Origin: Flavobacteriaceae bacterium
GTDB lineage: Bacteria > Bacteroidota > Bacteroidia > Flavobacteriales > Flavobacteriaceae
DNA: 34,776 bases
Direction of reading: 5' to 3'
NCBI GenBank assembly: GCA_947478365.1
Contig: CANJWG010000008.1
Location: forward strand, 1 to 34,776
Of the stretch, positions 1 to 34,776 are shown one piece after another; position 1 is the first letter of the stretch, and the number at the start of each line of letters is the position of its first letter. The notes below the pieces were generated by a model. The model worked only from the letters and a program-made list of their open reading frames with translations, was not told the origin of the DNA and ran no database searches. A program made the position numbers and the translations under genes.

Positions 1-159
1 CTAACATCTTTTACGTCATTGGTTTTAGATTTGAGACTGCAATATTATTTTTCTGATTGGATTGATGGTTTGAATCCAGATAAATCTCTTTATTCAGAAA
101 ACAAATCTAATGATTGGCTAACCTCTTTTAATGTAGGTTATATATATTATTTTGAATAA
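1..159 (+). CDS. C-terminal fragment of a protein truncated by the window edge (ends ...DWLTSFNVGYIYYFE*); possibly an outer-membrane beta-barrel protein
   Basis: Frame 1 is open from base 1 to TAA at 157-159. The terminal aromatic-rich strand ending in F-E resembles a beta-barrel C-terminus. Confidence 0.5.
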   Translation, partial: LTSFTSLVLDLRLQYYFSDWIDGLNPDKSLYSENKSNDWLTSFNVGYIYYFE

Positions 160-167
160 ATAAATTT

Positions 168-1418
168 CTAATCTTCTACCGCGTCTTTATAATCCGGGTA
201 CAGAAATTTATTATATGGAAATCTTGTGATGTGAATTTTTCTAACTAATTCATATACTTTTTCTCTAAATTCTTCAAAATTTTCTTTATTAGTAGCTGAA
301 ATAAATAAGGTGTGTTTTTCTCCAACATTACTCATCCAAGTTGATTTCCATTCCTCTAAAGTAAAATGCTTTGTCGTTTTTTCGGTAATTAAATCATCCG
401 TTTCAATTTCCTGATTTTTAAAAGCATCTATCTTGTTAAAAACCATTATGATTGGTTTATCATTGCTCTTTATATCTTGCAAAATCTGATTAACTGAACT
501 TATATGTTTTTCAAAATCAGGGTGTGAAATATCAACAACATGTAGTAATAAGTCGGCTTCACGAACTTCGTCAAGTGTGCTTTTAAAAGAGTCTACCAAT
601 TGGGTAGGTAATTTTCTGATAAACCCTACGGTGTCTGAAAGCAAAAAAGGTAGATTTTTAATAACTACTTTGCGCACTGTAGTATCAAGTGTTGCAAATA
701 ATTTATTTTCAACAAACACTTCACTTTTACTTATAACATTCATTAAAGTTGATTTTCCAACATTGGTATAACCAACCAAAGCTACTCTGACCATTGCTCC
801 TCTATTGCCCCTTTGTACTGACATCTGTTTGTCAATGGTTTTTATTTTTTCTTTAAGTAATGCTATTCTATCTCGAACAATTCTTCGGTCGGTTTCAATT
901 TCTGTTTCTCCTGGACCACGAAGACCAATTCCTCCTTTTTGACGTTCTAAGTGGGTCCACATTCCGGAAAGTCTTGGTAATAAATATTGGCATTGAGCTA
1001 ACTCTACTTGTGTTCTAGCGTAAGAAGTTTCTGCTCTTTGGGCAAAAATATCTAAAATTAAATTTGTTCTGTCTAGTACTTTACAATCAAGTATTTTAGA
1101 AATATTTTTTTGTTGGGATGGTGACAATTCATCGTCAAAAATTACTGTCGAAATGTGCTTTTCTTTAATGTATGAACTAATTTCATCCATTTTCCCGGTA
1201 CCTAAAAAGGTTTTCGGATTTGGCTTTTCTAATTTTTGAGAAAACCTTTTAATTACTTCTCCTCCAGCAGTATAGGTTAAGAACTCTAATTCATCTAGAT
1301 ATTCTGTTAACTTCTCTTCGCTTTGATTTTGCGTAACTATTCCAACAATTACGGTTCTTTCAAAATTAATAACTTCTTGTTCTAACATTTTTTTTGATTC
1401 TATTACAAAATTAGACAT
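168..1418 (-). CDS. hflX: GTPase HflX
   Basis: 416-aa ORF with GTPase motifs GYTNVGKST, DTVGFIRKLP and FNKID, plus the HflX N-terminal signature GGIGLRGPGETEIETDRR. The true start may be the internal Met of MLEQEV. Confidence 0.95.
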   Translation of the reverse strand: MSNFVIESKKMLEQEVINFERTVIVGIVTQNQSEEKLTEYLDELEFLTYTAGGEVIKRFSQKLEKPNPKTFLGTGKMDEISSYIKEKHISTVIFDDELSPSQQKNISKILDCKVLDRTNLILDIFAQRAETSYARTQVELAQCQYLLPRLSGMWTHLERQKGGIGLRGPGETEIETDRRIVRDRIALLKEKIKTIDKQMSVQRGNRGAMVRVALVGYTNVGKSTLMNVISKSEVFVENKLFATLDTTVRKVVIKNLPFLLSDTVGFIRKLPTQLVDSFKSTLDEVREADLLLHVVDISHPDFEKHISSVNQILQDIKSNDKPIIMVFNKIDAFKNQEIETDDLITEKTTKHFTLEEWKSTWMSNVGEKHTLFISATNKENFEEFREKVYELVRKIHITRFPYNKFLYPDYKDAVED

Positions 1419-1591
1419 TTGAGAATTAAAAAATCACAAAAATTTTACTAATTCATTATGTCTTTTGATTTGATTTTGGTAAAATTTTAATTTTTCTAGG
1501 CAATTCATAAATAATTCATAAATTTTACTAAATTTGGGCTTGAAAATTCTAAACAAAATTTAATAAAAAAATAACTCAAAATTTTCATTTT

Positions 1592-4500
1592 ATGAAAAAA
1601 ATTACTTTACTACTGCTATTTTTATTCATTTCTTTAAATGGCTATTCTCAGTTATATGGTCTGACAGAAGGATTTGACAACATGCCGGCCCAAACAGGGG
1701 CGCTTCCGGAAGTATGGACATCGCCTGACACTGGAGACTGGGCAATTTTTGAAAATAATAACCCAACAACAATCGGATCTGGTGAAAGCTGGGGAATCAA
1801 TGCATTTGCTGCTGGACTTTATCATTCTTCGCCTCAATGCGCCTCTGTCGACAGAGAACAGATTAATCTTGGAAACAAATCTGAGGACTACCTTGCGACT
1901 TCCGTTATTTCTGTTCCTGCGACTGGTTTGACAGAGCTCCACTTCTGGACACGAATGATAACCAGCGGAGACCAGGGAACGATTTTCAAAGTTATGGTAG
2001 CTCCCGCCTTAGACCCTTCGTTTCAAACAGATCCGACGGCTTATTTAGACCTACAACAATGGACGGAATTAAACTTGATTGTGTCTCCTACTGACTTTAA
2101 TGTCTGGACTGAAAAAACAGTTAATTTATCTGCTTATGCAGGTCTTGATATTTACGTTGCTTTTGTTAAGGTATTTTCGTTTACCGACCCAAGTGGTAAT
2201 AATGGGGGCGACAGTTGGTTAATTGACGATGTTGGGGTTTTTTCGCAATGTACTGCTCCTACTACGCTAACCATTCCTTCTACAACATCAACTACAGCAA
2301 ATTTGACATGGGCAAACCCTAGTGGCGCAACTACATGGGAAATTCAAGTTATCCCTTCTTTTGGAGCTCCAATAACTTACCCACAATATAGTGGAGCTTT
2401 ACCATTTGTAGCTACGGGTTTAACGTCAGATACGACTTACACATACCAAGTTAAGGCAATATGTGGCACAGGATTTTCTAGCCCATGGTCTACAGCCTCT
2501 GCCAACTTTACAACTTTATTAGCTCCGCCAGAATGTGGAGGTGATTTTGTAGATTCTGGTGGTTCTACTGGGCAATATGCAATTAATTCAAATGTTACTT
2601 CAACTATTTGCCCAACTAATCCTGGTGATGTAGTAACTGTGACTTTTACTGCATTTAATACTGAAGCAACATTCGATGCTTTATACGTATATAGTGGTAA
2701 TGCTGTTGTACCAGCAGATTTAATCCCAAGTAGCAACGCTGCTGGAAATGTCCCTGGAGGTTTAGCAGGTGGCTATTGGGGGACAACTATCCCATGCCCA
2801 TTTACTTCTTCCGCTACTAACGGATGTTTAACTTTTGTTTTCAGAAGTAATGGTTCAGGACAACGTGATGGTTGGATTGCCAATATCACTTGTGCGCCAC
2901 CTCCGCCATGTAGACAACCAACAGCAATAACAACAAACACACTTACTTTCAATTCGGTTACATTAAACTGGTCACAACCTGCAAATCTTGATACTTCTGT
3001 AGCTTCTGCATGGCAAGTATTGGCACTACCTTGCGGTTCTCCTGCACCAACTGTAGCAGCAACTGGGTATATAGATGTCACTACACCTCCACCATATAAC
3101 CTTACAGGCTTAACTCCAGCAACATGTTATGATGTATATGTAAGAGCAAATTGTGGTTTAACAACAAGTGAATGGCCTTGTACTCCTAAAACCATAACAA
3201 CGTTAGCTGCTCCACCAATATGTGGAGGTAATTTTATTGATGAAGGCGGAACAGCAAATCCTTATGCGGCCGATTCTAATGTTACAAGAACCATATGCCC
3301 AACCAATCTAGGAGAAGTTGTAACTGTAACTTTTACATCATTTGATACTGAAGCAAACTGGGATGCCCTATATGTTTATAATGGAAATGCTGTAGATCCA
3401 GCTAATTTAATTCCAAGTAATAATGGTGCTGGAAGTGTCCCTGGGGGCTTAGCTGGAGGCTATTGGGGAACAACGATTCCATGTCCATTTACTTCTTCCG
3501 CTACTAACGGATGTTTAACTTTTGTGTTTAGAAGTGACGGTATTATACAAAATGCAGGTTGGGTATCCAATATTACTTGTGGCCCTCCTCCTCCTTGTAG
3601 AATTCCAAATGCAATAACGACAAATACAGTTACACACAATTCGGTTATACTAAATTGGACACAACCCACAAATCCTAATGCTTCAGTGGCTTCTGCATGG
3701 CAAGTGTTAGCATTGCCTTGTGGTTCAGCCGCTCCAACAGCTGCGGCAACAGGTTATATAGATGTTACTACACCTCCACCATACACTCTCACTGGATTAA
3801 ATCCAACAACATGTTATGATATTTATGTAAGAGCTAATTGTGGCTCGGCAACTAGCGCTTGGCCTTGTTCTCCAAAAACTATAACAACTTTAATTGCTCC
3901 ACCTGTTTGTGGCGGTTTATTTGTTGATGCAGGTGGTCCTACAGGACTATATGCAAACAGTTCTAATATTCCTACAACTATCTGCCCAACAAATCCTGGA
4001 GATGTTGTTACTGTAACATTTACAGAATTTAATACAGAAGCAACATGGGATGGTCTTTATGTTTATGATGGAAATAGTGTGAATCCAGCAACCTTACTCC
4101 CTACTACTAATGGTGCTGGTAATGTTCCTATAGGTTTGCCTGGTTCTTACTGGGGTCTTTTAACTGGTGGCGCTTTGCCTGGTCCTTTTACAGCAACAAA
4201 TCCTAGTGGTTGTTTAACTTTTGTTTTCAGTAGTGATGGTTCAGGACAACGTGATGGTTGGAATTCTACAGTAACATGTGCGCCGCCACCAACTTGTTTA
4301 AAACCTAATGCATTAACCGTTTCAAATGTCACTTCTACATCGGCACTATTAGGTTGGTCTGATACTAATATTGTACCAGCCTCTCAATGGGAAGTTCTCG
4401 TTTTACCATTTGGTTCACCTGCTCCATTACCAACAGCAGTAGGAATAATAGTCTATTCAAATCCAGCTTTAATAACGGGTTTAAATCCTGCTACCAAATA

Positions 4501-7500
4501 CACATTTTATGTAAGAGCTGTTTGTAGTACTATTGATCATAGTGCTTGGTCATCTGGTTCTGATTTTTTAACATTAATCATTAATGATGAATGTACTGGT
4601 GCTATTTTTGCCCCTGTAAATTCTTCTTCCGTTTGTCAGCAAATTACATCTGCTTCGATTGCTGGTGCAACTGCATCTGCAGGAGCGATTGCTCCATGTC
4701 TTGGAACTGCTGATGATGACTCTTGGTTCCAATTTGTAGCAACTAATCCGTTCTTAACTGTTTCTTTACTAAATGTTCAGGGATCAACAACTAATTTAAA
4801 TTTTGCAGTATATTCAGGCAGTTGTGGCGCATTGACTCGAATATTTTGTAGTGCTGCTAATACGGTTACTGGTATTGTCAATGGATTGACTATAGGACAA
4901 ACTTATTATCTAAGAGTTTACTCTAATGCCAGTACACCACAAACTTCTACATTTGATTTGTGCATTTCTACGCCTGCAAGCTGTTTAACTTCTCAGACAG
5001 CGTGTCAGAACTTAAGTTATCAAAACACAACAGGTATAGCTAGTCAAGGAACTATAGGTTGTTTAAATTCTTCCCCTAACCCAACTTATTATACTATAAA
5101 CATTCAACAGAATGGACCAATTAATTTATTATTAACACAGTCAACTACCCAAGGGGGAACTCCCAATCTTGATGTTGATTATGCTGCATGGGGACCTTTT
5201 ACTGACTCAGCTGCTGCTTGTTCGGCCATTGGTAATCCTCCTACTTTAGCACCAGGTATAGGTGTTCCTATAAGTATAACAACTGGTTGTAGTTATTCGG
5301 CTAGGCCAATTGAAAACTTAGACATTGTGAATGCACTTGCAGGTCAAGTTTATGTAATTTTAATTACTAATTTTTCTGATGACCCAGGTTACGTTAGTTT
5401 GACTCAAACAAACTCTACTGCACCAGGTGCAGGTGTTTATTTCTGCTGTCCTAATGCCTATTTTACATATTCTCCTGTTTCCTATTGTAAACAAGCAGGA
5501 ACTTCTAATCCAATAGCAGTAATTACTGCTGGTTCTCAAGCTGGTGAATTCTCATCAACTCTTAACCCTGGATTAGTATTTACTAATACGGCTACCGGGG
5601 AAGTTGATTTAGCTGCAAGCGCGCCAGGAAACTACTTGATTACAAATACTGTTGCTGCATCAGGGTCTTGTTTGGCAAAATCACAATCTTATTCTATTAG
5701 TATTGTAGAACCCACATCTGCTTCAATTGAATATGGAAGTCCAACGTATTGTCAAAGTATTACAACACTTCAGCCTGTTACTCAAACAGGAACAACTGGA
5801 GGAAGTTATTCTGCAATTCCTAATGTTGGATTGAGTATTAATCCAACAACAGGTAAGATAAATCCAAGTTTAAGTTCTCCTGGATTGTACACAGTAGTTT
5901 ATGGTTTACCTGGTTCTATTTGTACAGTTAGTAATCCTTCTGCTCAAGTTGAAATTTTGGCGTTGCCAAATATTGTTCAACCAGCACCCGTTGTAGCTTG
6001 TTATAGTACTCTACTTCCGGCATTAACAGTTGGGGATTACTATTCTCAATCTCAGTTAACAGGAGCCGGAACCACGTCTTTGGATATCTCGGTTCCAATT
6101 ACAGCAAGCCAGGACATTTATGTTTATGCGTTAAGCGCAAATGGTTGCTCAAATGAAAAATCATTTAATGTAACAATAAATACTGTTCCAACTCCAACGT
6201 TTCCCTTTCCTACGCCATCTGCTTGTGGGACTCCAACAGGTGCGTTAACAGTTTTAACTCCTACTGGAAGTACTGCTCCAATACCTGGAAATTTATTTAT
6301 TTCTGAAGTAACGGATTCTGCTGCTGGATCGCTAACGTATGTTGAAATTTATAATGGAACAGGCGCATCAGTTAATTTAGCAAATTATAAATTAAGATTT
6401 TATACCTCTGTTGCTGGAGCTCCATCTTGTGATTTAACCTTATCAGGAATACTTGCAAACAATAGTACTAACATAATTAAAGTAAGTTCAGACCCTAATA
6501 TTACAGGCGTTGTTCCAAATCAAACTTTTACATTATGTTCTGGTGTAAATTATAATGACAATATTAGACTGACTACATCTACCAATACTTTGATTGATTT
6601 ATGGGGAAGAATTGATGGTGTAACGTTTACTCCAAATAATCAAGCTGGTTATACTTACCGTAGACTTAGCTCTGCAACACTTCCTAGTACAACTTGGAAT
6701 CCTGCAGATTGGACAGCTATTGACCCAGAAAATTATTCAAACCTTGGAAGTTATTCATTGGCTACATCAAACTATCAATATAGTATTGATAATGGAGTAA
6801 CTTATCAGGCAGGCTTAACCTTCAATAATTTAGCTGCTGGAGATTATATTTTAATAGTTAAAGATTTAATAACGGGTTGTTTATCAATCCCTGTTCCCGT
6901 GACTATTGGTTTTGGTTCAATTGTAACTGGATTTAGCTATCCTGATATTGTATGTCAAAATGGCGCTAATCCATTTCCTGGAAATTTTGATACAGGATTC
7001 ACAACGGGTGGAACTTATTCAGAAGACACTACCGTTTCAACAGGTTTGGTATTTGTAAGTACCTCTTCTGGAGAAATAGATTTAATTAATTCAACTCCAG
7101 GAATTCATTCAATTATATATACCGTGTTACCTACTCCCTCTTGTCTTGCATCTGGAGAAAGTTCAGCAACAATTGAAATAAAACCTGTTATAACTCCGGT
7201 TATAGGGTTTACTTATCCAGCGACTATTTGTAAAAATGCTCAGACAACTTTAACTCCAACTTTAGCACCCGATTTCAGTACTTTTGCTACATTCTCAGCT
7301 ACTCCTCCAGGTTTAGCTATTAATCCAAGTACCGGAGTGATTGATTTAGCAAATTCTATAGCCGGAGTTTATTCGATTGTTGTTAATGTTCCTGAAGATA
7401 GCTCTTCATCGGTATGTCGAGTTGCTGCATCAACATCACCGGCAGTTTCATTAGAAATAAAACCAGTGATTACATTAGCCACAGGATTTAGCTATGATTC

Positions 7501-8218
7501 ACCATTCTGTGCAGCAACTGGTTCAGAGTCACCGCTCCCTGGTTTAGGATTTACTTCAGGCGGAATATACAGTTCTACTCCAGGTTTAATAATAAATGCA
7601 TCAACTGGAGTCATTGATTTATCTAGTTCTCCTGGTACTTACACAGTTACTTATACTGTTACACCAAATGCAGGTAATTGTGAGGTATCAACTCCTGGTA
7701 CTGCTCAGGTGATGATAATTCCTCCTATAACTATAGAACTTACTGGCGGATGTCAAAGTGTAAATTACATATTAACTGCTAATCCGATAAATGGTTCATT
7801 TGTTCCTGAAACAGCAACCTATTCTTGGCAAAATGACGCTGGGATTGAAGTAGGAACAACTCAAAGTATAACGGTAACAGAAGTTGACAATTATACTGTA
7901 ACCATAACGGTTGACGGTTGTTCTACTGAATCAGAGTCTTTCAATGTAACGACGGTTTCCTGTGTAATACAAAAAGGGATTTCTGTTAACAATGATGGTC
8001 TGAATGACACTTTTGACTTAAGCGGTTATGATGTTAAAAAATTAACTATTTTTAACCGATTAGGAATGAAAGTTTATTCCCGTAATAATTATGTTGATGA
8101 ATGGGGAGGTAAATCCGATGACGGAGACGAACTTCCTGACGGAACCTATTATTATGTAATTGACAGAAATAATGGTGATCCCAAAACGGGTTGGATATAC
8201 ATCAATAGAGCACAATAA
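1592..8218 (+). CDS. Large secreted multidomain surface protein/adhesin: signal peptide, choice-of-anchor-J-like region, alternating fibronectin type III and CUB-like repeats, lamin-tail-like segment, PKD-like repeats, C-terminal gliding motility-associated (T9SS type B) sorting domain
   Basis: 2208-aa ORF starting MKKITLLLLFLFISLNGYSQ. Repeated 'CGG.F.D.GG...ICPTNPGDVVTVTF...LYVY.GN' (CUB-like) and 'A.....SV.L.W......WQVL.LP.G' (FnIII-like) units. Ends ISVNNDGLNDTFDLSGYDVKKLTIFNRLGMKVYSRNNYVDEWGGKSDDGDELPDGTYYYVI, a CHU_C/type B CTD. Confidence 0.9.
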   Translation: MKKITLLLLFLFISLNGYSQLYGLTEGFDNMPAQTGALPEVWTSPDTGDWAIFENNNPTTIGSGESWGINAFAAGLYHSSPQCASVDREQINLGNKSEDYLATSVISVPATGLTELHFWTRMITSGDQGTIFKVMVAPALDPSFQTDPTAYLDLQQWTELNLIVSPTDFNVWTEKTVNLSAYAGLDIYVAFVKVFSFTDPSGNNGGDSWLIDDVGVFSQCTAPTTLTIPSTTSTTANLTWANPSGATTWEIQVIPSFGAPITYPQYSGALPFVATGLTSDTTYTYQVKAICGTGFSSPWSTASANFTTLLAPPECGGDFVDSGGSTGQYAINSNVTSTICPTNPGDVVTVTFTAFNTEATFDALYVYSGNAVVPADLIPSSNAAGNVPGGLAGGYWGTTIPCPFTSSATNGCLTFVFRSNGSGQRDGWIANITCAPPPPCRQPTAITTNTLTFNSVTLNWSQPANLDTSVASAWQVLALPCGSPAPTVAATGYIDVTTPPPYNLTGLTPATCYDVYVRANCGLTTSEWPCTPKTITTLAAPPICGGNFIDEGGTANPYAADSNVTRTICPTNLGEVVTVTFTSFDTEANWDALYVYNGNAVDPANLIPSNNGAGSVPGGLAGGYWGTTIPCPFTSSATNGCLTFVFRSDGIIQNAGWVSNITCGPPPPCRIPNAITTNTVTHNSVILNWTQPTNPNASVASAWQVLALPCGSAAPTAAATGYIDVTTPPPYTLTGLNPTTCYDIYVRANCGSATSAWPCSPKTITTLIAPPVCGGLFVDAGGPTGLYANSSNIPTTICPTNPGDVVTVTFTEFNTEATWDGLYVYDGNSVNPATLLPTTNGAGNVPIGLPGSYWGLLTGGALPGPFTATNPSGCLTFVFSSDGSGQRDGWNSTVTCAPPPTCLKPNALTVSNVTSTSALLGWSDTNIVPASQWEVLVLPFGSPAPLPTAVGIIVYSNPALITGLNPATKYTFYVRAVCSTIDHSAWSSGSDFLTLIINDECTGAIFAPVNSSSVCQQITSASIAGATASAGAIAPCLGTADDDSWFQFVATNPFLTVSLLNVQGSTTNLNFAVYSGSCGALTRIFCSAANTVTGIVNGLTIGQTYYLRVYSNASTPQTSTFDLCISTPASCLTSQTACQNLSYQNTTGIASQGTIGCLNSSPNPTYYTINIQQNGPINLLLTQSTTQGGTPNLDVDYAAWGPFTDSAAACSAIGNPPTLAPGIGVPISITTGCSYSARPIENLDIVNALAGQVYVILITNFSDDPGYVSLTQTNSTAPGAGVYFCCPNAYFTYSPVSYCKQAGTSNPIAVITAGSQAGEFSSTLNPGLVFTNTATGEVDLAASAPGNYLITNTVAASGSCLAKSQSYSISIVEPTSASIEYGSPTYCQSITTLQPVTQTGTTGGSYSAIPNVGLSINPTTGKINPSLSSPGLYTVVYGLPGSICTVSNPSAQVEILALPNIVQPAPVVACYSTLLPALTVGDYYSQSQLTGAGTTSLDISVPITASQDIYVYALSANGCSNEKSFNVTINTVPTPTFPFPTPSACGTPTGALTVLTPTGSTAPIPGNLFISEVTDSAAGSLTYVEIYNGTGASVNLANYKLRFYTSVAGAPSCDLTLSGILANNSTNIIKVSSDPNITGVVPNQTFTLCSGVNYNDNIRLTTSTNTLIDLWGRIDGVTFTPNNQAGYTYRRLSSATLPSTTWNPADWTAIDPENYSNLGSYSLATSNYQYSIDNGVTYQAGLTFNNLAAGDYILIVKDLITGCLSIPVPVTIGFGSIVTGFSYPDIVCQNGANPFPGNFDTGFTTGGTYSEDTTVSTGLVFVSTSSGEIDLINSTPGIHSIIYTVLPTPSCLASGESSATIEIKPVITPVIGFTYPATICKNAQTTLTPTLAPDFSTFATFSATPPGLAINPSTGVIDLANSIAGVYSIVVNVPEDSSSSVCRVAASTSPAVSLEIKPVITLATGFSYDSPFCAATGSESPLPGLGFTSGGIYSSTPGLIINASTGVIDLSSSPGTYTVTYTVTPNAGNCEVSTPGTAQVMIIPPITIELTGGCQSVNYILTANPINGSFVPETATYSWQNDAGIEVGTTQSITVTEVDNYTVTITVDGCSTESESFNVTTVSCVIQKGISVNNDGLNDTFDLSGYDVKKLTIFNRLGMKVYSRNNYVDEWGGKSDDGDELPDGTYYYVIDRNNGDPKTGWIYINRAQ

Positions 8219-8256
8219 CTTACTATATAATTTGTATTCAAAATAAATATAACAAA

Positions 8257-9174
8257 ATGAAGAAACTATATTTCATTGCGATATTGGCTTTAGCGATTAC
8301 CGAGTTAAGAGCGCAGCAAGATCCGCATTACACACAGTACATGTACAATATGAGTGTGATGAATCCAGCTTATGCGGGTTCAAAAGAGAGTTTGTCAGGA
8401 GGATTTCTCTACAGAAAACAATGGGTCGAAATTGAAGGTGCGCCTACCACAGGTACGTTTTTCATCCACAGTCCTGTTGGTAGAAATGTAGGTTTAGGAC
8501 TTTCTGTAATCTCGGATAAAATTGGTCCTGTTGAAGAAAACAACATTTATGGCGATTTCTCTTATACACTTAACTTAGGGGGAGAGCGTAGATTAGCTTT
8601 TGGTTTAAAAGCGGGATTGACTATGCACAAAATTGATTTTAATACTATTTACCCAACATTACCTGATGTAGGAGACGATGTTTTTGGATCTGGAAATCCA
8701 AACAACACTTTCTTAAATATTGGTTCCGGAGTTTTCTATTATACGGATAAATATTATGTTGCCTTTTCGGTACCAAACATGCTAAAATCTAAATATTTAG
8801 ATTTTGACGGCAGACAATATGGAACAGATGTAATTCATTATTTCTTAACTGGAGGTTATGTATTTGACGTCAATCCTAATTTGAAATTCAAACCCTTTGC
8901 GATGATTAAATCGTCTGTGAATGCACCAACCTCTTTTGATGTTTCCGCTAACTTTATGATGTATGATAAGTTAGAATTAGGAGCAACTTATAGATTGGGA
9001 GACTCTTTTGGAGCAATGGTAAATTTTGCTATCTCCCCAAGCTTAAGAATCGGATATGCGTATGATCACATTATTTCAGATTTGAATGTTGTAACGCCAG
9101 CTTCTCACGAGGTAATGCTGTTATTTGATTTGAACTTCCCGAAAAAAGTATCACGTTCACCAAGATATTTCTAA
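8257..9174 (+). CDS. PorP/SprF family type IX secretion system membrane protein
   Basis: 305-aa ORF with signal peptide and 'QQDPHYTQYMYNMSVMNPAYAGSKESLSGGFLYRKQWV', typical of PorP/SprF. Directly downstream of a type B CTD protein. Confidence 0.92.
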   Translation: MKKLYFIAILALAITELRAQQDPHYTQYMYNMSVMNPAYAGSKESLSGGFLYRKQWVEIEGAPTTGTFFIHSPVGRNVGLGLSVISDKIGPVEENNIYGDFSYTLNLGGERRLAFGLKAGLTMHKIDFNTIYPTLPDVGDDVFGSGNPNNTFLNIGSGVFYYTDKYYVAFSVPNMLKSKYLDFDGRQYGTDVIHYFLTGGYVFDVNPNLKFKPFAMIKSSVNAPTSFDVSANFMMYDKLELGATYRLGDSFGAMVNFAISPSLRIGYAYDHIISDLNVVTPASHEVMLLFDLNFPKKVSRSPRYF

Positions 9175-9192
9175 CCTAAAGTATTTCTAAAA

Positions 9193-11058
9193 ATGAAAAA
9201 TCTATATATAGCATTAAGTTTTGTTGTGATCAGTATTACTGTTTCGGCACAAAATAAAAACACCAAGATAGCAGATAAACTATTCGCCCGATTTGAATAT
9301 GTTGATGCTGTTAAAGAATATCAGAAATTGGTTGAAAACGGTAAAGCCGATCCTTATGTGTATAAGCAATTAGCCGATGCCAATTATAATATGTTCAATT
9401 CCGCAGAAGCTATTAAATGGTATGCAAAAGCTACTGAAACGCAACAGGATGCTGAAACCTATTACCGTTATGCTCAAATGTTCAAAGCGGAAGGAAAATA
9501 CGATGACGCTAACAAACAAATGAGAAAATTTGCAACTGCTGCTCCAAATGACTTGAGAACAAAAGCATTTAATGAAAATCAAAATTATATTCCGAGTTTA
9601 TTGGATAAAACAAAGTTATTCGATCTTAAAACTTCTGAGATTAGTAGCGACAAATCTGATTTTGGAGCCGTATTATATGACAACAGTTTGTATTTTACTA
9701 GTGCCAGAAATGGAGCTAGAAAAACCTACGGTTGGACAGAGGAGCCTTTCCTAGACATTTATAAAGCGGATTATAATGCCGATGGAACTATCACAAATGC
9801 TTCGCCTGTAACGGAGTTAAATTCGAAATGGCATGATGGGCCAATAACTATAAGTACTGATGGTAAAACGGCTTATTTTGCTAGCGAAAGCTATAAAGAG
9901 AAACAATTTTCAGCTAAAGATAAAAAGGCAAATGCTAAATTCAGTCAAGTGTATCTTTTCAGCGCAACTAAAAATGGTGACTCTTGGGGAGGTATTTCTT
10001 CTTTGCCATTTAATGATAAGTCATTTTCAAACAGTAATCCAAGTTTAAGTCGTGATGGTAAAACCTTGTATTTTACTTCTAACAGACCTTCAAGTGTTGG
10101 CGGAACAGATATTTGGAAAGTAGCTGTAAATGCTGACGGAACTTATGGTGAGCCTCAAAATTTAGGGGTAAAAGTAAATACAGAAGGAAATGAAACGTTT
10201 CCTTTTATTGCTGATGACAACAAAACCTTATATTTTGCTTCAAGCGGAAAACAAGGTTTCGGTGGATTGGACGTGTTTCAAATTGATTTAACTAATGGTG
10301 AAGCTACTAATTTAGGCAAGCCAGTAAATAGTGAAAAAGATGATTTTGCCTTTACCTTTAACGGAAACAAAAAAATTGGGTTTTTGTCAAGCAACCGAGG
10401 TGGAAACGATGACATCTTTATCGTTAATCCAATCTGCGCTGTTGATGTGTTAATTGTTGTTACAAACGCTAAAACAGGTGAAATTTTAGTCAATGCAAGC
10501 GTTTCTATATTGGATGACAAGAAAAATGTTATCGCTACGGAAATGTCAAATGCAAAAGGCGAAGTTAGCTTTAAAGTTGAATGCGACCGAGCTTATGTAG
10601 TTCAGGCTTCAAAAGATGGTTTTGAAGGCAATACTTTTGCGGTAACTAAAAGCAAAGGGCCTAAAGCAAAAGTGGACGCAGCATTACAACCAATAGATGT
10701 CATTGTAACTGAAACAGAAATTATCTTAAAACCAATTTACTTTGAATTTGACAAAAGCAATATCACTCAAGAAGGTGCATTTGAGTTAGACAAATTGGTT
10801 CAAGTGATGAAAAATAACGATAAGATGGTCATCTTAGCTAAATCACACACCGATAGCAGAGGAGGTGACAACTATAATTTAACATTATCTGAAAGAAGAG
10901 TAAAATCAACTGTTCAATACATAATTTCTAAAGGAATTGATGCCAGCAGAATTTCTGGAAAAGGAATGGGCGAATTGGAACCAAAAGAAGTTTGCAATAC
11001 ATGTACAGAAGCACAACATGCGCTAAACAGACGTTCAGAATTCTTGATTGTAAAGTAA
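9193..11058 (+). CDS. OmpA family protein with N-terminal TPR-like region, PD40/TolB-like repeats and a carboxypeptidase-regulatory-like domain
   Basis: 621-aa ORF. 'LYFTSNRPSSVGGTDIWK' and 'KTLYFASSGKQGFGGLDVFQ' (PD40). C-terminal 'IYFEFDKSNITQEGAFELDKLVQVM...SHTDSRGGDNYNLTLSERRVKS...GKGMGELEP' (OmpA). Confidence 0.9.
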   Translation: MKNLYIALSFVVISITVSAQNKNTKIADKLFARFEYVDAVKEYQKLVENGKADPYVYKQLADANYNMFNSAEAIKWYAKATETQQDAETYYRYAQMFKAEGKYDDANKQMRKFATAAPNDLRTKAFNENQNYIPSLLDKTKLFDLKTSEISSDKSDFGAVLYDNSLYFTSARNGARKTYGWTEEPFLDIYKADYNADGTITNASPVTELNSKWHDGPITISTDGKTAYFASESYKEKQFSAKDKKANAKFSQVYLFSATKNGDSWGGISSLPFNDKSFSNSNPSLSRDGKTLYFTSNRPSSVGGTDIWKVAVNADGTYGEPQNLGVKVNTEGNETFPFIADDNKTLYFASSGKQGFGGLDVFQIDLTNGEATNLGKPVNSEKDDFAFTFNGNKKIGFLSSNRGGNDDIFIVNPICAVDVLIVVTNAKTGEILVNASVSILDDKKNVIATEMSNAKGEVSFKVECDRAYVVQASKDGFEGNTFAVTKSKGPKAKVDAALQPIDVIVTETEIILKPIYFEFDKSNITQEGAFELDKLVQVMKNNDKMVILAKSHTDSRGGDNYNLTLSERRVKSTVQYIISKGIDASRISGKGMGELEPKEVCNTCTEAQHALNRRSEFLIVK

Positions 11059-11081
11059 TTTAATTCTTTGTTAGAACAGAA

Positions 11082-11110
11082 CAAAAACCGAGCTATAGGC
11101 TCGGTTTTTG
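11082..11110 (+). terminator. Rho-independent-like terminator after the OmpA-family gene
   Basis: Perfect 12-bp stem caaaaaccgagc / gctcggtttttg, 5-nt loop, T-rich right arm, 24 bp after the stop codon. Confidence 0.85.
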
Positions 11111-11380
11111 TTTACTATTTATGTTATATCTAGATATGAAAAAGCTTTTTAAACAGTTTAAATTAAATTTCTTATTTGTTTTGTGATTTTAAACAATTAC
11201 ATAGCAATGAATTTTATCAAACTTCAAATAAACTTGTTTTTACGAATAATAATTTCTTCTATATTTATAAAAGGTAATAGATTATCAAAATTAAGACAAC
11301 TAATTGAAATGACAATAAAAAAGGTTTAACCTAATCATCTTCTTCTTTATTAGTATTGATAAACTAAAACCAACAAGTAA

Positions 11381-11415
11381 CAAAAAGAGTCCCAAATAAT
11401 TCGGGACTCTTTTTG
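11381..11415 (-). terminator. Bidirectional-looking terminator at the 3' end of the DUF5689 gene
   Basis: Perfect 13-bp stem caaaaagagtccc / gggactctttttg with a 9-nt loop; poly-A/poly-T on either arm. Confidence 0.8.
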
Positions 11416-11431
11416 TTTGATAAACTAAATA

Positions 11432-12817
11432 CTAGTTTATAACAATATCATCTATACGCATTGTAGTAGTAACACCGTTAACCCCGTTTCCTTCATATAT
11501 GAAAATAAAAAAACCATTTCCTGTTAACCCAACAGGTATTGCATAATTCCCACTAGAAGTAAAATTTGTAGCATATCCAGAAGCTGGACCATTCGGAATG
11601 TTAAAACTAGATGTTATATCTACTAACATGGAATTAGTTACAGTTCCACCAAGCACATAGCTTGTAGAGTAATATACTTTTAATGGAGAACCATTATCAT
11701 AACCAGATTGCGTTTTAAAAGAAAAAGTATTTGCCGCTGCCAAATCAACAGGAACAATAAATGCTGTTCTATTTGCCTCTGCGATTGGAATACCACTAGT
11801 ACCGGTATATGAAGACATTTCTAAGAATTTATTCGTGTTAAAAGTTTTTACTTTCCAATATCTATTACCTACCAATGCATCGTTTATGTATTTAGGAAAA
11901 TTCGTTTGGTTAACATCGTAAGAAGTAAAAGGCTCATTCAATGTTCCAACAGATGTAATTGCTTCTCCAACAATTGGAGGTGCTGCATCAAAACGAGCTT
12001 GTGTTAATTGAATATCGCTTTCGTATCTTACAATAAACTGAAAATCAGTGTCATATTTTGTCAAAACACCTCTAATTTTTCCACTACCTGTTGGAACTTG
12101 ATTTCCTGTAAAAGGGCAAAAACTACTGAAACGTATAATTTGCTCAGCACCACCAGTAGAAGAAATAAGTGTATGATTAGTAGCTCCTCCTCCAGAATCT
12201 ATATCATAATATGTTCTATTAATTGATCCTTCTGAGAATTGAACATTATCTAATTCAACTAAAGTGTTTTGGTTAACATCATTATATGCAGTTTCTAAAC
12301 TCATTGTTCTAACCATGGCGCTTTCTGGTTCAATTGTAGCTGAAGGGAATAAATGATCTTGCCATTCAAACTCCGATATTCTACCAATAGTCCCTTCATA
12401 TAATGACCCTATTTGTAATGAACCATAAACAATTGCAGAATACAAACCGTTTAGTTTGATATACACTTTTCTTCCTGGTGTAAATCCTTTTCCATATAAT
12501 GTAGTTATATTCAAAGGAACGCTAAACCCTATAGGATTTGAACCGTCAGTTGGAATGGTTTGAAAAGAAATTGACTTATAAAAGGTTCCTTTTTCATCAC
12601 TAGAAGTTACATAAGCTTCGATTATATCATCGGTAGTAAATTGAACCGGAGTTGCAGTTGCTGCAGAATTAACAGAAACTACCGTTCTAGTAGTTGCTAA
12701 TTCATAAGTAACTAAAGTACTCTCTGGTGTAGTATAATTATCATCATTAGCACACCCTGAAAGTAGTCCAAATGCCAACGATAATAGTAATCCTGATTTT
12801 AAAATTATTTTTTTCAT
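11432..12817 (-). CDS. DUF5689-like domain lipoprotein
   Basis: 461-aa ORF with lipobox LLSGC followed by 'EAYVTSSDEKGTFYKSISFQ..... GRKVYIKLNGLYSAIVYGSLQIG', resembling DUF5689. Confidence 0.75.
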   Translation of the reverse strand: MKKIILKSGLLLSLAFGLLSGCANDDNYTTPESTLVTYELATTRTVVSVNSAATATPVQFTTDDIIEAYVTSSDEKGTFYKSISFQTIPTDGSNPIGFSVPLNITTLYGKGFTPGRKVYIKLNGLYSAIVYGSLQIGSLYEGTIGRISEFEWQDHLFPSATIEPESAMVRTMSLETAYNDVNQNTLVELDNVQFSEGSINRTYYDIDSGGGATNHTLISSTGGAEQIIRFSSFCPFTGNQVPTGSGKIRGVLTKYDTDFQFIVRYESDIQLTQARFDAAPPIVGEAITSVGTLNEPFTSYDVNQTNFPKYINDALVGNRYWKVKTFNTNKFLEMSSYTGTSGIPIAEANRTAFIVPVDLAAANTFSFKTQSGYDNGSPLKVYYSTSYVLGGTVTNSMLVDITSSFNIPNGPASGYATNFTSSGNYAIPVGLTGNGFFIFIYEGNGVNGVTTTMRIDDIVIN

Positions 12818-12826
12818 AGTTGTAAT

Positions 12827-13501
12827 TTATTTTTTATCTACAATTCTAACATTATCTATTTCCCAAGTTCCATCAAGAGAAAAATTAGTTCCTGAACTTT
12901 TTACTCTAAATGCTAAATAAATGTTCCCGTCTGCATTTCCTGTATAACCAGACAAATCAATTAAACCCGAACTAAAGAAATCAAAATTAGTATCAAAATT
13001 TAATGGTGGTTTAGTAAATGGAATTACTTCCCAGGTTGCAGCAATTACATTGGTTCCGTCAAAATTAGTAGAAACCAATAAATCTATTGAATTGGAAGTA
13101 GAGGAAACATATGCTTGAGCAACATCAAATGCCAGTTTTTCATTCTCGTAGGTATTCATACTAATAGCCGGAGAAACCAACCATCCAATGTTAGAAGCCT
13201 GTCCAGATTGGTATCCTGTAAATTCAGCATATTTATCTGAATAATAAATGCCTTGTTCCCATTTTACTGTTCCTGCTTCAGAAAAATTTGTCCAACCTGC
13301 AAGGTTTATTGGATCTCCATCAACATTATTACTTGTAAAATCCTCAAAGAGTTTATATTCAGATAAGTTAGGATTTTTAATATCGTCTTCAGGTGAACAT
13401 CCTGAAAAAGATATCAAAACAAAAAATGCAACAAATAATTTAATTGTTTTACTCACAATTGTAAAATTATTTTTTGGGTATTCATGAATCTCTGATTTCA
13501 T
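12827..13501 (-). CDS. Choice-of-anchor J-like domain lipoprotein
   Basis: ORF in the track runs to 13525; the internal Met (MKSEIHEYPKNN) at 13501 avoids overlap with the upstream gene. Lipobox-like ISFSGC. 'LFEDFTSN...GWTNFSEAGTVKWEQGIYY...WLVSPAISM...WEIDNVRIVD' is choice-of-anchor-J-like. Confidence 0.75.
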   Translation of the reverse strand: MKSEIHEYPKNNFTIVSKTIKLFVAFFVLISFSGCSPEDDIKNPNLSEYKLFEDFTSNNVDGDPINLAGWTNFSEAGTVKWEQGIYYSDKYAEFTGYQSGQASNIGWLVSPAISMNTYENEKLAFDVAQAYVSSTSNSIDLLVSTNFDGTNVIAATWEVIPFTKPPLNFDTNFDFFSSGLIDLSGYTGNADGNIYLAFRVKSSGTNFSLDGTWEIDNVRIVDKK

Positions 13502-13511
13502 AGCTGTATTA

Positions 13512-16322
13512 TTATAAATTAACATAAAGATTTAAAAAGTAGGTTCTACCAAATCCGTAGAAATATCTTGGCCCAAATGATGGAGTCCCGCTAGAAACAT
13601 CTTGATTTAACTCTCTAAAGTTTCCGTTTCTTACTTGTTCAAAACCACCGGTTTTGTAACTTACATCAAAAACATTATTTACTGATGCAAAAAAACCAAA
13701 GGTAGTGTTTTTTATTTTCCAAGATTTTCCTCCTGTCAAATTGAACAACATAAAGTCGTCAAATTTTTCTTGTTTTAACAATTCTTTTGCTCTTTCATCG
13801 GTTGCTTCAGGAAATGGTAAACCTTCATTATCAAGAGGGTTTTTGAAGAAATTATCGGTTCTTAATAAAGACGCTACATCCAAATAGTTATTGCCGAGAT
13901 AATTGGCATTGGCACCAATCCACCAAAATTTAGGATCTCTGTATTCAATCCCTAAAGAGGCTGCAGTTTGTGGTCCGCCCGGAAGACGATATCCTTTTAA
14001 TTTAGATGAACCAAAATCGGTTACAGGATTGGTATTAACATCTGATGCAAGGTTATCATTACTAATAGAAACGTTAGGGTTATTATTATAAGTATATTCC
14101 CCGTAAGCTCCGGAAAGAGATATTTTAATGGTAGAAGTAATTTGATATTCCATTCCTAGTTCAACACCAATGTTTTGTTTTTCAATATTGGATACTGTTT
14201 CTGCCACAAAAGCATCGCCTCCATCACCGTCTGTATCGTCAAAGATTCCCTCACCAAAGAAAAATGAAGTTTCAGTAGCATTTTTGATATTAGTATAAAA
14301 AGCGGTCAATCTCGATTTAAATCTAGGTGCTTTTATGATGTAACTTGCGTCAAGACTTGTAATGTTCTCTGATTTAATTCCTTCAACTACATTGTCATTT
14401 AAACGTGCATTCGGAAAAACATTTCTTAGAGCTGGAGCTTTTGTCAAATAGGCAGCATTAAAAGTTAAAAACTTTTTCCCTGTAATCTTATAGGTTAAAC
14501 CACCTTTAAATCCAAAATTCTCAAATATATATTTATCACTTTTACCAAATGAATTAGTAGGATACAACCCATTTCTGTATAATCCTTCTCTTTGGTATTG
14601 AGTTCTTGCAAAAGATTGAGCTAAGTAGAAATCTATTTTTTTATAAGTAAACTTAAACTGTGTAAATGCATCTGCAGTATTTGCCAATAAGTTATAGTTG
14701 TATGCAAAAGTATCTCCAACAACCACATTTCTGTTCGGATTATTCAAATCAGATTGTTGTTCTGATCCCACTTGAAAATTATCGTAATCTTGATAATATT
14801 GACCCCCTAATAAATCCAATACATTAGCAAAGTTATGAGACACTAATTTTCTAAAGGTTGCCCCAGCATTCATATTAATATTATCAGCAAGTTGAGAGCT
14901 TAATATCGAATTTGCTGTCCATACTTTATCGTCTGTTCTGTCTTCAAATAATATATAGGCGCTATGACCGTCAGATGTGCTTCTGTTGGTTTGGTATAAT
15001 TGATTCCAGTTGATTTGTCTGTTTGCTAAGAATATGGGGGCTTGATCAATACCCGCTTGTACATTCGCCGGATCATCTCCTAAAAAGTCTGTATAATCAT
15101 CCGGATTGTAGGCAGATGTATAAAAGCTTGGTAAATTTCTGTAATAGGTAGGGTCCGGATTATCAGCACCTTGATTTCTAAGTCTACTACTTCCAATTCT
15201 ACCGAACTGATGTGATATACTTGTCATTAAATTAGTCTTGTCTGAAATTTTCCAAAAATGATTTAACATCAATATTGGCTCTTCAACATTTCTATCTCTT
15301 GAATTACGCTTTTGACCATCTTGCCAACCCCAAAACGAATTATATTTTATTCCGGCTAATCTATTTACTTCGGCAGTGTTAGGCGAATTTCTTCCTCTAC
15401 TATTTTGTGCAAAAATAAAGGTAAAGTTTAATGAGTGGTGTTGATTAAATTTCTTTTCAACACTAGCAAATAAAGATTTGGCATCATAATCTGTCCCTTC
15501 AAAGTAACCTTCATTTGCTACACGTCCTGAAGCAGAAACTACAAAAGCCCATCCTTTTGAACTCATTCCCGAAGCATGGGTAACCATTCCTCTTCCTGTA
15601 TAGTTAGTATTTGTTGCAGAGGCAGAAATTCTAGTCCCTTTTCTATAAATTGAAGCCCTTGTATTTATTTCTTGGGTTCCAAGAATCCCTCCAAAAGTAT
15701 AATCCGAAGGCAATGTCCCATTTGTAAATTCTTGATTTCTTGTAGCATCATTTAATCCTCCCCAGTTACCCCATTGAGGACGACCATCATAAATTTTATT
15801 CATTACAACACCATTAATCATAGTCGTTGAATTTTCATTATCTAGACCTCTGATTCTAAAACGAGCTTGTCCCCAATTAAATGCTGCCGCTTGTTGGTAT
15901 GTATCTCTTGAAGCTTGCAACAAACCTGCCGTACTTTCTGAACCACTATTATCATCCCCTAAATCATTTTCGGTAATGGTAATTAAACTCAATTGTTGTT
16001 CAATGGTTAAATCCTCTTCCATTACAACAAAACCTATATCTAAGATTTTACCATCTTCAATATCAATTAATATCAACTGATCTTTAAGCCCAGCACTTTT
16101 GATTTGAAGTAATTGGCTTCCTTTTGGTACTTCTTTGAAAGTAAAGGTTCCAAAGACATCTGTTAAAGATGTTAAGCTAGTGTTTTGAATAGAAACTACT
16201 ACGTTTTGAATTGGTTTTTGTGTTTTTGATTCTACTACTTTTCCTGTAACTCCAGTAGCTGTTTGAGCAAAGCTAAAAAGCACTTGCATTACGAATAATG
16301 AACTAATAACAAGTTTTTTCAT
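13512..16322 (-). CDS. TonB-dependent receptor with N-terminal carboxypeptidase-regulatory-like domain
   Basis: 936-aa ORF with signal peptide, 'TGVTGKVVESKTQKPIQNVVVSIQNTSLTSLTDVFGTFTFKEVPKG', plug-like 'RFRIRGLDNENSTTMINGVVMN', and C-terminal barrel end 'FYGFGRTYFLNLYVNL'. Confidence 0.9.
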   Translation of the reverse strand: MKKLVISSLFVMQVLFSFAQTATGVTGKVVESKTQKPIQNVVVSIQNTSLTSLTDVFGTFTFKEVPKGSQLLQIKSAGLKDQLILIDIEDGKILDIGFVVMEEDLTIEQQLSLITITENDLGDDNSGSESTAGLLQASRDTYQQAAAFNWGQARFRIRGLDNENSTTMINGVVMNKIYDGRPQWGNWGGLNDATRNQEFTNGTLPSDYTFGGILGTQEINTRASIYRKGTRISASATNTNYTGRGMVTHASGMSSKGWAFVVSASGRVANEGYFEGTDYDAKSLFASVEKKFNQHHSLNFTFIFAQNSRGRNSPNTAEVNRLAGIKYNSFWGWQDGQKRNSRDRNVEEPILMLNHFWKISDKTNLMTSISHQFGRIGSSRLRNQGADNPDPTYYRNLPSFYTSAYNPDDYTDFLGDDPANVQAGIDQAPIFLANRQINWNQLYQTNRSTSDGHSAYILFEDRTDDKVWTANSILSSQLADNINMNAGATFRKLVSHNFANVLDLLGGQYYQDYDNFQVGSEQQSDLNNPNRNVVVGDTFAYNYNLLANTADAFTQFKFTYKKIDFYLAQSFARTQYQREGLYRNGLYPTNSFGKSDKYIFENFGFKGGLTYKITGKKFLTFNAAYLTKAPALRNVFPNARLNDNVVEGIKSENITSLDASYIIKAPRFKSRLTAFYTNIKNATETSFFFGEGIFDDTDGDGGDAFVAETVSNIEKQNIGVELGMEYQITSTIKISLSGAYGEYTYNNNPNVSISNDNLASDVNTNPVTDFGSSKLKGYRLPGGPQTAASLGIEYRDPKFWWIGANANYLGNNYLDVASLLRTDNFFKNPLDNEGLPFPEATDERAKELLKQEKFDDFMLFNLTGGKSWKIKNTTFGFFASVNNVFDVSYKTGGFEQVRNGNFRELNQDVSSGTPSFGPRYFYGFGRTYFLNLYVNL

Positions 16323-16379
16323 AAATAAAATAAAATTAATTTTCTATATAAATAAGTCTTAATAAAAACTTAAAGCCGA

Positions 16380-16387
16380 CAAATGTA
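16380..16387 (-). promoter_or_regulatory. Candidate Bacteroidota -7 element (TACATTTG) for the TonB-receptor/lipoprotein unit
   Basis: CAAATGTA on + strand = TACATTTG on - strand, matching TAnnTTTG, about 58 bp upstream of the TonB-receptor start. No well-spaced -33 TTG identified. Confidence 0.4.
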
Positions 16388-16407
16388 CATCTTTTAATAA
16401 TATTATC

Positions 16408-16415
16408 TACTTTTG
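16408..16415 (+). promoter_or_regulatory. Candidate Bacteroidota -7 element (TACTTTTG) for the secreted endonuclease-like gene
   Basis: TACTTTTG matches TAnnTTTG, 44 bp upstream of the ATG at 16460, in the divergent intergenic region. Confidence 0.4.
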
Positions 16416-16459
16416 GCTCAAAGTTTTAAAAAAATGACATTAAATTAATATGTAAATTT

Positions 16460-17569
16460 ATGAGAATTAGAAAATTTATAGCCGTTTTCTTTGTTTTATT
16501 CGCAATTTTTGGCGCAAATGCTCAAGCAAAAAAATATATCGTGCATACCGTTGCATTCTATAATTTTGAGAATTTGTTTGATACAATTAATGAGGCGAAT
16601 AATGATGAGGAATGGTTGCCAAACGGAGCTCAGAATTGGACTTCAGAAAAATACAAGCAAAAATTACACAATCTGGCAAGAGTATTATCTGAAATTGGAA
16701 CAACAGAAAATCCAAACAATTCTCCCGTACTTATTGGTGGTGCTGAAATTGAAAACAGACTCGTTTTGGAAGACCTAGTAAAGGAGCCGGCTATCATAGG
16801 TAAAGATTATGGGATAGTACATTTTGAGTCCCCCGATAAAAGAGGAATTGATGTTGCATTATTATATCAGAAGAAACATTTCAAACCTACAAGTTTCAAG
16901 AACATCCCTTTATTGATTTATAAAAATCAACTGAATACTAATACTAAAGAAAAAAATGCCACAGACGACGCTTCTGACGATAAATCAGAAATAGACAAAA
17001 ACCTAGACAGAGTATACACACGAGATATCTTATTAGTTACTGGTTTTCTTGATGGTGAAGAAGTTAATGTCATGGTAAACCACTGGCCATCACGTTCTGG
17101 CGGGGAGAAAAAAAGCTCCCCTTTTCGTGAAGCAGCCGGAAGGTTAAACAGAAAAATAATGGATTCCATCTATAAAATCAATTCTAATGCGAAAATCATT
17201 ACAATGGGAGATTTGAATGACGGAACTTACAACAAAAGCGTAAAAGAAGGCGTAGGTGCCAAACGAAAAAAAGAAGAAGTAAAACAATTCGGTGTATACA
17301 ATCCTTTTGAAGAAATGTTCTACAAAGGAAACGCAACACTTTTCTATCGTGATGCTGGAGATATCTTCGACCAAATCATGGTTTCTGAAGCCTTAATTCA
17401 AAAAGACAATTCTTCTTTCCGTTATTGGAAAGCGGGTATATATAACAAACCCTTCATGATTACTACAGTCGGACAATACAAAGGCTATCCGCTAAGGCAT
17501 GGTGCAAACGAAATAGGATACAGTGACCACTTCCCTGCTTATATTTATCTGATTAAGGAAGCAAAATAA
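16460..17569 (+). CDS. Secreted endonuclease/exonuclease/phosphatase family protein
   Basis: 369-aa ORF with signal peptide. EEP fold motifs: 'FYNFENLFDT', 'AEIENR', 'RGIDVALLYQ', 'NHWPSRSGG', 'TMGDLND', 'YSDHFPAYIYL'. Confidence 0.9.
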   Translation: MRIRKFIAVFFVLFAIFGANAQAKKYIVHTVAFYNFENLFDTINEANNDEEWLPNGAQNWTSEKYKQKLHNLARVLSEIGTTENPNNSPVLIGGAEIENRLVLEDLVKEPAIIGKDYGIVHFESPDKRGIDVALLYQKKHFKPTSFKNIPLLIYKNQLNTNTKEKNATDDASDDKSEIDKNLDRVYTRDILLVTGFLDGEEVNVMVNHWPSRSGGEKKSSPFREAAGRLNRKIMDSIYKINSNAKIITMGDLNDGTYNKSVKEGVGAKRKKEEVKQFGVYNPFEEMFYKGNATLFYRDAGDIFDQIMVSEALIQKDNSSFRYWKAGIYNKPFMITTVGQYKGYPLRHGANEIGYSDHFPAYIYLIKEAK

Positions 17570-17575
17570 TTTTTT

Positions 17576-17601
17576 AAAGTCTCGAATATCGGGACTTTTT
17601 T
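17576..17601 (+). terminator. Rho-independent-like terminator after the endonuclease-family gene
   Basis: Stem aaagtctcga / tcgggacttt (one G-T wobble) followed by T run, 7 bp after the stop. Confidence 0.75.
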
Positions 17602-17631
17602 ATTTAGTATTTTCGTAAAAACATTTATCTT

Positions 17632-18168
17632 ATGGCAATACCAAAACCATTTAACCTCAACAAATGGATTGACGAAAACCGTCATATATTAAAACCACCC
17701 GTTGGTAACAAAAACATTTATGTTGATTCCGAAGATTATATCGTAATGATTGTGGCTGGTCCAAACGCCCGAAAAGACTATCACTACAACGAGACTGAAG
17801 AATTGTTCTACCAACTCGAAGGCGAAATCACAGTCTATGTACAAGACAATGGCGAAAAGAAAGCGATGGAACTTTCCGCTGGCGATATGTATTTGCATCC
17901 GGCAAAAACACCACATTCGCCCAACAGAAGCGAAGGTTCTATTGGATTAGTAATCGAACTAAAACGTGCCGGCACAAATGCAAAAGATGGCCTACTTTGG
18001 TTTTGCGACAACTGCAACCACAAACTCTACGATGTCTATTTTCCGCTTACCGATATCGAAAAAGATTTTCTAAAACATTTCGAAAATTTCTATAATTCGA
18101 AAGATCTGCGAACATGCAATAAATGCGGAGCCGTAATGGAAAGTGATCCAAGATTTACAGTAAAATAA
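17632..18168 (+). CDS. 3-hydroxyanthranilate 3,4-dioxygenase
   Basis: 178-aa cupin: 'PFNLNKWIDENRHILKPPVGNK', 'GPNARKDYHYNETEELFYQLEGEITVYVQDNG', 'GDMYLHPAKTPHSPNR', C-terminal 'WFCDNCNHKLYD...CNKCGAVMESDPRF' metal site typical of HAAO. Confidence 0.93.
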   Translation: MAIPKPFNLNKWIDENRHILKPPVGNKNIYVDSEDYIVMIVAGPNARKDYHYNETEELFYQLEGEITVYVQDNGEKKAMELSAGDMYLHPAKTPHSPNRSEGSIGLVIELKRAGTNAKDGLLWFCDNCNHKLYDVYFPLTDIEKDFLKHFENFYNSKDLRTCNKCGAVMESDPRFTVK

Positions 18169-18186
18169 TTTTTTATTATTATAAGC

Positions 18187-18260
18187 ACACGTTGATTTTA
18201 TTTCGGAAACATCCTCCCGCTATCTGCGCTACACGGTAGCTTGCTTCTATCGGGGCTAAC
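18187..18260. repeat. Putative interspersed intergenic repeat containing 'cctcccgctatctgcgctacacggtagcttgcttctatcggggctaac'
   Basis: Noncoding, locally GC-rich, contains perfect hairpin gctac-acg-gtagc (18228-18240). Sequence resembles repeats I recognise from Flavobacterium intergenic regions; copy number not checked. Confidence 0.5.
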
Positions 18261-18275
18261 ATTTAACTTCTTATC

Positions 18276-18348
18276 TGTCATTCCGACGAAGGAGGAATCT
18301 CATCAAAACATTTCAAAATAATAAGATTCCTCCTTCGTCGGAATGACA
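18276..18348. repeat. Long perfect inverted repeat (25-bp arms, 23-nt loop)
   Basis: tgtcattccgacgaaggaggaatct (18276-18300) and its exact reverse complement agattcctccttcgtcggaatgaca (18324-18348). Confidence 0.9.
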
Positions 18349-18375
18349 AATACATGCATAATGAAAACTTTATTT

Positions 18376-18402
18376 TTGATTAACTAATTTCAATTACATT
18401 TG
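18376..18402 (+). promoter_or_regulatory. Candidate Bacteroidota promoter for the ALDH gene (TTG ... TACATTTG)
   Basis: TTG at 18376-18378 and TACATTTG at 18395-18402, 30 bp upstream of the ATG at 18432. Spacing (16 nt) is slightly short. Confidence 0.5.
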
Positions 18403-18431
18403 CAATCATAAATTCAAAACAAACCAATATA

Positions 18432-19985
18432 ATGTCAACAATTGCACAACAATTCGGCATGACCGAAGCTCTGGAAAAACTTGGAGTAAAAGCTATAAAC
18501 GAAGGGACTTCAACCGGAAACAACTGGTTTTCAAACGGAGAAGTTTTTGAATCATATTCGCCAGTAGATGGCCAATTAATTGGAAAAGTAAAAGCATCAA
18601 CCGCCGCCGATTACGAAAAAGTAATGCAATCAGCAACCGAAGCTTTCAAAACTTTCAAACTTATGCCAGCGCCTCAACGTGGTGAAATTGTACGTCAATT
18701 TGGAGAAAAATTACGCCAAAACAAAGAAGCTTTAGGTAAATTGGTTTCTTATGAAATGGGGAAATCATTACAAGAAGGATACGGAGAAGTTCAAGAAATG
18801 ATCGATATCTGCGATTTTGCTGTTGGTTTATCCCGTCAATTGCACGGATTAACAATGCACTCAGAACGTCCGGGTCATCGAATGTACGAACAATACCATC
18901 CATTGGGAATAGTTGGAATCATTTCGGCATTTAACTTTCCTGTTGCTGTTTGGGCTTGGAACACAGCGTTAGCATGGATTTGTGGAGATGTTTGTGTGTG
19001 GAAACCATCCGAAAAAACTCCATTATGTGGCATCGCTTGTCAAAATATAATTGCAGAAGTATTAAAAGAAAATAACCTTCCGGAAGGAATTTCTTGTTTA
19101 ATCAACGGCGATTATAAAGTAGGTGAATTAATGACGCATGACAAAAGAATTCCTCTAGTTTCTGCAACAGGTTCTACTCGTATGGGTAAAATTGTTGCCC
19201 AAGCTTGTGCCGCTCGATTAGGAAAATCGTTATTGGAACTTGGTGGAAACAATGCTATAATCGTAACGCCGGATGCAGATATCAAAATGACCGTAATTGG
19301 AGCCGTATTTGGAGCTGTTGGAACGGCAGGCCAACGTTGTACTTCTACACGTAGATTAATTATTCACGAAAGTATTTATGATAAAGTTCGTGATGCTATT
19401 GTTGGTGCTTATGGTCAATTAAGAATCGGGAACCCATTAGACCAAAACAATCACGTTGGTCCACTTATCGACAAACACGCAGTCGAAATGTATAATAATG
19501 CCTTGACAAAAGTAGTTGCCGAAGGCGGAAAAATCTTGGTTGAAGGCGGCTTGCTGAATGGTACAGGTTACGAAAGTGGCTGCTACGTAAAACCAGCGAT
19601 TGCTGAAGCCAAAAATTCATTTGAAATTGTGCAACACGAAACCTTTGCGCCAGTTTTATATTTATTAAAATATTCTGGAGATGTAATCAATGCAATTGAA
19701 GTTCAAAACGGTGTTGCCCAAGGATTATCATCAGCTATCATGACTAATAATCTTCGGGAAGCAGAAACATTTTTATCTGTTGCTGGTTCCGATTGTGGAA
19801 TTGCGAATGTAAACATCGGAACTTCCGGTGCTGAGATTGGCGGTGCTTTTGGTGGTGAAAAAGAAACCGGTGGCGGACGAGAATCAGGTTCTGATGCCTG
19901 GAAAGTGTATATGAGAAGACAAACCAATACGATCAATTATACAACTAGTTTGCCTTTGGCACAAGGGATTAAATTTGATTTGTGA
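18432..19985 (+). CDS. Aldehyde dehydrogenase, ALDH7 / alpha-aminoadipate-semialdehyde dehydrogenase-like
   Basis: 517-aa ORF with 'FNFPVAVWAWNTALAWICGDVCVWKPSEKTPLC', 'ELGGNNAIIVTPDAD', 'GTAGQRCTSTRRL', 'GGAFGGEKETGGGRESGSDAWKVYMRRQTNTINY'. Confidence 0.92.
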   Translation: MSTIAQQFGMTEALEKLGVKAINEGTSTGNNWFSNGEVFESYSPVDGQLIGKVKASTAADYEKVMQSATEAFKTFKLMPAPQRGEIVRQFGEKLRQNKEALGKLVSYEMGKSLQEGYGEVQEMIDICDFAVGLSRQLHGLTMHSERPGHRMYEQYHPLGIVGIISAFNFPVAVWAWNTALAWICGDVCVWKPSEKTPLCGIACQNIIAEVLKENNLPEGISCLINGDYKVGELMTHDKRIPLVSATGSTRMGKIVAQACAARLGKSLLELGGNNAIIVTPDADIKMTVIGAVFGAVGTAGQRCTSTRRLIIHESIYDKVRDAIVGAYGQLRIGNPLDQNNHVGPLIDKHAVEMYNNALTKVVAEGGKILVEGGLLNGTGYESGCYVKPAIAEAKNSFEIVQHETFAPVLYLLKYSGDVINAIEVQNGVAQGLSSAIMTNNLREAETFLSVAGSDCGIANVNIGTSGAEIGGAFGGEKETGGGRESGSDAWKVYMRRQTNTINYTTSLPLAQGIKFDL

Positions 19986-20023
19986 TTTTTGAGAAGAAAG
20001 AAACAAGATACAAGAAGCAAGAA

Positions 20024-20051
20024 AAAAGCGTCCCATAATTAGGACGCTTTT
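20024..20051. terminator. Terminator between convergent ALDH and PhnA genes
   Basis: Perfect 10-bp stem aaaagcgtcc / ggacgctttt with an 8-nt loop and flanking A/T runs. Confidence 0.75.
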
Positions 20052-20082
20052 CTTATTTTGACCCTTGTCATTTCTGTAAAGG

Positions 20083-20664
20083 TTACTTCGTCTTCTTCAC
20101 ATACTGCGTTAAAATAACAATATGTTGTCCTTCTACTCTTCCTTCAATTTGTTCCGCGTTATCCCAAACCAATTTGATATTATGAACTGCCGCACCACGT
20201 TTCGCCGTGAAGTTCGCTCCTTTAACATCCAAATCTTTAATTAAAACTACCGAGTCTCCATCTTTCAGGATGTTTCCATTGCCATCTTTATGCACAATTT
20301 TACCATCTTCATCTTCTCCTTCGCCAGTAGAACCCGCCCAAACTAAAGTTTCATCATCAAGATACATCATATCCAACAAATCTTGTGGCCAGCCTTCTGC
20401 ACGCAATCTATTGAGCATTCGCCATGCAACAACTTGAACAGGTTTGTTTTCATTCCACATACTGTCGCTGAGACATCTCCAATGATTTGGATCTGTTGCC
20501 GTAGTATTTTCTATTTGATTTTTGCACTTGAGGCATACCAAAACAGAATTGTCGAGTGATATGGCTTCTTCTTTGGTTAAATGGATTCTCAAGTCTTCGG
20601 TTGAACCACACAATTCACATTTAGAACCACTTCTTTCGTTTAATCTTTGGTCGATAACACTCAT
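20083..20664 (-). CDS. PhnA domain-containing protein (zinc-ribbon)
   Basis: 193-aa ORF: 'RSGSKCELCGSTEDLRIH', 'VCLKCKNQIE', 'WRCLSDSMWNENKPVQVVAWRMLNRL', 'DGNGNILKDGDSVVLIKDLDVKGANFTAKRGAAVHNIKLV'. Confidence 0.88.
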   Translation of the reverse strand: MSVIDQRLNERSGSKCELCGSTEDLRIHLTKEEAISLDNSVLVCLKCKNQIENTTATDPNHWRCLSDSMWNENKPVQVVAWRMLNRLRAEGWPQDLLDMMYLDDETLVWAGSTGEGEDEDGKIVHKDGNGNILKDGDSVVLIKDLDVKGANFTAKRGAAVHNIKLVWDNAEQIEGRVEGQHIVILTQYVKKTK

Positions 20665-20666
20665 AC

Positions 20667-21161
20667 TTATAAATTAAAAGATGCTCCTATTTGAAACACA
20701 AATTGATTATTATATTCTTCAAATCCTTGTACGTTTGAATCATATCTTGCTATTGGAACTCCGGCTTCAGAATAAAGACCAAATCCTTCTGTGAAGAAAT
20801 ATCTAAAACCTAAATGCGCTCCGAAATTTCTAGTGCCTAAATTCAATCCAGGATAAATATCCATCGCTTTATCCAATTTGAAAACGTTTCCTAAATTGGC
20901 ATTAAAACGGACTTTAAAATCGGCACGGTCTTCAAATTTTGGTTTATCTCCCGCTACATCATCAACCGAAAGTAAATAGGATCCCACAAACCCGTAGGAC
21001 ATATTTTCACCTATGCCAAAATCCGCAGAAACATTAATTCCTGTTCCGTGATCTTGAATGTTCGTCCCAACTTGCGCTTTGATGTCACCTTTCCTTTTGT
21101 ATGCTTGAGCATTTGCCAAACTTATCATAGCTATTGCTACTAATGTTGTTGTTGTTTTCAT
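20667..21161 (-). CDS. Small outer-membrane beta-barrel protein (DUF6646-like)
   Basis: 164-aa ORF with signal peptide, alternating beta-strand pattern, ends FQIGASFNL. Confidence 0.6.
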   Translation of the reverse strand: MKTTTTLVAIAMISLANAQAYKRKGDIKAQVGTNIQDHGTGINVSADFGIGENMSYGFVGSYLLSVDDVAGDKPKFEDRADFKVRFNANLGNVFKLDKAMDIYPGLNLGTRNFGAHLGFRYFFTEGFGLYSEAGVPIARYDSNVQGFEEYNNQFVFQIGASFNL

Positions 21162-21190
21162 TATGATTTGTTTTTACAAAAATAGTCTAA

Positions 21191-21928
21191 TTAATTCCGC
21201 CCTTTTTCATTAAAATACAAATTGTTCAATGGTTCGCTTTGCCAAAATTCCTTTGTCTCAACATCTAAAATAGTTAATGGCCCTTTGAAAGCTGCCCCAG
21301 TGTCGATATTCCATACGTAAGCTTTTTGAATAGGGACGGTTTCTCCAATTCGTGTAACCGGAGTATGACCAATATAAATTTCGTTATATAATGAAAATCG
21401 TCTTGGATAATATAAACTCTCTTTAGGAATAGATTCATCCAACAATAAAGCAGTTTCCCAAAGTGTTCTGTCCCAATAAAACATCTTCGGAAAATATTCA
21501 TAATGAATGCCATTCATATTGGTAAAACCAGCATGAATAAACAACCTATTTTGGTCGTCTAAAAAATAATCTTTAAGTGATTTCAAAAAGTCAATATGAA
21601 GTTTCTTTTTTGCTTCGGACACACTCGCGTAAGCCAAAATAGTCGCTTCACCACCATGATTGAACCACGTGTTTTCGTCAAAATTCTTTGTGTTGCCGGT
21701 CAGCCAATCCAGTAATAAATCATCGTGATTTCCTCGAATGAAAATACATTCTTGTTTTTTACTTTTATCTATTAAAAAATCTAAAACCTGAGGCGATTCG
21801 CTCCAACCATCTACATAATCCCCCAGGAAAATCAGAGTATCATCTGTCGTTACTTTGGCCCTTTCCATTATTTGATGCAATGCTCTTAATCCCCCGTGGA
21901 TGTCTCCTATTACTAATTTTCTATGCAT
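21191..21928 (-). CDS. Metallophosphoesterase, PPP serine/threonine phosphatase-like
   Basis: 245-aa ORF with GDIHG, GDYVDG, RGNHDD and GHTP motifs. Confidence 0.9.
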   Translation of the reverse strand: MHRKLVIGDIHGGLRALHQIMERAKVTTDDTLIFLGDYVDGWSESPQVLDFLIDKSKKQECIFIRGNHDDLLLDWLTGNTKNFDENTWFNHGGEATILAYASVSEAKKKLHIDFLKSLKDYFLDDQNRLFIHAGFTNMNGIHYEYFPKMFYWDRTLWETALLLDESIPKESLYYPRRFSLYNEIYIGHTPVTRIGETVPIQKAYVWNIDTGAAFKGPLTILDVETKEFWQSEPLNNLYFNEKGRN

Positions 21929-23072
21929 TGTTTGTATTATATTTCATTTTTCTCAATATTCGCATAGCTTCTTTAAAACTTAAATAAACCGTTGGGTTGC
22001 TTTGTGCTTTTAAAAGAGTTTTCGCGTCAGTCAACTTTTGTTTTGCTTCTTCAAAACCATTAAGATAACATATCATTAAAGTCGAAGATAAATTTTCCAA
22101 ATCTTTCTCTTCTCTTTCTCTAAGTGGCAATCCTTTTTCCAATTTATTAATTACTGCAATGTTAGCGTTATAAATATGATGCAACATTTTTTTGTTATAC
22201 GCCGGTGGTTCGAAAAGTAATTTGGTTTCCATTTTATAATACCCATTATCAAAAAAATGAATGGTTAACTGTTCCAAAGGATAATAACTAGTTTTGTCGT
22301 TCAGCCCCAAAGGAACATGCTCAATAATGGTAAAACTCTGCTCGTCATAACTAATCGAAACCACATCAAGCGCGGAATAAAAAAGTTTTACCTGCTCGTT
22401 TATCAGTTCAATATCCACACGAGAAAGATAGGTTGTGTCCCTTATTTTTTTCGGAACTCCAGCCCAGCAAATGACAAACAATTCTTTAAAGACGTTATAT
22501 TTTGATGTCATGTCTTTGTGACGATTGTTCATGAAATCAATCACGCCGTCCAATGTATAGGCAATGCTGTTTCGCGAACTATTTTCGATACTGATTACGG
22601 TTTCAATATTCAATTTAGAATGCGGAATTTTCCCTTCTATTGGCATAGAATTACTCCCAACTCGAACAAAAACTGTATTTGCCAAAATAGTATGAATGTT
22701 TTTCTTGAAAAAAGAAGTCTTATGCTTTGGCTTAATAGTTACCAAACCCACAACTTTGTCTTTTGGCAAATTTGGAAACGGCACGTTTTCATATTGGATT
22801 TTAGGAGGATTTTCCAAATAAGCATTAACCAAATTCTGAATCCTACTGTCGTCAAAAAAATCATCGCCCGTAATTTCATTATCTTGATCTTCCACACCAA
22901 CAACAATATAAGAGTTGTTAGAAGGATTAGAATTCGATAAAGCACAAATATGTTTCAAAAACTTAGCTTTTCCCTCTTTAGTATGTAAATTTAATTGGCG
23001 CTTCTTATCATAAAAACTGCACTCATCATTGTGAGCGAGTAGGTTTTTTATAAGAAGGCGTTTGTTTATCAT
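21921..23072 (-). CDS. AlbA_2/Schlafen-like (putative ATP-binding) domain protein
   Basis: 383-aa ORF: 'GKAKFLKHICALSNSNPSNNSYIVVGVEDQDNEITG...RIQNLVNAYLENPPKIQYENV...ANTVFVRVGSNSMPIEG', AlbA_2-like. Overlaps the downstream phosphatase by 8 bp (ATGCATAG). Confidence 0.75.
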   Translation of the reverse strand: MINKRLLIKNLLAHNDECSFYDKKRQLNLHTKEGKAKFLKHICALSNSNPSNNSYIVVGVEDQDNEITGDDFFDDSRIQNLVNAYLENPPKIQYENVPFPNLPKDKVVGLVTIKPKHKTSFFKKNIHTILANTVFVRVGSNSMPIEGKIPHSKLNIETVISIENSSRNSIAYTLDGVIDFMNNRHKDMTSKYNVFKELFVICWAGVPKKIRDTTYLSRVDIELINEQVKLFYSALDVVSISYDEQSFTIIEHVPLGLNDKTSYYPLEQLTIHFFDNGYYKMETKLLFEPPAYNKKMLHHIYNANIAVINKLEKGLPLREREEKDLENLSSTLMICYLNGFEEAKQKLTDAKTLLKAQSNPTVYLSFKEAMRILRKMKYNTNNA

Positions 23073-23080
23073 TAATATTG

Positions 23081-23152
23081 GTTTTACTTCGTCAGTTCGT
23101 TGCGCTCGGGTCAGTCGCAGTCGCAGTATCTGAAAACTAGGACTGAGACTGC
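23081..23152. repeat. Interspersed intergenic repeat of the GCAGTC family (copy 1)
   Basis: gttttacttcgtcagttcgttgcgctcgggtcagtcgcagtcgcagt...actgagactgc, related in reverse-complement orientation to 34543-34626. Confidence 0.65.
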
Positions 23153-23159
23153 AAACTTT

Positions 23160-24026
23160 TTACGGTACTTTATTCACCATACTTTCAGTCCAAATGGCAA
23201 ACCAATCTAGTTGGTCTAAATCCATTTCAACTGCTTTCTTTAAAGCCTGAATTCGCGCAATATTTACTGTTCCAGCAACCGGAATAACATTCGCCGGATG
23301 CTTTAAAACCCATGCTAATAAAATGGTGTCAGAACCTAAATGATATTTATCTACCAATTGCGCTAATAGTTTTTTCAATCTTCTCGTTTGTTCAATATCT
23401 TCTCTAAAAACAGTTCCAAGTGGATTCCATGACATCGGGCGAATGTTTTGCAACTGCATAAAATCCAGACTCCCTTCCAACATCGCTTCATTATGTGTTG
23501 CCGAAAATTGTATCTGGTTTTATTTAACTTCTGTTTTTTGACAAATCAATTCCGTTTGAGAAGTTGTAAAATTAGAAACTCCAAAGTCAGTAATTTTACC
23601 TTCTTTTTTTAATTTGGCGACCGCATCTGCAATTTCATCTACAACCATCAAAGGGCTTGGGCGATGGAATAATAAAACATCTAAATAATCGGTTTGCAGA
23701 TTCTTTAATGAATTTTCTAATGACCAAATGATATAATCTTTTGAGTATTCATAATGTTTAATAGCATTATTTCTGCAATTTACATGCTGAATGCCACGCC
23801 TTGAAATCAATTGTATTTTATTTCTATCTATTTTACTTTGGGCGAATGCTTTTCCAAATTCGGATTCGGTTGTATAATTTCCATAAATATCCGCATGATT
23901 AAAACTCGTGATTTGATTTTCGATGCAACTATTCATTAGATGCTCCATTTCAGAACTCGACAAGTTTTTATCCCTAATTCCCCAATTCATAGTTCCGGCA
24001 GCAATAGGCGATAATTTTGTTTTCAT
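23160..24026 (-). pseudogene. Aldo/keto reductase split by a single in-frame stop codon
   Basis: ORFs 23520..24104 and 23160..23483 are in the same frame. Reading through the TAA gives ...SQTELICQKTEVK*NQIQFSATHNEAMLEGSLDF..., a continuous AKR sequence (GTMNWG, FNHADIYGNY, DYLDVLLFHRPSP, ITDFGVSNF). Start placed at MKTKLSPIAAG (24026). Confidence 0.8.
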
Positions 24027-24269
24027 TTTATTATTTTTTAGCCGTGTAGTTATATGTTTTTGGATTTCTAAAAATTTATTATTTTGCCACCTGAAAATCT
24101 CCAAATCAGTTTAGGTCTTAAATTTATAAAAAGAAAATCATAAATCATCCTTAAAATAGGGATGTTTTATAAAGTTTTAACGCATTATTAACATCTCGTA
24201 ATGGATAAAATTTTCACTTTTGAAATGTTAAAATTATAACTGTCATACATTAGAATAATTAGAGTAACT

Positions 24270-25274
24270 ATGGAAGAAAATGGTACTGCTTTAGACATTA
24301 GAGCAATTAATGAAAAAATTGAAAGAGAAAGTGCTTTTATCGACTTGCTGACTATTGAAATGAACAAGGTCATTGTTGGTCAGAAACATATGGTAGAACG
24401 ATTGTTAATTGGGCTTTTAGGTCAAGGTCACATTCTACTAGAAGGTGTTCCGGGACTGGCAAAAACCTTAGCTATAAATACTTTGTCACAAGCTGTTCAC
24501 GGGAGTTTTAGCCGTATTCAGTTTACGCCCGATTTATTACCTGCCGATGTCATCGGAACCATGATTTACAATATTAAAGCCAATGAGTTTTCGATAAAAA
24601 AAGGACCCATCTTTGCTAATTTCGTTTTAGCGGATGAGATTAACCGTGCCCCGGCTAAAGTACAATCTGCTTTACTTGAAGCCATGCAGGAAAAACAAGT
24701 AACTATTGGCGACACAACTTTCAAATTAGACAAACCGTTTTTAGTTTTAGCAACTCAAAATCCAATTGAGCAGGAAGGAACGTATCCGTTACCCGAAGCA
24801 CAGGTTGACCGTTTTATGCTAAAAACTGTTATCGATTATCCAAAAATGGATGAAGAGCGATTGGTTATCCGTCAGAATTTGAAAGGTACTTATGAAAAAG
24901 TTAACCCAGTAGTTAGCGTTGAGCAAATATTAAAAGCGCAAGAAGCTGTCCGCGAAGTTTATATGGATGAAAAAATTGAAAAATATATTTTAGATATCGT
25001 TTTTGCTACTCGTAATCCAGAAAAATACAAACTCGAAAGTTTAAAACCCCTTATCGGTTTTGGAGCCTCTCCTCGTGGAAGTATCAATTTGGCCAATGCT
25101 GCCAAATGCTATGCATTTATAAAGCGTCGTGGATACGTAATTCCGGAAGATGTTCGTGCCGTGGTTCATGATGTATTGCGTCACAGAATTGGCCTTACCT
25201 ACGAAGCGGAAGCCGAAAACATCACTTCTGTTGACATCATCAACAAAATCGTAAACGAAATAGAAGTACCTTAA
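24270..25274 (+). CDS. MoxR family AAA ATPase
   Basis: 334-aa ORF with 'VIVGQKHMVERLLIGLLGQGHILLEGVPGLAKT', 'FVLADEINRAPAKVQSALLEAMQEKQVTIG', 'ATQNPIEQEGTYPLPEAQVDRFM'. Confidence 0.96.
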   Translation: MEENGTALDIRAINEKIERESAFIDLLTIEMNKVIVGQKHMVERLLIGLLGQGHILLEGVPGLAKTLAINTLSQAVHGSFSRIQFTPDLLPADVIGTMIYNIKANEFSIKKGPIFANFVLADEINRAPAKVQSALLEAMQEKQVTIGDTTFKLDKPFLVLATQNPIEQEGTYPLPEAQVDRFMLKTVIDYPKMDEERLVIRQNLKGTYEKVNPVVSVEQILKAQEAVREVYMDEKIEKYILDIVFATRNPEKYKLESLKPLIGFGASPRGSINLANAAKCYAFIKRRGYVIPEDVRAVVHDVLRHRIGLTYEAEAENITSVDIINKIVNEIEVP

Positions 25275-25277
25275 ATC

Positions 25278-25355
25278 AGTTATCCGTTAGCTGTTATCCG
25301 TTAGCTGTTTATTATTACTAACGTACTGACAACCGACAACCGACAACCGACAACT
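25278..25355. repeat. Two short tandem-repeat tracts: 14-bp unit x2 and 7-bp unit x4
   Basis: gttatccgttagct at 25279-25292 and 25293-25306; gacaacc x3 plus gacaact at 25328-25355, between MoxR and DUF58 genes. Confidence 0.9.
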
Positions 25356-25361
25356 GGAAAA

Positions 25362-26228
25362 ATGGAAACAAAAGACTTACTCAAAAAAGTTCGTAAAATC
25401 GAAATTAAAACCCGAAGACTGAGTGATCATATCTTCTCGGGCGAATACCATACGTCGTTTAAAGGACGAGGCATGACATTTTCTGAAGTGCGTCAGTACC
25501 AATTTGGCGACGATATTCGTGCCATCGATTGGAACGTAACTGCGCGTTATAACGAACCTTATGTAAAAGTTTTTGAAGAAGAACGTGAGCTAACCATGAT
25601 GTTGATGGTTGATATTTCGGGTTCTGAAAGTTTTGGGACTAAAAACCAACTAAAAAGTGAAATTGTAACTGAAATAGCAGCAACCATGGCTTTTTCGGCA
25701 ACGCAGAATAATGATAAAATTGGCCTGATTTTATTTACCGAGCAAATCGAGTTATACATCCCGCCAAAAAAAGGAAAATCACATGTGTTAAGAATCATCC
25801 GTGAATTAATCGAATTCCAACCCAAAAGTAAAAAAACGGATTTATCTCAAGCATTGAAATTTTTATCTAGTACTCAAAAAAAGAAAGCTATTGTATTTGT
25901 GATTTCGGATTTTATGGTAGATGACGATTACGAGAAAACTTTAAAAATAGCCGGAAAAAAACATGATATCACTGGTGTTCGTGTTTACGATATTCGCGAA
26001 GCCAAAATGCCAAACATTGGAATGATAGAAATGGAAGATGCTGAAACAGGCGAAGTTTTAGTGGTAAATACAGGCTCCAAAAAAGCGCGATTGAGCTACG
26101 AAAAACAATATCAGGACAAAGTAAATTACTTTAAAGATATCTTTTCAAAATGTGGTTCAGGATCAGTTAATACGCGTGTGGACGAAAGTTATGTAACAAA
26201 ATTATTGGGTTATTTTAAATCCAGATAA
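25362..26228 (+). CDS. DUF58 domain-containing protein
   Basis: 288-aa ORF with 'GRGMTFSEVRQYQFGDDIRAIDWNVTARYNEPYVKVFEEERELTMMLMVDISGS'. Confidence 0.95.
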   Translation: METKDLLKKVRKIEIKTRRLSDHIFSGEYHTSFKGRGMTFSEVRQYQFGDDIRAIDWNVTARYNEPYVKVFEEERELTMMLMVDISGSESFGTKNQLKSEIVTEIAATMAFSATQNNDKIGLILFTEQIELYIPPKKGKSHVLRIIRELIEFQPKSKKTDLSQALKFLSSTQKKKAIVFVISDFMVDDDYEKTLKIAGKKHDITGVRVYDIREAKMPNIGMIEMEDAETGEVLVVNTGSKKARLSYEKQYQDKVNYFKDIFSKCGSGSVNTRVDESYVTKLLGYFKSR

Positions 26229-26234
26229 AAATGT

Positions 26235-26323
26235 TTTACCACAAAGAACACAAAGAAGGCAAAACGGTCACAAAGATTTTTCTTGGTGAGCTTCGTGTAA
26301 CCTTTGTGTACTTAGTGGTTAAA
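26235..26323. repeat. Imperfect inverted-repeat element, copy A (no ORF)
   Basis: Left arm accacaaagaacacaaag and right arm ctttgtgtacttagtggt (16/18 complementary); lies between two genes. Confidence 0.8.
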
Positions 26324-26333
26324 TAAAATCAAA

Positions 26334-27965
26334 ATGAGAATAAAACTATACATATTATTTTTTCTTTTATCGACTTCGCTTTTTGCCCAAAAAGTGACGA
26401 CTTCAGTTGATACCACCAAAAACAAAATCGGAGCCGAATTCAAACTGACTTTAAAAACTGACGTTGATACATTATCCAAAGTAAAATTTCCAGAAGCGAA
26501 GAATTTTGGTGCTTTAGAAGTAATTCATTCCTATAAAATTGACACGGTTAGAAATGGAGCTCGTTACGAGTTAATCAAAAAATATGGTTTAACCCAATTC
26601 GACAGCGGAAAATATACCATTCAAAGAATTCCAGTTCTAATCAATGGAAAACCTTTTTTTTCTGATAGCATCAAAGTAGAAGTTAACGATATACAAGTCG
26701 ATACACTAAAGCAAAAGATGTATGACATCAAAGACATCGCAGAAGTTGAAAGTCCGATAAGAACCTGGTGGATTTATCTTTTAATCTTCTTTGCTATAGG
26801 GATTGCAGGTTATTTTATTTATCAATTCATCAAGAAAAGACAAAATCAACCAAAAGATGAAGTCATTGTTTTCAAATCGCCTATAGAAAAAGCAACGACT
26901 TTACTACAGCAATTGGAAATCAAAGAGCTTTGGCAAAAAGGCGAAATCAAACATTATTATTCAGAACTAACCGATATTGCACGTAATTACATCGAAGAAG
27001 AAATCAATATTCCGGCTATGGAAAGTACGACTTCAGAGCTTATTGACGAATTGCGAAAAGCCGCCAAACAAAAGAAACTCAAACTCTCTAACGAAACCGT
27101 TGAAAATCTGGAAAAAGTTTTAAAGCAAGCCGATTTGGTAAAATTTGCCAAAGTAAAACCGCTTGATTTTGAAATTGAAGAAGATAAAAAACGTATTTCA
27201 AGTTCTATTGTAATCATTCATAAATCAATTCCCGAAGTTGTTGAAAATAATGACGAACTGGCTTTATGGAACGAACAGCAAAAAGAGTTAGCTCGTTTAC
27301 AAAAATTGAAAAAACAAAAGCGCATTCGAATTATTTCGACAATAGGAATCATATTGGGAATGTTGCTGCTTTTTGTTTTTGGCTTACTTTATTTCAAAGG
27401 AGTCGATTATGTAAAAGACAAATTCCTTGGTAATCCAACCAAAGATTTAGTCGAAGGGCAATGGGTTTATAGTGACTATGGAAATCCGGGCGTAAGAGTC
27501 GAAACTCCAAAAGTATTAAAACGAATAGATGCTACAAAAACACTCCCAAAAGATGCTATGGCGCTGATTAAAGAAATGCAAACTTTTGGATACGGAAGCT
27601 TATTAGAAGATTTTTATATCGCAGTTTCTACAGTAACTTACAAACAGGAAACACAACTAGATTTGGATAAAACAGCTGAAGGCTACCTAAAAATTATGGA
27701 AACTCAAGGTGCGCAAAACATTATCATGAAGACGGAAGATTTTGATACCCAAAAAGGAATTTCCGGAAAGAAAGCTTATGGAACGATGACCGTTTTAGAC
27801 AAGATTAAAGGCAGGTCAGCCAAAATGTATTATGAAGTATTGCTTTTCAGTCAGAATGGCGGTTTGCAAACTATAATGGTAATGCATCGTGAAGACGATA
27901 AATACGGACAACAAATTGCTGAAAGAATGTTGAACTCAGTCGAATTACAAACAGCAGAACAATGA
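26334..27965 (+). CDS. BatD-like membrane protein of the Bat operon (signal peptide, BatD/DUF4381-like N-terminal half, TM segments)
   Basis: 543-aa ORF; N-terminal 'FAQKVTTSVDTTKNKIGAEFKLTLKTDVDT', TM 'WWIYLLIFFAIGIAGYFIYQF'. Overlaps the BatA start by ATGA. Confidence 0.7.
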   Translation: MRIKLYILFFLLSTSLFAQKVTTSVDTTKNKIGAEFKLTLKTDVDTLSKVKFPEAKNFGALEVIHSYKIDTVRNGARYELIKKYGLTQFDSGKYTIQRIPVLINGKPFFSDSIKVEVNDIQVDTLKQKMYDIKDIAEVESPIRTWWIYLLIFFAIGIAGYFIYQFIKKRQNQPKDEVIVFKSPIEKATTLLQQLEIKELWQKGEIKHYYSELTDIARNYIEEEINIPAMESTTSELIDELRKAAKQKKLKLSNETVENLEKVLKQADLVKFAKVKPLDFEIEEDKKRISSSIVIIHKSIPEVVENNDELALWNEQQKELARLQKLKKQKRIRIISTIGIILGMLLLFVFGLLYFKGVDYVKDKFLGNPTKDLVEGQWVYSDYGNPGVRVETPKVLKRIDATKTLPKDAMALIKEMQTFGYGSLLEDFYIAVSTVTYKQETQLDLDKTAEGYLKIMETQGAQNIIMKTEDFDTQKGISGKKAYGTMTVLDKIKGRSAKMYYEVLLFSQNGGLQTIMVMHREDDKYGQQIAERMLNSVELQTAEQ

Positions 27966-28963
27966 AAGAGGTAAGCTTCTTAAATCCTGAGTTTTTCTGG
28001 TTGTTTTTATTACTTCCAGCAGTTGTCTTATGGCAATTATGGAAAAGGAAACAGCAATCACCAACATTGAAAATAAGTTCGGTCAAAGGTTTCAAAGCAC
28101 AAAAATCTTTGTTAGCCAAACTGAAACCGTTCTTATTTGTATTTCGATTATTAGCGTTGAGTTCTTTGATTATTGCAATGGCTCGACCAAGAAAAGTAGA
28201 TATCAGCAGCCAAACCAAATCGACTAAAGGAATTGACATTGTAATGGCAATTGACGTTTCGGGAAGTATGTTGGCAAAAGATTTAAAGCCAAACCGAATG
28301 GAAGCTTTGAAAAAAGTAGCCGAAAACTTCGTGGAAGGACGCCCAAATGACCGAATCGGAATTGTAGTTTATGCTTCTGAAGCGTATACTAAAACGCCTG
28401 TTACAAGCGATAAAGCGATTATTCAAGAAGCCATTCAAAGTATTAAATACGATAATGTTTTGAAGGACGGAACCGGAATCGGAATGGGATTGACTACAGC
28501 CGTGAATCGTTTGAAAGACAGTAAAGCCAAAAGTAAAGTGATTATTCTTTTGACTGATGGTGTAAACAACGCAGGTTTTATTGAACCTGAAACAGCTTCC
28601 CAAATTGCCCTTGAGTACGGAATAAAAGTATACACCATAGGAATTGGAACCAATGGCAACGCTATGTTTCCATATGCTTATGCGCCAAATGGCGGTTTTT
28701 TATTCCGGATGATGCCTGTTGAAATTGATGTGAATTTATTGCAGACAATAGCAAAAAATACCGGCGGAAAATATTTCAGAGCCAGCAGCAATAGTAAGTT
28801 AGAATCGATTTATAAGGAAATAAATAAACTGGAAACGACCGAAATTCAAGAGTTGAAGTTCTATGATTATGATGAAAAATACAGGATATTTGTTTGGATT
28901 GCCGGAATTTTGGTCTTGATAGAATTTGGTTTACGAAATACAATTTATAGAAGTTTTATATAA
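27962..28963 (+). CDS. batA: VWA domain-containing protein BatA
   Basis: 333-aa ORF, N-terminal TMs, VWA MIDAS 'MAIDVSGSMLAKDLKPNRMEALK', 'LLTDGVNNAG'; first VWA gene in a MoxR-DUF58 operon. Confidence 0.88.
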   Translation: MKEVSFLNPEFFWLFLLLPAVVLWQLWKRKQQSPTLKISSVKGFKAQKSLLAKLKPFLFVFRLLALSSLIIAMARPRKVDISSQTKSTKGIDIVMAIDVSGSMLAKDLKPNRMEALKKVAENFVEGRPNDRIGIVVYASEAYTKTPVTSDKAIIQEAIQSIKYDNVLKDGTGIGMGLTTAVNRLKDSKAKSKVIILLTDGVNNAGFIEPETASQIALEYGIKVYTIGIGTNGNAMFPYAYAPNGGFLFRMMPVEIDVNLLQTIAKNTGGKYFRASSNSKLESIYKEINKLETTEIQELKFYDYDEKYRIFVWIAGILVLIEFGLRNTIYRSFI

Positions 28964-28966
28964 AAG

Positions 28967-29068
28967 TTTAAACACAAAGAACATGAAGAAGTCATAAAGC
29001 TCACGATGTTCAATTTAAAAAATAATCTTTGTGTACTTAGTGAAAATCTTAGTGCGCTTAGTGGTTAA
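28967..29068. repeat. Imperfect inverted-repeat element, copy B (no ORF)
   Basis: tttaaacacaaagaacatgaagaag ... ctttgtgtacttagtg...cttagtggttaa. Confidence 0.75.
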
Positions 29069-29101
29069 TAAAGAATTCAAGAGAGGTCTTATATAAAAAG
29101 T

Positions 29102-29199
29102 GTAAACACAAAGAACACGAAGAAGGCGCAAAGCACAAGATGTTCTAATTAATATTCTTTGTGCACTTAGTGAAAAAACTTAGTGCGCTTAGTGGTTAA
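29102..29199. repeat. Imperfect inverted-repeat element, copy C (no ORF), tandem to copy B
   Basis: gtaaacacaaagaacacgaagaaggcgcaaagcacaagatgttc...ctttgtgcacttagtg...cttagtggttaag. Confidence 0.75.
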
Positions 29200-29207
29200 G
29201 AAAAAAT

Positions 29208-30248
29208 ATGTACGAGTTAGAAGAAAAATGGTATTTGTATTTCTTGGCTGTCATTCCAGTAATGACGCTACTTTTCCTGTACATTCAATTCTGGAAAAGA
29301 AAGAAACAACGCGAGTTTGGTGATTTGGATTTAATAAAAAAATTAAGTCCCGAAAAATCAGCTTTCAAACCTGCTTTAAAATTAGGAGTAATTTTATTGG
29401 CCTTAACATGTTTAATAATCGGATTGGTTAACCCAAAAATAGGAACCAAATTAGAAACCGTAAAACGCGAAGGAATTGATATCATTTTTGCGATTGACGT
29501 TTCTAAAAGTATGCTTGCTGAAGATGTGGCGCCAAGTCGTTTGGAAAAAAGCAAGCAATTGGTTTCACAGATAATCAATAATTTGGGCAGCGACCGAATT
29601 GGAATCATTGCCTATTCCGGAAGTGCTTTCCCGGTTTTGCCAATTACTACGGATTATAGTGTTGGAAAAATGTTTTTGCAAACTATGAATCCGGGAATGA
29701 TTTCAGCTCAGGGAACATCTATTGATCAAGCGATAAATCTGGCTATTACCTATATTGACAAAAAAGATAAAACTAACAAACTTTTAATCATCATTACCGA
29801 TGGCGAAGATCATTCCGATGCTGCAGTCGATGCTGCAGAAGAGGCTAAAAAATTGGGTTTAAAAATAATGACTGTTGGTGTTGGAACCGAAAAAGGAGAA
29901 ACTATTCCTTTGAAGAAAAACGGTGTGGTAGAAAGTTTTCAACGCGATCAAAATGGAGAAGTCGTCATTACCAAAAGAAATGCCGATGTCTTAAAAACAA
30001 TTGCCAAAAGTGCAGGAGGCGGTTATGTAGACGGAAATTCAACCAAAGAAGTTTTGGATTATGTGAAAAACGCCTTAGATAATATCCAAAAAACGGAATT
30101 TGAAAGCACACAAATGGCCGATTTCAAATCGCAGTTTCAATGGTTTTTAGGATTTGGTTTTTTCTTGTTGCTTTTGGATGTTTTCCTTTTGGAGAAAAGA
30201 ACAAAATGGGTGAAAAAGATGAATTTATTTAATGAGAAAGATAATTAG
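29208..30248 (+). CDS. batB: VWA domain-containing protein BatB
   Basis: 346-aa ORF paralogous to BatA: 'IIFAIDVSKSMLAEDVAPSRLEKSKQL', 'IITDGEDHSD', C-terminal TM. Confidence 0.88.
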   Translation: MYELEEKWYLYFLAVIPVMTLLFLYIQFWKRKKQREFGDLDLIKKLSPEKSAFKPALKLGVILLALTCLIIGLVNPKIGTKLETVKREGIDIIFAIDVSKSMLAEDVAPSRLEKSKQLVSQIINNLGSDRIGIIAYSGSAFPVLPITTDYSVGKMFLQTMNPGMISAQGTSIDQAINLAITYIDKKDKTNKLLIIITDGEDHSDAAVDAAEEAKKLGLKIMTVGVGTEKGETIPLKKNGVVESFQRDQNGEVVITKRNADVLKTIAKSAGGGYVDGNSTKEVLDYVKNALDNIQKTEFESTQMADFKSQFQWFLGFGFFLLLLDVFLLEKRTKWVKKMNLFNEKDN

Positions 30249-30263
30249 ATAATAGACCGATAG

Positions 30264-31031
30264 ATGATAGACAGAAAAAAATATTTACTACTGACTACTA
30301 TACTTTTGATTTCCTTTTTGGCGAAAGCCCAAGAAAAGGAAAAAGATAAGGATTTGCCAAAAGGGAACGATTCTTTTGCCGAAAAAAAATATGATGATGC
30401 CGAAGCGGAATACCGAATTTCGGAATCTAAAAATCCAAAAAAATCGATTGCATCTTATAATTTAGGAAACGCTGTTTACAGACAAAATCAATCGGGAGAA
30501 GCTAAATATCATTATGCAAAAGCATTAAAAAACGCTAAAACCAGAACCGAAAAACACCAAGCTTTCCACAATATCGGCAATACGCTGATGAAAGACAAAG
30601 ATTATGGTGGCGCTGTTGAAGCCTATAAAAACGCATTGCGCAACAATCCGGCGGATGAAGAGACTCGTTACAATTATGCTTTGGCTAAAAAGATGTTAAA
30701 AGAAAATCCCCCGAAAAAAGACGATAAAAAAGACAAGGATAAAAAGGATAAGAACAAAGACAAAAAAGACGATAAAAGCAAGGGCAAAGATAAAAAGGAC
30801 GACAAGAAAGACGGAAAGGACAAAGACCAAGATAAAAAAGATGGCGATAAGAATAAAGATAACAAAGACAATAAAGATCAAGGACAACCTAAACCTCAAC
30901 CTGGCGGAATTTCAAAACAACGTTTAGAGAATTTATTGGACGCTGTAAACAATGAAGAGAAAAAAATTCAGGATAAAGTAAACAAACAAAAAGTACAAGC
31001 CAATCCGAAAAAAGCGGAAAAAGATTGGTAA
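30264..31031 (+). CDS. batC: Tetratricopeptide repeat protein BatC with Lys/Asp-rich C-terminal tract
   Basis: 255-aa ORF; TPRs 'KKSIASYNLGNAVYRQNQSGEAKYHYAKAL', 'AFHNIGNTLMKDKDYGGAVEAYKNALRNNPADEETRYNYALA'; then about 70 residues of KKDDKKDKDKK. Confidence 0.85.
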   Translation: MIDRKKYLLLTTILLISFLAKAQEKEKDKDLPKGNDSFAEKKYDDAEAEYRISESKNPKKSIASYNLGNAVYRQNQSGEAKYHYAKALKNAKTRTEKHQAFHNIGNTLMKDKDYGGAVEAYKNALRNNPADEETRYNYALAKKMLKENPPKKDDKKDKDKKDKNKDKKDDKSKGKDKKDDKKDGKDKDQDKKDGDKNKDNKDNKDQGQPKPQPGGISKQRLENLLDAVNNEEKKIQDKVNKQKVQANPKKAEKDW

Positions 31032-31046
31032 AATCAATTTGAAAGT

Positions 31047-32813
31047 TTGAAAATGAAAAAGATTTTAATTTTATTATTTATTACAAATTCACTTTTTGCT
31101 CAAGTACAATTTGAGGCAAAAGTGAGCAAGAATTCTTTAGGATTAAACGAACGTCTTCGCGTTGATTTTACAATGAATGCTGATGGCGATAATTTTGCGC
31201 CCCCTAATTTTGAATCTTGTGGTTTTAAAGTTGTCGGCGGTCCAAGTCAGTCTGTTAGTCAATCATGGATAAACGGAAAAAGTTCGTTTAATAAATCGTA
31301 TATCTATATTTTATTGCCAACACAAAAGGGCTCACTTACATTAAAACAGGCTTCCGTTGAAATCAATGGTCAGATTTATAAAACCTTGCCCGTTAAAATC
31401 AATGTCACCAATGCGGTTGAAATTCCAAAAGATCCAAATGAAGCGCCAGCAATTAGTGCTGATGACAATTTGTATTTAGTGGCAGATATTTCAAAAGCCA
31501 ATCCGTATCTCAATGAACCAATTACGGTAGTTTACAAATTGTATTTCAGTTACAACATCGGAATCACGAATTGGCGCGAACTAAATAAACCAAAATACAA
31601 TGATTTTTGGAGTCAAAATATAGACATCAAACAATTGGTTGCTCAGGACGGGATGTTTAAAGGTGAACGCTATCGTTATGTAGTGTTACGAAAAACAGTT
31701 TTATATCCACAAAAATCGGGTAAACTCGAAATTGAGCCACTTTCATTGGATATCGACTGCCAGGTGCCAACGAATAGAAGAAATTTTTGGGGGCAAGCTT
31801 TAATGACGGAAGATAGCAAACGCGTTTCGGCAGGAAGCAAAGTCATCAACGTAAAAGCATTGCCTGAAAAAGGAAAACCTGAAGATTTTAGCGGAGCTGT
31901 TGGCCGAATGGATTTCAAAGTAAAACCTTCCAAAACACTATTGAAAAATGGAGAATCTTTGGATTTAGATATTAGCGTAGTTGGAACCGGAAACCTTAAA
32001 TTGTTTACATTGCCAAAACCGGTGATGCCTGCTGCTTTAGAAATGTATGATCCTGTTCACGACGAAAATGTGTCAACTCCGTTAACCGGAATGACAGGAA
32101 GAATTTCGGATAAATACACGATAATTCCACAATATAAAGGCAATTACCAAATCAAACCGATGCGTTTTACGTACTTTGATTTGGGGTCTAATAGTTATAA
32201 AACTATCACTTCACAACCTATAACTATAAATGTATTAGACGGTCCAAGTGTGGCAAGTTCAGAAAAGACAAATCCGAATGATGTGGCCAAAACCAAATTC
32301 GAAGCGGCCAAATCGTTTGCTTATATCAAACAAAAAACATCCTTGCAACCAATGAAAAAAGATGACTTTCTGGGTTCGGGATTATTTTATTCCTTAATAA
32401 TGTTACCATTTTTAGCGATTCCGTTTCTGATTGTCGGAAGAAGGAAAAAAGAAGCAATGGACAATGATGTTGTCGGTAACAAAATCAAAAAATCGAATGC
32501 TTTGGCAAAGAAATATTTGGGCGATGCCAAGAAACAGTTGGGCAACAAAGAAGCATTTTATATTGCACTTGAAAAAGCAATGCACAATTTTCTAAAAGCC
32601 AAACTAAACATTGAAACTTCGGAAATGAGTAAAGAGAAAATAACCGACCTTTTGCTCTCGCGAAAAGTAAATTCGGAAACGGTTTCAGAATTCATTCAAT
32701 TGACTGAAAATTGTGAATTGGCGAGATATGCTTATTCTTCTGAATCGGCAATCCAAAACGATTATGACAAAGCCGTCGTTATTATTTCTGAACTTGAAAA
32801 GCAATTAAAATAA
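31047..32813 (+). CDS. batD: BatD family protein
   Basis: 588-aa ORF with signal peptide, 'FEAKVSKNSLGLNERLRVDFTMNADGDNFAPPNFESCGFKVVGGPSQSVSQSWINGKSSFNKSYIYILLPTQKGSLTLKQASVEINGQIYKT', typical BatD/oxygen tolerance. Confidence 0.92.
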   Translation: MKMKKILILLFITNSLFAQVQFEAKVSKNSLGLNERLRVDFTMNADGDNFAPPNFESCGFKVVGGPSQSVSQSWINGKSSFNKSYIYILLPTQKGSLTLKQASVEINGQIYKTLPVKINVTNAVEIPKDPNEAPAISADDNLYLVADISKANPYLNEPITVVYKLYFSYNIGITNWRELNKPKYNDFWSQNIDIKQLVAQDGMFKGERYRYVVLRKTVLYPQKSGKLEIEPLSLDIDCQVPTNRRNFWGQALMTEDSKRVSAGSKVINVKALPEKGKPEDFSGAVGRMDFKVKPSKTLLKNGESLDLDISVVGTGNLKLFTLPKPVMPAALEMYDPVHDENVSTPLTGMTGRISDKYTIIPQYKGNYQIKPMRFTYFDLGSNSYKTITSQPITINVLDGPSVASSEKTNPNDVAKTKFEAAKSFAYIKQKTSLQPMKKDDFLGSGLFYSLIMLPFLAIPFLIVGRRKKEAMDNDVVGNKIKKSNALAKKYLGDAKKQLGNKEAFYIALEKAMHNFLKAKLNIETSEMSKEKITDLLLSRKVNSETVSEFIQLTENCELARYAYSSESAIQNDYDKAVVIISELEKQLK

Positions 32814-32815
32814 AG

Positions 32816-33290
32816 TCTTAACCACGAAGAACACTAAGAAGACGCGAAGAACACGAAGCTATGATTACAGAAGAGGAAATATCGAAAATAGTTTTTGAAT
32901 GTGCTTTAAGAGTTCACAAAGTTCTTGGCCCGGGTTTGCTTGAAAGTGCTTATGAAGAATGTCTATTTTATGAGCTTAAAAAGACAAATCTGAAAGTCGA
33001 AAAACAGAAACCGCTTCCTTTGATATATGAAGAAGTCAATTTAGAAGTTGGTTACAGAATAGATATAATTATTGAAGATAAATTTATAGTTGAAGTAAAG
33101 TCTGTAGAAGCATTAAATGATGTTCATTTGGCACAATTACTTACCTATCTGAAATTATCGGACTGTAAATTGGGATTATTAATTAATTTTAATGTTAAAC
33201 TTTTAAAAGATGGTGTGCGGAGAATTATCAATGGTGCGCTTTAAAATCTTTGTGCTCATAGTGCCTTCTTTGTGAACTTCGTGGTTAAAT
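32816..33290 (+). mobile_element. Candidate inverted-repeat-bounded element (copy D) carrying a GxxExxY protein gene
   Basis: Left arm ttaaccacgaagaacactaagaag (32818-32841) versus reverse complement of right arm ttaaccacgaagttcacaaagaag (33265-33288): 21/24 match. Arms enclose ORF 32861-33244. Confidence 0.6.
32861..33244 (+). CDS. GxxExxY protein, PD-(D/E)xK nuclease superfamily-like
   Basis: 127-aa ORF with 'RVHKVLGPGLLESAYEECLFYEL' (GLLESAY = GxxExxY) and 'GYRIDIIIEDKFIVEVKSVEAL' (D...ExK). Confidence 0.92.
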   Translation: MITEEEISKIVFECALRVHKVLGPGLLESAYEECLFYELKKTNLKVEKQKPLPLIYEEVNLEVGYRIDIIIEDKFIVEVKSVEALNDVHLAQLLTYLKLSDCKLGLLINFNVKLLKDGVRRIINGAL

Positions 33291-33294
33291 AAAA

Positions 33295-34041
33295 ATGAAA
33301 AAGCTACTCTTACTACTTATTTTCGTTACTCAAGCTTTTTGGGCTCAAACTGCTTTTGACCAAGGAAATAAATTCTACGGAAAAGAAAATTATCAAGCGG
33401 CAGTTTCAAGTTTTGAAAGCGTTGTAAATTCAGGGAAACAATCGGCTGAATTGTATTTTAATTTGGGAAATTGCTATTACAAACTGCACAAAGTAGCGCC
33501 GGCGATTTACAATTATGAAAAAGCTTTATTGCTTAGTCCAAACGATACTGAAATAAAAACCAATTTAGAATTTGCTCGTAAAATGGCCATTGACGACATC
33601 AAAGTCATCCCAAAAGTGGGCTTCAACAAACTAATTCAGGATTTCACTGCAAAATACTATTACGACACTTGGGCATGGATTGCGGTAGCTTTTGCCTTTT
33701 TATTTTTGTTGTTTTTTATGGGTTATTACTTTTCGCATTCAACCGTCTTCAAACGCGTTTTCTTTTTTGGAATGTTTTTTTGGTTATTGGGAATTGGCCT
33801 AAGTAGCGCTTCTGGTTTTTATGAAAAAGGGCGCATGGATAATGAAAGACCTGCTATTCTTTTTGCTGAGACAGCATCCGTAAAAAGCGAACCAAAAATT
33901 TCGGCAACTGATGCTTTTGTTCTACATGAAGGAACTAAAGTTTATATCCTAGAAAGCATTGCCAACTGGAAAAAAGTAGAACTTACCGACGAAACTACCG
34001 GCTGGATTGAAGAGAGCGCAATTATGGAAATTAAGAATTAG
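33295..34041 (+). CDS. batE: TPR and SH3-like domain membrane protein BatE
   Basis: 248-aa ORF; signal peptide, TPR 'AELYFNLGNCYYKLHKVAPAIYNYEKALLLSPND', two TMs, C-terminal SH3-like 'ILESIANWKKVELTDETTGWIEESAI'. Confidence 0.85.
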   Translation: MKKLLLLLIFVTQAFWAQTAFDQGNKFYGKENYQAAVSSFESVVNSGKQSAELYFNLGNCYYKLHKVAPAIYNYEKALLLSPNDTEIKTNLEFARKMAIDDIKVIPKVGFNKLIQDFTAKYYYDTWAWIAVAFAFLFLLFFMGYYFSHSTVFKRVFFFGMFFWLLGIGLSSASGFYEKGRMDNERPAILFAETASVKSEPKISATDAFVLHEGTKVYILESIANWKKVELTDETTGWIEESAIMEIKN

Positions 34042-34043
34042 TG

Positions 34044-34076
34044 TTCAGTCGCAGTCGCAGTGTCAGTTTTCAGTTT
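34044..34076. repeat. GCAGTC-family repeat (copy 2)
   Basis: ttcagtcgcagtcgcagtgtcagttttcagttt, shares cagtcgcagtcgcagt with 23081-23152. Confidence 0.6.
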
Positions 34077-34093
34077 TATTGGCCTTCAATGAC

Positions 34094-34101
34094 TATATTT
34101 G
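34094..34101 (+). promoter_or_regulatory. Candidate Bacteroidota -7 element TATATTTG
   Basis: Exact match to TAnnTTTG in the batE to 34185 intergenic region; no properly spaced -33 TTG found. Confidence 0.35.
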
Positions 34102-34148
34102 CAATCCTAACTTAGAAATTAGAAGTTGAAATCCAGGCAAAAAGTCTT

Positions 34149-34176
34149 TTTTCTTTTCTCTATTTTCTTTTCTCTA
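34149..34176. repeat. 14-bp perfect tandem repeat x2, pyrimidine-rich
   Basis: ttttcttttctcta at 34149-34162 and 34163-34176, ending 8 bp before the ATG at 34185. Confidence 0.9.
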
Positions 34177-34184
34177 TTTCAAAA

Positions 34185-34541
34185 ATGTCAAGAGACGAAC
34201 AATTAAAAAACCGCTGGGACAAAGTCGTTCAAATCCTTTCCAATCAGTTTGCTGAAGGAGACATTCTGGATTTAGACGCTATCATATACTTAATCGGAGT
34301 GCAGGAATTAGGAAAATTCAAGCAACCTTTCAAAAAAGATGAAAAAGTAAATCTTATGCACATCGCCATTTGCCGTTTGCTCGAACCTTATGGTTTCTAC
34401 GAATTTGATTTTGTAGATAAAGACGGTTGGCCGCATTATAGAATCAAAGAAGAATTACCGCCATTAAAAGCCGGAGAACAATCGGTTTTGATGAAAGAAG
34501 CCATTGTGAATTATTTTCTGGAGAAAGAAGTGATTAAATAG
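34185..34541 (+). CDS. Conserved hypothetical protein, no recognised domain
   Basis: 118-aa ORF (MSRDEQLKNRWDKVVQILSNQFAEGDILDLDAIIYLIGVQELG...) with coding-like composition. Confidence 0.75.
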   Translation: MSRDEQLKNRWDKVVQILSNQFAEGDILDLDAIIYLIGVQELGKFKQPFKKDEKVNLMHIAICRLLEPYGFYEFDFVDKDGWPHYRIKEELPPLKAGEQSVLMKEAIVNYFLEKEVIK

Positions 34542-34542
34542 T

Positions 34543-34626
34543 TTCCAGTCGCAGTCACACAAAGCAGTCTAGATTTTCTAACACGAGCAAAGCGAATTGA
34601 CGAAGTAAAACTGAGACTGAGACTGC
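34543..34626. repeat. GCAGTC-family repeat (copy 3, opposite orientation to copy 1)
   Basis: ccagtcgcagtcac...cgagcaaagcgaattgacgaagtaaaactgagactgagactgcc; reverse complement ttttacttcgtcaattcgctttgctcg matches copy 1 ttttacttcgtcagttcgttgcgctcg. Confidence 0.65.
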
Positions 34627-34674
34627 CCTAATTCAACAAAAAAACCTTATTTTTGCACCTTCAACGACAGAACG

Positions 34675-34776
34675 ATGATAGACAAGATTAAAGAATATAT
34701 TGCCGAAGCCGATGCGTTTCAAACCAACAATAAGGAAATTTTAGAACAATTTCGAATCAAATATTTAGGAAGCAAA
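34675..34776 (+). CDS. pheS: Phenylalanine--tRNA ligase alpha subunit, N-terminal 34 codons (truncated by window edge)
   Basis: ATG at 34675; MIDKIKEYIAEADAFQTNNKEILEQFRIKYLGSK, matching the PheS N-terminus (...FRIKYLGSK). Confidence 0.88.
   Translation, partial: MIDKIKEYIAEADAFQTNNKEILEQFRIKYLGSK

Follow-up and report, generated by a model that had tools for sequence, protein, structure and literature searches.

The DNA that was analysed, below called the window, comprises 34,776 nt of contig CANJWG010000008.1 from assembly GCA_947478365.1 (genome G000). It carries a bat-type operon in the order MoxR - DUF58 - BatD - BatA - BatB - TPR - BatD-like - [D: GxxExxY] - TPR/SH3, and the spacers of this operon contain four palindromic elements, designated A to D (Table 1). 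Copies A to C are 89 to 102 bp long with next to no loop between their arms, while the loop of copy D, located between the BatD-like and the TPR/SH3 genes, holds a gene.

Table 1. Palindromic elements and associated features in the window
Feature	Position	Strand	Description
Copy A	26235-26323	.	Arm-only palindrome between the DUF58 and BatD genes
Copy A, left heptamers			CACAAAG AA CACAAAG AAGG CAAAACG GT CACAAAG
Copy A, right heptamers (reverse strand)			CACTAAG TA CACAAAG GTTA CACGAAG CT CACCAAG
Tandem duplication B/C	28927-29206	.	Unit 1, 28927-29075 (batA end and B); unit 2, 29062-29206 (C)
Copy B	28967-29068	.	Arm-only palindrome between batA and batB
Copy C	29102-29199	.	Arm-only palindrome, tandem duplicate of B
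Copy D	32818-33288	+	GxxExxY gene enclosed by two arms of four heptamers each; cassette of 471 bp
GxxExxY gene of D	32861-33244	+	127 aa; TIGR04256, PF13366 PDDEXK_3

In the window, a repeat finder assigned the left arms of A to D to one direct-repeat family and the right arms to another, and all four copies could be aligned at both arms. The pattern CACNAAGNNCACNAAG, with up to two mismatches, had 16 matches in the window compared to 2.2 expected, and none of 100 shuffles reached this number. The first-pass annotation had described A, B and C as ORF-less copies of an inverted repeat shared with D. Its coordinates for the three copies were exact, the repeats are far above chance, and A to D form one element family with TTAACC and the heptamers in common. 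All copies are intergenic and no gene is interrupted, as it had also observed. The four copies that it counted in the operon are real, but they do not correspond to four insertions. B and C arose by a single tandem duplication with a unit of about 135 bp, which carries about 24 nt of the 3' end of batA and scored 173, while 200 shuffles gave at most 54. The operon therefore records three insertion sites, and the three ORF-less copies represent two of them. Rfam gave no match, and no rRNA genes were found in the window; A to D are located in spacers of a protein operon.

The genome G000 (1.9 Mb, 85% complete) was inventoried by pattern search and by reading of individual loci. CACNAAGNNCACNAAG without mismatches occurred 22 times, while the reversed control pattern gave no match. 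Ten of these 22 matches fell in 7 kb of the bat operon, where 0.08 were expected. At least five further arm-only elements and several half elements were present in other spacers. The genome has one GxxExxY gene, that of copy D. On one strand in another genome, G036, the reversed control pattern had 11 matches.

Arm words and the product of the GxxExxY gene

An arm starts with TTAACC (or TTTACC or TTTAAAC), followed by four direct CACNAAG heptamers, and the other arm is mirrored. The heptamers of an arm are placed at steps of 9, 11 and 9 bp, which gives about 21 bp per pair and a phase of about 10.5 bp; the sum of the outer and middle steps peaked at 21 bp, corresponding to two turns of B-DNA. 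Arms that are kept as a stem should agree at the free positions more often between mirrored than between non-mirrored heptamers. Mirrored heptamers agreed in 42 of 84 cases compared to 43.6 for non-mirrored ones (21 elements), and among 42 loci there was no excess of mirrored identity at any of the seven positions. Pairing of the arms was dropped as the conserved feature for this reason. Together with the 21-bp steps, the missing excess indicates that the word is kept, and on one face of the DNA. The arm pattern thus points to a protein that would read the recurring word along a single face of the DNA, although a hairpin substrate would also be compatible with it.

The protein encoded in copy D is a typical full-length member of the GxxExxY family (TIGR04256, E = 1.5e-43, 147.8 bits with a cut-off of 35; PF13366, E = 1.7e-41), a large family without known function. 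The name-giving motif reads GPGLLESAY, and the RecB/Cas4-type catalytic residues H19, D68, E78-x-K80 and Q92xxxY96 are invariant. A sequence search of the protein against solved structures gave no significant match. The AlphaFold2 model (pLDDT 95.8) was nearest to the folds of SSO0001 (PDB 4ic1; a Cas4), LHK-Exo, lambda exonuclease and MGME1, with a marginal best E value of 1e-3. By its residues and its modelled fold, the product is predicted to be a PD-(D/E)XK nuclease that belongs to the RecB/Cas4 type. With dN/dS values of 0.03 to 0.11 in comparison to relatives, the gene is, as judged from its sequence, under strong purifying selection, and the predicted nuclease residues are intact.

The comparison was extended to about 150 related genomes. 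Of 91 GxxExxY loci in relatives, 70 had a flanking inverted repeat better than every shuffle. The heptamers around these genes were CACNAAG, CGCNAAG, CACNGAG, CGCNGAG or CACNGAT, at steps of 9 or 10, and the left and right words were identical in 56 of the 70 loci (18.8 by chance). When the arm word was mapped on the nuclease tree it required 17 changes, compared to a mean of 38.6 and a minimum of 32 in 2000 shuffles, so the word follows the tree. Other word families had fixed symmetric ends (GCCAC...GTGGC and TTACAC...GTGTAA). In wider taxa (Bacteroidota, Ignavibacteria, Planctomycetota, Anaerolineae and others) significant inverted repeats were found at 58 of 79 named GxxExxY loci, a set which includes records from metagenome bins, so that individual taxon assignments could be incorrect.

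Copy number and turnover in related genomes

The copy numbers were compared in 91 genomes of the genus, 71 with and 20 without GxxExxY, by statistics that ignore shared ancestry. The maxima were 22 matches for the CAC pattern and 154 for the CGC pattern; in genomes without GxxExxY the numbers never exceeded 3 and 4, respectively. Five or more CGCNAAG matches were present in 39 of the 71 genomes with GxxExxY and in 0 of the 20 without (p = 3e-6, kinship ignored), and five or more CACNAAG matches in 15 of 71 and 0 of 20 (p = 0.035, kinship ignored). Genomes with a D-type nuclease had a median of 9 CAC matches compared to 1 in the others (p = 1.4e-4), and those with the CGC-type sister nuclease had 15 CGC matches compared to 4 (p = 8e-4), both values again disregarding kinship. 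The first-pass annotation had raised the question whether the number of ORF-less copies tracks with GxxExxY genes; abundant copies were confined to genomes with GxxExxY, and genomes without the gene thus did not contain equal numbers. The CGC copies of G042 were ORF-less and dispersed, and some of them formed tandem arrays with a period of about 178 bp, such as the one at L336 (G042:C1:1506178-1507778).

The spacers of A (S1), B/C (S2) and D (S5) were compared in 40 relatives. At S1, G013 carried the same A-like ORF-less element, G026 a decayed one and G021 a CGC element, while G071, G051 and G049 had cassettes with a four-helix-bundle gene. G013 has no D-type gene; its best GxxExxY match is just 53% identical to D. 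At S2 the two closest relatives lacked a B/C-type copy: the nearest one, G071, had a different short palindrome. The S2 spacer of G021 measured 5 bp, G005 and G031 contained one ORF-less 170-bp element, and G047 a GxxExxY cassette that shares 83% identity with D. D-type cassettes occupied S5 in G071, G029, G070, G059, G031, G033 and at L245-L248, while G021 had an ORF-less CACGAAT palindrome there. Many species had spacers of 5 to 10 bp, free of hairpins, at equivalent places. Presence and absence thus differ between related species at orthologous spacers, as would be expected from the insertion polymorphism that the annotation had considered.

The cassette at L246/L247 was 87% identical to D, while the adjacent BatD-like gene was about 51% identical; in G033 the respective values were 75% and 58%. 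For L246/L247 this is best explained by a transfer of the cassette into the same site, although differences in rate would also be possible. On the other hand, an element was kept at site q2, a spacer between convergent genes, in all nine relatives in which both flanks could be aligned. This apparent long vertical retention, like that of the A-like copy common to G013, would fit slow turnover or use by the host as well as mobility. Among the orthologous spacers compared, no clean empty site that would show a target duplication was found. The TTAA at both ends of the elements is suggestive of such a duplication, and in several species the stop codon of BatD overlaps with the left TTAA. It may, however, belong to the arms, as other word families also have fixed symmetric ends. 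An apparent empty site at q3 of G049 was discarded because its NN is an assembly gap, which lies inside a short perfect hairpin; at L345 (G049 C19, about 36580) the NN of an assembly gap falls precisely in the middle of a perfect, short CGC hairpin.

Several spacers of the F. johnsoniae-like group were read closely. Two of them contained palindromes with different words nested in each other's loops, and in one the element was retained by all relatives that could be aligned. Nesting up to three deep was seen in F. johnsoniae-like genomes at L364, L371 and L387 (site q4) and at L375-L382 (site q3).

Proposed origin and mobility of the palindromes

The reading that we favor, with moderate confidence, is that A to C are non-autonomous repeats of a REPIN-like kind, with the PD-(D/E)XK nuclease rather than a RAYT as the probable cognate enzyme. 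The loop of the gene-bearing form, copy D, would encode the small RecB/Cas4-like nuclease, and A to C would be the arm-only forms. The nuclease, probably as an oligomer, would bind the heptamers of its own arm word and cut or process the palindromes, with DNA or a hairpin, single-stranded or cruciform, as the substrate. The element may then be copied by repair or recombination to a new site in a spacer or in the loop of a palindrome, and arm-only copies would be mobilised by the nuclease in trans. Against this reading, the orthologous spacers yielded no clean empty site, several CAC-rich genomes (G005, G032, G051 and G078) have no D-type nuclease, nucleases of the RecB/Cas4 type are not known to act as sequence-specific transposases, and RAYT-like Y1_Tnp genes occur also in the high-copy CGC genomes.

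The first-pass annotation had considered that A could be an internally deleted form of D, since a 10-mer of A (26289-26298) matches one of D (32851-32860). The match is true but trivial as evidence for a deletion, because the heptamer itself is repeated and the 10-mer is CACGAAG plus three bases. That A, B and C descend by internal deletion from D, or from a former gene-bearing copy at their own site, appears unlikely. The left arms of A to D do agree at free positions as well (the AA and AAGG/AAGA spacers), the spacer of B/C holds a GxxExxY copy in G047, and relatives contain decayed GxxExxY genes that are truncated or interrupted by stops. However, A to C have no remnant of the ORF, and the A-like copy at the same spacer of G013 occurs without a D-type gene. 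Arm-only copies, moreover, reach up to about 150 pattern matches compared to a handful of nuclease genes per genome, which makes separate deletions unlikely for most of them. Taking A to C for non-autonomous relatives of D was right in kind, but not with regard to their origin, as no sign of an internal deletion was seen. The palindromes could instead be RNA hairpins kept by the host as stabilisers of mRNA 3' ends, processing sites or terminators, the mobile phase being old and presence or absence the result of decay and replacement. We consider this rather doubtful, although all copies are intergenic, many are located at 3' ends of genes, copy A folds far above shuffles (z = -5.5; B, -1.8; C, -2.5), and the q2 element is retained as described. 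The fold of B is marginal in comparison to shuffles, there is no pairing-specific conservation at mirrored positions, many species do with hairpin-free spacers of 5 to 10 bp at the same place, and the tracking of words with nuclease clades would be left unexplained.

Two other known kinds of element were considered. If the arms were chiefly an RNase III-type stem and movement occurred via RNA, the palindromes would be similar to intervening sequences (IVS). The same two sizes occur, about 100 nt without and about 450 nt with an ORF, and 23 of the 28 S23p/TIGR02436 genes of the genus share the arm architecture, with significant inverted repeats and short direct words that differ from those of the GxxExxY arms. 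The 23S rRNA IVS of Coxiella likewise carries inverted repeats at its termini, and tandem heptamers precede its S23p ORF (PMC4990558). Nevertheless, this explanation is improbable, as the copies of the window are located outside of rRNA, their arms are imperfect at free positions and show no covariation, and the 21-bp phase suits B-DNA. A very remote alternative is that the palindromes are conventional REPINs that depend for their movement on a RAYT (Y1_Tnp) encoded elsewhere, with GxxExxY as a passenger. Of 12 genomes with repeats that were tested, 10 had RAYT-like Y1_Tnp genes, but Y1_Tnp (PF01797) had no match in G000, which is 85% complete, and none in G120, which has 30 CAC matches. The single Y1_Tnp locus examined had neither CAC nor CGC arms, and the arm word tracks the phylogeny of GxxExxY.

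In many bacteria the spacers are filled with REP-like repeats, for which RAYTs are the best-known mobilising enzymes. The REPIN/RAYT system consists of short intergenic inverted palindromes in many copies, each group being tied to a specific gene (Bertels and Rainey 2011, PMC3116915). The elements described here are similar in that they are intergenic palindromes, occur as inverted doublets in many copies and in tandem clusters, form gene-linked groups and have a proposed non-autonomous mobility; their copy number is moderate in G000 (22 matches) and reaches 154 elsewhere. They differ in that the linked gene codes for a PD-(D/E)XK protein of the RecB/Cas4 type and not for a Y1 HUH transposase, with no RAYT found in G000, and in that the arms consist of four direct heptamers with a phase of about 10.5 bp. 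By this analogy the A to D system is REPIN-like in its logic but not a member of the REPINs, and its putative enzyme is unrelated to RAYT. With MITEs, copies A to C share a length of about 90 to 100 bp, terminal inverted repeats, the lack of an ORF, dispersal, and termini common to a candidate autonomous element, D. Unlike MITEs they have no parent transposase, the enzyme being a nuclease, and no target-site duplication was seen; a MITE in the strict sense, with the terminal repeats of a transposase and a target duplication, was thus not demonstrated in the orthologous spacers. The 23S rRNA IVS with an S23p ORF of Coxiella and Leptospira (PMC4990558) resemble the elements in that they occur with and without an ORF, have inverted repeats at the termini around a small ORF and contain tandem heptamers in the arm, and four-helix-bundle relatives share sites in the bat operon. 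A to D, in contrast, are located in mRNA spacers and have another protein family and another word.

More tentatively, GxxExxY proteins may be the cognate enzymes of selfish, REP-like palindromes that are widespread but unrecognised, in Bacteroidota as well as in other phyla. Every nuclease clade would have its own heptamer code, spread gene-bearing and arm-only copies, and favor spacers and palindrome loops, which would give rise to nested hairpins; the S23p cassettes would be a parallel class with the same architecture and sites. In the parts of the literature covered by searches for GxxExxY, PDDEXK_3 and Flavobacterium MITEs or REPs, no description of the flanking arms or of their link to the protein tree was found. 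If the proposal is correct, a second, unrelated enzyme family would be tied to REP-like repeats by a changing word, the large GxxExxY family would gain a role, and much of the palindromic spacer DNA of Flavobacterium would be explained. It would also provide a natural DNA-recognition code that can be tested, with matched sets of nuclease clades and target words already present in sequenced genomes.

The four-helix-bundle cassettes occupy one of the same sites as palindromes A to D; in G071 such a cassette was located in the spacer of copy A (L391, about 1042-1528). TIGR02436 genes with their own word-built inverted arms were found at L084-L113.
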